Source: an uncultured Alphaproteobacteria bacterium (GTDB lineage Bacteria; Pseudomonadota; Alphaproteobacteria; UBA2966). Taken from it: 64,000 nt of DNA. The DNA lies in the NCBI GenBank assembly GCA_958295725.1, contig OY282368.1:3320365-3384364 (forward strand). Reading direction: 5' to 3'. A program made the position numbers and the translations under genes. Below, one piece after another: positions 1-64,000 of this stretch. The notes below the pieces were generated by a model that searched no databases, was not told where the DNA came from, and saw nothing but the letters and a program-made list of their open reading frames with translations. Each line of letters opens with the position of its first letter. Position 1 is the first letter of the stretch.

Positions 1-270
1 CCCCCACGGACTCGTTGAAATCTCGGCACGGACACTCCGACAGACACCCCGGTCCTCCCGGGTGACTCGCCGCTCCCAGAGGCTCCGAGGGCAGCCATGA
101 CCGTAAGCGAGCTTCCGGATACGGCGAGGTCGGATACTGGCTGACCCGATGGTCCATGTCTCACGAGGTCATTTCATGGCCCTCGTCGTGCAGAAAAACC
201 GGCGCGGGAACCGGTATCGCCGTGAAGAAATATCGGACGTTACGCTGTCGATGTCGGTGCGCGGGGGAGA
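1..270. other. No gene recognised at left edge
   Basis: I see no convincing coding sequence, RNA gene or repeat here. Short open frames exist on both strands, but none resembles a known family or has a credible ribosome-binding site. Ankyrin-like coding sequence begins only about base 271, so any promoter or start of that broken gene would lie here but cannot be pointed to. Confidence 0.4.
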
Positions 271-553
271 GAACATGACGTCTTCAAGAAAGCCGCGGCG
301 GCGGACGTTCCACGTCACATGGCGGATGGTGCCGATGTAGACGAACGAAACCATGAAGGACAAACACCCTCGCACCGGGTTGGGACGGCGCGTGGCGAGA
401 CGTCCGTGGGGTGGTAAAGGCCCTGCTCGACGCGGGCGCCGACCCGACGGGAAGAACGGGACTGGTCGCACCCCCGGTGACCTCATGGAGAAAAATTCCG
501 TGACCAAGGGAACGGATGCGTACTGGCGGCTCAACGACGCACGTTTCCGGTAG
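271..553 (+). pseudogene. Frameshifted C-terminal remnant of an ankyrin-repeat protein
   Basis: Three reading frames in succession give ankyrin-like sequence. Bases 271 to about 390 encode MADGADVDERNHEGQTPSH, about 387-470 encode VVKALLDAGADPTGR in a second frame, and about 450-553 encode TPGDLMEKNSV then TDAYWRLNDARFR before TAG in a third frame. Stitched together they form roughly two ankyrin repeats and a terminal tail. The helix-turn-helix spacing and the conserved LLDAGADP core are plain to see. At least two frameshifts and the lack of a start codon say it is dead. Ankyrin proteins mediate protein-protein contacts, so no specific role can be given. It lies downstream of addA and points toward it. 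Confidence 0.7.
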
Positions 554-715
554 CCCGCCATTGTCGCGGGGATAGCGCCGCGGGCGATCGACATGGCGAG
601 GATGAGGCCCACGCTGCTATTGCGACGGCGTATCGGAACGGCGTATCGGCCCCGCCCCACATCGGGCCGTCGGCACGCGGTTCCCGGACAACGGCGACCA
701 GCACCAACAGCCAAG

Positions 716-3700
716 TCAGCCCGCGCGGGGTGGGCAATCGCCGCGATCGACTTCCATCAGTATCGGACCGTCCGTCCAGAGCAGCGCGCAACGTACCGTT
801 CTCATGGGATATATCCTCTCCAGGATCCCACGATAGGCCGCCAGTTGCCCGAGATAAGCCGGGGCCACGTCGTCCGCCGTCCGGGGAGCAGGACGGTCGG
901 ACTTGTAATCCACGACGAGGACCGAGTCCTCGGTCACCAGCAGACGGTCGATCCGGCCCGACACGACGCGGGCTCCCTCGACACCGGCAATCGCCACCTC
1001 GGCCCGACTGCCGGGACCGAAGAGCGGCGCGAAGGAAGGATCTTCCAGAACGCTCAACGCCGCGTCGACGATCTCCTCCCGCGCGCACGGTTCCAATCCG
1101 TGGAGCGGATTGGATAGGAGCTCCCGTGCCACGGCCGGGCGCCGCGCCGCCGGAATTTCCGGGAGAAGCTCCAGCAGTCGATGAATGAGACGCCCTCTCC
1201 GGAACCGCGCGCCGGAGTCGGGACCGATAGGGGAGCGGACTGGTGGTTCCGCTCCCTCCGGCCGCGAGGGCGCCAACGGGGTCGGCGGGGACGGTTCCGG
1301 CGGCGCGGCCACGCGCGCCCACGAGGGCAGAGGCGCGTCGCCGTGCGACGGCGCCGCTCGCGCGTCCGCCCGATCCGGTGGGCGGGATTGTTCATCCCGC
1401 AACGTCAGGATTTTCTCGCCGTCCGGCCCCTCGATCGGCATTCCGATCTCCCGCATCGCGCGGTCGATCGTGTCGTACCAGCATCCCGACGGACGTCCTT
1501 GCGCCCCTTCGAACCCGCCGATGTACAGGCGATCCTCCGCCCGGGTGAGGGCGACGTAGAGCAGCCGTCGGGACTCCTGTTCCCGACGCTGGCGCGCGGT
1601 CTCGCGGGCGTTTCGCGCCGCGTCGCCTTCGCGGTCGCGCCGAGTAGACCAGAGAGGAAAGGCCGCTCGGCCGGTCTCGTCGCGAATCCAGTGGATCCCG
1701 CTGGACTCCCGCGAAACCCGACAAGTATCGGGAAGAAACACGATTGGGGCCTGAAGTCCCTTGGCACCGTGTACCGTGAGAACCCTCACCTCGTCGCGGC
1801 CGATCTCCAAATCCCGCTTGACCTCCGCATCGCCCGCCGTCACCCATTGCAGGAACCCCTGGAGCGACGGCGCATGCAGCCGCTCGAACTGGAGGCAGAG
1901 AGCGAGGAATTCGTCGATGGGGTCGTTGGCTTCCGGGCCGAGCCGTGCCAGCAGCTTGCTCCGGCCTTCGCCCGGGCCCAGAACGCGGGCGAAGAACTCG
2001 TAAGGCGGCATGTGATCCGCCGCCGCCAGAATCCCCCCTAGCGTCCGGACGGCTGCGGCGTATGCGGGCGAGCGATCCTGGCGATCCCGAAGCGCCGACC
2101 ACAGACTCCTCGGGCCACGCTCCCACGCGACATCGAATAGCGCCTCGTCGTCGAATCCGAAGAGCGGGCTCTTGAGGGTCTCGGCGAGCGACAGATCGTC
2201 GTCCGGCAGGATCGAGAACCATCCCAGCGAAACGAGATCCATTACCGGGAGCTGCTCCGTCAGGATCATTCGGTCGGTTCCCGCGACGGGGATGTCGGCC
2301 CGCTTGAGGGCATGGACGATCTCTCCCGCAATTCCGGCTCGGCGCTGCACGAGGATCATGACGTCGCCCGGACGGACCGGTCGGTCCCGGCTCTCCAGAC
2401 GTTCGCCGCGACGTAGCCAATCGCCGACCCTGCCGGCGATCGTCCGTGACAGGCGGACGCCCGGCGTGAGGTCGTGGACCTGCCTGACCGGCGGGTCCCA
2501 GGGCTCCGGTTCGGCGATGCCGTGGGGCCGTTCGGCCGGCCAGAGCTCGACCAGTCCCGCTTGGCCCATGCGATGGGGCACATGGTCGATTTCGGCATCG
2601 TCGAAGACCAGACCGTCATGCACCTCCGGCGGCGCGAACACCTCGTCCACCAGAGATAGAATCGGCGGCGCGGAGCGATATGAATGGACCAGATCCAGCG
2701 ATTGCCACGTGCCGCCGGCGCCGGTCACTCGGGCACCGAAATGATCACGCCACTGGGCGAAGAGATGCGGATCCGCTTGCTGAAAGCCGTAGATCGACTG
2801 CTTGGCGTCGCCCACCGCGAATATCGTCCGATGGACGTCCCGGGCCCCCATCCCGGCGAAGAACTCTTCCGTCAGGGACGCGACGACCTGCCACTGCTCG
2901 TCGTTCGTATCCTGGGCCTCGTCGATCAGAACATGATCGAGGCCGCCGTCCAGCTTGTAATGAACCCAGGGCGCGACTTCCGAACACATCAACAGCCGCC
3001 CCGCGCGGGCGATGAGATCCTCGTAGTCGAGCAGCGCCTGTCGCTGCTTCACCTCTTCGTAGGCGCCGAAGAGGCCGTATCCGAGATACAGCGCGGCCAG
3101 CGTATCGGCGACGGTTCGAGCGTTCCCGATTCTGGCGACCGCGGCCTCCAGACGATCTGCCTCTCTATCCAGCAGGGCGCCAGCGTCGCCAGGCGCCTTT
3201 CCCGAGGCCTCCTTGTGGATGAGCTTCGCTCGCCGCGTGCCCTGCTGGGTGAGGAACGCCGAAACGTAACGGGGAAACAGATTCTCCCTTCTTTCCGGGT
3301 TGTCGAGCCACTCGCCGATCAGGGCGCCGTGCCGTCGATCGGTCGTTCCGCCCCGCGACATGGCGTCGGCCACGTGATGCAGTTTCTCGACGAAGGAGTC
3401 GGAAAGATCGCACGTCGCGGTAACAATGGCCGCTTCGTCTTCGTCGGCATTCAGCCCGAGCGCCTCGCGAATGGCCGCGGAGACAGCGGAGAAGGAGTTG
3501 TCGAACCGATGGAGCAACCGCTCCAGTCGCGAGCGCTCGGCGGTCAGTTGCCGCGCCATGTCGCCGAACCGGTCTTCCGACACCTGGGACGTCAGATGGT
3601 GGAGCGAGTCGGCGAGCGGCGCATCGGTTCTCGCCCGGATGAGAACGCGGTCCCGCGCCTCGTCGAGGAGTTCCGCGGACGTCCGCTCGTCGATCACCGA

Positions 3701-4129
3701 GAAATGCGGCGGAAGCCCGGACTCCAGGGGGAATCTCGCCAGCAACGACTCGCAGAAGGCATGGATCGTCTGTATCTTGAAACCACCCGGCGCGTCCAGC
3801 ACGCGCGCGAACAACCGTCGGGCTCGTTCCAGGTCGTCGTCGACCGGCGCCCGTCCCGTCAGTTCCCGGAGCGCGCGACAGAGATCCGCGTCCTCGCGGA
3901 TCGCCCAGTGCGAGAGATCGCGGTGAAGCCGGTTGGTCATCTCGGCCGCCGCCGCGCGTGTGAACGTCAGACAGAGGATCCGGCCCGGCGACGTGCCGTC
4001 CAGGAGGAGACGCAACACCCGATCGGTGAGTACTCGCGTCTTTCCCGTTCCCGCGGATGCCGACACCCAGGCGGACGACCCGGGATCGGATGCCATGATC
4101 TGCCGGTTCGTGGAGCCGTGGAAGCTCAC
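716..4129 (-). CDS. addA: Double-strand break repair helicase-nuclease AddA
   Basis: Large subunit of AddAB, which unwinds and resects DNA ends for RecA-dependent repair in the cytoplasm. The ~1137-residue protein has the UvrD-type Walker A SASAGTGKT at residues 23-31, a Walker B/motif II DEAQDTNDEQW near residue 400, and helicase motifs VLTVHGAKGLQAP and LLYVALTRAED. A C-terminal RecB-like nuclease carries VVDYKSD about 70 residues from the end. I chose the GTG at 4129 because its GTGA overlaps the addB stop codon and because the family helix before the Walker motif (TNRQIMASDP) is then included; ATG at 4096 is the alternative. Length matches alphaproteobacterial AddA. It is the second gene of an addB-addA operon. 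Confidence 0.95.
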   Translation of the reverse strand: MSFHGSTNRQIMASDPGSSAWVSASAGTGKTRVLTDRVLRLLLDGTSPGRILCLTFTRAAAAEMTNRLHRDLSHWAIREDADLCRALRELTGRAPVDDDLERARRLFARVLDAPGGFKIQTIHAFCESLLARFPLESGLPPHFSVIDERTSAELLDEARDRVLIRARTDAPLADSLHHLTSQVSEDRFGDMARQLTAERSRLERLLHRFDNSFSAVSAAIREALGLNADEDEAAIVTATCDLSDSFVEKLHHVADAMSRGGTTDRRHGALIGEWLDNPERRENLFPRYVSAFLTQQGTRRAKLIHKEASGKAPGDAGALLDREADRLEAAVARIGNARTVADTLAALYLGYGLFGAYEEVKQRQALLDYEDLIARAGRLLMCSEVAPWVHYKLDGGLDHVLIDEAQDTNDEQWQVVASLTEEFFAGMGARDVHRTIFAVGDAKQSIYGFQQADPHLFAQWRDHFGARVTGAGGTWQSLDLVHSYRSAPPILSLVDEVFAPPEVHDGLVFDDAEIDHVPHRMGQAGLVELWPAERPHGIAEPEPWDPPVRQVHDLTPGVRLSRTIAGRVGDWLRRGERLESRDRPVRPGDVMILVQRRAGIAGEIVHALKRADIPVAGTDRMILTEQLPVMDLVSLGWFSILPDDDLSLAETLKSPLFGFDDEALFDVAWERGPRSLWSALRDRQDRSPAYAAAVRTLGGILAAADHMPPYEFFARVLGPGEGRSKLLARLGPEANDPIDEFLALCLQFERLHAPSLQGFLQWVTAGDAEVKRDLEIGRDEVRVLTVHGAKGLQAPIVFLPDTCRVSRESSGIHWIRDETGRAAFPLWSTRRDREGDAARNARETARQRREQESRRLLYVALTRAEDRLYIGGFEGAQGRPSGCWYDTIDRAMREIGMPIEGPDGEKILTLRDEQSRPPDRADARAAPSHGDAPLPSWARVAAPPEPSPPTPLAPSRPEGAEPPVRSPIGPDSGARFRRGRLIHRLLELLPEIPAARRPAVARELLSNPLHGLEPCAREEIVDAALSVLEDPSFAPLFGPGSRAEVAIAGVEGARVVSGRIDRLLVTEDSVLVVDYKSDRPAPRTADDVAPAYLGQLAAYRGILERIYPMRTVRCALLWTDGPILMEVDRGDCPPRAG

Positions 4130-7113
4130 TCGGGATCTCCGTCCGGGCGGGCGGACCACTCCGCCACGCGCGCCAGGTGATCGTAATCGCCGTATCGGAT
4201 CGCGCGGCGGGGTCGCGGTCGCGCCCGATAGGGAATCGCCGGATCGTCGAACGCCTCCACCAGCCGTCGAAGTCCGTCCCGCGCGCGTTCCGTCAATTCG
4301 GCGATGTCTTCCCGCACCGGGACGACCTCTCCGGGCGGGGACCCGCCGCTCAACCGCCAGTAGGCCAGCTCGGAGACCGATGCGGCCCCGACATCGTGGA
4401 AGCCTCCGGCCTGGGCTATCCATGCCTCGAGAGGGAGCTGAGGGGACAGCCCGGACGCGATCTCCTTCCGAGACGGAATCCCGCCGGTCTTGTAGTCGAC
4501 GATCGTCAGAGATCCATCGGACCGGGCGTCGATCCGATCCGCCTTGGCGACAAGCGTGAACGGCGCCCCGGAAACCTCGAATCCGATTTCCCCGCGGGTC
4601 TCGACGGCCGTCCGCGCCACGCCGCCCCGGTCGGTCAGGGCGCGCATCTCGCCAACGAACCAGTCCGCGACCCGCCGGAACCGGGGCCACCAGAACGACC
4701 GGACGGACGGTCGCGACAACGCGGCGCCGAACACGCTCTCCCCGAGCGAAATGAGCCGTTCCACCGCGTCCTCGGGAAGTTCGGGGCCATGCTCCGACAG
4801 GAACACTTCCAGCGCCCGATGGATGAAGACGCCCCGCTCCATCGCGCCGGGATCGGCATCGACGGGGTCGAGGGGACGCAACCTCAGGATGCGCTTCGCG
4901 AACAGGGCGTAGGGATCTCGCACCCACGTCTCGACGTCGGTGACTGAAAGACGGCGTGGCCGCGCCGACAGCGGCGGTCTCGGCTCGGGAGGCGCCACCG
5001 GGCCGGTACCGGTCTCCGACCGGTCCAGCGACTCCTGCCACCTCAACCAAGGACGCCGCGGTCCCAGTTCACCGCCGAGCCGCGCGAGGAGCGTGTCGAT
5101 CCGCAACAACCACCGTGAGGGAACGGTCGGTGTTCCCTCGACTTTCTCCGACCGCGTGAGGAATACGACCGGAGCGGCGGCGGCTTGCACGAAGTCATGG
5201 GCCGTCAGACCGATCCTGCGCTCAGGCGTGGGAAGTCCCACGGTCTCGCGCATGGGACGGCTCAACCAGGGGTCCGACCTGGGTTCGGGCGGCCAAGTGC
5301 CTTCGTTGAGGCCGCCTAGGATCATCACGTCGGCGCGTTGCAGGCGCGCCTCGAGCAACCCCCAGATATTCAATCGGGGATGCAGGCCCCATCGCGGTCG
5401 AACGACACGGCCGTCGAGTAGCCGGGTCAGGAGCGCGGCGTATTCGGCGCCGGAAAGAGGCGTCATGCCTTCCGCCGCCCGGCGGAACTCGTCGACGAAA
5501 CCGGCGAGCTCCGCTCCGGCGTCCCCATTCCACATGCGTTCCGCGCCCGCGCCCCGCTCGTCGGCGGCGAGGGCCTCGCAGGCCGCAACGTGGCGCTCCA
5601 GCAACTCGACGAGGGGAACGGACCTCTCGCGCGAGGCCTCCAGAAACGTCGAAAGGCGCGACCCCAGACCGGCGACGAACGAGAGGAGCGTATCGTTCGC
5701 GCCGGCCGCCTCGATGGCGGCCGTCAGCCCTTCGAGGTCACGCGCCGGCCGCGGACCCCGCAGGGCGACGCGCTCGAGCGCGCGTACGGTCCCGCGGAAC
5801 CGGGCACGCGCCATTCCGCCAGCGGCAAGCGGGTGCTTGAGCACCGCGAGCAACGGGACCGGCGCCAGTCGCGCGGCCGCCATCTGCGCGACCAGACGAA
5901 AGAACGCGCCCGGTTGAATCTCGCCGAGCGGCAGTCCAGCTGAATCGTCGACCTCGACGTCCCAGCGCCGGACCTCCGCGGCGACGCGCCGGGCCAGTGC
6001 CCGATCGGGCGTCACCAGGGCGGCCGTTCGTCCGGGAGTTTCCAACGCCTCCCGCATGACGAGCGCGATGACCCGGGCCTCTTCCTCGGGTCCCGGACAA
6101 TCGATCCGCTCCAGCCCGGCCACGACGGACGGCGCGAAATGCCCGTCGCTCCGCCAAGCATGCGTGGTCTCGGCCGGTCTCATGGCTTCGGACAGAAACC
6201 GGGTGCGACTGTCCGGACGATCTTCCCCGCCGGCTTCCTCCCAGACCCGGACGTCGAAGCGCGGAACACCCAGATGGTTCAGGAGACGGCGCAACCCATA
6301 CTGATGGTGGGTCTCGTCAACCGCTTTCCAAGCCTCCTCATCCATGGTCCGGTCCAGGCCGGGGAGGATGACTGTCCCGTTGGGAAGCGCCGCGATAACC
6401 TTCAGGAGGTCCGCTGTCGCCGGAATCGTGCCCGTGGAGCCGGCGGCAATGACCGGATGTTCGGGAGGTGCGTTCCGCCAGACATCCCCCTGTGTCTCCA
6501 GGAGGCGGTTGCGCCGGTCGGCGGGGTCGACGCAGCCTTCCACCCGCAAGAGGCGCGGCCAATGCTCGGTCAGGATCTTGAGGAAATCGAGCGTCTGCCG
6601 CCAATGAGCCGCCAACTGGTCGGGGACGACTTCTTCCAGGACCGAAAAAGGCAGCCGCTCGGTCTGCATCTGGTCGAGCAGGTTCGCGAGCGAGTGAGCG
6701 AGCGCCGCGGCCTGCGCGTGATCCATGCCGTCCGACACGCGGGGACGGCGTTGGGTGTCCAGCTCGAGGATGAGACGCGCGAGAAGCAGCTGGCGCCGCA
6801 GCGCGGGAATGGCCGGTGGGATTCCGAGAGCCCGTTCCGAAATTCCGTGTCCCGGACCGATCCCGTGCACGGATATCTCTTCCTCATCGACGTCGGCGAT
6901 GGGTCGGATAGCGGGCAACAGCAGAGGCTGGCCGCCCGTCGCGCGAAGAAACGCGTCGTGAAGCGCGCGGCACGCGCGCCGCGTGGGCAACAGGACGAGG
7001 ACGCGGGCCAGTTCGAAAGGGTCATCGCCGCAACTCTTCAGGATGCCACGCGCCAACGTGTCGATGAAAGGCGTCCCGACGGGGATCGTGAATACGCGCG
7101 GCGGCCGTGCCAT
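4126..7113 (-). CDS. addB: Double-strand break repair protein AddB
   Basis: Small-subunit partner of AddA. In this family it is an inactivated helicase fold that recognises Chi-like sites and supplies a second nuclease. The ~995-residue product starts MARPPRVFTIPVGTPF and contains the family hallmark LGGLNEGTWPPEPRSDPW. Near residue 870 it has a PD-(D/E)XK nuclease signature, LTIVDYKTGG. The start at 7113 has AGGAG eleven bases upstream. Open frame continues further upstream, but that part runs through the ~150-bp repeat at 7154-7310 and is not AddB-like, so I excluded it. The next gene, addA, overlaps by four bases (GTGA), implying translational coupling. An insertion-sequence remnant sits immediately upstream of the promoter region. 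Confidence 0.95.
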   Translation of the reverse strand: MARPPRVFTIPVGTPFIDTLARGILKSCGDDPFELARVLVLLPTRRACRALHDAFLRATGGQPLLLPAIRPIADVDEEEISVHGIGPGHGISERALGIPPAIPALRRQLLLARLILELDTQRRPRVSDGMDHAQAAALAHSLANLLDQMQTERLPFSVLEEVVPDQLAAHWRQTLDFLKILTEHWPRLLRVEGCVDPADRRNRLLETQGDVWRNAPPEHPVIAAGSTGTIPATADLLKVIAALPNGTVILPGLDRTMDEEAWKAVDETHHQYGLRRLLNHLGVPRFDVRVWEEAGGEDRPDSRTRFLSEAMRPAETTHAWRSDGHFAPSVVAGLERIDCPGPEEEARVIALVMREALETPGRTAALVTPDRALARRVAAEVRRWDVEVDDSAGLPLGEIQPGAFFRLVAQMAAARLAPVPLLAVLKHPLAAGGMARARFRGTVRALERVALRGPRPARDLEGLTAAIEAAGANDTLLSFVAGLGSRLSTFLEASRERSVPLVELLERHVAACEALAADERGAGAERMWNGDAGAELAGFVDEFRRAAEGMTPLSGAEYAALLTRLLDGRVVRPRWGLHPRLNIWGLLEARLQRADVMILGGLNEGTWPPEPRSDPWLSRPMRETVGLPTPERRIGLTAHDFVQAAAAPVVFLTRSEKVEGTPTVPSRWLLRIDTLLARLGGELGPRRPWLRWQESLDRSETGTGPVAPPEPRPPLSARPRRLSVTDVETWVRDPYALFAKRILRLRPLDPVDADPGAMERGVFIHRALEVFLSEHGPELPEDAVERLISLGESVFGAALSRPSVRSFWWPRFRRVADWFVGEMRALTDRGGVARTAVETRGEIGFEVSGAPFTLVAKADRIDARSDGSLTIVDYKTGGIPSRKEIASGLSPQLPLEAWIAQAGGFHDVGAASVSELAYWRLSGGSPPGEVVPVREDIAELTERARDGLRRLVEAFDDPAIPYRARPRPRRAIRYGDYDHLARVAEWSARPDGDPE

Positions 7114-7153
7114 GGAAGCCCGGACTCCTAAGAGCCTGTCCGAGTAATGGGGA

Positions 7154-7310
7154 TGACCTCGTTCGGACAGATGTGAGAGGCGGTCCTTGCAAGAGGGGCG
7201 GGGGGTCTCCGAAGCTGTCGATGTTGAACAAACGGCTTGAAGGAGGACCCTCATGCAGACCTTCGACCTGCCCCGTCAGGTTACACGAGGAGCCGCCCAG
7301 ACGCGACGCC
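7154..7310 (+). repeat. ~150-bp dispersed repeat, copy A
   Basis: Starts TGACCTCGTTCGGACAGATG and runs through a strong Shine-Dalgarno (GGAGGA) and an ATG to GGAGCCGCC. Closely related copies lie on the opposite strand at 24037-24184 and 29661-29816. In all three the block begins at the same TGACCTCGTTC boundary and ends near the same GACGCGATG/C motif. Here it leads into a transposase-like remnant, so it may be the left end and leader of an insertion sequence. It lies 40 bases upstream of addB. Confidence 0.75.
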
Positions 7311-7793
7311 CTTGAGCGCTGGTACCAAGCCAGGGCCGACGGCCTGACCGCACGAGCGGCCGCCAACGCCGTCGGCGCTCCGGGATCAACCCTCTACCGA
7401 TGGCAGAGGCTGGCGGACCGCAACCGCTTCAAGCCGTGCTCGCGCCGCCCGCACACCCTGCGCCGGCCCGCTTGGTCGACAGCGCTGGTGACGGCCGTCC
7501 AGGAGACACACGCCGGCTACCCCATGTGGGCAAGGCCAAGATCCCTGCTCTGACGCGACAACGGCGCCTGGCGATACGAGTTCTACGCCACATGGGACCT
7601 GCCCGACGACAACCTCGACGACATCGACCGCTGGGTCGACGCCTTCGCCGACGAGTCCGACACCCTCCGACCGCACCAGGCCCTTGGCGGACATACCCCC
7701 GCCCAGTACCTTGCCAGACACACAGCCGAAGAACCCCCCTCCGTCTCACATGTCCTGAACCAGGACATGTCGTTGACACGGTGGCCTTCCTGA
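7253..7793 (+). pseudogene. Degraded integrase-core (IS481-like) transposase
   Basis: The start region (MQTFDLPRQVTRGAA) shifts frame into a helix-turn-helix segment: DALERWYQARADG, then LTARAAANAVGAPGSTLYRW, then a basic linker ending GYPMW. One base appears to be missing at the expected MWGKAKI motif. After about 7550 the sequence jumps to the C-terminus of the integrase fold, with GAWRYEFYATWDLPDDNLDD and FRPHQALGG-type DTLRPHQALGGHTPAQYL, ending at TGA 7793. The catalytic DDE core between them is gone. It is therefore a non-functional deletion derivative. The family name rests on motif memory (rve/DDE transposase with N-terminal HTH) and could equally be an IS3-type relative. Confidence 0.75.
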
Positions 7794-8310
7794 ATTAGTT
7801 TCCGGATTGGGTTTGACGTGGAGGAAGACAGATGAATAGGAGCCTTGTCATTCCTGTCGTGCTCGGCTCATGAATTGATCGGTTCCTGTGGCTATCCTCT
7901 TCTCGGCCTTGCTCGTGGTCTTCGTGGCCCAGTATGCCTATTATCGAGATCAGAAAAATCGCCAACTCAGGGCATTTCATAATCTTGAAGGCGGGAATCA
8001 CGGTAGATATCGTGAATGCCGAGAAGAATTTTATCAATCGAGGTGCTGAAGAGATACATGGAGAGACGTTCTTGTTCTGGTGTCGTCAAGAATATTTTGT
8101 GACTAATGGCTGAATGGAGGATATTACTTAGAACGGCGAGACCACGACAAAGTCGTTTCTGCTTACCCATGAAAGTCTGCTATTGGAGGGCCGTGTTCTC
8201 CCGACGGTCTCCATCGTTGTCCGATTCCGTGCTCCCGGGCCGACGAAACCTTCTCGTCGTGGATAATTCTCATGGATAAGCAAGAAGTCGTTTGGCGCTT
8301 ACTTCGGAAC
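7794..8310. other. AT-richer non-coding spacer with possible gene debris
   Basis: No confident gene. Base composition is visibly lower in GC than the flanks. A short frame at 7888-8049 could encode a single membrane segment (AILFSALLVVFVAQYAYYRD), and a second frame at about 7945-8110 reads KAGITVDIVNAEKNFINRGA, a PAS-like pattern. Both are open for only about 50 codons and lack a good ribosome-binding site. They may be pieces of a decayed membrane sensor, but this is speculative. Confidence 0.3.
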
Positions 8311-8339
8311 TTGAGCATCTGTCCTGGAAAAATTATGTT
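8311..8339 (+). promoter_or_regulatory. Candidate sigma70-type promoter for malate synthase
   Basis: TTGAGC at 8311-8316 and TATGTT at 8334-8339 are separated by 17 bases, giving 4 of 6 matches to each consensus hexamer. It sits in an AT-richer pocket and would leave a leader of about 110 bases before the aceB start. The leader contains a GC-rich imperfect hairpin (CACCCTCACCGGGGCGAGGG) around 8401-8420. No factor-binding site is recognisable. Confidence 0.35.
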
Positions 8340-8456
8340 ATTTCAACATGGTCGGTTAAATACGGTGCCGGTTTTTGGAGCGAACGAACCGTGCTCGAAT
8401 CTCACCCTCACCGGGGCGAGGGCGCGTTCCCGGTGCGAATCCCAGGAGGACGGAGG

Positions 8457-10115
<1,659 letters not shown>

Positions 10116-10151
10116 ACCGCCGCGGTCCGGTCGGCCCCGCCCGGGGGACGG

Positions 10152-11066
10152 TCACTTGGCCCAGATCGAAATGTCGCCGAGGTAGTCGCGCGTCGCGCGG
10201 TCGAGCGGATAGAACAGCGCGCCGTCGCGACCGAACCAGCGATCGTAGATTTCCTCGTAACGACCGCTGAAATCCCGCACGTCGGCGAACATGCCGACAA
10301 GGGTCCTGTTGACCAGGTCGCGCCAACGGCTGTCGTTCTGCGGCAGGACGCAGGCCAGGGTCTCCGTCTCCAGCGCGCGCGTTCTCGGCAGCAACACGAC
10401 GCTGCGCCTCGGCTCGCCGCGTTCGGCGAGCCCGAGCAGCACAACGCCGACATTGGCCACACCGTCGACCTCGCCCAGTTCCAGCCCGCGCATCGCGTTG
10501 CCCATGTTGGCGTACACGCGGAGACTGGCGCCAGGCAGCCGATCCTTCACCACGGCCACGGTGGTGGTGCCCTCGACCACGCCGACCTCGATCCGGCCGA
10601 GGTCGGCCACGCGCCCGGCTTGACCGCGATACACCATGACCCGCGTACCATCGCGGAAGAACGGCAGGGAAAAGTCCACCATATCTTCCCGCTCCCAGGT
10701 CGGCGTGGTGATGCCGCATACGATATCGAGCTCGCCGGAAGCGACGCGTTGCAGGCGGTCGCTCGGAGTGACCTCGAAAAGCTCGAGGCGGACGGTCCGT
10801 CCGGTTGTCTTCTCCGCAGCCGCGCGAATCTCCCTGAGCAGGTCGACGGAAAATCCCTCGAACTCTCCGGAGGCCGTCTTCTGCGCGAACGGCGCCGCGT
10901 TGGCCCTGGTGCCCGCGCGTATCGCACCGTCGGCGGAAATCCGGTCGAGGACGCTATCCGCCGCGCTCGCCCCGGCATGAATCATCGCCAGCGCCACCAG
11001 CACCGTTACCCACCTCGCCCGCAAGGAACCCCTCGCTTGCGAAAGATCGTTCGTCCGTGATTTCAA
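10152..11066 (-). CDS. Periplasmic amino-acid-type substrate-binding protein (orphan)
   Basis: Family 3 solute-binding protein. A hydrophobic signal segment (WVTVLVALAMIHAGASAAD) is followed by the domain start LDRISADGAIRAGTRANAAP, then by ELDIVCGITTPTWERE and VDFSLPFFRDGTRVMVYRG. These are typical of amino-acid and polar-solute binding proteins. The start is uncertain: I chose TTG 11066, with GGGGCGGAGA just before it, giving 304 residues. A longer frame to 11195 would run over the divergent promoter region. The gene is divergent from the methyltransferase and fusion-permease genes, with no ATPase nearby. It could deliver ligand to the permease-like modules of its neighbours. Confidence 0.8.
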   Translation of the reverse strand: MKSRTNDLSQARGSLRARWVTVLVALAMIHAGASAADSVLDRISADGAIRAGTRANAAPFAQKTASGEFEGFSVDLLREIRAAAEKTTGRTVRLELFEVTPSDRLQRVASGELDIVCGITTPTWEREDMVDFSLPFFRDGTRVMVYRGQAGRVADLGRIEVGVVEGTTTVAVVKDRLPGASLRVYANMGNAMRGLELGEVDGVANVGVVLLGLAERGEPRRSVVLLPRTRALETETLACVLPQNDSRWRDLVNRTLVGMFADVRDFSGRYEEIYDRWFGRDGALFYPLDRATRDYLGDISIWAK

Positions 11067-11205
11067 TCTCCGCCCCTTCCCGCCCTTCGCGATATCGAGT
11101 ATTGCTTGCCGGGCTCGTCGATAGTAGGCTCCGGCCGGTATCGGAAGCCTAGCGTTGCGGCCGCTCCGGTGGCAAGCCTCGACGCGCTTGGCCAATGGAG
11201 GAAAG

Positions 11206-12054
11206 ATGACCGTGCGCGGTGGCGTCGCCGGCGTCGTGGATGATGGTGTGCCCGCGCCGATGGTGTGCGTGCCGGACGTGCGTGGCGGCTACGAGGCCTA
11301 CATCTCCTCGGGTCTCTACGACCGACGCTATCCGCGCCCCAACGGGCGTACGCTGAGGAAATCATTGGGCTTCCTGCAGAAAGGAGGCCGGTTTCTCGAC
11401 TTTGGCGCCGGCACCGGACGTTACACCTTGCCGCTGATGGAGATGACCCGGGCGAGCGGCGTGGCGTACGACGTCTGTCCGGCGGCATGCCGGGCGATGG
11501 CGGACCGTCTGCGTGGCTTCGTCGACGAGGGGCGGCTCGTCATCCGCGACGGCGAGCCGGAGGCGTTGACCGAGGCGCACCGGCGGTCGTTCGATCTCGC
11601 GCTCATGGCCTTTGGGGTTCTTGGGCACATCGCCGGACGGGCGGCGCGCCTACACCTGCTCGGCGCGGTCCGCGAGATGCTGAAGCCGGAGGGCGTCCTG
11701 GTCCTCGGCTTGCCGAACGCGCGGCGGCGGTTCCGGGCGGCGCGGCGCTCAGCGGCTCCCCTGGTGCGGGCTGGCGAGCTGGAGGCCGGGGATATCCTTT
11801 ACACGCGCGGCCGGGCCGCCGACGGTATCCGACTATTCTACCATCTCTTCTCTCCGTCGGAGGCCCGTGACGACCTCTCGTCCGCGGGTTTCCGGATCGA
11901 GAGCATCGAGCCCGAGAGCCTGCTACCCGAGTATGCGGTCGTGGGCAACCCGTTGCTCGGTCGACTCGACGATCTGGCGTGCCGGATCGCCCCGGCCGCC
12001 AGCGGCTACGGATTTCTGATCGTGGCCAGACCTCTGCCCCCGGACACCCCATGA
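11206..12054 (+). CDS. Class I SAM-dependent methyltransferase
   Basis: Predicted soluble 282-residue methyltransferase. The SAM-binding motif I is LDFGAGTGRYT near residue 65. It is followed by an acidic-loop region (VAYDVCPAACRAMADRL) and a late motif where the chain reads MLKPEGVLVLGLPNARRRF. The ATG at 11206 is preceded by GGAGGAAAG. Its stop overlaps the start of the next gene by four bases (ATGA), so it is translated with the binding-protein/permease fusion and the permease-phosphatase fusion. The acceptor is unknown. Its place at the head of a signalling-like operon suggests modification of a small molecule or of a partner protein, but nothing in the sequence decides this. Confidence 0.8.
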   Translation: MTVRGGVAGVVDDGVPAPMVCVPDVRGGYEAYISSGLYDRRYPRPNGRTLRKSLGFLQKGGRFLDFGAGTGRYTLPLMEMTRASGVAYDVCPAACRAMADRLRGFVDEGRLVIRDGEPEALTEAHRRSFDLALMAFGVLGHIAGRAARLHLLGAVREMLKPEGVLVLGLPNARRRFRAARRSAAPLVRAGELEAGDILYTRGRAADGIRLFYHLFSPSEARDDLSSAGFRIESIEPESLLPEYAVVGNPLLGRLDDLACRIAPAASGYGFLIVARPLPPDTP

Positions 12055-13664
12055 GGACGATCGTCTGGTTCCGACTCGGTCGCCACGTCGGCCTCGCGCT
12101 TCTCGCCGTCGCCGTCTGGCTGCACGGCGCCGGTCAGGCCGCGGCTGACCGGCTCGACGAGATCCGCGAGCGCGGCCACCTGATCGCCGGAGTCAAGGCC
12201 GATTACCGACCCTTCGGTTTCCGCGACGAGGACGGCGACCTCGTCGGCTACGATACCGATGTCGCCCGCGCCCTGGCCGATGCCGTCGGCGTGTCGGTGC
12301 GGTTCACGCCGGTGACCAGCGCCAACCGGCTGCAAAAGCTCCAGCGCGGCGAGGTCGACATCGTCGTCGCCACACTGGGCGACACCCGCGGCCGCCGCGA
12401 GCTGGTGACCATGATCGAGCCGCAGTACTACGGCGATGGAGTCAACGTTCTGTTGCGGCCGGATGCGCGGGTCTCCGACTGGGAGGAGCTGCGCGGCCGT
12501 ACCGTGTGTAGCGTCCAGGGCTCGCTGTGGAATCGCCTGGCCCGCGAAAGGCTCCTGGTCGAGACGATCTCCCTCAACTCCACGCGCGAGGCCGCGCTGG
12601 CCCTGCGCAACGCGCACTGCGTCGGCTGGCTGTACGACGAGGTCAACCTCCTGAACGAGCTGGCGAGCGGAGACTGGGAAGAGGGCTACCACGTGTCCTT
12701 GCCGACGCGCTTCGTGTCCCCTTGGGCGGTCGCCATCGCCAAAGAAGAAGCTGGCGGGCGCCTCGACCGGCTGCTCGGCAATACGCTCGCGAGATGGCAT
12801 CGCGATGGCTTTCTGCAGCAGCTCGAGGAGCGGTGGGGATTGCCTCCCTCGCCCTATCTGCGGCGGGCCCGGCTGATCTGGCAGGAGACCGACGGGTCCG
12901 GCGAGCTCGTCTGCCGACGGGACGATACCGGAAAATGGCCCCTCGCGTGCCGCGAGGTCGCGCTCGTTGCCGGCGGGGAGCTCGGCGGCGTTTCAGGGGT
13001 ATCCCTGATGTTGAGGGAAGCGACCGGTCTCGACGTCAGCCTGATCTACGACCCGCAGGATCGCGATATCTTTCTCTTCGGTCTGTTCCTGACGGTCGCG
13101 CTGTCCGTCGTGACGGTGGTGGGCAGCATAGCCTTGGGCGTCCTGTTCGGTTGGGTGATACATCGACGGATACCCGTCGCCGCAGCCCTCCTGCAGGGCT
13201 TTTGCGCCGTCCTGCGCATGACGCCGCCGCTCCTGCAGCTCTATGTCGTCTTCTTCGGGCTCGGTGGCGTCGTTCTGGCACTCGGCTTCTCGCTCGACGC
13301 GTTCACGGTCGCGTCCGTGGTGTTGTCGCTCTACGCCGCGGCCAGCAACGCCGTCTCGTTCTCCCTGGCGGCGGACGTGGCGGCCGGCGAGGGCGAACGC
13401 CTGCGCTTCGGGATCGCCGAATTCCGTCGAGCACTGTGGCTGTGCCACGCCGCGGTGATGGGTAATTCGATCAACATCGTCAAGGCGACCGGCATGGCCA
13501 GTACCCTGGCGTTGCCCGAGCTGGTGCACGCCAGCACCTCGATCGTGGCCGAGAAGGGCAACGACGCCGTGATGATGAACCTGCTGTTGATCTGCTACTT
13601 CCTGCTGGTCATCGGCACGGTCCGGGCCTTCCGCCGTTGGGAACACCGGGACCACGCGTCATGA
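12051..13664 (+). CDS. Fused solute-binding protein and ABC-type amino-acid permease
   Basis: The 537-residue protein begins with a signal/anchor segment (VGLALLAVAVWLHGAGQAAA), then a family 3 binding domain at about residues 30-270 (LDEIRERGHLIAGVKADYRP, LQRGEVDIVVATLGDTRGRR). After a linker comes a HisM/GlnP-type permease domain from about residue 345 with several membrane spans (FLFGLFLTVALSVVTVVGSI) and the conserved loop region VMGNSINIVKATGMASTLAL. Such fusions occur in glutamine-type uptake systems, but a cognate ATPase is normally encoded alongside and none is present. It overlaps its upstream neighbour by ATGA and its downstream neighbour likewise. It is either half of an importer using an ATPase from elsewhere, or a ligand-sensing partner of the permease-phosphatase that follows. 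Confidence 0.85.
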   Translation: MRTIVWFRLGRHVGLALLAVAVWLHGAGQAAADRLDEIRERGHLIAGVKADYRPFGFRDEDGDLVGYDTDVARALADAVGVSVRFTPVTSANRLQKLQRGEVDIVVATLGDTRGRRELVTMIEPQYYGDGVNVLLRPDARVSDWEELRGRTVCSVQGSLWNRLARERLLVETISLNSTREAALALRNAHCVGWLYDEVNLLNELASGDWEEGYHVSLPTRFVSPWAVAIAKEEAGGRLDRLLGNTLARWHRDGFLQQLEERWGLPPSPYLRRARLIWQETDGSGELVCRRDDTGKWPLACREVALVAGGELGGVSGVSLMLREATGLDVSLIYDPQDRDIFLFGLFLTVALSVVTVVGSIALGVLFGWVIHRRIPVAAALLQGFCAVLRMTPPLLQLYVVFFGLGGVVLALGFSLDAFTVASVVLSLYAAASNAVSFSLAADVAAGEGERLRFGIAEFRRALWLCHAAVMGNSINIVKATGMASTLALPELVHASTSIVAEKGNDAVMMNLLLICYFLLVIGTVRAFRRWEHRDHAS

Positions 13665-16228
13665 CGGCGGGGGAGGTGGTCGACGCGCTGCTGACCTGGA
13701 CGCCCTATCTGGCGGCGGGTTTCGGCTGGAACATGATCGTCTCGCTGGTCGCGATGGCGATCGGCACGCTGGTTGGCGTGCCGCTGGCGGTGCTGCGGGG
13801 AGGCTCCGCGCGGGGCGTCAGGGGGACGGGTGGCGCGCTCACGACGTTCGCGCGCAGCGCGCCGACCTTCGTCATGTTGTTCTATCTCGCCTACATCGTT
13901 CCCGGATCCTTCGAGATTCTAGGCGTCGTCGTGACCGTGCCGGCCTGGTTCAAGGCGTCGCTGGCGCTGGCGATCGCAGTCGCCGGTTACGTGTCCGACA
14001 ACGCCCTCGCCGCGCTGCAGCATCTGAGGCGCGGCGAGACCGCCGAGGCGCTGTTGTTCCTGCCGTCCTGGACCAGCTACTTCCTGATCATCGTCATGGC
14101 GTCCGCCACCGCCTCGGTCATCGGCGTGCCCGAGCTCGTCCACCGGGCCCAGACCGTGATCGGTGCGATCGACAGGCCCGGGTTCTCGTTCTGGATCTAT
14201 CTCTACGCCATGGCCTGGTTTCTCGTCTTCGCGGGGGTCGTGGCCCTGGTGATGCGCGCCCTGCGTGCCCGCTTGGGCGGGGCGAGCGGAAGTCTCTCCC
14301 GGCATCTGGTCCTGATCGTCTCCGCATCGGTGGGCATCGCCATCCTCGGCGTGGCGACGGCGATGGGCCTGCTGGCGCGCAACGCGCTGATCGACCAGGC
14401 GGAGAACCAGGCGCGGCTCGTCGCCGGCCTGATCGCGAGCGAAGCCAACCGCGCCGATGCGATAACGGACGGAATCGCCCATCTCGTCGCGCGTGAGAAC
14501 GAGGCGCAGGCGATCGCCCTGGGTCATCTGTCGGAGGCCGTCGGCGGCGACGCGGAGGTGCTTGCCGTCCACCTCGCGGAGATCACGGCGGACAGCGTCA
14601 TTGACGACATCTGGATAGTGGACGAAACCGGGACGCCGGTGGCGCGAGCCTTCGACGGGCTCGGCCAGACCGGCGTCGACATGGCGCTCGGGGACATCGA
14701 TGGGCCGGTTCTGCGATCCCTCTTGTCGGGACGCCGCTTCTCCGTCGCGTTGCGACCGGTGCCGCGGGACGGGCTGGAGCGACCCATGCGGTATGTCGGC
14801 GTCCGCGCCCGCGACGGCGGGGTGGTGGTGGTCGGCAGCCCGACCGACGCGACCGCTGGCCTGCGCGGGACCTTCGGGCTGGTAGCGGCGCTCGGCTCGC
14901 TGGCCGGGCAACCGGGAATCCGGGCGATATGGGTGGTCGACGACTCGCTCGAAGTGACGGCCGCGGTCGCGACCGACGCGCGCACCGTGCCGGAGCCGGT
15001 GTTTATGGCGGTCGACCGGGAACTCGCCGGGCGGGCGTTGAACGCGGGTGCACAATCGGTGCTGGGCGGCAACGCCCTCCATGTCGCCGCGCCCGTCCTG
15101 GACCGCGGCGTCGCCATCGGCGTCGCCGTCATTCATATGCCTCGCGACCAGTTGGACCGGCTGCTTGCCGATTACCTCTGGTTCGGGCTCCTGATCGCGG
15201 CCACCGCCTTCCTGATCGGCTCGGTGACCGCGATCCTGTCGGCCCGCCGCATCACGCGGCCGGTCATGGCTCTGACCCGGGCGGCCGAAGAGGTGGATCA
15301 GCGCACCTTCGTCCCGGAATCGCTCGACGACGCCGGCCGTCGGCGCGACGAGTTGGGCCGGCTGATCCGCGTGTTCCAGGCGATGGCTCGCGACGTCCTG
15401 GCGCGCGAGGATCATCTGGAGGCCTTGGTCGCCGAGCGCACGCGCGACCTCAGGGAGAAGAACACACAACTCGACCAGGCGAAACAGCGCATGGAGGACG
15501 AGCTCGCTATCGCGCACTCCCTTCAGGGCGCGATCCTGCCCAAGATCATGCCCCGGCACGACGCCTATTCGGGGGACGCGCTGATGACTCCGGCGCGCGA
15601 GATGGGCGGCGACTTCTACGACTTCTTCGTCCTGCCGAACGGCCGCCTCGGCGTGGTGATCGCCGATGTCTCCGGCAAGGGCGTCTCGGCGGCGTTCTTC
15701 ATGGCGATCGCGAGGACGGTCATGCGCACCGCCGCGCATGACGCGGACCAGGCCGGCGCCTGCTTGCGCCTCGTCAACGACGGGATCTGCGCCCAGAACC
15801 CCCACGACCTGTTCGTGACGCTGTTCTACGGCATTCTGGATCCCGCGACGGGCCACTTCAGTTACGCCAACGCTGGCCACAACGCACCGTTCCTCGTTCG
15901 ACGGGACGGGGAGATCGAGATGCTGCCGTTGACCGGCGGCATCGCGGTCGGCGTCATGTCGGACCTGACATATGACGAAAACAGCTTGGCGCTCGCCGCC
16001 GGGGATACGCTGTTCCTCTACACCGACGGTATCTCCGAGGCGATGAACGCCGGTGGCGAGATGTTCGACGAGACGCGCCTTCAAGCCGCCTTGTCGACCG
16101 GCAACCGGAGCTCCGTCGGGGCCGTGATCGAGAACGTGACCCTCGCGGTCACCGAGTTCGTCGGCGACGCCGATCAGTCGGACGACATCACCTGTCTGGT
16201 TCTGCGGTACAACGGCGATCCGGACTGA
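13661..16228 (+). CDS. ABC-type permease fused to sensor, HAMP and SpoIIE/RsbU-type PP2C phosphatase
   Basis: An 855-residue chain. Residues 1 to about 205 are an amino-acid ABC permease domain (GWNMIVSLVAMAIGTLVGVP, with APTFVMLFYLAYIVPGSFEI). A second transmembrane sensor module follows (LVLIVSASVGIAILGVATAM, about 215-530) with a large extracytoplasmic region and a closing span. Next come a HAMP domain near 530-590 (ARRITRPVMALTRAAEEVDQ), a coiled coil to about 615, and a PP2C domain of RsbU/SpoIIE type. The PP2C domain has metal-site motifs MGGDFYDFF, VIADVSGKGVSAAFFM and DQSDDITCLVL. RsbU-type phosphatases dephosphorylate STAS anti-sigma antagonists. The start ATG overlaps the preceding stop. 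A convergent RsbW-like kinase lies 31 bases downstream. The fusion is in one uninterrupted frame and looks genuine. Confidence 0.9.
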   Translation: MTAGEVVDALLTWTPYLAAGFGWNMIVSLVAMAIGTLVGVPLAVLRGGSARGVRGTGGALTTFARSAPTFVMLFYLAYIVPGSFEILGVVVTVPAWFKASLALAIAVAGYVSDNALAALQHLRRGETAEALLFLPSWTSYFLIIVMASATASVIGVPELVHRAQTVIGAIDRPGFSFWIYLYAMAWFLVFAGVVALVMRALRARLGGASGSLSRHLVLIVSASVGIAILGVATAMGLLARNALIDQAENQARLVAGLIASEANRADAITDGIAHLVARENEAQAIALGHLSEAVGGDAEVLAVHLAEITADSVIDDIWIVDETGTPVARAFDGLGQTGVDMALGDIDGPVLRSLLSGRRFSVALRPVPRDGLERPMRYVGVRARDGGVVVVGSPTDATAGLRGTFGLVAALGSLAGQPGIRAIWVVDDSLEVTAAVATDARTVPEPVFMAVDRELAGRALNAGAQSVLGGNALHVAAPVLDRGVAIGVAVIHMPRDQLDRLLADYLWFGLLIAATAFLIGSVTAILSARRITRPVMALTRAAEEVDQRTFVPESLDDAGRRRDELGRLIRVFQAMARDVLAREDHLEALVAERTRDLREKNTQLDQAKQRMEDELAIAHSLQGAILPKIMPRHDAYSGDALMTPAREMGGDFYDFFVLPNGRLGVVIADVSGKGVSAAFFMAIARTVMRTAAHDADQAGACLRLVNDGICAQNPHDLFVTLFYGILDPATGHFSYANAGHNAPFLVRRDGEIEMLPLTGGIAVGVMSDLTYDENSLALAAGDTLFLYTDGISEAMNAGGEMFDETRLQAALSTGNRSSVGAVIENVTLAVTEFVGDADQSDDITCLVLRYNGDPD

Positions 16229-16259
16229 TCGCGCACCGGCGCGCCCGTGTTACTCGCCC

Positions 16260-16655
16260 TTACGTCGCCGTCCCGGCGTCCTCCGTGTTCTTGGTCTCGG
16301 TGTTCTTGGTGAGCGTCACGATGTTGTGTTTTCCGCTGCGGCGATACCAAAACCCGTCCATCATTTCGCGGACGAAGTGGATGCCCAGCCCGCCGATCGG
16401 TCGATCCTCGATCGGGACGTCGGTATCCGGTCGCGCGGCCTCGGAGGGGTCGAACGGCTTGGCGTCGTCGGTGATTTCCACGACCATGGCGCTCCCGTCC
16501 ATGCGGATCGCGATGTCGATCCGGTGTCGGGCGTCGTCGTCGTACCCATAGCTGATCGTGTTGGTCAGCAGTTCGTCGAGCGACAGGTTGACGGCGTAGG
16601 CGATGGCCGACGGCAGATCGCGCGCGGCGCAGAACTCGTCGATTTTCTCCGCCAC
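16260..16655 (-). CDS. RsbW-like anti-sigma factor / serine kinase (GHKL ATPase), 5' end uncertain
   Basis: GHKL-fold kinase of the partner-switching type. The N-box LDELLTNTISYGYDDD, the G1-like ITDDAKPFDPSEA and the glycine box GGLGIHFVREMMD are all present. Such proteins bind a sigma factor or phosphorylate a STAS antagonist. The GTG at 16655 gives 131 residues. However, family-like sequence (EISVLEISLTNDLQEIT) continues for about 20 codons upstream in frame to a stop, with no ATG, GTG or TTG. The true start is therefore either non-canonical or has been damaged. No STAS protein or sigma factor is encoded nearby. Being convergent with the PP2C fusion, it is likely its functional counterpart. 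Confidence 0.75.
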   Translation of the reverse strand: MAEKIDEFCAARDLPSAIAYAVNLSLDELLTNTISYGYDDDARHRIDIAIRMDGSAMVVEITDDAKPFDPSEAARPDTDVPIEDRPIGGLGIHFVREMMDGFWYRRSGKHNIVTLTKNTETKNTEDAGTAT

Positions 16656-16944
16656 GGCGGTGATCTCTTGGAGATCGTTGGTCAGCGAGATTTCAAGGAC
16701 AGAGATTTCGGCGGACCCCGAACCAGTGTTTCACCAAGTCGCGGGCCACCCCGGGAGCCGGTTCGAGATCGACCGTCCCCGCGACCGTGAACCCGCGCGT
16801 TGGCCCCGATTGTTCCCCGGTTTCGTCGAAACGGTCAAGGCTTTGTCCTGAACCAGGACACCCCCGGTCCCGGGACGCGCGTCAGTTTTCTTCAGCGCCT
16901 TCGATATCCTCCGGGACCAACCGGGATTTCCTTGACGGCGGGGT

Positions 16945-18546
16945 TCACGGAGACCGCCGGATCAGATCCGCCGCCTTCTCGCCGATCATGACGGCCGGGA
17001 TGTTGGTGTTGCTCGAGACCTGATGCGGCATGACCGAGGCATCGGCGACGCGGAGTCCGCCCACGCCGCGAACGCGGAGCTTCTCGTCGACGACCGACTC
17101 CGGGTCCGATCCCATGCGGCAGGCGCCGACGGGATGCCAGGAGGTGTCGCCCGTTCGCGTGATGTAGTCGAGTATCTCGTCGTCGGTCACGGCGTCCGGT
17201 CCCGGGCGGGTCTCCCGCACGATCGCGTCCCGCAGGGCGGGCTGTCCGGCGATCTCCCGCGCCTTCCTGAAGGCGAGCAGGGTAATCTCCCGATCGCGGG
17301 GATGCACCAGATAGTTGGCCTGGATCCTCGGCCGTTCCGCCGGGTCGGCGGACCGCAGATGAACGGAGCCTCGGGACTCCGGCCACAGATAGTAGGACCC
17401 GATGTGGAAGCCGGAAAAGCGGTCGAGGTCCCGCGCGTAACGGCTCGTACCGCTCGACAGGGCGCACTGGATACGCGCGTCGGGATACTCCGCCTCCGGG
17501 TGGCAGCGCGCGAAGGCCTGCACCTTGAAGGTCGGTGTCGAGAATATCCCGTCCCGATGCAGGGCGTAACGGAGCAGGTGCCGCGCCGCGTGCCAGGGGT
17601 TGCGGACGATGTCGTTGGCGGTGACGGGATGCGTGGTCTCGAAGTTGAGCCGGTTGTGCAGGTGGTCCGAGAGGTTCTCCCCCACCGCCGGCAGGTCGCG
17701 GACCACGGGAACGCCGCACGACCGCAGGAGCCCGGCGCCGCCGATGCCCGACAACTCCAGCAGGTGCGGCGAGGCGATGGCGCCCGCCGACAGCACGACC
17801 GCCCCGCCGGCCCTGGCTTCCCGTTCCTCGCCGTTCACCCGATAGGCGACACCCACCGCTTTCCGGCCCTCGAACAGGACCCGGCTGGCCGCAGCATGGG
17901 TGACGACGTTCAGGTTCGGCCGGCGCCGGGCGCCGTCGATGTAACCCGCCGCCGTCCCGCACCGGAACCCCTTGCGGGTGCTCAACTGATGGCGGGTGAC
18001 GCCTTCGGTCGAACCGGCGTTGTAGTCCTCGTTCTCCGGCAGGCCGGCCTCCTTGCAGGCGTCGACGAAGGCTCGCGAGACCGGGTCGTCCGTCTTCACC
18101 CGGGTCGTGTGGATGGGGCCCTCCCGTCCCCGCCACTGCGGGTTGCCGAAGGCGGCGGTCTCGAGCCGCTTGAAGTAGGGAAGCACCTCGGGATAGCCCC
18201 ATCCCGTACAGCCCATATCGCGCCATTCGTCATAGCGCGCCGGCTCTCCGCGCACGTGGATCATGCCGTTGACCGAACTCGATCCGCCGAGCAAGCGCCC
18301 GTGGGGCCAGTAGATGGAGCGGCCCCGCATCCCGGTCTCGGGTTCGGTCCGGTCATTCCAGACGTAGCGTTCGCTGTCGAGGATCTTGCCGACCCCGAGG
18401 GGGATCCTCACCCAGATGTCCCTGTGGTTCCGGCCGCCGGCTTCGAGCAGCAGAACCCGCGCACGGCCATCCTCGGTCAGGCGAGCGGCCAGCGCGCCAC
18501 CGGCCGAGCCAGCGCCGACAACGATGTAGTCGTATTCAGCGGACAC
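16945..18546 (-). CDS. GMC-family FAD-dependent alcohol oxidoreductase
   Basis: A 533-residue choline-dehydrogenase-like flavoprotein. The N-terminal dinucleotide fold is YDYIVVGAGSAGGALAARL, with the GMC signatures GRLLGGSSSVNGMIHVRG and GAIASPHLLELSGIGG. The catalytic His region is SWHPVGACRMG near residue 471, and the C-terminal NTNIPAVMIGEKAADLI follows. It oxidises a primary alcohol to an aldehyde. It is the last gene of a minus-strand operon after an aldehyde dehydrogenase, a two-subunit acid-CoA ligase and a SauS-like dehydrogenase. In that setting isethionate is a possible substrate (isethionate to sulfoacetaldehyde). Choline, polyethylene-glycol-like or other alcohols remain possible, because substrate cannot be read from the motifs. 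Confidence 0.88.
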   Translation of the reverse strand: MSAEYDYIVVGAGSAGGALAARLTEDGRARVLLLEAGGRNHRDIWVRIPLGVGKILDSERYVWNDRTEPETGMRGRSIYWPHGRLLGGSSSVNGMIHVRGEPARYDEWRDMGCTGWGYPEVLPYFKRLETAAFGNPQWRGREGPIHTTRVKTDDPVSRAFVDACKEAGLPENEDYNAGSTEGVTRHQLSTRKGFRCGTAAGYIDGARRRPNLNVVTHAAASRVLFEGRKAVGVAYRVNGEEREARAGGAVVLSAGAIASPHLLELSGIGGAGLLRSCGVPVVRDLPAVGENLSDHLHNRLNFETTHPVTANDIVRNPWHAARHLLRYALHRDGIFSTPTFKVQAFARCHPEAEYPDARIQCALSSGTSRYARDLDRFSGFHIGSYYLWPESRGSVHLRSADPAERPRIQANYLVHPRDREITLLAFRKAREIAGQPALRDAIVRETRPGPDAVTDDEILDYITRTGDTSWHPVGACRMGSDPESVVDEKLRVRGVGGLRVADASVMPHQVSSNTNIPAVMIGEKAADLIRRSP

Positions 18547-18617
18547 GGGTCACCGATGGAAACGGGCGTCGGGGGCGGACCGACGGAACGAGACGGACGC
18601 CGGTTCCAGGCGCGGGA

Positions 18618-20165
18618 TCAGGCGTCGATGGCCGGGTCCGGCGTGCCCTGGTTGATGATCACCGTGCGGCTGCGCGTAAAGTGCTCCAACATGCTTTCAA
18701 GCGACAGCTCCTTGCCGAGACCGCTCTGGTTGAGCCCGCCATAGGCGACGTTGGCGATCGGCGTCCCGTACTGGTTGACCTGGACCAGGCCGGCCTCGAC
18801 CTCGTCGACGAAGCGCATCGCGTGGTTGAGGTCCCGCGTCCACAGCGTCGCGGCGAGGCCGTATTCGGTGTCGTTCGCCCTTTCGAGCACGGAGGCGAAG
18901 TCCTCCCATTCGAAGACGACCGCGACCGGCCCGAAGATCTCCTCCTGGGCGCACGGCGAATCGTGCGGCACGTCCTTGATCAGCGTCGGCGCGAAGAACA
19001 GACCCTTCCGCAGCGCCGGGTCGTCCGGCCGCCCGCCGCCGCAAAGGATTTCCGCGCCGGGCGTGCCACGCGCCATCTCGACGTACCGGGTGACGCGATC
19101 GAACTGCTCTTGCGAGATGATCGTGCCGACCTCGCTCTCGGGGTCCAGCGGATCGCCGATCCTGAGGTTCTTCATGGCGGCCATGGCGCGCTCGATCACC
19201 TTGTCGGCGATCTCCTTGTGCAGGAACAGGCGCGAGCCGGCCGTGCACGACTGCCCCTGGCGCGAGAACCTCATGCCCTGGATGACGCCGGGGATCGCCA
19301 GATCGAGATCGGCGTCCGGCATGACGATGTTGGGGCTCTTGCCGCCGAGCTCCAGCGTCACCGGACAGATCTTGTCCGCCGCGTAATGCATGATCCGGCG
19401 CCCCACCGGGCACGACCCGGTGAAGGTGATCTTGCGCACGTCCTTGTGCTCGGCAAGCGGCCGGCCGCATTCCTCGCCCATGCCCGAGATCGTGTTGACC
19501 ACCCCGGGCGGGAGGATCCGTTGGGCGAGCTCGGCGCACTTCAGCACGGCGAGAGGCGCCTGCTCGGCGGTCTTCAGGACGACCGTGTTGCCGGCCACGA
19601 TGGCGGGCGCGATCTTGCAGGCCCACAGCAGGATCGGCGCGTTCCACGGGATGATCGCGCCGACCACCCCGATCGGGTCGCGGGTGGTGTAGTGCAGCGT
19701 GCCGCCGACCCAGGGCACGGTGTTGCCCTTCAGCTCCGTCGCCAGCCCCGCGAACATGCGCAGCACCTCGATGGCCATGCCGAGCTCGGGCCGCGCCTGC
19801 GTCGCATAGGCGTTGCCGGTTTCCAGGGCCTCCAGCCGGGCGATGTCGTCGGCATGCGCCTCGATCAGGTCGGCGAGCTCGCGCGTGAGCGCGCCGCGCT
19901 CCTTCGCGCCCCTTCGCGACCATGACCTGAAGGCCTTCCTGGCCACGCCGACGGCGCGGTCGACGTCGGCCTCGCGACAGCGCGGCGCCGACCCGACGAC
20001 GTTCAGCCACGCCGGGTTGACGACCTCGAAGGTCTCGCCGGTGACGGCGGAGTCGATCCTACCGTCGACGACGACCTTGTCGGAAAGGCGCGCCGCCTCG
20101 TCGTAGGTCGCCTGGACCTCGGGCGCGAGATCGCCGATTTCTTCGGGAATTTCCTGGATTGACAT
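18618..20165 (-). CDS. NAD(P)-dependent aldehyde dehydrogenase
   Basis: Classical ALDH of 515 residues, which oxidises an aldehyde to a carboxylate. Visible are the cofactor-binding segment IIPWNAPILLWACKIAPAIV, the general-base Glu in TLELGGKSPN near residue 271, and the nucleophile Cys in RQGQSCTAGSR near residue 305. The C-terminal motif QEEIFGPVAVVFEWED is also seen. I chose ATG 20165 (MSIQEIPEE) because longer in-frame sequence is not family-like. It lies between the CoA-ligase alpha gene (109 bases upstream) and the GMC gene (71 bases downstream) on the same strand. Together GMC and ALDH would take an alcohol to the acid that the CoA ligase activates. Betaine-aldehyde or sulfoacetaldehyde oxidation are both plausible roles. 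Confidence 0.9.
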   Translation of the reverse strand: MSIQEIPEEIGDLAPEVQATYDEAARLSDKVVVDGRIDSAVTGETFEVVNPAWLNVVGSAPRCREADVDRAVGVARKAFRSWSRRGAKERGALTRELADLIEAHADDIARLEALETGNAYATQARPELGMAIEVLRMFAGLATELKGNTVPWVGGTLHYTTRDPIGVVGAIIPWNAPILLWACKIAPAIVAGNTVVLKTAEQAPLAVLKCAELAQRILPPGVVNTISGMGEECGRPLAEHKDVRKITFTGSCPVGRRIMHYAADKICPVTLELGGKSPNIVMPDADLDLAIPGVIQGMRFSRQGQSCTAGSRLFLHKEIADKVIERAMAAMKNLRIGDPLDPESEVGTIISQEQFDRVTRYVEMARGTPGAEILCGGGRPDDPALRKGLFFAPTLIKDVPHDSPCAQEEIFGPVAVVFEWEDFASVLERANDTEYGLAATLWTRDLNHAMRFVDEVEAGLVQVNQYGTPIANVAYGGLNQSGLGKELSLESMLEHFTRSRTVIINQGTPDPAIDA

Positions 20166-20274
20166 GCCGTGGTCTCCGCTCTTCCGTGTTCCGAGTCCGC
20201 CCGGAGGGACGGGCGGTCTCGCCTTGATGGCCGGTGGGGCGCTCAATGGCGCCGGATTGTGGCACGGCGACGGC

Positions 20275-21165
20275 CTAAGTGGCCATAACCTCGCGCATCG
20301 TTTCGCCAAGCTGCGACGGCATGTCGAGCACCGCCGCGCCGGCCTTCTCCAGCGCGTCCCGTTTCGACCGGTAGGTACCCTTGTCGCCCATCACGATGGC
20401 GCCGGCGTGGCCCATCTTGCGGCCGGGCGGCGATGCGCCGCCGGCGATGAAGGCGACCACCGGCTTCGACATGGCGGCGATGAACGCCGCGGCGTCCTCC
20501 TCGGCCGTGCCGCCGATCTCGCCCACCAGCACGACGGCGTCCGTTCCCGGGTCTTGCTCGAGGGCCCGGAGCGCCTCGATCGTCGTGGTGCCGAGGATCG
20601 GGTCGCCGCCGAGCCCGAGCACCGCGGATTGCCCGAACCCCGCCTGCACGAGGTGGAGACACGCCAGCGTCCCGAGGCTCCCGCTACGGCTGACGACGCC
20701 CACCCGTCCGGGACGGCAGATGTCTTCCTCCCAGGCCGGCATGATGCCGACGAAAGTTTCGCCCGGCGTCACCAGACCCGCCGTGTTCGGCCCCATGATC
20801 CGCGTGCCGGAGTCCCTCGCCGCCGCCATGAAGTACATCACGTCCTGGGTCGGGATGTGCTCCGTCAGGACGACCAGCAAGCGCGCGCCGGCCTCGATGG
20901 CGTCGAGCGCTGCCGCTTTGGCGGCCATCGGCGGGATGAACATGACCGCGACGTCGATCCCGGTCTCCCTCGCCGCCGCGACGGCGCTCTCGTGGACGGG
21001 GACCCCCAGGAACTCCTCGCCGGCGCGCTTTGGGTTGACGCCCCCGACGACCCTGGCGCCGTACTCCTGCATCCGTCGCGTCCAGAAGCCGCCCTGGCGT
21101 CCGGTGATGCCCTGCACCAGGATCCGGTCGGGCGCGCGGACGATCATGCCGGCGAGATCGCTCAT
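20275..21165 (-). CDS. ADP-forming acid-CoA ligase, alpha subunit (SucD-like; SauD candidate)
   Basis: A 296-residue SucD-like subunit with a CoA-binding Rossmann part (ILVQGITGRQGGFWTRRMQE), a ligase domain (GRVGVVSRSGSLGTLACLHL) and the phospho-histidine loop KMGHAGAIVMGDKGT. It pairs with the beta subunit encoded upstream, overlapping by four bases (ATGA), to make an acyl-CoA from a carboxylate, CoA and a nucleoside triphosphate. Sequence alone cannot separate succinate, malate and sulfoacetate ligases. The tight linkage to a SauS-like CoA-acylating dehydrogenase, with xsc and pta elsewhere in the window, makes sulfoacetate-CoA ligase (SauCD type) my preferred reading. Malate-CoA ligase is the main alternative, but no malyl-CoA lyase is present. 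Confidence 0.85.
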   Translation of the reverse strand: MSDLAGMIVRAPDRILVQGITGRQGGFWTRRMQEYGARVVGGVNPKRAGEEFLGVPVHESAVAAARETGIDVAVMFIPPMAAKAAALDAIEAGARLLVVLTEHIPTQDVMYFMAAARDSGTRIMGPNTAGLVTPGETFVGIMPAWEEDICRPGRVGVVSRSGSLGTLACLHLVQAGFGQSAVLGLGGDPILGTTTIEALRALEQDPGTDAVVLVGEIGGTAEEDAAAFIAAMSKPVVAFIAGGASPPGRKMGHAGAIVMGDKGTYRSKRDALEKAGAAVLDMPSQLGETMREVMAT

Positions 21166-22286
21166 TTCGCCACCGCGATGGCCGCTCGCACGGCCTCGTC
21201 CATGGTCGGGAACGGCTCCATTCCGAGGCGCTCGCGGACGATCGGAACCGCTTCCTTCGAGCCGGTACCGTGGATGCAGAAGAACACCGGGATATCGGGT
21301 TCGAGCGCTTCCCAGGCGCCGACGACGCCCTCGGTCATCACGTCGGTACGGGCAAAGGCGCCGCAGAAGTTGACCACCAGGCTCTGGACCCTGGGATTGG
21401 AGAGAACGAGGTCGAGCGCCGGCGTGGCCTTGGTATAGGACTGTCCGCCGATCTCCAGGAAGTTGGCCGGCCCGCCGCCGTAGTGACGCACGGCGTCCAT
21501 GGTCGTCATCGCGAGGCCCGCCCCATTGGCGAGGATGCCGACCTCCCCGTCGAGCTCGATGTAAGTGAGGCCCAGGTCCCGGCCACGCGCCTCCAGGTCC
21601 GTCAGCTCGTCGGGGACGCCGGCGTCGACGATGTCCTCCTGGCGGGCCCTGGCGAGATCGTCGAGGATGAACTTGCAGTCGAGCGCGACGGCCCGCCCAT
21701 CGCCGGTGATGGCGAGAGGGTTGATCTCCACCAGCTCCGCGTCCCGCGACCGCCACACGCCGTAGAGCCGGACGAGGACATCGGCCACGGCTTCCGTAGC
21801 CGCGCCGAGGCCGAGGCCGTCGAGGACGCTTTTCGCTGCCGCGGAATCCAGGCCGCGCCGGATGTCGACGGGGTGGCGCCGGACGGCGTTCGCGTCCCGC
21901 GCCGCGGCCTCCTCGATATCCATGCCGCCCAGGGTCGAGAACAGCACCAGGGGGCCCTTGCTGGCGGTGTCGTTGAGGACGGTGGCGTAGAGCTCGTGGA
22001 CGATGTCGGCGCGCTCCTCCACCAGAACCCGCTCGACCACGCGCCCGCCGAGCGTCATGCCGAGGATCTCGCGCGCCGCGGATCTGGCGCCCGCCGCGTC
22101 GTCCGCCGGCTTGATGCCGCCCGCCTTGCCGCGCTTGCCCGTGGGCGCCTGCGCCTTCACGACCACGGGTCCCAAGGACTCCGCCGCCGCCGCCGCTTCG
22201 TCGGGCGTCGTGACGGTCGCGCCGTGCGGGACGGCGATGCCGGCGGCCGCGAGCAGCGGTTTCGCCGCGTGTTCCTCGAAATCCAT
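21162..22286 (-). CDS. ADP-forming acid-CoA ligase, beta subunit (SucC-like; SauC candidate)
   Basis: A 374-residue ATP-grasp subunit starting MDFEEHAAKPLLAAAGIAVP. ATP-grasp features are GPVVVKAQAPTGKRGKAGGI and AELVEINPLAITGDGRAVAL, and the C-terminal ligase part has ILANGAGLAMTTMDAVRHYG and GGGPANFLEIGGQ. Length and order match SucC. It lies 20 bases after the acylating dehydrogenase gene and overlaps the alpha-subunit gene by ATGA, so all are probably one transcript. It would supply the acyl-CoA that the upstream SauS-like enzyme reduces to an aldehyde. Substrate assignment to sulfoacetate is inference from context. Confidence 0.85.
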   Translation of the reverse strand: MDFEEHAAKPLLAAAGIAVPHGATVTTPDEAAAAAESLGPVVVKAQAPTGKRGKAGGIKPADDAAGARSAAREILGMTLGGRVVERVLVEERADIVHELYATVLNDTASKGPLVLFSTLGGMDIEEAAARDANAVRRHPVDIRRGLDSAAAKSVLDGLGLGAATEAVADVLVRLYGVWRSRDAELVEINPLAITGDGRAVALDCKFILDDLARARQEDIVDAGVPDELTDLEARGRDLGLTYIELDGEVGILANGAGLAMTTMDAVRHYGGGPANFLEIGGQSYTKATPALDLVLSNPRVQSLVVNFCGAFARTDVMTEGVVGAWEALEPDIPVFFCIHGTGSKEAVPIVRERLGMEPFPTMDEAVRAAIAVAK

Positions 22287-22306
22287 GGGCGTTCAGCGGT
22301 GCGCCG

Positions 22307-23743
22307 TCACTGGCCGTGGCGCGTGAAGTAGGCGCCGAACAGCTCTTTCTCTGTGGGCGTTTCGTCCGGGATCACGGTCGACAGGTGCGTGACGTTGATG
22401 AAGTTCCGGTAGTTGAGGTTCTCGGTGATGGAATTGCCGCCCCAGGTCCCGCATCCCATGCTCAGGGTGAAGTTCAGGCCGTTGTCGAAGGCGCCGCCGT
22501 TGCCGATGGCGTGGGCCTGGTTGACGAGGACGCGGACGACGTCGAGCTCCTCCGCGAGTCGCCGCATGTTCTCCTCGCTCGTCGAGTGCAAGCCGCACGA
22601 ATGTCCGGCCCCCTGGTAGGCGAGGATCTCCCGGACCGTCCCGATGGCGTGGCCGAAGTCCCTGGCGCGATAGACAGCGAGCGCCAGCGACAGCTTCTCA
22701 CCCGAGAACGGATGGTCCCGGCCGGTGCCGTTTTCCTCCACGAGGAAGAACCTCGCCTTCCTCGACGCCTCGGGAAGGTCCGCCATCTCGGCAAAGACGT
22801 CCGGGTCCTTGGCGATCATGTGCCGGTTCAGTTTGCCGTCCGCCCACAGGCTGTCCCGGATCTTCCGCTTCTCTTCGGGGCCGGCCAGATAGCCGCCCTC
22901 GGCCTCCAGCGCGGCGATGGCCGCGTCGTAGACCGAATCGACGATGACGACGGCATTCTCCGACGAGCACGACGTGGCGTTGTCGAACGTCTTGGAGAGG
23001 CGGATCTTGACGGCCGCGGCCTCGACGTCAGCGGTCTCGTCGATGATCACGGGCGCGTTGCCGAGGCCGACGCCGATCGCCGGTTTGCCGCTACTGTAGG
23101 CCCGGCGCACGTTGTCCTGGGACCCCGTCACCACGATCAGGTCCGCGGCGTTCATCAGCTTCTGGGTGAGCGCCTTGGACACTTGCGGCAGGACCTGCAC
23201 GAGATCCTCCGGGTGACCGGCGCGGGCCAGCTCGTCCCGCATCATCCCGGCGATCCGGGAGGTCGCGGACCGCCCGGCCGGGGAGGGGGCGAGGATGATC
23301 GCGTTCCGCCCCTTGACCGCCAGCATCGCCTTGTTGACCGGCGTCGCCGCCGGGTTGGTCGACGGGCAGACGGCGACGACCACGCCGACGGGCTTAGCGT
23401 ATTTGACGAGTCCACGGTCCGGAAGATCCTCGATGACGCCGACGGTCCTGGCGCTCTCCCGCAGAAGATCGCGCAAGGTTCCGAAGGTCTTGCGACGGTT
23501 CTTGACGACCTTGTCCTCGACGTTGCCGAGGCCGGTGTCCCGCACGGCGACTTCCGCCAGTTCGCGGGCGCGTTCGGGCTTGTAGATCGCCCAGGCGAGC
23601 GCGGTGACGGCGTCGTCGACGGCGTCCTGGCCGGCATCGGCGAACGCCGCCATGGCGGCGCGGGCATCGGCGACCAGTTCGGCGATGATCGCGTCCTCCC
23701 GCGCGTCGTCGTCATCGGCGGGCGCGACTTCCTTCAGTGCCAT
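22307..23743 (-). CDS. sauS: CoA-acylating aldehyde dehydrogenase, sulfoacetaldehyde dehydrogenase (SauS) type
   Basis: Interconverts an acyl-CoA and an aldehyde with NAD(P)H. The 478-residue protein belongs to the short acylating ALDH group. It has PVGVVVAVCPSTNPAATPVN for the cofactor and substrate pocket, LIVVTGSQDNVRRAYSSGKP, the catalytic Cys in FDNATSCSSENAVV near residue 256, and MGCGTWGGNSITENLNYRNF near the C-terminus. It lacks the iron alcohol dehydrogenase half found in AdhE. ATG 23743 follows GAGGGAG at good spacing. As first gene of an operon with a two-subunit acid-CoA ligase, it fits the sulfoacetate to sulfoacetyl-CoA to sulfoacetaldehyde route, whose product Xsc (39441-41222) would cleave. 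Other short acyl-CoA substrates cannot be excluded. Confidence 0.82.
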   Translation of the reverse strand: MALKEVAPADDDDAREDAIIAELVADARAAMAAFADAGQDAVDDAVTALAWAIYKPERARELAEVAVRDTGLGNVEDKVVKNRRKTFGTLRDLLRESARTVGVIEDLPDRGLVKYAKPVGVVVAVCPSTNPAATPVNKAMLAVKGRNAIILAPSPAGRSATSRIAGMMRDELARAGHPEDLVQVLPQVSKALTQKLMNAADLIVVTGSQDNVRRAYSSGKPAIGVGLGNAPVIIDETADVEAAAVKIRLSKTFDNATSCSSENAVVIVDSVYDAAIAALEAEGGYLAGPEEKRKIRDSLWADGKLNRHMIAKDPDVFAEMADLPEASRKARFFLVEENGTGRDHPFSGEKLSLALAVYRARDFGHAIGTVREILAYQGAGHSCGLHSTSEENMRRLAEELDVVRVLVNQAHAIGNGGAFDNGLNFTLSMGCGTWGGNSITENLNYRNFINVTHLSTVIPDETPTEKELFGAYFTRHGQ

Positions 23744-23845
23744 GGAATCTCCCTCGTTCAATCGGTCTTGGCGTGGGTCACGGAACCTATCGCCTGAAAG
23801 AGCTCGCGGCAAGTTGGCTCTCGACGGTCGATCCGATGACTCGGG

Positions 23846-23984
23846 TCACGACGCTTCCCACAATCGGCGGATCGGCACGGCATGGAGGCGGTCCCCGAAA
23901 CGCGCGCTGAGCTCGCCGTCGTAAAGCACCACCCCGTGGGCGAAACGCTCGCCGTCGGCCCTGGCTTGGCGCCAGCGCTCAAGA
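23846..23984 (-). pseudogene. C-terminal fragment of a DUF4143-type AAA ATPase
   Basis: The last ~45 codons encode ALERWRQARADGERFAHGVV, then LYDGELSARFGDRLHAVPIR and RLWEAS before TGA. This pattern closes the DUF4143 domain of COG1373-type ATPases. Everything upstream is missing: the fragment is fused to a 53-bp palindrome and a copy of the ~150-bp repeat. A different fragment of the same kind of protein lies at 29514-29665, also joined to this repeat. It is non-functional and lies just upstream of the sauS promoter region. Confidence 0.6.
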
Positions 23985-24037
23985 GCATCGCGTCTTGGCG
24001 CCGCTTCGCTACGCTCCGCGCCGCCAAGACGCGATGC
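23985..24037. repeat. 53-bp near-perfect palindrome
   Basis: GCATCGCGTCTTGGCGCCGC faces its reverse complement, GCGCCGCCAAGACGCGATGC, across a short loop (TTCGCTACGCTC). Only about one pair mismatches, so the DNA or RNA could form a very stable hairpin. It sits exactly at the junction between repeat copy B and the DUF4143 fragment. In repeat copies A and C only the outer arm (GACGCGATG/C) is present. Confidence 0.8.
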
Positions 24038-24184
24038 CAGGGCGGCTCCTCGTGTAATCTGCCGGGGGCAGGCCGAAGGTCTGCATGGGGGTCCTCTTTC
24101 ACGCTGCTTGTTCAACACCAACAGCGTCGGAGACCCCCACCCTTCTTTCAAGGGCCGTGTCTCACATCTGTCTGAACGAGGTCA
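24037..24184 (-). repeat. ~150-bp dispersed repeat, copy B
   Basis: Same block as at 7154-7310 (opposite strand) and 29661-29816 (same strand). Read on the minus strand it starts TGACCTCGTTCAGACAGATG, passes a Shine-Dalgarno-like GAGGA and the ATG of MQTFGLPRQITRGAA, and ends at the GCATCGCGTC arm of the adjacent palindrome. Between copies B and C the block differs at only a few positions, so the duplications look recent compared with the degraded genes around them. Confidence 0.85.
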
Positions 24185-24372
24185 TAGCCGATGGCGAGAC
24201 CTTGCTCCATCACATGGCTATCGACGTCCGGTTACCTTCCAGGAGTGGGCCAGTCATCGTCTGCAATCGAGATGGCGGCGGCGTGATTGTCAAACGACGT
24301 TGAACCGAAGCGTTCAGAGGAGAGTTGGCAAGCGATGGCGCCTGAACCGCGGCATCGACCATGGCCGGAACA

Positions 24373-24798
24373 TCACTGAAAAAGGAACTCCACCTTCCAG
24401 ACCTGCGCTTTGCCGGGAATGTACTGGCCGGTCCTGATGCTGGTGATGTCGTAGCCGGGGAGAGTGATGGTCGTCTGGCACTTGCCGTTGAATCTCCTGC
24501 CGTGCTCGTGAAAATCGAAGTCCAGGTTGTCGAAGCCGTGTTACTGGCGACCGTCGGGAAGGTCGTTCACGTCAACCGGGGACAGGTGGAGGAAGAACAG
24601 CGCCTCTGTGTCAGCGCGGACGCACGGCTCCTTGAATACACCAGTCGGTTTTCCCCGAGATATACGTCAAAGTCGGAGCGAATGACGGGTTCGCCGGACA
24701 CCAACTCCTCGTAGGCAAGGCGGGTCGCCAGTTCGCTGGACGCTTTGATGTTCCCAATCAGAGCGATACCGAATTTTCTGTCGTCAGCAGTGACGTGC
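24373..24798 (-). pseudogene. Broken gene 3 of the island: conserved FDNLDF/FNGKC C-terminal domain
   Basis: Reading 5' to 3' on the minus strand, RSDFDVYLGENRLVY shifts frame into KEPCVRADTEALFFLHLSPV, continuing DVNDLPDGRQ. It then meets TAA at 24541-24543 and goes on as HGFDNLDFDFHEHGRRFNGK, ITLPGYDITSIRTGQYIPGK and WKVEFLFQ to the true stop at 24373. One frameshift and one stop inactivate it. I recognise this as a conserved C-terminal module that also occurs at the end of some membrane glycosyltransferases and hypothetical proteins, but I cannot name a function. It starts where the preceding broken gene ends, so the three were probably an operon. Confidence 0.65.
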
Positions 24799-25065
24799 TC
24801 AACTGAAATCGGAACCGGGCGTGAAGTTGCCGTCAAAGATCATTAAGCGTACAGTCTCGCGCACTGGCAACGGCTTCTGGGAGTCCTCTCCGATGTCCGA
24901 GTCGCCGCGCTATTCGCATTCCACGACAAGGGAGAGTGTCGGTGCCAAGATCTCCGTCGTCTTCGATCCGGGCCAGGTCATGGACGAATTCGTCATAGTC
25001 GCGGGCGAACCTCGTGGCCTTCCTCGCGTGCGCGTCGACCCTGAAGTTTTCACTCCGTCAGCCAT
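24799..25065 (-). pseudogene. Broken gene 2 of the island: small unknown protein
   Basis: An ~88-codon gene whose ATG (25065) overlaps the stop of the P-loop gene by eight bases. MADGVK shifts frame into NFRVDAHARKATRFARDYDE and FVHDLARIEDDGDLGTDT. A further shift gives LSLVVECE, then an in-frame TAG at 24910-24912, and RGDSDIGEDSQKPLPVRETV and RLMIFDGNFTPGSDFS to the stop at 24799. The continuity of protein-like sequence across the lesions shows one ancestral gene, now carrying two frameshifts and a nonsense codon. The family is unknown to me. Its overlap with the P-loop gene implies that the two products acted together. Confidence 0.6.
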
Positions 25066-27362
25066 GCGGCGCGACGTCCAACCTGATTTCACCGCCGCCT
25101 GTCTTGATCGCGTTGACAAGAATTTGCCGAACTTCCACGAGGAACTGCTTGGATAGCGGCGGCATAATGGCGTCCGGTAGGGGGGCCGCAGTGTCATAGA
25201 TGCCGCGAATGGCGTACGCTCGATCGGACGTCGAGCCACGACCACGTAAATCGTAAGCAGCCCGCCATTCAGCGAGGTGCCGATCGATGATACGTCGAAA
25301 CGCCAGCTTGTGTATTTCGGATGACACAACTCTCTGGATACGCGCGATGGCAGCTTGACGCTCCTGAACGTCTTCCGGTTCCCGCGTCCATTCGATGGGT
25401 ATGTCCAGGAAGCGCGAAACGGACTCGTTCAGTCGTGCAACAAGGTCAGCCACAGGCGTGAGGGTATCGTACTCGTCGTCGAGTTCGCCAGCAATCCGGC
25501 GGTTGAGCGCCTTTACGCGTGTCCAATGCTCCTTCCTAACTCCCTCATGACGGGCGAGTCCCAGACGAGCGAGCCAAGGTCCCTGAAAGTTCGAGACCGC
25601 CTCACGAACGGCAAACGGGATTCCGGAAGGATCGTAGAAGGGGCTCGCCTCTGGAGGCGGGGGAGATTGAATAGAATCCTCGCAGAAGCGGACAAGATTT
25701 CGTAGCTTATCATGCATGTAATTCGCTGCCGAACCCTGTAAGTTCCCGAGGTTCCGGTCGACACCGCCAAGCATGAAGCACCGATCATCGATTCCATACT
25801 CAATGCTTCTCACGAAAGACATCCCGAGACCATCGCGTAGGTTGGACAAGGCATTCAGGACGGATGCCATCACGTGGCTACGTTTGTCGGACAAAGTCCG
25901 TAAATTGGGTCCCTTTATCTGATCGAAGTGAGTGAACGCGACAGCCAGCTTCTCGCTGTGACCGCTGTGAGCGACCGTACGGAGAACAGAAAGGGGTGCC
26001 GCCTGCATCGGCTGTTGCGCATTGTCCACCAACAGGATGACATTCACCCGGTCGAAGCGTCTGGTGATATGCGTTGTCACGCTGGACGAGGAATCGGGTG
26101 TGTGACCCAGCCCTTGGCCGTCGATCAGGACGAGCCGAGGTGTTGTTTCCGCAAAGGACGGGAAGAGAGGACCTTTGACGCGGATGCCGTCTACCAGCGG
26201 GGTCAGGAGTCGGCCGAACTGACGCCAGTCGTTACTGGAGAACCAGCGAATTTGAGCAATAAACTTGTCGCGGTCGGCAGTTTCGAACAACCAGCGCTTG
26301 GGCCAGCCAGAGCGGTGTCGTTCCAGAGCGCCGTCGCTGATCCGATCGAGCCTTTCCCGGACGCGGTCGAGGACATCCTGGATCAAATCATGAAAGGCTT
26401 CATCCTGAGCTACGTATGCCTCGAAGTTCTCTTCGATAAGTTGCTTGGCCGCCTCACGATCGGGGCCGCGCGTGCTCCCGGGATCAATCTCAAGATCGTT
26501 CGACAGCCGCTGCTCCGCCGATTCAGCAAGCAAAGCGATACGGTCAAGGAAGCCTCGCAGGGCTTTACGATTTCCGGTTTGCTCGGACGCAGGAATGGCA
26601 TCGTCCTCGATCACGGTGTCGTTTGTCTCTGCTTCGGTATCAAAGGAGAACTCATCGCCATCGATATCCCCCGAAGCGTTAGCCTGATTCCATCCACCGA
26701 GGACGTAACCAAGCCTGAATTTCTGATCGCGGTGATTCAGAAACCGTTCGGCCACCCTGTCGATAGGCTGTCGATCAAGAATGGCAAGGCACGAATCGAC
26801 AATGCACTCATCAATATTCGACTGGGCTTGGAATTCTGTGAAGAACGTGACAGCAGCCTGATAGTCGCCGTCACTCTGCACAACCTCGATGTCTGAGATT
26901 GTCGTTTTGGCAGGAGCCGTTGAGGGGAACCTGTCCCTGTCCGGGTCGGAACCGATCATCTGCCTGAGCAGCGATGTCTTGCCCGCGCCGGTCGTTCCGA
27001 CGAACAGAACCCGGGAATAGCCTTCCTCCTTGTCGGGGAGGCGTATCGCCTCTTCGCGAAGTGACTCCGGATCTTCTCGACCGGCCTGTATCTCGTCATA
27101 AAACGTATCGACGACGATCTTCGAGAACTTAGTTCTCCGAATCCGCGCGCCTGTTTGCGTTCCACCATCCGTGGCCAGCAAGAAGAATGTTCATTTCCTC
27201 GACGAGGCGGTCTGCCTCGGCCTCGTCCGTCGTTCCCAAACCTCTGCGCATTTTGAGGCCGGGCCTGCCTCGCGCGTCGCTGCGGAGCGGATGTCGGAAG
27301 CTGATCGACCATCCGGGGCGGTTGGAGCGGGATTTCGATGCGGTGTAAGTCGTTTCAGCCAT
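25058..27362 (-). pseudogene. Broken gene 1 of the island: large P-loop NTPase with recombinase-like N-terminal arm
   Basis: From 27362 the frame reads MAETTYTASKSRSNRPGWSI and DEAEADRLVEEMNILLAGHG, an arm-type DNA-binding-like segment as in tyrosine recombinase N-termini. It stops at 27130 after RRADSEN. Removing one base (an extra T near 27130) joins it to KFSKIVVDTFYDEIQAGRED and the remaining ~690 residues. That part contains a Walker A/G1 motif LFVGTTGAGKTSLLR, an LVLIDGQGLGHTP stretch placed like a Walker B/G3, and a long helical C-terminus. Without the repair, a 707-residue frame from 27181 could still be made. It resembles large accessory GTPase/ATPase-like proteins of mobile islands; no established function is known to me. 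Its GC content is lower than that of the flanks. Confidence 0.65.
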
Positions 27363-27472
27363 GACGTCGATCCTGATTCATCGCGTGTTTTGATGATCCT
27401 TCCAGACCTGCCCCGTCTGGGTCGATCCGGTCGGGTGAAGCTTTCAGCCCAATGATATGGTGAGCCTCACGG

Positions 27473-27548
27473 CGGATTCCGGAAGCTGATCGACCATCCG
27501 GGGCGGTTGGACCGGGATTTCGATACGGCGTAGCTCGCTTCTGTCACC
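27473..27548 (-). repeat. Partial duplicate of the 5' end of the P-loop gene
   Basis: A core of 51 bases at 27481-27531 matches 27297-27347 with three differences, in the same orientation. It encodes SKSRSNRPGWSISFR preceded by TEASYAV, a diverged second N-terminus that soon ends. The spacing of 184 bases suggests a tandem copy of a related gene that was deleted down to its first codons, rather than a slippage product. Confidence 0.7.
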
Positions 27549-27618
27549 ACGCTGTTCCTCATTGTACCGAGATTCGGTATACCGTTTATCGAACCCGGCC
27601 AGTTGGGTCAACCCCTAA

Positions 27619-28805
27619 GAAAGCTCTGATCAAGTTTGGTGTTTTGTTACAATAGTCTTTCATGGTTTGGGGTTGAGGCTGGACGATGGGACAGGCGACG
27701 TTTGCGGATTTGGAGTACGTGTCGCAGAAGCGGGTGACGCGCCGGGAGAAGTTTCTTGCCCGCATGGACGGGTTGATCCCGTGGGAGCGTCTGGAGGGGC
27801 GCATTCGGCCGTTCTATCCGAAGGAGGGGCGGGGTCGGCGGCCTTACGCGTTGTCGGTCATGTTGCGGGTGCACTGCGTGCAGTTGTTCTACAACCTGAG
27901 CGATCCGGGGATGGAGGACCTGCTCCACGAGGTCGAGTCGGTTCGTCGGTTCGTGGGTTTGCGGCTGTCGGGTCCGCTGCCGGACGAGACGACGATCCTC
28001 GAGTTCCGGCATCTGTTGGAGAGGCATGGCCTGGGCGAGGTGCTGTTGGGAGGGATCAACGAGCACCTGGCGTCGCGGGGCTTGCGGCTCCGGGAAGGGA
28101 CCATCGTGGATGCGAGCCTTATCGAGGCGCCGTCGTCGACGAAGAACAAGGCGGGCAGGCGGGACCCGGAGATGCGCCAGACGAAGAAGGGGAACCAGTG
28201 GTACTTCGGGATGAAGGCGCACATCGGGGTGGGCGTCCGGTCGGGTGTCGTCCACAGCCTGTGTACGACGGCGGCGAACGTGAGCGACGTGACGGCGGCG
28301 CATCGGCTGTTGCACGGCGCGGAGCGGCGGGTGTGGGGGGACGCGGGCTACCAGGGGGTTGGCAAGCGCCCGGAGAACAATGGCGGCGCGGTGGACTGGC
28401 GTGTGGCGCTGAAGCCGGGCAAGCGGCGCGCGCTGGCGCCCGACAGCGCGGCGGCGGCGTGCGAGCGGGCCAGGGCGTCGGTGCGTGCCAAGGTCGAGCA
28501 TCCCTTCCTGTACCTCAAACGGCGCTTCGGCTACGCCAGGGTGCGCTACCGGGGGCTGGCGAAGAACAGACAACGGATCGCGCTTTTGCTGGGCTTCGCC
28601 AACCTGATGATCGGCGAGCGCCATCTGGCGCTGGCGTGAGGCGGAAGCGACCCGTCCGGGCGGTACGGAAACCACCGGGCGGCTTCGAAAACCACCGCCG
28701 GGGCATCGAAACCGGGGGTTCCGAGCCTCAATGGCGCTTCCCCAAGCCCCATCGAGCATCGGGAATGCTCCCTCCGCATAACCAAGCAGCTTGATCAGAC
28801 CTTCC
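27619..28805 (+). mobile_element. IS5-family insertion sequence, apparently complete
   Basis: The element is bounded by inverted repeats, GAAAGCTCTGATCAAG on the left and the complement of GGAAGGTCTGATCAAG on the right (14 of 16 identical). Both sides are flanked by a direct 4-bp duplication, CTAA, at 27615-27618 and 28806-28809, which fits the YTAR target preference known for IS5. It is 1187 bp long and carries a single intact transposase. About 165 bp of non-coding sequence follows the transposase before the right end. It has landed between the broken P-loop module and a DruA-like remnant. Confidence 0.9.
27686..28639 (+). CDS. IS5-family transposase
   Basis: DDE transposase of 317 residues, intact. 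The N-terminal DNA-binding part reads YVSQKRVTRREKFLARMDGL, and the DUF772-like segment has RPYALSVMLRVHCVQLFYNL. Catalytic-region motifs are GTIVDASLIEAPSSTKNKAG for the first Asp and RRVWGDAGYQGVGKRPE for the second. The YREK-like end reads KVEHPFLYLKRRFGYARVRY with the Glu. The start ATG lies 67 bases inside the left inverted repeat. It would mobilise the surrounding element by cut-and-paste. Confidence 0.93.
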   Translation: MGQATFADLEYVSQKRVTRREKFLARMDGLIPWERLEGRIRPFYPKEGRGRRPYALSVMLRVHCVQLFYNLSDPGMEDLLHEVESVRRFVGLRLSGPLPDETTILEFRHLLERHGLGEVLLGGINEHLASRGLRLREGTIVDASLIEAPSSTKNKAGRRDPEMRQTKKGNQWYFGMKAHIGVGVRSGVVHSLCTTAANVSDVTAAHRLLHGAERRVWGDAGYQGVGKRPENNGGAVDWRVALKPGKRRALAPDSAAAACERARASVRAKVEHPFLYLKRRFGYARVRYRGLAKNRQRIALLLGFANLMIGERHLALA

Positions 28806-28925
28806 CTAAATGGCACAACGAGGAACAACGCTCGGATAGTCTGGTCTCTGGAGTGGGCTCGACGATGCCGCAGCGCTGGCATTCGGTCTCGAAGTCGGCC
28901 TTGAACCCGGACCCGCCATCGGCCT

Positions 28926-29345
28926 GTGATGGCTTCGATGGGGAAGGACATGATGGCCAGGGTGACCATGCTGGCCATGCACAAGGACGGCCTGATCGCC
29001 CTGCCGGCGCCACAGGGACGGCAGAACCGGCCCGGGCCCATCGTCTTCGGGCCGGACACCGAAGCGCCGCCAGTCCCAGCCCCGACCACCCTCGACGAGG
29101 TGCGTCTGCTCGACCTCCGGCCCGAGGACTGGACCGAGCGCTACAACACAACCCCCGTCCTCATCGAGACCTTCGTCGAGACCCCGCGCCACAACGGTGC
29201 CGTCTACAGGGCCTCCGGCTGGACCCACGTCGGAACTACCCAGGGTCGCGGGCGTTACGACCGTCAAAAGCAGTACGACAAGCCCCGGAAGGACATCTGG
29301 CTCCGGCCCCTGCGGAGAAATTGGGGGCGCACGCTCAATCGCTAG
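28926..29345 (+). pseudogene. DruA-like (DUF4338) protein, internally deleted
   Basis: The N-terminal half reads MMARVTMLAMHKDGLIALPA with the proline-rich linker GPDTEAPPVPAPTTLDEVRL. It then jumps from LDLRP to EDWTERYNTTPVLIETFVET and RASGWTHVGTTQGRGRYDRQ, ending KDIWLRPLRRNW. DUF4338 proteins normally have about 150 residues between these blocks. They are known both as the DruA component of the Druantia antiphage system and as proteins associated with transposases. Here the central part is deleted cleanly in frame, so the remnant is open but surely inactive. It lies directly beside the IS5 insertion. Confidence 0.65.
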
Positions 29346-29513
29346 AATCTACAGCCCCGTACCGGCTTGGCCGAACCTTTACGGGCAAGCCGCGCGGGTG
29401 CGCGCGGAGCTTGGAAACGAAACGGTACCTATGCGGTGCCGGAAAACGACGGTTCCCGGAGGCTTCAGACGAAAGGTCTATCTATCCCATTGAAAAACAT
29501 CTTGTAAATACGG

Positions 29514-29665
29514 TTACGCCGCGACGTGGGAAAGTCCGAGATTCAGTTTGAACAGCCGGGCGGTCTGCGAGAATGCGGCGCTCAGAAGCCGGGGAAGAGT
29601 GTCGAGCGATCTGATGCGCGCCATGTCTCGCACGTCGCGTTGAATCAACGCCTCGACATAGACGC
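29514..29665 (-). pseudogene. Internal fragment of a DUF4143-type AAA ATPase
   Basis: VYVEALIQRDVRDMARIRSL followed by LPRLLSAAFSQTARLFKLNL is the start of a DUF4143 domain (the pattern ALIQRDvrDla...L...ll...aaqtarlfN is characteristic). The frame stops soon after, at 29514. At its 5' side it is fused to repeat copy C, with no ATPase P-loop part. Together with the tail fragment at 23846 it shows that the ~150-bp repeat has twice ended up next to pieces of such genes. Confidence 0.6.
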
Positions 29666-29816
29666 GATGCCAGGGCGGCTCCTCGTGTAATCTGCCGGGG
29701 CAGGCCGAAGGTCTGCATGGGAGTCCTCCTTCACGCTGTCTGTTCGACACCAACAGCGTCGGAGACCCCCACCCTTCTTTCAAGGGCTGCGTCTCACATC
29801 TGTCTGAACGAGGTCA
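29661..29816 (-). repeat. ~150-bp dispersed repeat, copy C
   Basis: Same block and boundaries as copies A and B. On the minus strand it starts TGACCTCGTTCAGACAGATG and includes GAAGGAGGACTCCC before the ATG of MQTFGLPRQITRGAA. It ends at CATCGCGTC, where DUF4143 coding sequence begins. It is almost identical to copy B. Confidence 0.85.
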
Positions 29817-29826
29817 GCTTTATATT

Positions 29827-29918
29827 CGTCTGATTGAAAGTTCAACCCTCGGTCAATTGAAAGTTTCATATCCGGCTGATTGCAATCTTTCGCCTCGACC
29901 GATCGCAAGGCCGAATCG
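29827..29918. repeat. Four degenerate 23-bp tandem units
   Basis: Starting at 29827, 29850, 29873 and 29896, each 23-bp unit follows the pattern CGxCxGATTGAAAGTTTCxxx. The first three share the ATTGAAAG/ATTGCAAT core, and the fourth is GC-drifted. The unit length is not a multiple of three, and no good frame crosses them, so they are DNA-level repeats. They lie just downstream of the epimerase gene and next to repeat copy C. They may be binding sites or decayed microsatellite-like sequence. Confidence 0.5.
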
Positions 29919-29937
29919 CGCGTCCGGCCGCGCATGC

Positions 29938-30864
29938 TCACCACCAGCGTCGCCGATCCTCGCGCTGCGCTCTGAGGCCGTCGGCGACGCCGTACTTCGG
30001 CGCGAAGCCGAGATCCTCCCGAATGCGGGTGGTATCGACCGGACCGGCCTCGCGCCCGCGGCCGGTGAACGTGACGGTGCCGCACTCCGGCGCGACGTCG
30101 CGCATGATCCCGGCGAGCTCGTCGAAAGTGATGTAGTTCTCGTCCGGGCCGGCGATGTTGTAGGCGCGATGCGACGGGCTCGGGTGCGTCAGGGCCAGGA
30201 CCGTCGCCGCCGCCGAATCGCGCACGTAAGTCAAGTGCCGCCGAAGCCCGCCGCCGACCTCGCTCACGGTCACCGGCGCGCCGTCCATGGCCCCGGTGAC
30301 GTCCTGCATGACCTTCGCCATCCCCGGGCTGGTGACGTTGCCCGGCCCGAAGGTCATGTTGTAGCGCAAGGCGAGGAAATCGAAGCCGTACCGGTCGGCG
30401 TAGCGGTCGCCGATAGTCTCGCAGAGCAGCTTGCTCGCGCCGTAGATCGTCATGTCCGGTCCCACCGGCATGTCCTCGCGCATGGGCTCGGCCCGGACTC
30501 CGTACACGGCGCCACTACTGGCGAAGACGACCCGATCGACGTCGCGGTCGCGGGCCGCGGCGAGCACGTTGAGAGTGCCTCCCGCGTTGACGCGCAGCGC
30601 CGCCTCGGGGATCCACTCGCAGTCGAACTGCAAGGCCGCGGCCAGATGGACGATCCGCCGCGCGCCCGTCTCCTCGACGGCGTGGGCCACCTGCCCGGCG
30701 TCGCCGACGTCGCCCCGGAGCCAGCGGACACGGCCTTCGTAGGACTGCAGGATGCCTCTCGGCGCGCCGCGGCCGAACACGGCGACGTCCATTCCGAGGT
30801 CGCACAGGTCGGCTGTAGCGTAGGAGCCGATCAACCCGCCGCCGCCGAACACGATGACGTCCAT
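29938..30864 (-). CDS. NAD-dependent epimerase/dehydratase (extended SDR)
   Basis: A 308-residue extended short-chain dehydrogenase starting MDVIVFGGGGLIGSYATADL (glycine-rich NAD site). It has VVFASSGAVYGVRAEP for the active-site Ser region and the YxxxK motif in MTIYGASKLLCE near residue 143. A substrate part follows (FGPGNVTSPGMAKVMQD). This is the fold of nucleotide-sugar epimerases, but no sugar genes are nearby. The adjacent divergent gene is an acyl-CoA synthetase, so the substrate may be a CoA-linked or small alcohol intermediate. The ATG at 30864 is chosen because family similarity starts exactly there; a longer frame runs into the divergent gene's promoter. Confidence 0.85.
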   Translation of the reverse strand: MDVIVFGGGGLIGSYATADLCDLGMDVAVFGRGAPRGILQSYEGRVRWLRGDVGDAGQVAHAVEETGARRIVHLAAALQFDCEWIPEAALRVNAGGTLNVLAAARDRDVDRVVFASSGAVYGVRAEPMREDMPVGPDMTIYGASKLLCETIGDRYADRYGFDFLALRYNMTFGPGNVTSPGMAKVMQDVTGAMDGAPVTVSEVGGGLRRHLTYVRDSAAATVLALTHPSPSHRAYNIAGPDENYITFDELAGIMRDVAPECGTVTFTGRGREAGPVDTTRIREDLGFAPKYGVADGLRAQREDRRRWW

Positions 30865-31009
30865 GGCCTCGACTCGCTTCCACCTCAACATCGGCCGTTC
30901 GCTCCGGTATCGGTATGTTAACCGGATCCGGGCGCTCCGACGGAGTCGCGAGACGGACTTCCCGAGGCGCGATCCGCCGCGGTCGTCCAACCGAACCAGA
31001 AGGGCCGAC

Positions 31010-33190
31010 GTGCCTCCGCGAACCGAAGATACCCTCCCGACCGGCCGCGCCGATCCGCTGGCCATGCTGTTCCACGCCCGTTCGGTCGCCGTGGTGGGTG
31101 CGTCCGGATCGGAAGAGTCCATCGGCGGGCGCCCCATCAAGTACTTGCGGCGGTACGGCTTCGGCGGACGGATCTATCCTGTCACGCCCCGCCACGATTC
31201 CATCGGCGGGCTCCGGTGCCATGCGTCGGTTCGCGACATCCCGGGCCCTGTCGATCTGGCCATTCTGGCGGTGTCCGCCGCCCGCGCCCCTAAGATCCTC
31301 GAGGACTGCGCGGCCAAAGGCATCCCGACCGTCATCGTGTTCAGCGCCGGTTTCGCCGAGCTGGGCGACGACGGGCGCGCGGCGCAGGCGCGGTTCGTGG
31401 AGCGCGCGGCGCGACTCGGCGTGCGCGTCTGCGGACCGAACTCCATGGGCGCGATAAACCTGCGGTCCGGCCTGACGGCGACCTTCAGCTCCGTGCTGGA
31501 ACACGCGCACCAAGCCGGACCGCTCGCCCTCGTCTCCCAGAGCGGGATGTACGGCGCCTATATCCTCGCGCAGGCGACGGCCCTCGATCTCGGCCTCGGT
31601 CTCTTCGCCACCACCGGCAACGAGGCGGACATCGAGCTGTCGGAAGTGCTGGACCACCTCGTCCGTGACCCCGAAACGCGCGCCGTGCTGGCGTACGTGG
31701 AGCAGATCCGGGACGGCGATGCGTTCGTCCGCGCCGCCGAGACCGCCCTGAAGGAGGGGCGGCCCATCGTGATCATCAAGGTCGGCAGGAGCGACGTGGG
31801 CGCGCGGGCGGCGCGGTCCCATACCGGTGCCATCGTCGGGTCCCATGACATCTACGAGGCCGTCTTCCGGCAGTACGGGCTGGTCTCCGTGGACACCGTC
31901 GACGAGATGCTCGACATCGCGCGGCTCGTCGGCCACGGAATCTTTCCGGCGGGGAAGAGGGTCGGGATCGTGAGTCTGTCCGGCGGCGCGGCGATCATGC
32001 TGGCCGACGCCTGCGCCGCATCGGGGCTGGAAGTGCCGGAACTGCCGGAGGACGTCCAGGCCCGCCTCCGGCGGCGGGTCCCGTTCGCCGGGGTCGCCAA
32101 CCCCATCGACGCCACCGGGCAGTTGATCAACGAGCCCGATATCTACGAAGAGTTTCTCGGGGCATTGGCCGTCCGGGAAGACATCGATGCGATCGTCCTC
32201 TTTTTCGGCCAGATGATCGGTTACGTGGACGGGCTCGGATCCACGGTGGTCGAGGAATCCGTGAAGGCGGTGCGGGACAGCGGCAAGCCCTTTGTGATGG
32301 TCGCGATGCCGGGCGACGGCCGGGCGGCCCGGATGTTGAGGGAAGGCGGTATCCCGCACCTGACCGATCCCGACCGCGCTGTCCGGGCGCTCGCCGCGCT
32401 CGCCCACCATGTCGAGCGGCGGGAGACCCTTCTGCGGCGCTGGCAAACCGCGCCGGCCGCCGACATCGCCCCCATTCCCGAGACCGAGGCCGACACCGAG
32501 TTTGCCGCCAAGAGATTTCTCGCCGCCCACGGCATCCGGACGGCGCGGGAACGCCTCGCGCGCTCCCCGGAGGAAGCGGCGCGCCACGCCGGGGCGCTCG
32601 GCTATCCGGTCGCTCTCAAGGTGAATTCTCCCGATATCGCGCACAAGACGGATATCGGCGCAGTCAGGCTCGGCCTGCGCGACGCGGAGTCGGTCGAGAG
32701 CGCCTTCGACGAGATCGCGCGCGCCGTGGAGGACCGCGCGCCGGACGCCGAGGTTCGGGGCGTGCTGGTCCAGGAAATGGTGCCGCCCGGCGTCGAGCTC
32801 ATCCTCGGCATCGAGCGCGACCCGGTGTTCGGGCCCATGGTTCTCTGTGGCCTGGGGGGTGTCCACGCCGAGCTCCTGCGGGATTTCACCTTGCGTCGCG
32901 CCCCGGTCGACCGCGAGACCGCGGACGAGATGCTGCGCGAGCTGCGCGGCTACGCTCTGCTCGAAGGCGTCCGCGGCGGCGCGGTGGCGGACATCGACGC
33001 GGTGGTCGACGGGGTCGTCGGCCTGTCGCGGATCGCCGTCGGAGCGCGGGCGTGGATCGAGGAGCTCGACATCAATCCCCTGATCGCTCTGCCGCGCGGC
33101 GGGGGGTGCGTCGCCGTCGACGCCCTGATCCGGGTCCGCGACCGCTCTACGCGCCCACGACCTTCGCCAGCCGCTCGCAGGCGTCGATGA
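31010..33190 (+). CDS. Fused NDP-forming acyl-CoA synthetase (acetate-CoA ligase family)
   Basis: A 726-residue single-chain acid-CoA ligase. The CoA-binding domain starts LFHARSVAVVGASGSEESIG, followed by the succinyl-CoA-ligase-like domain with GPLALVSQSGMYGAYILAQA and the histidine region AARSHTGAIVGSHDIYEAVF. The C-terminal ATP-grasp domain has VALKVNSPDIAHKTDIGAVR and IEELDINPLIALPRGG. Enzymes of this family make acyl-CoA from carboxylates with ATP or, in reverse, make ATP. I chose GTG 31010 because AGAAGGG lies six bases upstream; ATG 31064 is another option. Its 3' end overlaps the convergent nitronate-monooxygenase-like gene by 44 bases. A paralogue is encoded at 58072-60195. Confidence 0.88.
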   Translation: MPPRTEDTLPTGRADPLAMLFHARSVAVVGASGSEESIGGRPIKYLRRYGFGGRIYPVTPRHDSIGGLRCHASVRDIPGPVDLAILAVSAARAPKILEDCAAKGIPTVIVFSAGFAELGDDGRAAQARFVERAARLGVRVCGPNSMGAINLRSGLTATFSSVLEHAHQAGPLALVSQSGMYGAYILAQATALDLGLGLFATTGNEADIELSEVLDHLVRDPETRAVLAYVEQIRDGDAFVRAAETALKEGRPIVIIKVGRSDVGARAARSHTGAIVGSHDIYEAVFRQYGLVSVDTVDEMLDIARLVGHGIFPAGKRVGIVSLSGGAAIMLADACAASGLEVPELPEDVQARLRRRVPFAGVANPIDATGQLINEPDIYEEFLGALAVREDIDAIVLFFGQMIGYVDGLGSTVVEESVKAVRDSGKPFVMVAMPGDGRAARMLREGGIPHLTDPDRAVRALAALAHHVERRETLLRRWQTAPAADIAPIPETEADTEFAAKRFLAAHGIRTARERLARSPEEAARHAGALGYPVALKVNSPDIAHKTDIGAVRLGLRDAESVESAFDEIARAVEDRAPDAEVRGVLVQEMVPPGVELILGIERDPVFGPMVLCGLGGVHAELLRDFTLRRAPVDRETADEMLRELRGYALLEGVRGGAVADIDAVVDGVVGLSRIAVGARAWIEELDINPLIALPRGGGCVAVDALIRVRDRSTRPRPSPAARRRR

Positions 33191-34289
33191 AATCCTCCTT
33201 GAAGCCGTACACGACATCGCGCGCCGACCGGCTGGCGTTCATCAGGCCGACGCCCTGGCCGACCCAGTAGGTGGCGAGCTCCCGCGCGCCGGCGTGCCCG
33301 CCCTCCGACAGTTTCTCGACCTTCTTCAGGGCCGGTTCGGAGATCAGGCGCTGCAGGGGCATGGCCAGCGGTTCGGGAGCGTCCGGCCGCTCCCAGGCGT
33401 CGGTCCAGGACGATCGCAACTGGCGCGAATGCTTGCCGGTGCGGCTCCGCGAGCGAACGGTGTCGCCGGACCCGGCCGCCAGCAGTTTCTCCTTGATCAC
33501 GGGAGAAGTCTCCGCTTCCGCGGTGGTCAGCCAGACCGAGCCGGTCCAGGCCCCGGCGGCGCCCATGGCCATGCAGGCGGCCATCTGGCGGCCGGTGGCG
33601 ATCCCCCCCGCCGCCAGGATCGGCGGGTCGCCATGCTCCTGGATGGCCTCGTGGATTTCCGGGACCAGCACCAGCGTCGAGACGCCGCCGCAGTGGCCGC
33701 CCGCTTCCGTCCCGCTGACCACGAGGATGTCGACCCCGGCTCGCGCCTGTCGGACGGCGTGCGACTTGGCGCCGACGAGGGCGGCCACGGCGACGCCGTG
33801 TTTCCTCCCCATCTCCCGCATCGGCGGCGGCGGCACCCCGAGGGCGTTGGCGATCAGCTTGATGGGGTGCGAGAAGGCGACCTCCAGCATCGCCGTGGCG
33901 CCTTCCAGGCGGAGATTGTCGCCCCAGCCCATCAGTTCGAGGCGCACCGCGTCGTCGACCCCGTCGGCGTTGACGCCGTGGGCCTCGAGCACGTCAACAG
34001 CGAACGCCTTGTGTTCCTCGGGAAGCATCGCGAGGAACTCCTCGGGCGACGGCCGCTCGTCCTTGCCGACGAACTTGTCGGGGACGATGAGGTCGACGCC
34101 GTAAGGCATGCCCCGGATATGCGCGTCGATCCAGTCGAGCTCCATGTCGAGCTCGCCGGGCGTCATCCGCGCCGCCCCGAGGACGCCGAAGCCCCCCGCC
34201 TTGCTGACCTCGACGACGACGTCGCGGCAGTGGGTGAAGGCGAAGAGCGGGAACTCGATCCCCAGCATCTCGCAAACGCGGTTGTCCAC
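33147..34289 (-). CDS. Nitronate monooxygenase-like flavoprotein (NMO/2-nitropropane dioxygenase family)
   Basis: A 380-residue FMN-dependent TIM-barrel protein. The N-terminus is MLGIEFPLFAFTHCRDVVVE, with AGGFGVLGAARMTPGELDME. The phosphate-binding loops are VDILVVSGTEAGGHCGG, ILAAGGIATGRQMAACMAMG and AAGAWTGSVWLTTAEAETSP. Members oxidise nitronates or act as enoyl-reductase-like enzymes. The unusually long insertion mentioning PDKFVGKDERPSPEEF is common in the acyl-CoA-associated branch. It overlaps the convergent synthetase gene, and its start faces the thiolase operon across a 308-base spacer. Confidence 0.82.
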   Translation of the reverse strand: MDNRVCEMLGIEFPLFAFTHCRDVVVEVSKAGGFGVLGAARMTPGELDMELDWIDAHIRGMPYGVDLIVPDKFVGKDERPSPEEFLAMLPEEHKAFAVDVLEAHGVNADGVDDAVRLELMGWGDNLRLEGATAMLEVAFSHPIKLIANALGVPPPPMREMGRKHGVAVAALVGAKSHAVRQARAGVDILVVSGTEAGGHCGGVSTLVLVPEIHEAIQEHGDPPILAAGGIATGRQMAACMAMGAAGAWTGSVWLTTAEAETSPVIKEKLLAAGSGDTVRSRSRTGKHSRQLRSSWTDAWERPDAPEPLAMPLQRLISEPALKKVEKLSEGGHAGARELATYWVGQGVGLMNASRSARDVVYGFKEDFIDACERLAKVVGA

Positions 34290-34597
34290 GGTCTGTCCTC
34301 CCCGTCGCGGACCGTCGATGGCTGTCCGGCGAGGCGTTCATTCAATCGGCCCCGGCGGCAATCCGTCAAGAAACTCGCGTGGCCTTCGCGCGCGAGTCTT
34401 CGCGGAGGGTTGGGCCAGATAATGGAGGACGATCACCGGAAACACGGCGGTGTCCTGCCACCCGATGGCGCCGAGAACGAGACCTTGGGCCGAATCGGCA
34501 TCACGCTGGACGGTGTATCCTTGGCGCCTGTCGGATAGCCTCTCGGCTCCCGCCTTGCCCTTGCATGGCGTTGGGCTATCATCGTCCCCCTGACATC
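34290..34597. other. Divergent intergenic region
   Basis: A 308-base spacer between the divergent nitronate-monooxygenase-like gene and the thiolase operon. It holds the promoter candidate at 34555-34582 for the rightward operon. A GGGAGGA on the minus strand just upstream of 34289 serves the leftward gene. I see no RNA element, repeat or convincing operator. Confidence 0.4.
34555..34582 (+). promoter_or_regulatory. Candidate promoter of the thiolase operon
   Basis: TTGCCC at 34555-34560 and TATCAT at 34577-34582 are spaced by 16 bases (4 and 5 matches to consensus). Transcription would begin about nine bases before the ATG at 34598, implying a very short leader. This agrees with the absence of a clear Shine-Dalgarno sequence before that ATG. 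Confidence 0.35.
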
Positions 34598-35749
34598 ATG
34601 GCTACCCTCAAGGAAACCTGTTGCGTCACCGGTGTCGGCGAGACCGCCTACACGCGGGGCTCCGACAAGAGCCCCGTCGCGCTTCAGATGGAAGCCTCGC
34701 TCGCCGCCATCGCCGACGCCGGCCTGTCGCCCCGGGACATCGACGGGGTCATCCCGTTCTCCACGGGGACGGCGGTGGCCGAGGACTTCATCACCAATTT
34801 CGGCATCGAGGACTTGCGGTATTCGGTGACGGCGCCCATGGGCGGCGCCAGTTGCGTCGCCGCCATCCAGTCCGCTGCCGCCGCGGTCGCCGCCGGCATC
34901 GCCACTCATGTCCTGCTGCCCATGGGGCGCCGGGGCTATTCGGGGCCGCGCGCCGCCGCTCGGGTCGCGGCCTTCCCCCAGTTCCGGATCGTCGGCGAGT
35001 TCGAGATGCCGGCCGGAGCCGTGGCGCCGGTCCAGTTGTACGCGCCCATGGCGCGTCGCCACATGGCGCTCTACGGCACCACCAGCCGCCAGTTCGCCGA
35101 GGTCGCGGTGACCACGCGCGAGCACGCGATCCTCAACGGCAACGCCGTGATGACCAAACCGATCACCGTCGAGGACCATCAGCGTTCGCGCATGATCTCC
35201 GATCCGTTCCGCCTGTTCGACTGTAGCGTCGAGAGCGACGGGGGCGCGGCCGTGGTGATCAGCGGCGCAGAGCGCGCCCGCGACATGCGCCGGAGACCGG
35301 TCTACGTCATGGGTGTTGCCGAGGGACATCCCGATTCGCCAAGCGCCATCACCCAGCGTCCCGACCTGACGGTTCTCGGCCTCGCCAAGGCGGCGCCCCG
35401 GGCCTTCCGGATGGCGGGCGTCGGCCTCGACGACATCGACGTCGCCCAGATCTACGACTGCTTCACCTACACGGTGCTCTGCCAGATCGAGGACATGGGA
35501 TTCTGCGCCAAGGGCGAGGGCGGGGCCTTCGTCGAAGACGGCGCCCTCGGCCTCGGTGGGCGATTGCCGACCAACACTCACGGCGGACTCCTGTCGCAAT
35601 CCCACATGGCCGGAATGAATCATGTCGTCGAACTGGCCCGCCAGTTGCGCGGCGACGGCGACGACGCCCAGGTCCCCGACGCCGAGATCGGCCTCGTCAC
35701 CGGCTATGGCGACATGGGCGACGGGTCCATCGCCATCATGCGGCGGTAG
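34598..35749 (+). CDS. Thiolase-fold acyltransferase (SCP2-thiolase / acetyl-CoA acetyltransferase-like)
   Basis: A 383-residue thiolase-superfamily protein. It retains a Cys at the nucleophile position (APMGGASCVAAIQSAAAAVA). A conserved segment reads DVAQIYDCFTYTVLCQIEDM, with GFCAKGEGGAF after it, and the loop LPTNTHGGLLSQSHMAGMNH replaces the usual second Cys loop. It is followed at six bases by a Zn-ribbon/OB protein, then two MaoC-fold proteins and an MFS carrier. Thiolase-fold proteins paired with such Zn-ribbon partners cleave or form carbon-carbon bonds on CoA thioesters, as in actinobacterial steroid side-chain aldolases. The Cys argues for a true thiolase-like reaction here, unlike the paralogues at 52063 and 53230. 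Confidence 0.85.
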   Translation: MATLKETCCVTGVGETAYTRGSDKSPVALQMEASLAAIADAGLSPRDIDGVIPFSTGTAVAEDFITNFGIEDLRYSVTAPMGGASCVAAIQSAAAAVAAGIATHVLLPMGRRGYSGPRAAARVAAFPQFRIVGEFEMPAGAVAPVQLYAPMARRHMALYGTTSRQFAEVAVTTREHAILNGNAVMTKPITVEDHQRSRMISDPFRLFDCSVESDGGAAVVISGAERARDMRRRPVYVMGVAEGHPDSPSAITQRPDLTVLGLAKAAPRAFRMAGVGLDDIDVAQIYDCFTYTVLCQIEDMGFCAKGEGGAFVEDGALGLGGRLPTNTHGGLLSQSHMAGMNHVVELARQLRGDGDDAQVPDAEIGLVTGYGDMGDGSIAIMRR

Positions 35750-35754
35750 CGCCG

Positions 35755-36189
35755 ATGAGCCCGCCCGCCGACGATCGGCTTCTGCCGCGACCGACGGAGG
35801 ACTCCCGGCCCTTCTGGGACGCCCTGCGGTCCCATCGCCTCGACCTTCAGACCTGCGCCGACTGTGGGGCCGTGCGCCATTACCCGCGCCCGGTCTGCCC
35901 CGCTTGCCATTCCATGGCGGTCGCCTGGACGACGGCGTCCGGCCGGGGCGCCGTGCATAGCTGGACGGTCTCGCACCAGGCCTTCCACCCAGCCTTCGAG
36001 GATCGCCTGCCGATCGTCCTGGCGACAGTCGACCTGGAGGAGGGCGTGCGTATGAACTGCCGCTTGGATGGAGTCGCGCCGGAGGAGATCGACATCGGCC
36101 TTCCGGTCGAGGTCGCCTTCGAGGATGTCGGCGAGGGGATGACGCTGCCCTGCTTCCGGCCCCGGGGCGTCCGGCGCGGCGGTTCCTGA
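35755..36189 (+). CDS. Zn-ribbon / OB-fold protein (DUF35), thiolase partner
   Basis: A 144-residue two-domain protein: a rubredoxin-like zinc ribbon (CADCGAVRHYPRPVCPACHS, four Cys as Cx2C and Cx2C) and an OB fold (GRGAVHSWTVSHQAFHPAFE, ... PIVLATVDLEEGVRMNCRL). DUF35 proteins bind acyl-CoA and form complexes with thiolase-fold enzymes. It starts six bases after the thiolase stop and precedes a MaoC pair by 26 bases, so a complex of the four products is likely. Confidence 0.88.
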   Translation: MSPPADDRLLPRPTEDSRPFWDALRSHRLDLQTCADCGAVRHYPRPVCPACHSMAVAWTTASGRGAVHSWTVSHQAFHPAFEDRLPIVLATVDLEEGVRMNCRLDGVAPEEIDIGLPVEVAFEDVGEGMTLPCFRPRGVRRGGS

Positions 36190-36215
36190 GAACCTCGCCC
36201 CCGAGGGCCTCGCTC

Positions 36216-36668
36216 ATGTTCCTGCTCACCCCCGAGATCAGGTCCTGGATCGGGCATCGCGAGCCGCCGGTCACGGTGGAGGTGAGCCGACGCGACATCG
36301 TCAAGTACGCCATCGCCACCGAACAGACGCGGCGGGCCTACCTCGACGGCGACGAGGCGCCGCCGATGTTCGCCTTCGGCCTGTTCCGGCCGGTGACGCC
36401 ACTGGACGCCCTGGGGCCGGACGGGCTGCCTCCGGCGGCCGCCATGCCGGAACTGCCCCTGAAGCGGACGATGGCGGGAGGCATCAGGCTGACCGTCCAT
36501 CGTCCGGTCCGTCCCGGAGACACCCTGGTCGGCGTCCGCGCCATCGCCGACATCTTCGAGAAGGAGGGGCGGCGAGGCCCCCTGATATTCGTGGTGACGG
36601 AGCTCGCCATCGCGACCGGGGCCGGTGCGCCGGTCATGGAAGAGACCTTGACCCGGATCGTGAGGTAG
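36216..36668 (+). CDS. FAS1-like dehydratase (N-terminal MaoC-type hotdog fold)
   Basis: A 150-residue hotdog protein of the MaoC N-terminal / FAS1-like type. It has EVSRRDIVKYAIATEQTRRA, then the gap-rich segment PPMFAFGLFRP and the strand HRPVRPGDTLVGVRAIADIF. On its own this type usually lacks the catalytic Asp/His, which is supplied by a partner hotdog. The next gene, five bases downstream, encodes exactly such a partner. Together they would make a heteromeric enoyl-CoA hydratase or dehydratase working with the thiolase and DUF35 protein upstream. Confidence 0.82.
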   Translation: MFLLTPEIRSWIGHREPPVTVEVSRRDIVKYAIATEQTRRAYLDGDEAPPMFAFGLFRPVTPLDALGPDGLPPAAAMPELPLKRTMAGGIRLTVHRPVRPGDTLVGVRAIADIFEKEGRRGPLIFVVTELAIATGAGAPVMEETLTRIVR

Positions 36669-36673
36669 CACCC

Positions 36674-37084
36674 GTGCCCCGGCTGAGCGAGGTCCGTCCC
36701 GGCCAGGAGATTCCCGGCCGCGTCCACACCCCTACCAACGTGTCGCTGTTCCTCTACAACGCCGCCATCTGGAACCCCCACCGCATCCATTACGACGAGC
36801 GGTACGCGACCGAGGTCGAGCGCCATCCCGGGGTGGTCATCGACGGACCCCTCCAGGGGGACTGGCTGGCCCAGGTGGTCACCGACTGGCTCGGCGACGA
36901 CGGCGCGCTCCTTGAGTTCGAATACTCGAACCGCAAGGCGTGCCATCTCGGCCAGACCCTCGTTTCAGGCGGCGAGGTCGAGTCCGTCGACGCGGCGAGC
37001 GGGCGCGTGCGGCTCAGGCTCTTCGTCACCGACGAGGCCGGCGACGTGACGTCCCCCGGCGCGGCCGTCGTCCGGCTCAAGTGA
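36674..37084 (+). CDS. MaoC-like hydratase (hotdog fold), catalytic partner
   Basis: A 136-residue MaoC-type protein starting with GTG (MPRLSEVRPGQEIPGRVHTP). The motif NPHRIHYDERYATEVE corresponds to the hydratase-2 signature, with the catalytic His and Asn. The preceding Asp is not in the usual place, so activity may rely on the partner encoded just upstream. The reaction is probably hydration of an enoyl-CoA before carbon-carbon cleavage by the thiolase-fold enzyme. The stop overlaps the start of the MFS gene (TGATG). Confidence 0.82.
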   Translation: MPRLSEVRPGQEIPGRVHTPTNVSLFLYNAAIWNPHRIHYDERYATEVERHPGVVIDGPLQGDWLAQVVTDWLGDDGALLEFEYSNRKACHLGQTLVSGGEVESVDAASGRVRLRLFVTDEAGDVTSPGAAVVRLK

Positions 37085-38364
37085 TGGGGAACCGCCGCGC
37101 GACGGCGGCGACACCGGTTCCCCGGTCCGCGGGCGGCGCACGATCCGCGTTCTGGCGGCGTCCCGCGTTCGTGCTCCTCTGCGGAACCCTGATCGTCTTC
37201 ATCTCTCTGGGAATCCGCAACAGCTTCGGTATCTTCCTACGGCCCATCAGCATCGACCTGGGCTGGGGCCGGGAGGCCCTATCGCTGGCTCTCGCGACAC
37301 AGGCCCTGCTGGTCGGGGCCGCCGCGCCCCTCGCCGGAATGCTCGCCGACCGCTGGGGCGCGCCCCGGGTCATCATGATCGGCGGCCTGCTGTTCTCGTC
37401 CGGCGTGTTCCTGATGGCGCGGTCCACCACGCCCGAGGGCATGCTCGCGAGCGGCGGCGTGCTCGCCGGTCTCGGCCTCGGCGCCTGTGGTTTTCCCCTG
37501 GTGCTCGCCGTCGTCGGCCAGATCGCGCCGGAAGCCAGACGAAGCCTGTGGCTGGGAATCGTGTCGGCTGGCGGGGTCGGAGGCCAGCTCTTCCTCATCC
37601 CGCTGAGTCAGCTCCTGGTATCCGCCCACGACTGGTTCGTCGGCCTGACCACGCTGGCGTTGATCGCCGGCGTCATCGTCCCACTCGCCTTTTCGGCCTC
37701 GCGCGCCCACGCCTTCCACGTTTCCAGGACGGACAACGAGGACACGGCCATCGGTCTCGCCGCGGCGCTGCGGGAGGCCGTGGGCCACCGTGGTTTCCTG
37801 CTGTTGACGGTCGGGTTCTGCGTGTGCGGGTTTCAGGTCCAATTCCTGAGCGCACATCTGCCGGCCTACCTCGTCGACATGGGGTTCGGCGCCTATTTCG
37901 GCGCCTCGATGCTGGTGGTCATCGCGCTCGCCAACATGCTCGGCGGCGTGAGCTTCGGCTATCTCGGGGGGCACCTTTCCAAGAAGAACCTCTTGAGCGC
38001 GATCTACATGGCGCGGGCCGTCACGATCTGTGCCTTCGTCTCTCTGCCCGTCACCCATGCCTCTGTCATCGCGTTCGCCGCGACGATCGGGTTCCTCTGG
38101 CTGTGCACCATCCCGCTGACGGTCGGCCTCGTCGGACAGATTTTCGGCCTGCGGTACGTGGCCGTGTTGTATGGCCTCACGTTTCTCAGCCACCAGCTGG
38201 GCAGCTTCGCCGGCGTCTGGCTGGGCGGCCGGCTGTTCGACGCGACCGGAAGCTACGGCGCGATCTGGTGGCTTCTCGTCGGCCTGGGCGTCGTCGCGTC
38301 CGCCCTGCACATGCCGATCGACGACCGGCCCGTGCCGCGCCTGGCCGACGAGGGAACGGGGTGA
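37084..38364 (+). CDS. MFS transporter
   Basis: A 426-residue major facilitator with about 12 hydrophobic spans, starting after a short basic N-terminus. It carries the loop 2-3 signature GMLADRWGAPRVIMIGGLLF. Further membrane segments include VLLCGTLIVFISLGIRNSFG and GLGLGACGFPLVLAVVGQIA. It resembles the monocarboxylate-porter-like group that imports organic acids. The start overlaps the stop of the MaoC gene, so uptake of the acid degraded by this operon is the simplest role. Substrate cannot be inferred more closely. Confidence 0.85.
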   Translation: MGNRRATAATPVPRSAGGARSAFWRRPAFVLLCGTLIVFISLGIRNSFGIFLRPISIDLGWGREALSLALATQALLVGAAAPLAGMLADRWGAPRVIMIGGLLFSSGVFLMARSTTPEGMLASGGVLAGLGLGACGFPLVLAVVGQIAPEARRSLWLGIVSAGGVGGQLFLIPLSQLLVSAHDWFVGLTTLALIAGVIVPLAFSASRAHAFHVSRTDNEDTAIGLAAALREAVGHRGFLLLTVGFCVCGFQVQFLSAHLPAYLVDMGFGAYFGASMLVVIALANMLGGVSFGYLGGHLSKKNLLSAIYMARAVTICAFVSLPVTHASVIAFAATIGFLWLCTIPLTVGLVGQIFGLRYVAVLYGLTFLSHQLGSFAGVWLGGRLFDATGSYGAIWWLLVGLGVVASALHMPIDDRPVPRLADEGTG

Positions 38365-38406
38365 GCGGAATCGGCCCCGGAGGTCGGACCCCAGGTCCGA
38401 CAACGA

Positions 38407-39354
38407 TCAGGGCCGCCCGCCGGGCGCCTTCGCGGCCACGATGGCGGCGATGAAGGCCGCCGCCAGACGCGCCTCGGGCGGGTCGGCCCGCGACGTCAGC
38501 ACGATCGGCGCCTTGGCGCCCATGACCACGCCGGCCGCCGTGGCGCTCATGAAATAGACCATCTGCTTGAACAGGATGTTGCCCGCCTCGATGTTGGGCA
38601 CGACGAGGATGTCGGCGTTGCCCGCGACCGGGCTGTCGATGCCCTTCAGCCGGGCGGCCTCGGGCGAGACCGCGTTGTCGAAGCCAAAGGGGCCGTCGAC
38701 CACGGCGCCCGTCACCTCGCCGTCGGCCGCGCGAGCGGCGACCTCGGCGGCCTGGACGCTCGACGGCATGGCGGGGTTCACGACCTCGGCGCCCGAGAGG
38801 AGCGCCACGCGGGGTTCTCCGGGGGGCTCCCGGGGATCGACGGCCCGTGCGAGTTCGACGGCGTTGTTGACGATGTCGAGCATCTCGTCCGTGTCGGGCC
38901 GGACGTTGACCACCGCGTCGGTGACGTGGAGCACGCCGTTGCGACCCGGGGCCGTCATGTGGAAGACATGGCTCGCGCGGCGATCCGTGCGAAGGCCGGC
39001 GTCCCGGCGCAGGACCGCGCGCATCAGCGCGTCGGTGTGCACGTGGCCCTTCATGATCGCCGACGCCTCGCCGTCCCTGGCGAGCGCCGCCGCGGCCTCC
39101 GCCTTCCTCGCCTCGTCCGCCTCCTCGACGACGCGGATCCCGTCCAGGTCCCAGCCGGCCTCGGCGGCGAGGAAGCGGATGGCATCGGCATCGCCGATCA
39201 GCACGGGATCGATGGCGCCCGCCTCGGCGGCCCGTCTCGCGCTTTCGAGGGCGACCGGGTGATCGGCGCCCGCCACGGCCATCGCGACGCGGGGCAGCCC
39301 GCGCGCGAGCTCCGGCAGGTATCCGGGGACCTCGAAGGGCTCGGTGCTCAGCAT
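38407..39354 (-). CDS. pta: Phosphate acetyltransferase (Pta/Ptb family)
   Basis: Transfers acetyl between phosphate and CoA. The 315-residue, single-domain form has MAVAGADHPVALESARRAAE, EASAIMKGHVHTDALMRAVL, HVFHMTAPGRNGVLHVTDAV and GPFGFDNAVSPEAARLKGID, as in short Pta and phosphate butyryltransferase. It lies 86 bases downstream of xsc on the same strand. The xsc-pta pair is a known arrangement in taurine and sulfoacetaldehyde catabolism: acetyl phosphate from Xsc is turned into acetyl-CoA. The ATG at 39354 is the start that matches the family; open sequence further upstream overlaps xsc in another frame and is a shadow. Confidence 0.9.
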   Translation of the reverse strand: MLSTEPFEVPGYLPELARGLPRVAMAVAGADHPVALESARRAAEAGAIDPVLIGDADAIRFLAAEAGWDLDGIRVVEEADEARKAEAAAALARDGEASAIMKGHVHTDALMRAVLRRDAGLRTDRRASHVFHMTAPGRNGVLHVTDAVVNVRPDTDEMLDIVNNAVELARAVDPREPPGEPRVALLSGAEVVNPAMPSSVQAAEVAARAADGEVTGAVVDGPFGFDNAVSPEAARLKGIDSPVAGNADILVVPNIEAGNILFKQMVYFMSATAAGVVMGAKAPIVLTSRADPPEARLAAAFIAAIVAAKAPGGRP

Positions 39355-39440
39355 GGTCGGCGCCTCACGGAAACGGGCCGCGCCATGCGCCGCGCCGACG
39401 GAGCGCGGCGGCGATGTGGGCGGTGGCCGCGTCGGGCCGC

Positions 39441-41222
39441 CTACGCGCCGACCTGGGGCCGCATGTCCGCCGGGTCGATGCCGGCGACCATGACCGGCGC
39501 CGTCATCGCGTCGCGGCGGAACGGTTCGCCCAGCTCCTGGTTCAGGACGACCTCGATGAAGGTGGTCTCGTTCCTCTCCATCTGCCCGTCGATCGCGTCC
39601 GACAACGCCTGTGTCAGGTCGCTCATGGTCGCCACCCGGACGCCCTTGAGGCCGCAGGCCTCGGCGATCCTGGCGTATCGCACGTCGAGGTCGAGTTCGG
39701 TGCCGACGAAGTTGTCGTCGAACCACAACGTGGTGTTCCGCTTCTCGGCGCCCCACTGGTAGTTGCGGAAGATGATCATCGTGATTGACGGCCACTCGTC
39801 GCGGCCACAGGACGACATCTCGTTCATGGAGATGCCGAAGGCGCCGTCGCCGGCGAAACCGACCACCGGCGTGTCGGGCTTGGCGATCTTCGCTCCGATG
39901 ATCGCCGGGAACCCGTACCCGCAGGGGCCGAACAGGCCCGGCGCCAGATACTTGCGGCCCTCCTCGAAGGTCGGATAGGCGTTGCCGATGGCACAGTTGT
40001 TGCCGATGTCCGACGAGATGATCGCTTCCTGGGGCAGGGCCGCCTGGATGGCCCGCCACGCCATGCGCGGGCTCATGTGGTCGGGCTGGGCCGTGCGGGC
40101 GCGTTCGTTCCAGGTCGTTCCGGGATCGTCCTCCTCGTGGTCCATCGACGACAGCAGCTGCAGCCAGGCCGATTTCGTCTGTGCGACGACCTCCTCGCGC
40201 TCCTTGCGCCCCTCGTCGCCGGCCGTGGCGGAGAGCTTGGCGAGGAGTTGCTCGGCGACGGCCTTGGCGTCGCCCTGGATGGCGACGGTCACCGGCTTGG
40301 TCAGGCCGATGCGGTCGGAATTGATGTCGACCTGGATCAGCTTCGCGTCCTTGGGCCAATACTCGACCCCGTAACAGGGCAGGGTCGAGAAGGGATTGAG
40401 GCGGGTGCCGAGAGCCAGCACGACGTCGGCCTTCGAGACCAGCTCCATGGCGGCCTTCGAGCCGTTGTAGCCGAGCGGGCCGACCGACAGCGGGTGGTTG
40501 CCCGGGAAGGCGTCGTTATGCTGGTAGTTGCAGCACACCGGGGCCGACAGCTTCTCGGCGAGCTTGACCGACGCCTGGATGCCGCCGGACAGCACCACGC
40601 CGGCGCCGTTCAGCATCACCGGGAATCTGGCTCTGGACAGAAGCTCGGCCGCTTCCCCGATGGCGGCCGCGCCGCCGCGCGGGCGCTCCAGGCGCACGAT
40701 CCGCGGCAGCTCGATGTCGACGACGCGCGTCCAGTAGTCGCGCGGCACGTTGATCTGGGCCGGCGCCGACAGCCGGAAGGCGTTCTCGATGACGCGGTTC
40801 AGCACCTCGGCCATGCGCGAGGGATCGCGAACCTCCTCCTGATAGCAGACCATGTCCTCGAACAGCTTCATCTGTTCGATTTCCTGGAAGCCGCCTTGGC
40901 CGATGGTCTTGTTGGCGGCCTGCGGCGTCACCAGCAGCAGCGGCGTGTGGTTCCAGTACGCGGTCTTCACCGGCGTCACGAAGTTGGTGATGCCGGGGCC
41001 GTTCTGCGCCACCATCATGCACATCTTGCCCGAGGCGCGGGTGTAGCCGTCGGCCATCATGCCGGCGTTGCACTCGTGCGCGCAGTCCCAGAACGTGATC
41101 CCCGCCGTGGGGAAGAGATCGGAGATGGGCATCATCGCCGAGCCGATGATGCCGAAGGCGTGTTCGACGCCGTGCATCTGAAGCACCTTCACGAAGGCTT
41201 CCTCCGTGGTCATCCTGGTCAT
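39441..41222 (-). CDS. xsc: Sulfoacetaldehyde acetyltransferase
   Basis: Thiamine-diphosphate enzyme that converts sulfoacetaldehyde and phosphate to acetyl phosphate and sulfite. The 593-residue length is typical. The N-terminus MTTEEAFVKVLQMHGVEHAF, followed by IIGSAMMPISDLFPTAGITF and WDCAHECNAGMMADGYTRAS, is the Xsc hallmark. The ThDP motif is VVGFAGDGAFGISMNEMSSC, with the following RNYQWGAEKRN. ATG 41222 follows AGGGAGGG. It is the key diagnostic gene of C2-sulfonate degradation and is followed by pta. Substrate could come from the sauS-type operon in this window, or from taurine or isethionate. Confidence 0.95.
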   Translation of the reverse strand: MTRMTTEEAFVKVLQMHGVEHAFGIIGSAMMPISDLFPTAGITFWDCAHECNAGMMADGYTRASGKMCMMVAQNGPGITNFVTPVKTAYWNHTPLLLVTPQAANKTIGQGGFQEIEQMKLFEDMVCYQEEVRDPSRMAEVLNRVIENAFRLSAPAQINVPRDYWTRVVDIELPRIVRLERPRGGAAAIGEAAELLSRARFPVMLNGAGVVLSGGIQASVKLAEKLSAPVCCNYQHNDAFPGNHPLSVGPLGYNGSKAAMELVSKADVVLALGTRLNPFSTLPCYGVEYWPKDAKLIQVDINSDRIGLTKPVTVAIQGDAKAVAEQLLAKLSATAGDEGRKEREEVVAQTKSAWLQLLSSMDHEEDDPGTTWNERARTAQPDHMSPRMAWRAIQAALPQEAIISSDIGNNCAIGNAYPTFEEGRKYLAPGLFGPCGYGFPAIIGAKIAKPDTPVVGFAGDGAFGISMNEMSSCGRDEWPSITMIIFRNYQWGAEKRNTTLWFDDNFVGTELDLDVRYARIAEACGLKGVRVATMSDLTQALSDAIDGQMERNETTFIEVVLNQELGEPFRRDAMTAPVMVAGIDPADMRPQVGA

Positions 41223-41331
41223 GTCTGGCAACCCTCCCTGGCCGCGGCCGTCTCGCCCCGCCGTTCGTGGCGGAGTCTTACGCCATTGCCCCCGTTCGGG
41301 CAAGTTGGCGGACGCGCCGTCCGCTCGTATT

Positions 41332-41351
41332 CCTCCCCCTGCCGGGGGAGG
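41332..41351. repeat. REP-like palindrome
   Basis: CCTCCCCCTGCCGGGGGAGG, followed by a GGAAGGGGGG tail, is an 8-bp stem with a four-base loop. It is of the kind scattered through intergenic regions of many high-GC alphaproteobacteria. It lies between the GST gene and xsc (both minus strand) and may act as an attenuator or RNA-stability element. Confidence 0.5.
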
Positions 41352-41415
41352 CCGGAAGGGGGGTTCGCCGGAAACGGCGACCGGCACCGGGACATGCGCC
41401 GCCGCCGTCGCGCCG

Positions 41416-42084
41416 TCACCGGCCGCCCGGAATCATCCCTTCCATGGACCTCCAGTCCGGCTGCCTCTCGGGCGCCGAATCGGCGAAGGCGGGCAGCTCG
41501 TCGCAGCGCGCGACGATGGCCATGACCGTCGGGTAGGGCGACAGGTCGCGGCCGAACCGTCGGGCGTTGTAGGTCTGCGGAACCAGACACAGGTCCGCCA
41601 GCGTGGGCGAATCGCCGTGGCAGAACGCACCCGGCTCTTCCCGTGCAGCGAGCATGTCTTCCAGCCCGCCCAGACCGGCGGCGATCCAGTTCCCGTACCA
41701 GTCGCCGATGTCCGCCGCGGAAGCGCCGATCCGCTCGGCCAGATAGCGGCGCACCCGCCGGCCCATCAGGGGGTGCATGTCGCTGACGATGGATTGGGCG
41801 AAGCCCCGGACCCAGGCCCGCCCGGCCGTGTCGGCCGGGAGCAGGGGCGGCTCGGGATAGACCTCTTCCAGGTACTCGAGGATGGGTAGGGATTGCACGA
41901 CCGTGACGCCGCCGTCCTCCAGGATCGGCAACATGCGCTGGGGATTGAGGGATTCGAACCACGCCGACCGGTGCTCGCCGGCCACCAGGTCGACGACGAC
42001 CCGCTCGGCCTCGAGTCCCTTGAGTCTCAGCGCAATCCGAACCCGGTAGGCGGCGTTCGACATGTGGAAATCGTAGAACTTCAC
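41416..42084 (-). CDS. Glutathione S-transferase, maleylacetoacetate isomerase (zeta) type
   Basis: A 222-residue two-domain GST. The thioredoxin-like half reads FYDFHMSNAAYRVRIALRLK, with the zeta-class S-x-x-x-R-like active site, then NPQRMLPILEDGGVTVVQSL. The helical half has SPTLADLCLVPQTYNARRFG, as in maleylacetoacetate isomerase. GTG 42084 is preceded by GGAGCGGAACC. No tyrosine-degradation genes are adjacent. It sits upstream of xsc on the same strand, divergent from the LLM/glutamate-mutase operon. A glutathione-dependent isomerase for a ring-cleavage product is the most natural reading. Confidence 0.85.
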   Translation of the reverse strand: MKFYDFHMSNAAYRVRIALRLKGLEAERVVVDLVAGEHRSAWFESLNPQRMLPILEDGGVTVVQSLPILEYLEEVYPEPPLLPADTAGRAWVRGFAQSIVSDMHPLMGRRVRRYLAERIGASAADIGDWYGNWIAAGLGGLEDMLAAREEPGAFCHGDSPTLADLCLVPQTYNARRFGRDLSPYPTVMAIVARCDELPAFADSAPERQPDWRSMEGMIPGGR

Positions 42085-42189
42085 GGTTCCGCTCCCGGTC
42101 GGTATGCTTGGCGCCGCTTCGCGCGGACCGGGCCCGTCATCGTGGCGGTCGGGCGGTCCGGAATCCCTTGAGAATCGGAGGGCGCGTCC

Positions 42190-43251
42190 ATGGAGTTCGG
42201 AATCTTCAACCTGCTCAGTCGCCGGCGGGAGTCGCAGACGATCAACCGCATCGTCGAGGAGGCCGCGGAGACCGTCAAGCTGGCCGACCGGGCGGGCTTC
42301 ACCACGGCCTGGTTCCCCGAGCACCACTACTCGAACTACTCGATCGCGCCGTCGCCGCTGATGATGTGCGCCTACTGCGCCCCCGTCACCCGCCGGATCA
42401 AGCTCGGCACGGCCATCGTCATCGGCACGCTCTATCACCCGGCGCGGCTCTTGTCGGAGGTGGCCTTCGTCGACGGCATGACCGACGGCCGGCTCGTGCT
42501 CGGTTTCGGCAGCGGCTATCAGCCCCACGAGTTCGCGCGCTTCGGCGTCGATCTCGAGCACTCGCCGGACATCACCGAGGAGGTGCTGGACATCGTGGAG
42601 GGCGGGCTCGCCAACGACTCCTTCGAGTACCACGGCAAGCACTTCGATTTCCCGCGTACCCACATGGCGCTGCGGCCGGCGCAGAACCCCATGCCCGATA
42701 TCTGGATCGCCGGGAACAACGCCCAGATGCAGCGCCGGGCGGCCCGGAGCGGCTATCCGTTGACCCTTACGGCGCTGGTGAAGGACATCGGCTTCGTAGC
42801 GGGCTTGCGCGAGACGGCGGAGCGGAATTGGAGGGACGCCGGCGTCGATCCGGCGACCATGCGGCTCGCCACGCTCCGCTTCGCCTACGTCACCGGCAAT
42901 CGCGAGGACGCCCTGGAATTCGCCGACAACGCGCGGTTCCAGTACCGGCTGGCCCGTCACCTGCGCTTCCGCGAGGAAGAGTTGGAGCGGGGCTTGCTGC
43001 CGGAGGTGCCCTTCGAGGACGAACCGACGCTGGAGGAGCTCGTCGCCAACAACCCCATCGGTGACCCGGAAACGGTCGCGGAGCGTATCGTCGAGGAAGC
43101 GCGCAGGGTCGGTTCGTTTCACATGAGCCTGTTCATGCACGTCGGATCGATGCCGCTCCGCAAGTCGATGCGGTCGATCGAGCGCTTCGCCTCCGAGGTC
43201 ATGCCTCTGATCGGGAAGGAGATGGGCCGCCCGGCCGCCGCCGCCGAGTGA
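42190..43251 (+). CDS. LLM-class flavin-dependent oxidoreductase
   Basis: A luciferase-like monooxygenase of 353 residues. The N-terminus is MEFGIFNLLSRRRESQTINR; further motifs are WFPEHHYSNYSIAPSPLMMC, IKLGTAIVIGTLYHPARLLS and MTDGRLVLGFGSGYQPHEFA. All are typical of the bacterial luciferase-like barrel using FMNH2 or F420. Its stop overlaps the glmS start (GTGA), so it is translationally coupled to a glutamate-mutase operon, an association not expected from known pathways. It probably oxygenates or desulfonates a substrate that the mutase pathway then uses. FMN-dependent alkanesulfonate-monooxygenase-like chemistry is possible but unproven. Confidence 0.85.
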   Translation: MEFGIFNLLSRRRESQTINRIVEEAAETVKLADRAGFTTAWFPEHHYSNYSIAPSPLMMCAYCAPVTRRIKLGTAIVIGTLYHPARLLSEVAFVDGMTDGRLVLGFGSGYQPHEFARFGVDLEHSPDITEEVLDIVEGGLANDSFEYHGKHFDFPRTHMALRPAQNPMPDIWIAGNNAQMQRRAARSGYPLTLTALVKDIGFVAGLRETAERNWRDAGVDPATMRLATLRFAYVTGNREDALEFADNARFQYRLARHLRFREEELERGLLPEVPFEDEPTLEELVANNPIGDPETVAERIVEEARRVGSFHMSLFMHVGSMPLRKSMRSIERFASEVMPLIGKEMGRPAAAAE

Positions 43252-43760
43252 CGGGAGCCGACGGAGTCCCTTCTCCCGGGACGGGGGTGCGCGTGACCGG
43301 AACGCTCGATCCCGCCGAACGGCGCGGCATCACCCTGGTGACCGGCGTCATCGGTTCCGACACGCACATCGTCGGCAACCGCATCCTGTCGATGGCGCTG
43401 GAGGAGGCGGGATACGCCATCGTCGCCCTCGGCGCCCTGACGCCGGCGGACGAGTTCGTCAAGGCGGCCATCGAGACGGCGGCCGACGGCATCATGGTTT
43501 CGTCGCTCTATGGCCAGGGCGAGCTCGATTGCCGCGGCTTTCGCGATCTTTGCGTGGAGGCGGGCCTCGACGACATCCTGCTCTATGTCGGCGGCAACCT
43601 CGTGGTGGGCAAGACCCCGTGGGAAGTGGCGGAGAAACGCTTCCTCGACATGGGCTTCGACCGCGCCTTTCCGCCGGGCACGCGGACTCGCGAGGTCGTC
43701 GAGGCCTTGGACCGGGACTTCGCCGCGCACGCCCGGGGCGGGCGGACCCCGGACTCGTGA
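43248..43760 (+). CDS. glmS: Methylaspartate (glutamate) mutase small subunit, B12-binding
   Basis: A cobalamin-binding subunit of 170 residues. The DxHxxG base-off B12 motif is GVIGSDTHIVGNRILSMALE, with the axial His at about residue 40. SSLYGQGELDCRGFRDLCVE and LLYVGGNLVVGKTPWE follow, as in GlmS. With GlmE it would rearrange L-glutamate to threo-3-methylaspartate by a radical mechanism. The GTG start overlaps the upstream LLM stop. Its own stop overlaps the glmL start, so gene order is LLM-glmS-glmL-glmE. Confidence 0.9.
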   Translation: MTGADGVPSPGTGVRVTGTLDPAERRGITLVTGVIGSDTHIVGNRILSMALEEAGYAIVALGALTPADEFVKAAIETAADGIMVSSLYGQGELDCRGFRDLCVEAGLDDILLYVGGNLVVGKTPWEVAEKRFLDMGFDRAFPPGTRTREVVEALDRDFAAHARGGRTPDS

Positions 43761-45196
43761 GCGGAGACGCCCGGGCCGCGCTGCTCATCGACTTCGGCAG
43801 CACCTACACCAAGCTCCGCGCCGTCGACCTGGAACGGGCCGAGATCGTCGGCGCGGGCCAGGGGCCGTCGACAGTCGCGACCGACGTCGCGGTCGGCATG
43901 GAAGCGGCGCTCGCGGATCTGGAAACCCGTATCGGCGGCCTTCCCGATTTCGCGCACCGTCTGGCGACGTCCAGCGCCGCCGGCGGCTTGCGCATGGTCA
44001 CCGTGGGGCTGGTCAAGGAATTGACGGCGGAGGCGGCGCGAATCGCCGCGCTGGGCGCTGGCGCCAGACTGGTCGGCGCCTACGCCTATCGGCTGACCGC
44101 CGGCGACGTCGCCGAGATCGAGGCGCTCGATCCCGATATCCTCCTGCTCGCCGGCGGCACCGACGGCGGCAACGACGAGGTGATCCGGCACAACGCCGGG
44201 AGGCTCGCGGCGTGCGGCATCGTCTGTCCCGTCGTCGTCGCCGGGAACCGCGAGGCGACGGACGGTATCTCGGAGCGTCTCGCCTCGGCGGGCAAGACGG
44301 CGGTCCCGGCCGGGAACGTCATGCCGGAGTTCAACGTGCTCGACATCGAGCCTGCGCGCGCCGCCATCCGCCGGATCTTCATCGACCGCATCGTCCACGC
44401 CAAGGGGATCGACCGGGCGGCGGAGGCGTTCGACGCGGTTCTCATGCCGACGCCGGAGGCGGTCATGGAGGGCGCGCGCCTGCTCGCCGACGGCGCCGGC
44501 GGGCGGGACGGCCTGGGGCCGCTGCTCGTGGTCGACATCGGGGGGGCGACGACGGACGTGCACTCGGTGGCGACCGGCGAGCCGACCGTCGAGGGCGCGA
44601 TCCAGCGCGGACTGCCCGAACCCTACGTCAAGCGCACCGTCGAGGGCGATCTCGGGATGCGTCACAACGCCCTTTCCATCGTCGAGGCGGCGGGCCCGGA
44701 CGCCCTCGCCCGCGACGCCGGGCTGTCCGGGGACCGTCTTCGCGAGATCGTGGCGGCGGTCGCCGGCGATGTGGAGCGGTTGCCGCGGACGGACGAGGAA
44801 CGGGCGGTCGACCGGGCGCTCGCGCGCGCCGCGACCCGCATCGCCGTCGGCCGCCACGCGGGCAGGACCGAGACCGTCTACACCGCCATGGGGCCGGCCA
44901 TCGCCCAGCACGGCAAGGACCTCACGGGGCTGGCGGCCGTCGTCGGCACCGGCGGCGCGCTGGTCCACGACGGCGACCCGGCGGGGATCCTGGCCGAGGC
45001 GCGCGCCGACCCCGATGATCCGGAATCGCTCCGCCCGCGCGCGCCCCGGCTCTATCTGGACCGGGAATACCTGCTGTACGCCTGCGGCCTGCTGGCGACC
45101 GTGGAGCCGGAAGCCGCCTTGACCTTGGGCCTCTCCCATATGCATCCTGTCGCCGGGGAGGAACGCCGAAATGTCCGAAGTCGCGTTGCTGGATAG
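43757..45196 (+). CDS. glmL: GlmL/MutL accessory protein of glutamate mutase
   Basis: A 479-residue actin-fold ATPase of the MutL type. The phosphate-1 loop is ALLIDFGSTYTKLRAVDLER; ILLLAGGTDGGNDEVIRHNA and LLVVDIGGATTDVHSVATGE follow. MutL proteins are encoded between the small and large mutase subunits and are thought to reactivate or load the cobalamin enzyme. The GTG overlaps the glmS stop (GTGA). The C-terminus overlaps the glmE start by 26 bases. The length is normal. Confidence 0.9.
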   Translation: MSGDARAALLIDFGSTYTKLRAVDLERAEIVGAGQGPSTVATDVAVGMEAALADLETRIGGLPDFAHRLATSSAAGGLRMVTVGLVKELTAEAARIAALGAGARLVGAYAYRLTAGDVAEIEALDPDILLLAGGTDGGNDEVIRHNAGRLAACGIVCPVVVAGNREATDGISERLASAGKTAVPAGNVMPEFNVLDIEPARAAIRRIFIDRIVHAKGIDRAAEAFDAVLMPTPEAVMEGARLLADGAGGRDGLGPLLVVDIGGATTDVHSVATGEPTVEGAIQRGLPEPYVKRTVEGDLGMRHNALSIVEAAGPDALARDAGLSGDRLREIVAAVAGDVERLPRTDEERAVDRALARAATRIAVGRHAGRTETVYTAMGPAIAQHGKDLTGLAAVVGTGGALVHDGDPAGILAEARADPDDPESLRPRAPRLYLDREYLLYACGLLATVEPEAALTLGLSHMHPVAGEERRNVRSRVAG

Positions 45197-46679
45197 CGCC
45201 ACGCCGCCGCTGTCGGAGGCCCGGATCCCGGACGACGAGTTCGCCAGGATGCGCGCCGGGAACCTGGCCCGCTGGCCGACGGGCGCGGGCGTCGACTTCG
45301 ACGCCGCGGTCGACTACCACAAGAACCTGCCCCCGCATAAGCGCCTCGCCTGGGTGATGCGGCGGGCCGACGCGGAGGGCCGCACGCTGACCCAGCCGCG
45401 CGGCGGCTTCGGCACTCTGGAAATGCAGAAGGAACTGATGACCACTCTCGACCGGGAGGGTCTGGCCGACATCGTTCCGACCACGACCGACAGCTACACG
45501 CGGAACGAGCGCTGGGAGCAGGCCCGGCACGGCATCGAGGAATCCATGCGTCTCGGACGCTCGATGCTGAACGGGTTCCCGATGGTGAACTACGGCGTCG
45601 AGGACACCCGCGAGCTGATCGAGGCGATCGACAAGCCCGCCGTCATGCTGACGGGCACGGCGATGCCCAGGCTCACCGGCGAGGTCGGCTACGCGGCCGG
45701 GTATTCGGGATACCTGGGGTCGGCCATCGCCTACACCCTGTCCTACACCAAGGAGATCCCGATCGAGACCGGCATCCGCAACTACCAGTACCTCGACCGG
45801 CTGGCGTCGATGTATCTGGAGCGCGGGGTCGAGCTGCATCGCCGCCAGCCGGGGTTCCTCACCGGGACCAACATCCCGCCCTGTATCGCCATCGTCACGG
45901 CCGTGCTGGACGCGTTGCTGGCGGCGGCGCAGGGGGTCCGCAACTATGGCCTCGAGCTCGGCCAGACGCTGCATCTGGTCCAGGACGCGGCCGCCATCCA
46001 GGTCTGCCGCGAGATGTGCCAGGAGTATCTGGCCAGGAAGGGGTACGAGGGCGCGTTCACGCCGGTGACGTCGCTGCACTGGATGGGCGCGTGGCCACAC
46101 GACGACGCCCAGTCGGCGGCGATCGTGGCCTATGGCGGCACGCTCGCGGCCGTGGGCGGCGCCGTCAGCGTCACCACGAAGAGCCTCCACGAGGCTTTCG
46201 GCATCCCGACGCCGGAGGCTAACGCCGAGGGCCTGCGCGTCACCCGCATGGCCATCTACATGGCGCGCGGCGTCAAGCTCGACGGCCTGCCCGCCTACGA
46301 ACGGGAGAAGGATGTCATCCGCCGGGAGGTCCAGGCCATCGTCGACAAGGTGCTGGAGATGGGCGACGGCGACGCGGCCGTCGGCGCGGTGCGGGCCTGC
46401 GAGGCCGGCGTGCTCGACATCCCCTGGTCGCCGAGCCGTTCGGTCAGGAGCCGTATCCTTCCGGCCCGCGACGTCGACGGATACCTGCGCATCCTGAACC
46501 CGGGCGACATGCCGTTTCCCCGCGACGTCCTCGACTACCACGAGGAGCGCCTGCGCAAGCGCGCCGAGAAGGAGGGTCTGCCCTACGACCACGAGCTTGC
46601 GGTCTCGAGCGTCTACGAGATCTCCGAGCCCCTCCAGGAGCTGGCGCCGTTTCCCTACGTCCAGGCGGCAGCGGAATAG
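45171..46679 (+). CDS. glmE: Methylaspartate (glutamate) mutase large subunit
   Basis: A TIM-barrel catalytic subunit of 502 residues: TLTQPRGGFGTLEMQKELMT, VPTTTDSYTRNERWEQARHG, KPAVMLTGTAMPRLTGEVGY and LHWMGAWPHDDAQSAAIVAY are recognisable GlmE blocks. GGAGGAA lies just before ATG 45171. No methylaspartate ammonia-lyase, which normally follows in fermentative and haloarchaeal clusters, is present; a VOC protein comes next instead. The true substrate may therefore be glutamate with the lyase elsewhere, or a different branched acid. Confidence 0.92.
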   Translation: MSEVALLDSATPPLSEARIPDDEFARMRAGNLARWPTGAGVDFDAAVDYHKNLPPHKRLAWVMRRADAEGRTLTQPRGGFGTLEMQKELMTTLDREGLADIVPTTTDSYTRNERWEQARHGIEESMRLGRSMLNGFPMVNYGVEDTRELIEAIDKPAVMLTGTAMPRLTGEVGYAAGYSGYLGSAIAYTLSYTKEIPIETGIRNYQYLDRLASMYLERGVELHRRQPGFLTGTNIPPCIAIVTAVLDALLAAAQGVRNYGLELGQTLHLVQDAAAIQVCREMCQEYLARKGYEGAFTPVTSLHWMGAWPHDDAQSAAIVAYGGTLAAVGGAVSVTTKSLHEAFGIPTPEANAEGLRVTRMAIYMARGVKLDGLPAYEREKDVIRREVQAIVDKVLEMGDGDAAVGAVRACEAGVLDIPWSPSRSVRSRILPARDVDGYLRILNPGDMPFPRDVLDYHEERLRKRAEKEGLPYDHELAVSSVYEISEPLQELAPFPYVQAAAE

Positions 46680-46706
46680 TCCGGGACCTTTTCACGGGAG
46701 GACGCC

Positions 46707-47105
46707 ATGAAACGCATGCACGTCGGTCTGGTCGTCGAGGACGTGGCCGCCTCGGCGGCGTTCTACACGCGCCTCTTCGGCCGGCCGCCGACCCTGGAGA
46801 AGCCCGACTACGCCAAGTGGATGCTCGACGACCCCAGGGTCAACTTCTCGATCAACTCGCGCGGCCGCGCGCCCGGCGACGTGCATCTCGGCGTCCAGGC
46901 GGAGGACGAGGCCGAGCTCGGCGAGCTTCGCGAACGCTGGGCGGCGACGGGCGCCGAGACCCTGGACAGGAACGCGCTCACCTGCGGTTATCAGACCCAG
47001 AACAAGACCTGGGTGCGCGATCCCGAGGGTCTGCGCTGGGAAGCCTTCCACACATACGCGGTCGTCGATTCGTTCGGCGAGAGCGAAGCGCCGGAGGAGC
47101 GGTAG
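46707..47105 (+). CDS. VOC-family protein (ArsI/CadI-like glyoxalase fold)
   Basis: A 132-residue vicinal-oxygen-chelate protein: MHVGLVVEDVAASAAFYTRL, PDYAKWMLDDPRVNFSINSR and TWVRDPEGLRWEAFHTYAVV give the paired beta-alpha-beta-beta-beta folds with metal ligands His and Glu. It resembles the ArsI/CadI branch, but the vicinal Cys pair that binds arsenic in ArsI is only a single Cys here (TCGYQ), so C-As lyase activity is unlikely. It follows glmE by 27 bases and may be an epimerase or lyase serving that operon. Confidence 0.8.
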   Translation: MKRMHVGLVVEDVAASAAFYTRLFGRPPTLEKPDYAKWMLDDPRVNFSINSRGRAPGDVHLGVQAEDEAELGELRERWAATGAETLDRNALTCGYQTQNKTWVRDPEGLRWEAFHTYAVVDSFGESEAPEER

Positions 47106-47314
47106 CGCGACCCCTTCCGCACCGGTGTGCAGATCGTTACGTCGCCAGGGCCCAAGGCCGTGTCGTGCCTGCGCCCGGACCCGCGGCGGCCCGCCCATGA
47201 CCGCCATCGCGTTCGATGCCCTGTCCGCCGACCGCGACGAGGCGGATTTTACACTGGCGGACCGGCGGATCAGAATGGCCGCCTCGGCACCCCTTGAAGG
47301 AGGATCGACCGGCC

Positions 47315-48373
47315 ATGGCCGACAGGAAAGTGGCGCTGGTCCTGGGCGGGACCGGCATGGTGGGGCGGAACCTCGTCAGGCTGCTCGATACCCTGGAAGA
47401 CTGGGAGACGATCGCCGTCTCGCGCCGGGAACCCTACTTCGAGACCGGGGCGCGCCATATCGCTTGCGACATGGCGGAGCCCGACGACTGCCGGGCCAGG
47501 CTGTCGGGCCAAGCCATCGGCGACGTCACCCACGTCTTCTTCTGCGGGCACGCCTCCGGCATCCGCTGGGCCGAGAAGGCGCCCGAGGACGCCGACTTCT
47601 TCCGCAACTCGATGGACGCCGCGCTGCCCAATCTTCCCGATCTGCGGCACGTCTGCCTGATGCAGGGATCGAAGTACTACGGACGGCACCTCGGGCCGTT
47701 CAAGACGCCGGCGCGGGAGGAGGACCCGCGCCACATGCCGCCCAACTTCTATTACTCGCAGCAGGACCACCTGATGGAGCTCGCGGAGGGCCGACCGTGG
47801 GGCTGGTCGTGCGCGCGCCCGCACATCGTCACCGGATACGCGCGCACCGACCTCAACCTGACCAAGCCGATCGCGGTCTACGCGACGATCTCCAGGGAGC
47901 TCGGTCTGCCGCTTCGCTATCCCGGCAACGAGGCCGCCTACCGGGCGCTTCACTGCGCCACGGACGTCGAGCTGCTGGCGCGCGCGCTGGTGTGGATGTC
48001 GACCACGCCCGAATGTGCCGGAGAGGCCTTCAACGTGGTCAACGGCGACTACTTCCGCTGGGAGAACATGTGGCCCAGGATCGCCGACTATTTCGAGATG
48101 GAGTGCGGCCCCGTCCAGGAGATCGACCTCGAACTGATGATGGCCGACAAGGCGTCCCTGTGGAACGAGGTCGTCGCCAGGCACGGCCTGACGGAGACGC
48201 CGTGGGCGGAGGCGGCCCACTGGGGGTACGCCAACTACGCCTTCGCGCCGTCCTGGGATGTGATGCTCGAATCCCTGAAGCTGCGGAAGTTCGGGTTCCA
48301 CGACTACGTGGACAGCGAGGAGATGTTCATCCGCATCTTCGACGCCTTCCGGCGCGACGGGTTCATCCCGTAG
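47315..48373 (+). CDS. PRISE-type SDR (progesterone-5-beta-reductase/iridoid-synthase-like)
   Basis: A 352-residue atypical short-chain dehydrogenase. VALVLGGTGMVGRNLVRLLD binds NAD(P)H. The characteristic PRISE motif MPPNFYYSQQDHLMELAEGR replaces the classic YxxxK, as in the bacterial 5-beta-reductase-like family that reduces enones. ATG 47315 follows GAAGGAGGA. It is followed, 17 bases later, by the small AccB-N-like protein and the carboxyltransferase. An unsaturated ketone or aldehyde intermediate of that pathway may thus be its substrate. Confidence 0.85.
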   Translation: MADRKVALVLGGTGMVGRNLVRLLDTLEDWETIAVSRREPYFETGARHIACDMAEPDDCRARLSGQAIGDVTHVFFCGHASGIRWAEKAPEDADFFRNSMDAALPNLPDLRHVCLMQGSKYYGRHLGPFKTPAREEDPRHMPPNFYYSQQDHLMELAEGRPWGWSCARPHIVTGYARTDLNLTKPIAVYATISRELGLPLRYPGNEAAYRALHCATDVELLARALVWMSTTPECAGEAFNVVNGDYFRWENMWPRIADYFEMECGPVQEIDLELMMADKASLWNEVVARHGLTETPWAEAAHWGYANYAFAPSWDVMLESLKLRKFGFHDYVDSEEMFIRIFDAFRRDGFIP

Positions 48374-48390
48374 GCGACGCGGGGGCGACC

Positions 48391-48627
48391 GTGGCGCGAG
48401 GATCGGACGGCGGGGGCGGCGACGGCGGCCGGGCGCTCGGCTATACGGATGTTCTCGATATCCTGGAGATCGTCGACGGCGCCGGCGAGGAGTGCGAGGT
48501 GGTCGTCGACGCGGGTGACTTCCATCTGCGTTTCGTGAAGGAGGCCGCGGGCGGGCCGACGCCCGCCGGGACATTCGGGGTAGAGGCTTCCCCGGCCGCC
48601 GCGCCGCCGCGCCGGACGCTTCCGTGA
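48391..48627 (+). CDS. Small AccB N-terminal-domain-like protein
   Basis: A 78-residue protein starting at GTG 48391 (GGGGGCGACC upstream is a weak ribosome site). The core GYTDVLDILEIVDGAGEECE, continuing VVVDAGDFHLRFVKE, matches the N-terminal helical/beta part of acetyl-CoA carboxylase biotin carrier proteins. The lipoyl-like biotin domain and its Met-Lys-Met motif are absent. The stop overlaps the GTG of the carboxyltransferase gene (GTGA). Similar sequences lie at 57890-58066 and at the N-terminus of the carrier at 57390. I infer it docks a carboxyltransferase or biotin carrier. Confidence 0.7.
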   Translation: MARGSDGGGGDGGRALGYTDVLDILEIVDGAGEECEVVVDAGDFHLRFVKEAAGGPTPAGTFGVEASPAAAPPRRTLP

Positions 48628-50144
48628 GCCGCGGGATCCCCATCGTCGAGGAGGCCCTGCGGGACGCCCACCAGTGCCTGTGGTCGACCCGCATGACCAA
48701 CGAGATGATGCTGCCCGTTGTCGAGCGCATGGACGCCGTGGGCTACGACGCCATCGACCTGATCGGCGGCGCGGTCTGGGACGTCGCGGTCCGCTTTCTC
48801 CTGGAGGACCCCTGGGAGCGGATCCGTCACGCTCGTCGGCTCGCGACGAGGACGCCGCTGAACGCCTGGGTGCGCGGACAGAGCCTGTGGACCTTCGAGG
48901 TCTTCCCCGACGACGTGGTCGAGCTCGCCATGGAGCGGCTGGCGGCGAACGGCATCCGGCGGGCCACGATCTACGACCATCTCAACGACATGGACGGCCT
49001 CCACGTCGTCGTCGGCAAGGCGGTCGAGGTCGGGCTCGAGGTGTCGGGCGCCCTGGTCTTCACCTTGAGTCCGGTCCACACGGATGCGCACTTCGCCGAG
49101 CGCGCCGCCCGGTTCGTCCGCATGGGCGCGACCGAGGTCGTCATCAAGGATCCGAGCGGCCTGCTGTCGGTCGAGCGCATCCGCGCCTTGGGGCCGGCCG
49201 TGAAGAGAGCCATCGGCGGCGCGGCACTCAATCTGCACACCCATTGCATGACGGGCCGGGCCCCCGATGTCCTGCTCGAGTCCGTCGACCACGAGGTCGA
49301 CAAGCTGCACTGCGCGATCTCGCCGCTGGCGCACGCCGCGTCCCATCCGCCCACGGAATGGATCGCCGAGAACCTGGTCGCGAAGGGATACGAGACGCGG
49401 CTCGACGCCGGGCTCCTCGACGAGATCGCGGACTATTTCCATTTCGTCGCCCGGCGCTGGAACAAGCCGGTCGGCGCGCCCGCGCCGTTCGACCCGCGCG
49501 TGCTGGAACATCAGATGCCGGGCGGCATGATTTCCAACCTGACGAGCCAGCTCGCGACCGTCGGGCTGGAGCACCGCCTGGACGAAGTCCTCGACGAGAT
49601 GGGCCGGGTGCGCAAGGAACTCGGATACCTGCCGATCGTCAGCCCCTCGGCCCAGTTCATCGCCACCCAGGCGGTCCTCAACCTGGTGCGGGGAGAGCGC
49701 TACGAGACCATTCCCGACGAATTGCGGAAGTACATCCTCGGCTACTACGGCTGTCCGCCGGCGCCGATAGACCAGAACCTCGTCGACCGCGTGGCCGGGA
49801 AGAGCTCCGACGTCGTCACCGGCCCCAGCGGCTCCCACGTTCCCCCGGCGCTCGACAGTATCCGCGAGGAGCGGGGGCCCTTCGAGTCGGACGACGACCT
49901 GCTGCTCGCGGCGATGTATCCCGACGAGGTTCTCCGGCCCCTGTTCGAGGCGCGCGCGACGGCCGATTACACCGCGTTCCACCACGCCTACACGCCGGCC
50001 GAGTATCTCCTGAAGGAGGTCGAGGCCCGCCCGGGACTACGGACTTTCGAGATCTCCAGGGGAGCCGACTTCGGCGTCGTCCACGGCCACCGGCAATCCG
50101 AACGTTTTCGGGCAGAACGCTTCCGGAAAGGGAATTCGCCATGA
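48624..50144 (+). CDS. Biotin-dependent carboxyltransferase (PycB/OadA-like), locus 1
   Basis: A 506-residue carboxyltransferase-barrel protein: EEALRDAHQCLWSTRMTNEM (metal-binding Asp and Gln), TEVVIKDPSGLLSVERIRAL (the Lys that is carbamylated in this family), LHTHCMTGRAPDVLLESVDH (metal His pair) and MPGGMISNLTSQLATVGLEH. Family members exchange CO2 between biotin and an alpha-keto acid or acyl substrate. No biotin carboxylase or biotinylated domain is encoded beside it, only the small AccB-N-like protein whose stop overlaps its GTG start. The second carboxyltransferase at 60192 is a paralogue. An SDR gene overlaps its 3' end by ATGA. Confidence 0.85.
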   Translation: MSRGIPIVEEALRDAHQCLWSTRMTNEMMLPVVERMDAVGYDAIDLIGGAVWDVAVRFLLEDPWERIRHARRLATRTPLNAWVRGQSLWTFEVFPDDVVELAMERLAANGIRRATIYDHLNDMDGLHVVVGKAVEVGLEVSGALVFTLSPVHTDAHFAERAARFVRMGATEVVIKDPSGLLSVERIRALGPAVKRAIGGAALNLHTHCMTGRAPDVLLESVDHEVDKLHCAISPLAHAASHPPTEWIAENLVAKGYETRLDAGLLDEIADYFHFVARRWNKPVGAPAPFDPRVLEHQMPGGMISNLTSQLATVGLEHRLDEVLDEMGRVRKELGYLPIVSPSAQFIATQAVLNLVRGERYETIPDELRKYILGYYGCPPAPIDQNLVDRVAGKSSDVVTGPSGSHVPPALDSIREERGPFESDDDLLLAAMYPDEVLRPLFEARATADYTAFHHAYTPAEYLLKEVEARPGLRTFEISRGADFGVVHGHRQSERFRAERFRKGNSP

Positions 50145-50941
50145 ACCGCGTCGACGGAAAAGTCGCCATCGTCACCGGGGCCGGTCGGGGCATCGGCCGC
50201 GCGACGGCGGAGCTGCTGGCCGAACGCGGCGCCAGGGTCCTGGCGACCGACATCCTCGACGACGATATCGAGGAGACGGTCGCGCGGATCCGGGCGCGGG
50301 GCGGGGAGGCCCGGAGCCTTCGCCACGACGTCGCCGACGAGAGCGATTGGGCCGCGGCCGTCGATGCGGCCGTGAACGGCCTCGGCGGCTTCGACGTGCT
50401 GATCAACAACGCCGGCGTGTATCTCCAGAAGTCGATCGAGGAGACGACCTTCGAGGAGTACGACCGCGTCATGCGGATCAACGTCTGGGGCGTGATGCTC
50501 GGCACGAGGTTCGCCATGGGTTCGATGAAGAAGCGCATCCCGGCGAAGGGTCCGGCGGGTGCGATCGTCAACCTAGTGTCGACGGCTTCGATCAAGGGCT
50601 CGCCCTTCGCCTCCGTCTACGCGACGTCGAAGGGCGCCGTGCGCCTGTTCACGAGGTCCGCGGCGCGGGAAGTCTCGGTCCTCGGCTACAACATCCGCGT
50701 CAATGGCGTCTATCCCGGGATCATCGATACGGAAATGGGCGCCGCCGCCATGAAGCGGATCGTCGACGCCGCCGGCGAGAGCGAGAACCGGGCGCGCGAG
50801 ATGGCGGAAGATCTGCACCTGATCGGCCGGCTGGGCACGGTCGACGACATCGCCAGGGGCGTCGTTTTCCTCGCCTCGGAGGATGCCTCCTTCGTCACCG
50901 GGAGCGAATTCGTCATCGACGGCGGTTTCTGGCTGAAGTAG
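50141..50941 (+). CDS. Short-chain dehydrogenase/reductase
   Basis: A classical SDR of 266 residues: VDGKVAIVTGAGRGIGRATA, DVLINNAGVYLQ, the Ser in NLVSTASIKGSPFASVYATS with YxxxK (YATSK), and NIRVNGVYPGIIDTEMG. It oxidises or reduces an alcohol or ketone with NAD(P). The ATG overlaps the carboxyltransferase stop, so it belongs to the PRISE/AccB-N/carboxyltransferase transcription unit. Confidence 0.9.
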   Translation: MNRVDGKVAIVTGAGRGIGRATAELLAERGARVLATDILDDDIEETVARIRARGGEARSLRHDVADESDWAAAVDAAVNGLGGFDVLINNAGVYLQKSIEETTFEEYDRVMRINVWGVMLGTRFAMGSMKKRIPAKGPAGAIVNLVSTASIKGSPFASVYATSKGAVRLFTRSAAREVSVLGYNIRVNGVYPGIIDTEMGAAAMKRIVDAAGESENRAREMAEDLHLIGRLGTVDDIARGVVFLASEDASFVTGSEFVIDGGFWLK

Positions 50942-50969
50942 GCGACCGGGATCGGTCCCGGCCCCGAAC

Positions 50970-51401
50970 CTACCGCACCTTCTCGAAGCGGATGTGGAGG
51001 CGGCGTTCGGAGAACTTCCAGCCGTCGGCCGCACACGCGTACCTGTCGCGATACTCGCCGATCCAGTCGGGCCGGTCGTAGGGGATCGGTCCGTCGGCCT
51101 CGGTGTAGGGGCCCGCGCAACGATAGACGGCGAGGTAGATCTCGCCTTCGGCGGTGTTCTCGTCGATCGGTTCGTAGCGGAGGTTGGTGCAGAAGTGGCG
51201 GGTCACCATCGGCTCGCGGTCGGCGAAATGCCTCTTGATGGCGTCGTGGCCGCGGCGCTCGACGCCGCCGATCTCGAGCACGGCGTCCTCCGTGAACAGG
51301 GCGGCGAACGAATCGAAGTCCCGCCGGTCGGCATAACGGACATAGTCGTCGTTGAGGCGTTTCAGCTCCCACTCCATCTCCAAGCGTTCGGTCAGGTTCA
51401 C
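50970..51401 (-). CDS. SnoaL-like / NTF2-fold protein
   Basis: A 143-residue NTF2-like polypeptide: LKRLNDDYVRYADRRDFDSF, LFTEDAVLEIGGVERRGHDA and YRDRYACAADGWKFSERRLH are the usual helix and sheet elements of the ring-hydroxylating-dioxygenase-beta/SnoaL family. Such proteins are small isomerases, hydratases or non-catalytic subunits. GTG 51401 has GGGAGGA at suitable spacing. It is convergent with the SDR gene and divergent from the Zn-ribbon/thiolase set. Confidence 0.78.
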   Translation of the reverse strand: MNLTERLEMEWELKRLNDDYVRYADRRDFDSFAALFTEDAVLEIGGVERRGHDAIKRHFADREPMVTRHFCTNLRYEPIDENTAEGEIYLAVYRCAGPYTEADGPIPYDRPDWIGEYRDRYACAADGWKFSERRLHIRFEKVR

Positions 51402-51658
51402 CGGATCGTCCTCCCGTCGAATCGAGATCCGCGGCCAGCATAACGGCGGCCCCACGGGACCGGAAGCCGCTCTCGTCCGCTCCCGGCCGGACCGACGCGC
51501 GGCTTGCCGCCTCCCGCTTATCCGCTGGACGGATCTTGCGGACAAGCCGCCGCAACCTTGACTCCCGCCGGGCGTCCCGACACACTGCGACGCTCCCGAG
51601 GGCGGCGCCTCCGCCCCTGGACCGGCCCCCGGAACCCCGGCGACGCGGAGATCGAACC

Positions 51659-52066
51659 ATGGCCGACGGCGCCGCCATGCTCCCGCCATTGAAGGCGTAC
51701 CAGGACGCCCTCGACAACGGCGAGATCATCTATCAGACGTGCGGCGACTGCGAGCGCGTGGCGTTCTATCCACGGCTCGTTTGCCCCGAGTGCGGGTCCA
51801 CGAACGTCGTCTACAAGCCGAGCGCCGGCAAGGGGGAGGTATACACCCGCACCGTCGTTCACGCGCGCGGCCGGGACCCGTACAACGTCGTGCTCATCGA
51901 CATGGACGAGGGATTCCGGATCATGAGCACGGTCGAGGACGCACCCAACGACGACGTGCGGATCGGCATGCGCGTGGAGTTGAAGACCGTCTACCCGGTG
52001 GAGGAAGTCGACGCCAAGGCGGGCCGGTTGCCCAAGCACGTCTTCAGGCCACAAGGCGACGGATGA
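51659..52066 (+). CDS. Zn-ribbon / OB-fold protein (DUF35), second copy
   Basis: A 135-residue protein with a four-Cys zinc ribbon (CGDCERVAFYPRLVCPECGS) and an OB domain (GEVYTRTVVHARGRDPYNVV). It is the partner type of thiolase-fold enzymes. Its stop overlaps the start of the first of two thiolase-fold genes (ATGA). It is paralogous to 35755-36189, so the window carries two separate thiolase/DUF35 complexes. Confidence 0.88.
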   Translation: MADGAAMLPPLKAYQDALDNGEIIYQTCGDCERVAFYPRLVCPECGSTNVVYKPSAGKGEVYTRTVVHARGRDPYNVVLIDMDEGFRIMSTVEDAPNDDVRIGMRVELKTVYPVEEVDAKAGRLPKHVFRPQGDG

Positions 52067-53217
52067 GCGCCAATCTCCGGGGCAGGGCCTGCGTCGTCGC
52101 CGTCGCCGAGTCCGATCTGGGCGAGGTGGGGCCGCACCTGTCGGCCGCCGACCTCATGGCGCAGGCGCTCGACCGCGCGCTCGCCGAGTGCGGCCTGACG
52201 AAGGCGGACGTCGACGGCCTCTTCTCGTCGTCCGCCTATTACCAGATGGCGTCGGTGGAACCGGCGGAGTACCTGGGTATCCGTCCTCGCTATACCGACA
52301 GCACGACGCTCGGCGGATCGTCCTTCGTGTCGCACCTGCTCCACGCGGCGGTGGCCCTCGACCGGGGCGCCTGCGACGTCGCGGCGATCCTCTACGGCAG
52401 CACCCAGCGCTCGGATTCGGGCCGACTGGTCTCGACCGCCAACTGGTTGCCCTACGAGCGGCCCTACGAGCCGCGTATGCCGGTCAGCATGTACGCCATG
52501 GCGGCCCAGCGGCACATGCACGAATTCGGCACCACGCGCGAGCAGCTCGCCGAGGTCGCGGTCCAGGCGCGCCGATGGGCGCGGCTGAACCCGAAGGCGT
52601 TCGCCCGCGATCCGCTGACCGTGGAGGAAGTGTCCGGCGCCCGCATGATCTCGGAACCCTTCACGTCGCGGGACTGCTGTCTCGTCACCGACGGCGGCGG
52701 CGCCGTGATCGTGACGCGGCCCGATCGCGCCAGGGACCTGGAGCGGGAACCGGTCCATCTGCTGGGCGCGGGCGAGGCGCACTGGCACCGGCACATCTCG
52801 CAGATGCCCGAGCTCACGACCACGGCGGCCACCGAGTCCGGCGCACGGGCTTACGAGATGGCCGGCCTGCGGCCCGGCGACATCGACGTCTTCGAGCTCT
52901 ACGACGCGTTCACCATCAACCCGATCGTCTTTCTCGAGGACCTGGGCGCGTGCGCGAAGGGCGAGGGCGGCCCCTTCGTATCGGGCGGCAATATCGGCCC
53001 GGGCGGCGCATGCCCGGTCAACACCAACGGTGGCGGACTGTCCTATTGCCACCCCGGCATGTACGGCATCTTCACGATCATCGAGGCCGTGCGGCAGGTG
53101 CGCGGCGAGTGCGGCGAGCGGCAGGTCGACGGCGCGCGCGTCGCCCTGGCGCACGGCAGCGGCGGCGTGTTCTCGACCCAGGTCACGAGCATCCTCGGCG
53201 GGCCGGAAACGGTCTGA
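52063..53217 (+). CDS. Thiolase-fold protein, Cys-less aldolase-like, copy 1
   Basis: A 384-residue thiolase-superfamily protein. At the nucleophile position it has TLGGSSFVSHLLHAAVALDR, with Phe where a Cys is needed, so it cannot be a classical thiolase. It keeps FELYDAFTINPIVFLEDLGA and CPVNTNGGGLSYCHPGMYGI. The two Tyr in YDAF and SYCH are about 48 residues apart, close to the spacing of the catalytic Tyr pair reported for actinobacterial Ltp2 retro-aldolase. I infer carbon-carbon cleavage of a hydroxyacyl-CoA with the DUF35 partner encoded upstream. It is a tandem duplicate of the next gene. Confidence 0.82.
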   Translation: MSANLRGRACVVAVAESDLGEVGPHLSAADLMAQALDRALAECGLTKADVDGLFSSSAYYQMASVEPAEYLGIRPRYTDSTTLGGSSFVSHLLHAAVALDRGACDVAAILYGSTQRSDSGRLVSTANWLPYERPYEPRMPVSMYAMAAQRHMHEFGTTREQLAEVAVQARRWARLNPKAFARDPLTVEEVSGARMISEPFTSRDCCLVTDGGGAVIVTRPDRARDLEREPVHLLGAGEAHWHRHISQMPELTTTAATESGARAYEMAGLRPGDIDVFELYDAFTINPIVFLEDLGACAKGEGGPFVSGGNIGPGGACPVNTNGGGLSYCHPGMYGIFTIIEAVRQVRGECGERQVDGARVALAHGSGGVFSTQVTSILGGPETV

Positions 53218-53229
53218 CGCGGCATACGG

Positions 53230-54384
53230 ATGGACGGGGACCCACGGGGCAAGGCCTGTATCGTCGGCGTCGCCGAATCGGATCTGGGCGCGGTCGGCGC
53301 GGGCGTCACGGCGCTCGACCTGCAGGCCCAGGCCATGGTCCGGGCCCTCGACGAGGCCGGTCTGAGGAAAGCGGACGTCGACGGCCTCTTCTCTGCCTCC
53401 GTCTATTACCAGATGGCCTCGGTCGAGGTGGCCGAGTATCTCGGCATTCGGCCGCGTTACACGGACTCGACGACCGTCGGCGGCTGCTCGTTCATCGCGC
53501 ATCTGCATCACGCCGCCACGGCGCTGCGGGCGGGCGCCTGCGACGTGGCGCTGATCCTGTACGGCTCGACCCAGCGGTCCGGCGGCGGCGGTTTCACGAC
53601 CAACGCCAATCCGTCCCCTTACGAGCTTCCTTACGGGCCGCGAATGCCGATCAGCATGTACGCGATGTCGGCGGCACGGCACATGCACCAGTACGGCACC
53701 ACGCGGGAGCAGCTCGCCGAGGTGGCCGTGCAGACGCGCGCCTGGGCGCGCATGAACCCCAAGGCGTTCATGCGCGATCCCCTGACCGTGGAGGAGGTCG
53801 TCAACGCGCGCGCGATCTCCGAGCCGTTCACGCTACTCGATTGCTGCGTCGTCACCGACGGGGGCGGCGCCGTCGTCGTGACCCGGCCCGACCGGGCCCG
53901 GGACCTGCGGCAGGCGCCGGTCCACCTGCTCGGCGCCGGCGAGGCGCACTGGCACCGGCACATCCACCAGATGCCGGACCTGACGGTCAGCGCCGGAGTC
54001 GAGTCGGGGAGGCGGGCCTTCGAGATGGCGGGGCTGACGCCCGGGGACGTCGATGTGTGCGAGCTCTACGACGCCTTCACCGTCTTCCCCATCGTGCATC
54101 TCGAGGACCTCGGGTTCTGCGGAAAAGGGGAAGGCGGCCCGTTCGTATCGGGAGGACGCATCGGCCCCGGCGGGGATTGTCCCGTCAACACCAACGGCGG
54201 CGGCATGAGCTACTGCCACCCGGGCATGTACGGCATCTTCACGATCATCGAGGCGACTCGACAGCTCCGGGGCCAGTGCGGGGACCGCCAGATCGAGGGC
54301 GCGGAGGTCGCCGTCGCGCACGGCGTCGGCGGGGTGTGGTCGGCAGCCGCGACCGCGATTCTGGGAACGGCGGCGACGGTTTAG
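53230..54384 (+). CDS. Thiolase-fold protein, Cys-less aldolase-like, copy 2
   Basis: A 384-residue tandem paralogue of the preceding gene, very similar throughout (YYQMASVE, AEYLGIRPRYTDSTT, MYAMSAARHMHQYGTTREQL, GAGEAHWHRHIHQMPDL). The nucleophile region reads TVGGCSFIAHLHHAATALRA, with its Cys two positions earlier than the thiolase nucleophile and Phe at the catalytic place. The YDAF and SYCH Tyr residues are conserved. The two may form a heterodimer, or the second may have diverged in substrate. It starts 12 bases after copy 1 without a strong ribosome site. An AT-rich island follows immediately. Confidence 0.82.
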   Translation: MDGDPRGKACIVGVAESDLGAVGAGVTALDLQAQAMVRALDEAGLRKADVDGLFSASVYYQMASVEVAEYLGIRPRYTDSTTVGGCSFIAHLHHAATALRAGACDVALILYGSTQRSGGGGFTTNANPSPYELPYGPRMPISMYAMSAARHMHQYGTTREQLAEVAVQTRAWARMNPKAFMRDPLTVEEVVNARAISEPFTLLDCCVVTDGGGAVVVTRPDRARDLRQAPVHLLGAGEAHWHRHIHQMPDLTVSAGVESGRRAFEMAGLTPGDVDVCELYDAFTVFPIVHLEDLGFCGKGEGGPFVSGGRIGPGGDCPVNTNGGGMSYCHPGMYGIFTIIEATRQLRGQCGDRQIEGAEVAVAHGVGGVWSAAATAILGTAATV

Positions 54385-54464
54385 CGGCCGGACCGCTTCC
54401 TGGGGCGAGTCGGGTTCCAGTGCACAGGGGGAAACTATGTTACGTACCTCCGACAGGTAATGAC

Positions 54465-54557
54465 ATGTGCATGAACTGGATCGCCGACCTTGTATCTGTA
54501 CTCATATCACGGTGGTTGGTAGTCGTTTCGCTTCTCGCCGGCATAACGCATCTGTGA
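54465..54557 (+). CDS. Possible 30-residue membrane peptide
   Basis: MCMNWIADLVSVLISRWLVV followed by VSLLAGITHL is a short basic/hydrophobic single-span peptide, starting at ATG 54465 with a weak AGGTAA upstream. It lies at the GC-to-AT transition right after the thiolase pair. It could be a toxin-like peptide, a leader, or chance; there is no second line of evidence. Confidence 0.25.
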   Translation: MCMNWIADLVSVLISRWLVVVSLLAGITHL

Positions 54558-54595
54558 ATAAATCTCTGGCTTATGATTGCAAGGGGTGATTTGAC

Positions 54596-54811
54596 ATGGA
54601 TTTGAACAAATGGATCGGTCTCATCTTGATGATGCTTGTTGCAATTCTTGTATCTAAATATATTTTATATTCTCGAAGGTCAATTCGAGTTGTAACAGAG
54701 TCGATGATTTATAGTTGCGTGATACTCATACCGGCTATAATTTCAGCGATTATATTCAATTTCCGAAGTTTTTTTGTCGATTATTTCAGTCCACAGTATA
54801 TTATGTCATAA
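54596..54811 (+). CDS. Small AT-rich membrane protein (possibly N-terminal half of a broken gene)
   Basis: Encodes 71 residues with two hydrophobic spans, WIGLILMMLVAILVSKYILY and MIYSCVILIPAIISAIIFNF. AAGGGG lies upstream of ATG 54596. Codon use is strongly AT-biased, unlike every neighbour. A run of seven T near 54769 is placed where a slip would join this frame to the next one (54774-55283), giving a single membrane protein of about 230 residues. Function unknown. Confidence 0.5.
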   Translation: MDLNKWIGLILMMLVAILVSKYILYSRRSIRVVTESMIYSCVILIPAIISAIIFNFRSFFVDYFSPQYIMS

Positions 54812-55283
54812 TCAGAAAATATTGGATATTTTGTATTATGTATTTCCCAAAATACCATGGCATTGCAGTGATTTTTTGAGATTTAAGATACTGAATAATT
54901 ATGACAGAGGAATCATTATTATACTTGATTTTTTCATGGTATTCTGTTATATTTTTACCTTTATACTGATCGTTCTTCTAGATAGAAAACCTTCGAACCT
55001 TGAACGTCTGAGAGGTGGTTATCTTGCTGTAGATCAATTCAGGGGTAGATTTTTATTTTATATATTTTCTTTTTTTATGGTCATCCCAATATTCGTTTTT
55101 CCTGTGCCTCTCTATCCTGAATTTCTTCCGTCCACTGGCAATTACCTTGACGACGTTTGGCCAGTGGGGTTGTTGTCGAGTTATGGGGTTGGCGCCTTTG
55201 CACAAACTGCGATAACTACCTTTGGAGCTTATATAATGGCAAGGGAGATAACGGTAACACGATTCCGGCGGGAGTACTCATAA
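54774..55283 (+). CDS. AT-rich membrane protein of unknown function
   Basis: An open frame of about 169 codons, with a TTG at 54774 as the first usable start. Hydrophobic spans are IIIILDFFMVFCYIFTFILI, FLFYIFSFFMVIPIFVFPVP and GVGAFAQTAITTFGAYIMAR. No family is recognised. It overlaps the previous membrane frame by 38 bases in a different register, so the two may be halves of one gene split at a T-run. Base composition points to recent transfer from a low-GC source. It ends 44 bases before an IS5-type transposase remnant. Confidence 0.5.
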   Translation: MSIISVHSILCHNQKILDILYYVFPKIPWHCSDFLRFKILNNYDRGIIIILDFFMVFCYIFTFILIVLLDRKPSNLERLRGGYLAVDQFRGRFLFYIFSFFMVIPIFVFPVPLYPEFLPSTGNYLDDVWPVGLLSSYGVGAFAQTAITTFGAYIMAREITVTRFRREYS

Positions 55284-55326
55284 AGGCTCAATCAGCGAAT
55301 CGCGGGCATGAGCCCAGGCTCAGGAC

Positions 55327-55530
55327 TCATAACCAAAAGATGACGGTAGCGGCGATGCAGATGGCGCTGAAGAAGGCGTGGGCGCACCGGTCGTATCGTG
55401 TGGCGATGCGCCGCCAGTCCTTGAGCCTGCCGAACATGCGCTCGATCGGATCGCGTCGCTTGTAGAGTACGGCGTCGTAGGTGACCGGCCTCTTGCGGTT
55501 CGCCCGGCCGGGGATGCGGAGTTCGATCCG
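55327..55530 (-). pseudogene. C-terminal remnant of an IS5-family transposase
   Basis: The minus strand reads ELRIPGRANRKRPVTYDAVL, then YKRRDPIERMFGRLKDWRRI, ATRYDRCAHAFFSAICIAAT and VIFWL to TGA. This is the classic end of many IS5-group transposases, including the catalytic Glu of IERMFGRLKD. Everything upstream is missing. It differs from the intact IS5-type element at 27619. It marks the right border of the AT-rich island. Confidence 0.8.
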
Positions 55531-55610
55531 ACAGAAATGATGGATTTCAGTTCCAGGACACTGGTCAAGCCGTTATAAACCGCGCGAAGGCGGTCGCCGC
55601 GCCAGAACTC

Positions 55611-55639
55611 GCGCCGCTCGCAAGAGCGGCGCGTTTTCG
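55611..55639 (+). terminator. Probable Rho-independent terminator
   Basis: GCGCCGCTC, loop GCAA, then GAGCGGCGC forms a perfect 9-bp stem (55611-55632), followed by GTTTTCG. It points rightward. It may have been the terminator of the thiolase operon before the AT-rich island and transposase remnant separated them, and it also lies just past the 3' end of the convergent Rieske oxygenase gene. Confidence 0.6.
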
Positions 55640-55656
55640 AGTCCGGGAAGGGAAGG

Positions 55657-57102
55657 CTATTCCGCCGCTATCGCTCCGGCGAAGGACCGCTCGTACTCCC
55701 GCATCGCGTCGCGAATGAAGGCGTCGCGTTCGTCGCCTTCGTACTCGTCGCCCTCGGCGATGATCTCAACCATCTTTCGGCACACCTCGCGGACGAGTTC
55801 CTCGTCGTCGCGGCCTTCCCGCATGGGGATCGCCAGCACCGTGTTGTTGGTGCAGCAGTAGTCGCGCTCGCCCGCGTTGGCCCTGGCGTGCATCGCGCCG
55901 GGTTGCGCATGCGGGTTGTCGCCGTTGAGGGCGCGGCGCAGGTTGCGGCGGTTCATGTAGACGCCGATGTCGCCCCGCATCGGGTTCTCGAGCGCGTGCA
56001 CGGCGATGGGCCGCTGGCTGACGATGGCCTCCCAGTCGCCGGGCGTGCGTTGCGCCGTCTCGTAGGGGCGCCCGCCGGTCTGGCCTTCGAGGAAGTCGAT
56101 GTCGTCGTATCCGCACCGCTCCTTGCGTCCGGCGTCGAACGGGTCGATCGCCGCGCCGAACATGCGCCAGCCGATGATGATGTGGTTCTCGTTGTCGACA
56201 GGCACGTACCAGCGCGCCATGTGCACGCGATGGAAGTACCGGGTGTCGCGGCCGTCCTCGAACAGGTTGGCGTGGATGGTGAGGTTCGGGACCACCACGT
56301 CGTTCATCCGCACCCAGATCTTGTCCGTCCCGACGCGGCGGCCGGCGATGAAGACCATCGCCGTGTCGTCGCGCACGGACGCGTATTCCATCACGGGCGT
56401 CTGGGTGAACACCGGATTGAGCGCCGTGGCGGGATAGTCGCCGTCGTCGTCATCGCCGACCACTCTCATGCTCGCGTTGTGGAGCTGCGAGGTGTGGATC
56501 TGGTCGGGGATGTTGTCGAACGACTGGAGATAGTTGCACGGATAGACGTTGGTGAACGGGACGAGCTCGAGGTCGTCGTAGGCATCGAAGAAATCCCATT
56601 CGGGGAACTTCGGCATTTCTTCGTAGGGGCCCATGTAGGCGAAGACGAGACCGTGACGCTCGAAGGCCGGATACGCGCCCTGGCTGACCTTCTCGGCCAG
56701 GCGCGCGCCGCCGTCCGGTTCGCCCGGCACCGCCATCAGCCTGCCGTCGACGTCGAACTGGAAGCCGTGATAGCAGCAGCGGATACCGGTCTCCTGGATG
56801 ATGCCGTATTCGAGCGAGGCGCCGCGGTGGGCGCAGTGGCGGTGCAGGACGCCGACCTGTCCCGACTTGTCTCGGAACGCCACCAGCTCTTCACCCATGA
56901 TCTTGATCGCCTTGGGTACGTCGGAGAGCTCCCCGGACAGGCACACCGGTTGCCAGAAGCGGCGCAGGAATTCCCCCATCGGGGTGTCGGGGTCGGTGTG
57001 CGTCAGCTCGGGATCCTCCGGCGGAACGTGGCGTTTCTCGTAGCCGCTGAAGACCCTGTTGTTGTCGTGACTGAATCTGAGATGCGCGTCCTGGTCCTTC
57101 AT
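55657..57102 (-). CDS. Rieske-type aromatic ring-hydroxylating oxygenase, alpha subunit
   Basis: A 481-residue oxygenase. The Rieske [2Fe-2S] ligands are in LHRHCAHRGASLEYG and GIRCCYHGFQFDVDG. The mononuclear iron motif is SFDNIPDQIHTSQLHNASMR (two His with a later Asp). The overall layout fits the phthalate 4,5-dioxygenase-like class IA group, which needs a separate reductase; none is encoded nearby. ATG 57102 starts MKDQDAHLRF. It would hydroxylate or O-demethylate an aromatic or other unsaturated acid. It lies downstream of, and on the same strand as, the biotin-carrier operon, with about 290 bases between. Confidence 0.9.
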   Translation of the reverse strand: MKDQDAHLRFSHDNNRVFSGYEKRHVPPEDPELTHTDPDTPMGEFLRRFWQPVCLSGELSDVPKAIKIMGEELVAFRDKSGQVGVLHRHCAHRGASLEYGIIQETGIRCCYHGFQFDVDGRLMAVPGEPDGGARLAEKVSQGAYPAFERHGLVFAYMGPYEEMPKFPEWDFFDAYDDLELVPFTNVYPCNYLQSFDNIPDQIHTSQLHNASMRVVGDDDDGDYPATALNPVFTQTPVMEYASVRDDTAMVFIAGRRVGTDKIWVRMNDVVVPNLTIHANLFEDGRDTRYFHRVHMARWYVPVDNENHIIIGWRMFGAAIDPFDAGRKERCGYDDIDFLEGQTGGRPYETAQRTPGDWEAIVSQRPIAVHALENPMRGDIGVYMNRRNLRRALNGDNPHAQPGAMHARANAGERDYCCTNNTVLAIPMREGRDDEELVREVCRKMVEIIAEGDEYEGDERDAFIRDAMREYERSFAGAIAAE

Positions 57103-57389
57103 GCCCGTCCGTCTCGCCTCCGATGCCTTGCGCCCGTCGCCACCCGCACGGCCGCCGTTATGTCAACAATGCTGACCCTGTTTCGAAGTGTACCACAACG
57201 TGAACCGGGAGCAAATCGAATCGGCGACGCCTTGCTTGATTCCGCTTCCGCCGAATGACCGTCGGAATCCCCTCCACGCCAACGTCCGACGACCGGGCGC
57301 GAAGATCGGATATCGGGAACGAGTTGCCCTGGATGGAATGACTGAACGTGAACCGACCGGCGGCCGCCAGGCCGAAACACCGGGCGGGA

Positions 57390-57893
57390 TCAGCACGCGG
57401 GGTCGATCCACATCAGCGGCTGGCCGGCCTCCACCCGCGTCTCGTTCTCCGCGCAGATCTCGACGACGGTCCCCGCGACGCTCGCGGGGATGGAGTTGAA
57501 GAGCTTCATCACGTCGACGAGGCAGACGGTGTCGCCGGCGCCCACCCCGGCGCCCACCTCGACGAACGGCGGCGCGTCCGGCGCGGGAGCGCGATAGAAC
57601 GTGCCCGTCATCGGACACTCGACGCCGACCAGCCCCTCCCGCGGAGGAGCGGCGGCGGGCGGCGCCCCCGCGGGGACGGAGGCCGCCGCCGGCTCCTCGA
57701 CGACCACGGGCTCGGCGGTTCCGGCGACCCCGGCGGTCGAGGCCGTCCCGGGCGCCGCCGCCTCGCCCTCGCCGCCCGCCATCGCATCCACCTCGAGCCG
57801 CGCGCCGTCCTGCTCGTAGCGGAAACGCCGGTACCCGAGCCTGTCCAGCGTTCGCAGGATCTCGATCACGTCCCTGGCCGACAACGCCATCAC
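57390..57893 (-). CDS. Biotin carboxyl carrier protein (AccB-like)
   Basis: A 167-residue carrier. The N-terminal AccB-type segment is LSARDVIEILRTLDRLGYRR; a Pro/Ala-rich hinge covers about 45-85. The biotinyl domain is ECPMTGTFYRAPAPDAPPFV then CLVDVMKLFNSIPASVAGTV, with the biotin-accepting Lys at residue 130 in VMKL (canonical AMKM slightly changed). The start (GTG-ATG) overlaps the stop of the small AccB-N-like gene. No AccC biotin carboxylase is present, so biotin would be carboxylated by the housekeeping AccC, or CO2 would come from a donor substrate. Confidence 0.88.
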   Translation of the reverse strand: MMALSARDVIEILRTLDRLGYRRFRYEQDGARLEVDAMAGGEGEAAAPGTASTAGVAGTAEPVVVEEPAAASVPAGAPPAAAPPREGLVGVECPMTGTFYRAPAPDAPPFVEVGAGVGAGDTVCLVDVMKLFNSIPASVAGTVVEICAENETRVEAGQPLMWIDPAC

Positions 57894-58066
57894 GGAGCCT
57901 CCGCCGCCTGCTCCGGGGGCGTTCCAGCCGCCGATCCCCGATGCGCCTTTTCGACACGGACCTCCATGCCGTCCCGCGCCAGCGTCAGCCTGCCGCCCTG
58001 CGGCCCATCGACGAGCGCGAGGATCAATGCCACGTCGCGATAGGTGAGAGGCGTATCGTCGGACAC
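57890..58066 (-). CDS. Small AccB N-terminal-domain-like protein, locus 2
   Basis: A 58-residue protein from GTG 58066: LTYRDVALILALVDGPQGGR, then LTLARDGMEVRVEKAH. The pattern is the same as the N-terminus of the adjacent biotin carrier and as the 78-residue protein at 48391, with no biotinyl domain. It is packed between an acyl-CoA synthetase (5-base gap) and the carrier (overlap), so it is almost certainly translated. The role is unknown. A docking or assembly subunit for the carboxyltransferase is the best guess. Confidence 0.68.
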   Translation of the reverse strand: MSDDTPLTYRDVALILALVDGPQGGRLTLARDGMEVRVEKAHRGSAAGTPPEQAAEAP

Positions 58067-58071
58067 GGGGG

Positions 58072-60195
58072 CTACGGCTCCACGGTGAACTTGTAATCGA
58101 CCGCCACGCAGCCCTCGCCGTCGCCGAGGACGACGACGGGGTTGAGGTCGAGCTCGGCGATCTCGGGACGGTCGGCCGCCAGCCACGAGACCCGGGCGAT
58201 CGTTTTCGCCAGCGCCGTCGCGTCCAGGGGGCCGCCGCCCCGGAAGCCCCGGAACACGGGGCCGAGGACGGACTCCTCGAGGATCCGCCGCGCCACGGCC
58301 TCGCTTGCCGGCGCCGGCAACATGTTCACGTCGGCGACGAGCTCCACCAGTGTGCCGCCGGGTCCGAAGACGACCATCGGGCCGAAGACCGGGTCGCGTT
58401 TGGCGCCGATCAGGACCTCGAGCCCGCCGCTCACCATTTCCTGCACGAGAACGCCTTCGACGCGGGCGTCCGGACGGCGGCGCCGGGCGTTGGCGTTGAC
58501 CGTGTCGCAAGCCACGGCAAGGGCGTCCTCGCCGCGCACGTCGGTGACGACGCCGCCGACCTCCGTGCGGTGGGCGATGTCGGGGGAGGCGATCTTCACG
58601 GCGACGGGCGAGTCGAGCTCGGCGCGGAACGCTTCCGCTTCCTCGATGGTCGCGGCGACGATTTCGCGGGGCAGGCGAACGCCATAGGCCTCGAGCACGG
58701 CCTTTTGGGCCTCCACGCCATCGAGCGGCGCGTCGCCGGCGGCGCCGGGCTCGACATCGCGGGCGGGCCCGGGGTCGGCGAGCAGGACGCGGCGCCGCTC
58801 GTCGTAGAGGAGGCGCGCGGCGACGTTTCTCGCGGCCCGCGCCGGATCGCCGAACACCGGGAACGGCGCCTTGCGGATCGCCTCCATGGCACCCTCGTGG
58901 GGCGCCACCCACGACACCGCGAACGGCTTGTCCACGTCGGCGCGCAGCTTGGTCAATTCGTCGACCAGCTCGAGTCCGTTGCGCCAGATGAGCTTCACCG
59001 ACAGCACGGCGGCGTCGTAATGGTCGCTTTCGAGGAGTATCCGCAGGCATCGCGCCAGGATATCGGGCCGGAACACCATGGGGCCCGTCGCGTCCAGCGG
59101 GTTGTTGAACCCGGCGTAGTCCGGAAGGATTTCCGCGACCCTGGCCCGCAGCTCCTCGGGCAACGGGGCGACGTCGAGGCCGGCGTCCGTCGCGGCGTCC
59201 GCGGCGAGCACGCCGGCGCCGCCGGAATGCGAGACCAGCGCGACGCGCGTCCCCCGGGAGGCCGACGTCTTGTCGAAGACCTTCATGTAGTCGATGAACT
59301 GGTCGCCATCGGCGGCACGCAGAACGCCGTTGGCGTCGAACACGGCTTGGGCGATCGCGTCCGAGCCGACCAGGGCCCCGGTGTGCGACCGGGCGGCGAC
59401 GGCCCCGGCGTCCGACTTGCCGACCTTGAGGACAACGAGGGGCTTGCCCGCCTCCAGCGCCGCCCGCGAGACGTCGATGAAACCCGCGCCCTCGCGGATG
59501 CTCTCGATATAACCGCCGACGATGCCGACCCGGTCGTCGTCGATCAGGTATCCGGCGTAGTCGGAGAACTCGAGATCCGCCTCGTTTCCCGAACTCACGA
59601 AGTGTCCCGTGCCGATCCCCTGGCGCTCCGCCTCGGTGAGGATGGCGGCGCCGACCGCGCCGCTCTGACTCGCCAGCGCGACGTTGCCGGGCGCCACGTC
59701 CTTGCGGTCGAGGAGCTGGGTGATCGAGGGGACGGCGCCGTTCCACAGGTTGATCGAGCCGACGGAGTTGGGTCCGACGGCGCGGCCCCCCTTGTCGCGG
59801 ATGAGGGCCATCAGCTCGGCTTCCGCGCGCCGGCCGTCCTCGCCCAGCTCTCCGAATCCCGACGTAATGACGAGGAAGCACTTGACGTGGCCGGGTTCGA
59901 GCGCCTCCACCGTCCGGCGGACGACCGTCGCAGGGACGGAGAGCACGGCGAGGTCGACGGGGTCCGGAATGTCGGCGAGGGAGGGAAAGCACTTCCGTCC
60001 ATTCACCGTCTCGTACTTCGGGTTCACCGGGTAGATCGCGCCGCCGTATTCGTGGAGGTCGAGGAATTTCAGGATGAGCCCTCCGCCCATGCGTGTCGCG
60101 TCCTCGGATGCGCCGACGACGGCGATCGACTCCGGCTCGAAGAGCGCGGCCAGGGCCGGGGACCGGGCCCGAGTGGCGGGGGCGACGGACCTCAT
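58072..60195 (-). CDS. Fused NDP-forming acyl-CoA synthetase, second copy
   Basis: A 707-residue acid-CoA ligase with alpha and beta parts in one chain: LFEPESIAVVGASEDATRMG, VALASQSGAVGAAILTEAER, AARSHTGALVGSDAIAQAVF, VAVKIASPDIAHRTEVGGVV and IAELDLNPVVVLGDGEGCVA. It overlaps the carboxyltransferase gene upstream by four bases and is followed by the AccB-N-like and biotin-carrier genes. It would activate the acid whose CoA ester is then carboxylated or decarboxylated, or would capture energy from the product. It is a paralogue of 31010-33190. Confidence 0.9.
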   Translation of the reverse strand: MRSVAPATRARSPALAALFEPESIAVVGASEDATRMGGGLILKFLDLHEYGGAIYPVNPKYETVNGRKCFPSLADIPDPVDLAVLSVPATVVRRTVEALEPGHVKCFLVITSGFGELGEDGRRAEAELMALIRDKGGRAVGPNSVGSINLWNGAVPSITQLLDRKDVAPGNVALASQSGAVGAAILTEAERQGIGTGHFVSSGNEADLEFSDYAGYLIDDDRVGIVGGYIESIREGAGFIDVSRAALEAGKPLVVLKVGKSDAGAVAARSHTGALVGSDAIAQAVFDANGVLRAADGDQFIDYMKVFDKTSASRGTRVALVSHSGGAGVLAADAATDAGLDVAPLPEELRARVAEILPDYAGFNNPLDATGPMVFRPDILARCLRILLESDHYDAAVLSVKLIWRNGLELVDELTKLRADVDKPFAVSWVAPHEGAMEAIRKAPFPVFGDPARAARNVAARLLYDERRRVLLADPGPARDVEPGAAGDAPLDGVEAQKAVLEAYGVRLPREIVAATIEEAEAFRAELDSPVAVKIASPDIAHRTEVGGVVTDVRGEDALAVACDTVNANARRRRPDARVEGVLVQEMVSGGLEVLIGAKRDPVFGPMVVFGPGGTLVELVADVNMLPAPASEAVARRILEESVLGPVFRGFRGGGPLDATALAKTIARVSWLAADRPEIAELDLNPVVVLGDGEGCVAVDYKFTVEP

Positions 60196-61697
60196 CCGGC
60201 GGCGACCGCCCGTGATGCGGGCCCCTCGACCTCGAACGCGAAGTCGCCCTTTCTGACGGTCACGTACTTGAGCGTCGGGCGCTTCTCGACCTCGTTCATG
60301 AGTTGTTTCAGCGGCGTCAGGGCCGAGAGTGGATAGTCGGTCCGGCGTCCGGGTGCGTCGCGCGCGGCGAAGAGCGACTCGAGAACCGGCGGTTGGTAGA
60401 AGGCGGCGAGCAGCAGGTCGTCGTCGGACGCGAACGGGCCCCGCTCTTTCCTCAACCGGGGGATCCAGGGCTCCACGAGTTCGCCGGCGCGCCGGGCGAT
60501 GGGCTCCTTCATGCCGAGGCGGTCGGCGGATTTCTCGACGATCTCGGGCAGGATGGGCCCGACGGGCCGACCGTAGAACCCCATCGCGTAGCGCGCGATC
60601 TCGTCGGGGACGGTCTTGTAGCGTTCTCCTTGCGCCACGTTGATCACCGACTGGGTGACGACGTACTGCGCGAAGGGGCTCACGACGACCGGATAGCCGA
60701 GGTCCTCGCGGACCCGCACCGCCTCCGCCAGCACCTCCTCGAACCTGTCGCTCATGCCGATATCGGCGAGCTGGGAGTGCAGATTGGAGATCATGCCGCC
60801 CGGGATCTGGTGCTCGTAGAGCTTGGGATCATGGCGCTTGTGGACGCCCAGGGGCTTGTCGTAACGCTCGGCCAGCGCCGTGAAGTAGTCCGCCATCTCC
60901 GCGAGATCGTCGAGGTCGAGCCTGACCCCGTATCCGAGATCGCCGAGATGGCGGACGAAATACTCGGTCGGCGGCAGCGAGTCGGACCCCGCCATGGGGC
61001 CGATGGCCGTATGCAGCACGTCGACGCCGAGCGGGACCGCCTCGAGATAGCAGAGCTCCGCCAGCCCGCCGCGGCAGTGGGAGTGGAGCTCCAGCGGCAT
61101 GTCCGGGCCGATGGCGTCGCGGACCGCCGGGACCAGCGTGCGGATACGGTCGGGCGTGAGCAGGCCGCTGGCGTCCTTGATGATGAAGGCGTCCACCCCG
61201 CGTCCGACGATCTCCGTCGCGATGTCGGCGTAGTACTCGTCCGTGTGGACCGGACTCAGGGCGTAGGCGAATCCGGCGCAGCAGTAGAGACCGGCCTCCT
61301 TCGTCGTCGCGATGGCGAGCTCGATGTTCCGGACGTCGCCCAGCGTGTCGTAGAAGGTGTGGCGGCGCATCTCGTTGGCGGCGATGCGCCGGATGGTCAG
61401 GTCGACGATGTCGTCGGGAAAGAACTCGAAGGTGAACAGGCTCTGGCCGCGGGTCCAGACGTTGAGCGGTGTTCGCGCGCAACGCTCCGCCATCAGGCGC
61501 ATGCGCTCCCAGGGGTCTTCCCGCAGATAACGGACGCAGACGTCGAAGACCGCACCGCCCTCGAGGTCTATCCAGTCGAAGCCCATCTCGTCCATACGCG
61601 GCGCGAAGGGCATGATCATGTCGTTGGTGATGCGCGTCGCCCACAGCGACTGCGGGGCGTCACGCACCGAAACGTCGACGAACCCGACCTCCTTCAT
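60192..61697 (-). CDS. Biotin-dependent carboxyltransferase (PycB/OadA-like), locus 2
   Basis: A 501-residue carboxyltransferase barrel: VDVSVRDAPQSLWATRITND, FIIKDASGLLTPDRIRTLVP (carbamylated Lys), LELHSHCRGGLAELCYLEAV (metal His pair), AIGPMAGSDSLPPTEYFVRH and QIPGGMISNLHSQLADIGMS. ATG 61697 has GGAGG seven bases upstream; a TTG two codons earlier is less likely. It heads an overlapping operon: carboxyltransferase, acyl-CoA synthetase, AccB-N-like protein, biotin carrier. The biotin domain is thus on a separate polypeptide, and no membrane pump or AccC subunit accompanies it. Confidence 0.88.
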   Translation of the reverse strand: MKEVGFVDVSVRDAPQSLWATRITNDMIMPFAPRMDEMGFDWIDLEGGAVFDVCVRYLREDPWERMRLMAERCARTPLNVWTRGQSLFTFEFFPDDIVDLTIRRIAANEMRRHTFYDTLGDVRNIELAIATTKEAGLYCCAGFAYALSPVHTDEYYADIATEIVGRGVDAFIIKDASGLLTPDRIRTLVPAVRDAIGPDMPLELHSHCRGGLAELCYLEAVPLGVDVLHTAIGPMAGSDSLPPTEYFVRHLGDLGYGVRLDLDDLAEMADYFTALAERYDKPLGVHKRHDPKLYEHQIPGGMISNLHSQLADIGMSDRFEEVLAEAVRVREDLGYPVVVSPFAQYVVTQSVINVAQGERYKTVPDEIARYAMGFYGRPVGPILPEIVEKSADRLGMKEPIARRAGELVEPWIPRLRKERGPFASDDDLLLAAFYQPPVLESLFAARDAPGRRTDYPLSALTPLKQLMNEVEKRPTLKYVTVRKGDFAFEVEGPASRAVAAG

Positions 61698-61740
61698 GGG
61701 CAATCCTCCGATGGCGAGGAACCGTGACGGGGAAATCTAG

Positions 61741-62270
61741 CCTGCATTTCTCACGCTGTCGCGTGGTTGTCGGCATTTGGTTGATGTTGTCGGTGTGTGG
61801 CGCGGTGCGGTCGAGGGTGGCGGTTGGTTGATGTATTGAGACGAGCGTCCGCCTGCCTGTGGGGATGCCTCGAGGCCATGGCGATCTTGACCCGGCGCGT
61901 GCCGATCCTGATCCAGGCGCCGGTCTTCAGCGCCGAACAGGTCATCCACCCCGCTGGCCAACCAGAGTCTTGATCTCATGCTCCACGAGATGCCGCCGGC
62001 GATGATCGCTGAAACACCCGGCAACCCGCTCGATCAACCCGGTCGCACGGTCCGCCTCACCCAGCAACAACGCACCCGCATCCGAACCCACCGCACCGCC
62101 GTCGGACGCCGCCACAACCGAACGGCCCGCGATGGCTTGGAAACCAAACGACGCCGCGCTACACTCCGTCTGCATCGGGGTACTCCTCTGCCGTCAGATA
62201 ACCCTTTGCTCACAAAGAGTTATCTCACACGCAGAACCCCGATGCACATCACAGCGTGAGAAATCCGGGG
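61741..62270 (-). mobile_element. Deletion derivative of an IS1380-family element
   Basis: Bounded by ATTTCTCACGCTGT near 61746 and its reverse complement, ACAGCGTGAGAAAT, near 62251-62264. On the minus strand the transposase N-terminus reads MQTECSAASFGFQAIAGRSV, then VVAASDGGAVGSDAGALLLG and LIERVAGCFSDHRRRHLVEH, breaking after VGQRGG. The C-terminal ALKTGAWIRIGTRRVKIAMA follows almost directly. A full element is about three times longer, so the catalytic core has been lost, leaving a 530-bp relic that keeps both ends. It sits between the carboxyltransferase operon and the small exported protein. Confidence 0.8.
62196..62224. repeat. Hairpin inside the IS1380 relic
   Basis: AGATAACCCTTTG, loop CTCA, CAAAGAGTTATCT pairs at 12 of 13 positions. 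It lies in the leader between the right end of the element and the transposase start. Such a structure could limit transposase translation, or it is simply a subterminal repeat of the element. Confidence 0.5.
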
Positions 62271-62281
62271 TAGGCGGGAAC

Positions 62282-62698
62282 ATGCGCGTCCGGGCGAAGA
62301 AGATCGTCGAACGGTCCTTGGAGGGCCGGCTGGTCGGCCTGACGCTGGGCCTACTCGTCGCCGGCGAGGCCACGGGTCAGTCCGTTGCCCCGGCGGTCTT
62401 CTTCTCGACCTTGGATGACCTACCCCTCATGTCCGGGCTGGTCGAGATCGTGGACGAGGGAATGGTGTTCGACAAGCCGGAGGGACGCGTCGTCGAGTCC
62501 GTGGCCGCGGGCGCCGTGCCCCTTGGGGCGGTCGTCGCGTACTACGAGGCGGTTTTGCCCGAACTCGGATGGAAGCGGCGGGGGAACGCCGAGTTCGCGC
62601 GGTCGGGAGAGATGCTGCGCTACCACCTCGAGACCGCCGGCGGAACGACGGAGATCAGGATTACCATCGTGCCGAACGAACAGGTTGGACGTGACTGA
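62282..62698 (+). CDS. Small exported protein of unknown function
   Basis: Encodes 138 residues with a basic start and hydrophobic stretch (GRLVGLTLGLLVAGEATGQS) that resembles a signal peptide. A compact domain follows, with LVEIVDEGMVFDKPEGRVVE and VAYYEAVLPELGWKRRGNAE, a pattern of one helix against strands seen in small periplasmic proteins of this class. It precedes the enoyl-CoA hydratase by 16 bases, so they may be co-transcribed. Its upstream promoter is probably altered by the IS1380 relic that ends 12 bases before the ATG. Function unknown. Confidence 0.65.
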   Translation: MRVRAKKIVERSLEGRLVGLTLGLLVAGEATGQSVAPAVFFSTLDDLPLMSGLVEIVDEGMVFDKPEGRVVESVAAGAVPLGAVVAYYEAVLPELGWKRRGNAEFARSGEMLRYHLETAGGTTEIRITIVPNEQVGRD

Positions 62699-62714
62699 AC
62701 AGGAAGGCTGAACC

Positions 62715-63491
62715 ATGGCGTTCGAGAACATTCTCGTCGAGACCCGCGAGTCCGTGGGCGTGATCACACTCAATCGGCCGGATGCCCTGAACGCGCTGAG
62801 CCCGCCGCTGATGAAAGAGCTCTCTCGAGCCGTGGAGTCGATGGAGGACGATCCCGCGATCCACGTCATCGTCATCACCGGCAACGAAAAGGCGTTCGCG
62901 GCCGGGGCCGACATCAAGGAAATGCAGTCGAAGTCGTACATGGACGTCTATAAGGAGGACTTCGTCACCCGCGATTGGGAACGGGTTTCCCGGTGCCGCA
63001 AACCGACCATCGCGGCCGTCGCGGGGTTCGCCTTGGGCGGTGGCTGCGAGCTGGCGATGATGTGCGACGTCCTCATCGCCGCGGAGAACGCGAAGTTCGG
63101 ACAGCCGGAGATAAAGCTCGGAATCCTGCCGGGTTCCGGGGGAACCCAGCGGCTGCCGCGCGCCGTCGGGAAGGCCAAGGCGATGGATCTCGTGTTGACC
63201 GGACGTATGATGGACGCGGGGGAAGCCGAGCGCGCGGGTCTCGTCAGCCGGGTCGTTCCGACCGAAACCCTATTGGAAGAGGCCCTGAAACTCGCCGGCG
63301 AGATCGCCGTGCACTCGTTGCCGATCGTCATGATGGCCAAGGAGTCCGTGGACCGCGCCTTCGAGACCACCTTGGCGGAGGGAATTCACTTCGAACGGCG
63401 GCTGTTCCATTCGGCGTTCGCCACCGACGATCAAAAGGAGGGGATGGTGGCCTTCATCGAAAAGCGCAAGCCCGATTTCAAGCAACGGTAG
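62715..63491 (+). CDS. Enoyl-CoA hydratase
   Basis: Crotonase-family hydratase of 258 residues acting in fatty-acid or short-chain acyl-CoA oxidation. Oxyanion-hole segments are [12 protein letters not shown] and [20 protein letters not shown], with the first catalytic Glu in CELAM. The second Glu region is [20 protein letters not shown]. The length is standard. In many alphaproteobacteria this gene directly precedes rpsT and dnaA, as it does here for rpsT. AGGAAGG lies just before the ATG. Confidence 0.93.
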
Positions 63492-63545
63492 CTCGAGCGG
63501 CGACAGGAATTCGCCCGAGAGGAATCCGCTCGGCGTCCGGAACGG

Positions 63546-63574
63546 TTGACCCCGGCCGCACCCGGCGATATAAG
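63546..63574 (+). promoter_or_regulatory. Sigma70-type promoter of rpsT
   Basis: TTGACC (63546-63551) and TATAAG (63569-63574) are separated by exactly 17 bases, with 5 of 6 matches each. Transcription would start about 63581, leaving a leader of about 30 bases with GAGGAG close to the ATG at 63612. This is the best promoter match in the window. Confidence 0.75.
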
Positions 63575-63611
63575 CCGCGTTCCGGTCGGCAGAAGACCCC
63601 GAGGAGACACG

Positions 63612-63878
63612 ATGGCGCATCACAAATCGGCCAGGAAGCGCATCCGCAGAAACGGTCGTCGCCGGACGATCAACATGGCCCGTCGCAGCCGGATCCGCAC
63701 GCACGTGCGGAAGGTCGAGGAGGCCATTTCGGGGGGCGACCGGGAGGCCGCGCGGGCGGCTCTGCGGTCCGCGGAGCCGGAGATCATGCGCGGCGTCAAG
63801 GCCGGAATCATCGAGAAGAACACGGGGTCCCGGAAGATCTCCCGGTTGTCGGCGCGCGTGAAGGCAATGGACGCCTGA
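63612..63878 (+). CDS. rpsT: 30S ribosomal protein S20
   Basis: An 88-residue basic protein that binds 16S rRNA in the small subunit. [20 protein letters not shown], the central [20 protein letters not shown] and the C-terminal [20 protein letters not shown] are textbook S20. It has its own promoter and a GAGGAG ribosome site. The sequence after the stop (63879-64000) shows no further gene and no DnaA boxes; dnaA would be expected beyond the edge. Confidence 0.97.
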
Positions 63879-64000
63879 GTACGGCGCCGAACCGTCTTCC
63901 CGTCGTATCACTTCTCCCCGTCGTGCCGACGCCGCGTCCCCGCGTGGCGTTCGTCGGGTTCCGCCACCTTCGGTCCGAGTTTCGACATCGTCCGCGAGGC

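Follow-up and report, generated by a model that had tools for sequence, protein, structure and literature searches.

The window, the whole 64,000-nucleotide stretch of DNA analysed here, carries a locus that we consider to be probably an amino-acid ABC importer converted into a non-pumping receptor, which sets a PP2C/RsbW/STAS switch. No ABC ATPase linked to the locus was found in the window, and both permeases have lost coupling-loop residues through which such an ATPase would be contacted. The window belongs to the Defluviicoccus clade of the Alphaproteobacteria; the host genome comprises 3.67 Mb, and the proteins of the cluster have their nearest counterparts in Defluviicoccus MAGs. The features of the locus, in window positions, are:

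10152 to ~11060, minus strand: stand-alone SBP_bac_3 protein (SBP), divergent (E=5e-23; TIGR04262 'orphan' SBP match below cut-off)
11155-12054, plus strand: SAM-dependent methyltransferase (Methyltransf_23, profile match)
12051-13664, plus strand: fusion of an SBP with permease 1, 537 aa (SBP_bac_3 at residues 44-263, permease at ~341-533)
13368-13457, plus strand: EAA coupling region of permease 1, degenerate and shortened (residues 440-469; 10 residues fewer than in ATPase-bearing relatives)
13661-16228, plus strand: permease, sensor, HAMP and PP2C in one open frame, 855 aa
13661-14281, plus strand: permease-2 domain (residues 1-207 of the 855-aa protein)
14018-14071, plus strand: EAA coupling loop of permease 2, site of a 20-residue deletion (QHLRRGETAEALLFLPSW), from alignment to relatives and to the solved permease 4yms
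14255-14308, plus strand: junction of permease 2 and sensor-phosphatase, with an ATGA gene overlap at the equivalent place in the sister species G014
14306-15238, plus strand: transmembrane sensor (TM 216-238, periplasmic dCache-like domain modelled at ~298-494, TM 508-526)
15239-15391, plus strand: HAMP (residues 527-577; E=2e-4, below the curated cut-off)
15605-16210, plus strand: SpoIIE/RsbU-type PP2C phosphatase (E=1.6e-51; motifs GGDFYD, DVSGKG, YTDG and DDIT)
16260-16697, minus strand: convergent RsbW-like HATPase_c_2 kinase (E=2e-24; start codon uncertain)

Much of this layout had been described in a sequence-only reading of the window, and its uninterrupted 855-residue frame, the HAMP and SpoIIE parts of that frame, the convergent RsbW-like kinase and the lack of a linked ATPase were all borne out. 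The same is true of the overlapping gene that joins a binding domain (SBP_bac_3, Pfam E=2e-24) to a second permease domain and shares 4 bp (ATGA) with the 855-aa gene. Two descriptions had to be amended. The orphan binding protein preceding the locus is real, but the methyltransferase gene, which lies between it and the SBP-permease gene and overlaps the latter by 4 bp, had gone unmentioned. The permease domain of the 855-aa protein is PAAT-type by homology, but its matches fall below curated cut-offs and its coupling loop is missing. The homology of the RsbW-like gene runs upstream of its first ATG, GTG or TTG (GTG at 16655), with the same residues present in G014, and its start codon (16655-16700, minus strand) may be unusual.

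Matches of the N-terminal 200 residues of the 855-aa protein to PAAT-type permease models included NF011680 (cystine permease, E=4e-8) and TIGR01726 (E=1e-7), and permease 2 aligned with the solved permease PDB 4yms at E=2e-6. While neither permease half had a Pfam permease match, both are homologous to PAAT permeases (with the PAAT models matching below their cut-offs), corresponding to the two TMD subunits of a PAAT importer. The Cache assignment of the sensor domain is weak by sequence (Pfam E=0.007). AlphaFold2 models reached a mean pLDDT of 79.6 for the SBP-permease protein, whose SBP fold matched amino-acid SBPs with Z 28, and of 77.2 for the 855-aa protein, for which a pTM of 0.39 makes the domain arrangement unreliable; the predicted secondary structure of the latter is consistent with a bundle of TM helices, a Cache-like domain in the periplasm, an extended helical linker and a PP2C. 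Among the matches listed, fold searches returned only phosphatase chains for the whole 855-aa model, and SBP matches took up the listing for the SBP-permease model, leaving the permease and dCache folds without structural confirmation. A plasmid search with the whole 855-aa protein likewise returned, among the matches listed, the HAMP-PP2C part only.

The host genome encodes a single SpoIIE PP2C, a single free-standing RsbW-like kinase and a single free-standing STAS protein, the last with a YISSAG site and unlinked to the locus. The remaining HATPase matches lie in frames of 486-772 aa and are probably histidine kinases. The catalytic motifs of the PP2C and the HATPase_c_2 Ser kinase are those of an RsbU-RsbV-RsbW switch, to which the unlinked STAS protein with its phosphorylatable Ser would contribute a putative substrate. 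The phosphatase scored 106 bits against the SiaA equivalog model (cut-off 700), and an unsystematic reading of the neighbourhoods showed no sigma gene.

Relatives were collected by a class-wide genome search and an SBP-permease-alignment scan of the genomes of 84,980 species, which yielded 392 relatives, of which the best 80 were kept and assigned by hand to four classes from their annotated neighbourhoods. Because these loci were picked by SBP-permease similarity alone, PP2C linkage was not built into the sampling, although class I itself is defined by the PP2C. Among the best 80 of 392, class I (39 loci including the window) carries a PP2C on the same strand less than ~1 kb downstream of permease 2 and no adjacent ATPase, together with an SBP in 37, a methyltransferase in 31, STAS in 30 and RsbW in 27 loci; RsbW was not found nearby in 12 and STAS in 9 of the 39, in part because contigs end. 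Its hosts are Defluviicoccus and other Rhodospirillales MAGs, Zavarzinia, Kaistia, Bosea, Mesorhizobium, Aquamicrobium, Corticibacterium, Oryzicola, Accumulibacter and Competibacteraceae. The four class II loci of this sample (e.g. Oceanibaculum) contain the same PP2C, RsbW, STAS and methyltransferase genes plus an ABC ATPase. The seven class III loci combine loop-less permeases with an iGluR-like SBP (7/7) and a methyltransferase (6/7), and no PP2C was found in any of these seven loci. Class IV comprises 28 ordinary importers with ATPase. Stated without that bias, where permeases were loop-less and flanks readable (best 80 of 392, plus the window), a PP2C was present in 39 loci and absent from seven. 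Across classes I-III, the methyltransferase occurs in 41 of 50 loci, with no apparent role.

Several observations concern individual loci of this collection. All four class II loci encode a 375-aa protein without a Pfam match (13906-15033, minus strand, in L100). In class III, an SBP with extra hydrophobic segments, resembling ionotropic glutamate receptors, replaces the stand-alone SBP (5068-6297 in L106; 12123-13277 in L121). An ATPase ~5 kb away in L080 and L081 was not counted as part of the system, as it lies on the opposite strand beyond the SBP gene and probably belongs to another operon. Three loci labelled Chloroflexota, Planctomycetota and Gammaproteobacteria (L081, L095 and L076) are near-identical to, or nested among, loci of other groups and are probably mis-binned MAG contigs.

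In ABC importers, contact with the ATPase is mediated by an EAA loop, or coupling helix, that lies between a pair of TM segments (PMC12136057, PMC1810536). Counted between fixed anchors in each permease, the permease-2 loop measured 34 residues in 46 of 46 class I and III loci versus 54 in 32 of 32 class II and IV loci (best 80 of 392, plus the window). The permease-1 loop measured 62-70 versus 79 residues, meaning that 9-17 are missing. The window has lost 20 residues in permease 2 and 10 in permease 1, and neither retains a PAAT coupling loop. Loop loss coincided with the lack of a nearby ATPase (46/0 against 1/31), the sole off-diagonal locus being L063, in which the loop is kept and the ATPase lies ~9 kb away. 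The nominal p of 6e-21 for this association is too optimistic, as the midpoint-rooted tree separates classes I and III from classes II and IV; rather than 46 independent losses of loop and ATPase there may have been one event, and the simplest history is a single conversion. PP2C, RsbW, STAS and methyltransferase genes are already present in class II, so that a parsimonious reading is that the importer joined partner switching first and lost its motor later; alternative histories, such as a later transfer of the PP2C genes, are possible.

In-frame fusion of permease 2 to the PP2C was found in the window and in four other Defluviicoccus genomes with a similar junction. An assembly or frameshift artefact was therefore rejected for the fusion as such, although G014, in which the two parts are separate genes overlapping by ATGA, shows that the fusion is labile. 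The five fusion genomes form a clade that also includes G014: either a single ancestral fusion came apart again (or was misread) in G014, or fusion took place twice. In most relatives, including G014 as the closest sister species, permease 2 and the PP2C are separate neighbouring genes. A second kind of in-frame fusion joins permease 2 to RsbW in six loci from Kaistia, Bosea, Mesorhizobium and Zavarzinia (L058 and L086 are the same locus). That the same subunit is fused to either switch enzyme constitutes strong contextual evidence for a putative physical link between them.

These comparisons also bear on what the sequence-only reading had proposed beyond the gene layout. The co-occurrence across genomes that it had set beforehand as a check was observed, with the PP2C following permease 2 in the 39 class I loci. 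A linked ATPase, which would have spoken against it, is adjacent in none of these but is carried by the four class II loci. The fusion extends beyond this genome and is no assembly join, but it is confined to the Defluviicoccus clade and represents a local state of a widespread split operon. The underlying idea that permeases without an ATPase feed a PP2C switch is supported by this linkage and, more strongly, by the contrast between cut-back and full loops. The reading as a whole is partly supported, with the control of the phosphatase by substrate occupancy and any sigma-factor output being hypothetical.

Permease dN/dS values of 0.04-0.32 in close pairs indicate purifying selection, and the PP2C motifs and the kinase N-box are retained in most loci, with the strict patterns used missing a few variants. 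Degenerating pseudogenes were rejected on the basis of dN/dS and conservation. In the SBP, R115 and D196 are invariant in 42 sequences; we take these to be the positions at which amino-acid SBPs hold the alpha-carboxylate and alpha-amino groups, and their invariance suggests an amino-acid ligand.

It is unlikely, in our view, that the dCache domain is the only sensor and that the permease pair acts as a scaffold or SBP dock, localising the phosphatase or delivering its ligand. The phosphatase does have its own dCache-like periplasmic domain, and Chlamydia RsbU has been proposed to respond to alpha-ketoglutarate (PMC8256260). However, permease 2 is more conserved than the sensor-phosphatase, with a higher identity to the window than the PP2C in 38 of 38 comparisons, the permease-RsbW fusions join the permease straight to the kinase, and the seven class III loci keep loop-less permeases without this PP2C.

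We regard it as very unlikely that the locus is a working amino-acid importer which borrows an ATPase encoded elsewhere and is merely regulated by the PP2C and RsbW. Shared ATPases exist in some ABC systems, 28 ATPases in the genome match at E<=1e-20, and class II has an in-locus ATPase alongside the same partner-switch genes. Against this, every ATPase-less locus has lost the docking EAA loop from permease 2 and retains only a short, degenerate version of it in permease 1. In addition, the closest genomic ATPase (39% identity) has another SBP gene 3.5 kb away, which suggests that it sits in an operon of its own. Just as improbable is a channel or facilitator that the binding domain gates for passive passage of amino acids and that signals as a by-product or via an internal ligand: it would fit the loss of the ATPase contact alongside strong conservation of the permease cores, but we know of no ABC importer TMDs that conduct without an ATPase cycle, and the PP2C and RsbW fusions favour signalling.

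The reading of the locus as a converted, non-pumping receptor is supported by the PP2C linkage in class I, the fusions, the loop excision, the purifying selection, the single PP2C, kinase and STAS protein in the genome, and R115 and D196. It is likewise supported by topology, as the C-terminus of the permease should be cytoplasmic, on the same side as the fused RsbW and the expected start of the first TM of the sensor. In such a receptor, the SBP domain, perhaps together with the free SBP, would capture an amino-acid-like ligand in the periplasm, and the two loop-less permease domains would form a heterodimer whose conformation tracks the liganded or unliganded state of the binding domain. The state of the permeases would pass to the fused or co-encoded dCache-HAMP-PP2C protein via its TM, dCache, HAMP and coiled-coil segments, and the coiled coil would set PP2C activity, a mechanism reported for RsbU-type phosphatases (PMC12143880). 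PP2C and RsbW-like kinase would then oppose each other in setting the phosphorylation state of the STAS protein encoded elsewhere in the genome. We infer the heterodimer, the ligand class, the direction of the signal, the STAS protein as substrate and the output.

The genes adjoining several loci offer hints at outputs. In nine Accumulibacter and Competibacteraceae loci (L091, L092, L094, L096-L099, L102 and L109), the neighbours are an isoamylase-type (GlgX-like) glycogen debranching enzyme, a GlcNAc-2-epimerase-like protein, two STAS proteins and RsbW. An ammonium transporter and glutamine synthetase III, with STAS, stand near several Rhodospirillales loci. Genes of these three kinds adjoin the cluster in L078 (781-7990) and similarly in L067, L074 and L082; L078 additionally has a xanthine/uracil permease and a second STAS, and a xanthine/uracil permease is also found nearby in the Kaistia group. 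The debranching enzyme, the ammonium transporter and glutamine synthetase III suggest a possible control of carbon and nitrogen metabolism. In the Rhodobacteraceae loci L107, L111 and L126 (perhaps also L101), a loop-less pair without PP2C adjoins contractile-injection-type genes (tail sheath, Pvc16_N and tube-like proteins), suggesting that the same receptor type may have another output.

Transporter folds serve as receptor inputs in UhpC and Snf3/Rgt2. They do so too in CbrA of Pseudomonas, in which an SLC5 transporter domain is fused to a histidine kinase (PMC7096432). All of these derive from secondary transporter families, however, and none is a multi-subunit ABC importer without its ATPase. 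Closer in its input is GlnH-GlnX-PknG of Mycobacterium and Corynebacterium, in which an amino-acid SBP that seems to play no part in transport signals via a membrane protein to Ser/Thr phosphorylation controlling glutamate metabolism (PMC6069109, PMC9769921). GlnX differs in that it is predicted to contain four-helix bundles resembling those of sensors and has not been described as an ABC permease, and the output is the kinase PknG rather than PP2C/RsbW/STAS. With RsbU of B. subtilis and SiaA of P. aeruginosa (PDB 6k4e) the locus shares the linker helix to the PP2C and the kinase and STAS partners, but adds an SBP and two permease domains as input. From PAAT importers (AapJQMP/ArtQN type; PDB 4yms), to which its SBP_bac_3 and two permease domains are clearly homologous, it differs in lacking the ATPase and full EAA coupling loops. 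The inputs listed for RsbU-type phosphatases are PAS, receiver, GAF, HAMP and RsbT binding (PMC12143880). No description of an SBP/permease input to SpoIIE phosphatases was found in a search of open-access papers. To our knowledge, every ABC transporter described as a sensor still has its ATPase, and the open-access search found nothing to the contrary.

On balance, we favour the view that these loci represent a new receptor class, in which ABC importers became ligand-gated transmembrane signal transducers: ATPase and both loops were lost, and the freed cytoplasmic face would drive the PP2C/RsbW switch, or other outputs in class III. With motor and docking loops gone and the binding and membrane parts under selection and tied to a phosphatase switch, such a lineage can be seen from sequence alone, and the locus provides a system for asking how a docking SBP shifts the helices of a permease when no ATP is used. 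It is very probably a variant of the 'transporter turned sensor' theme, reporting outside nutrients to the cell, and suggests that wastewater-treatment organisms, namely Defluviicoccus, Accumulibacter and Competibacteraceae, have a nutrient-sensing pathway of this kind.
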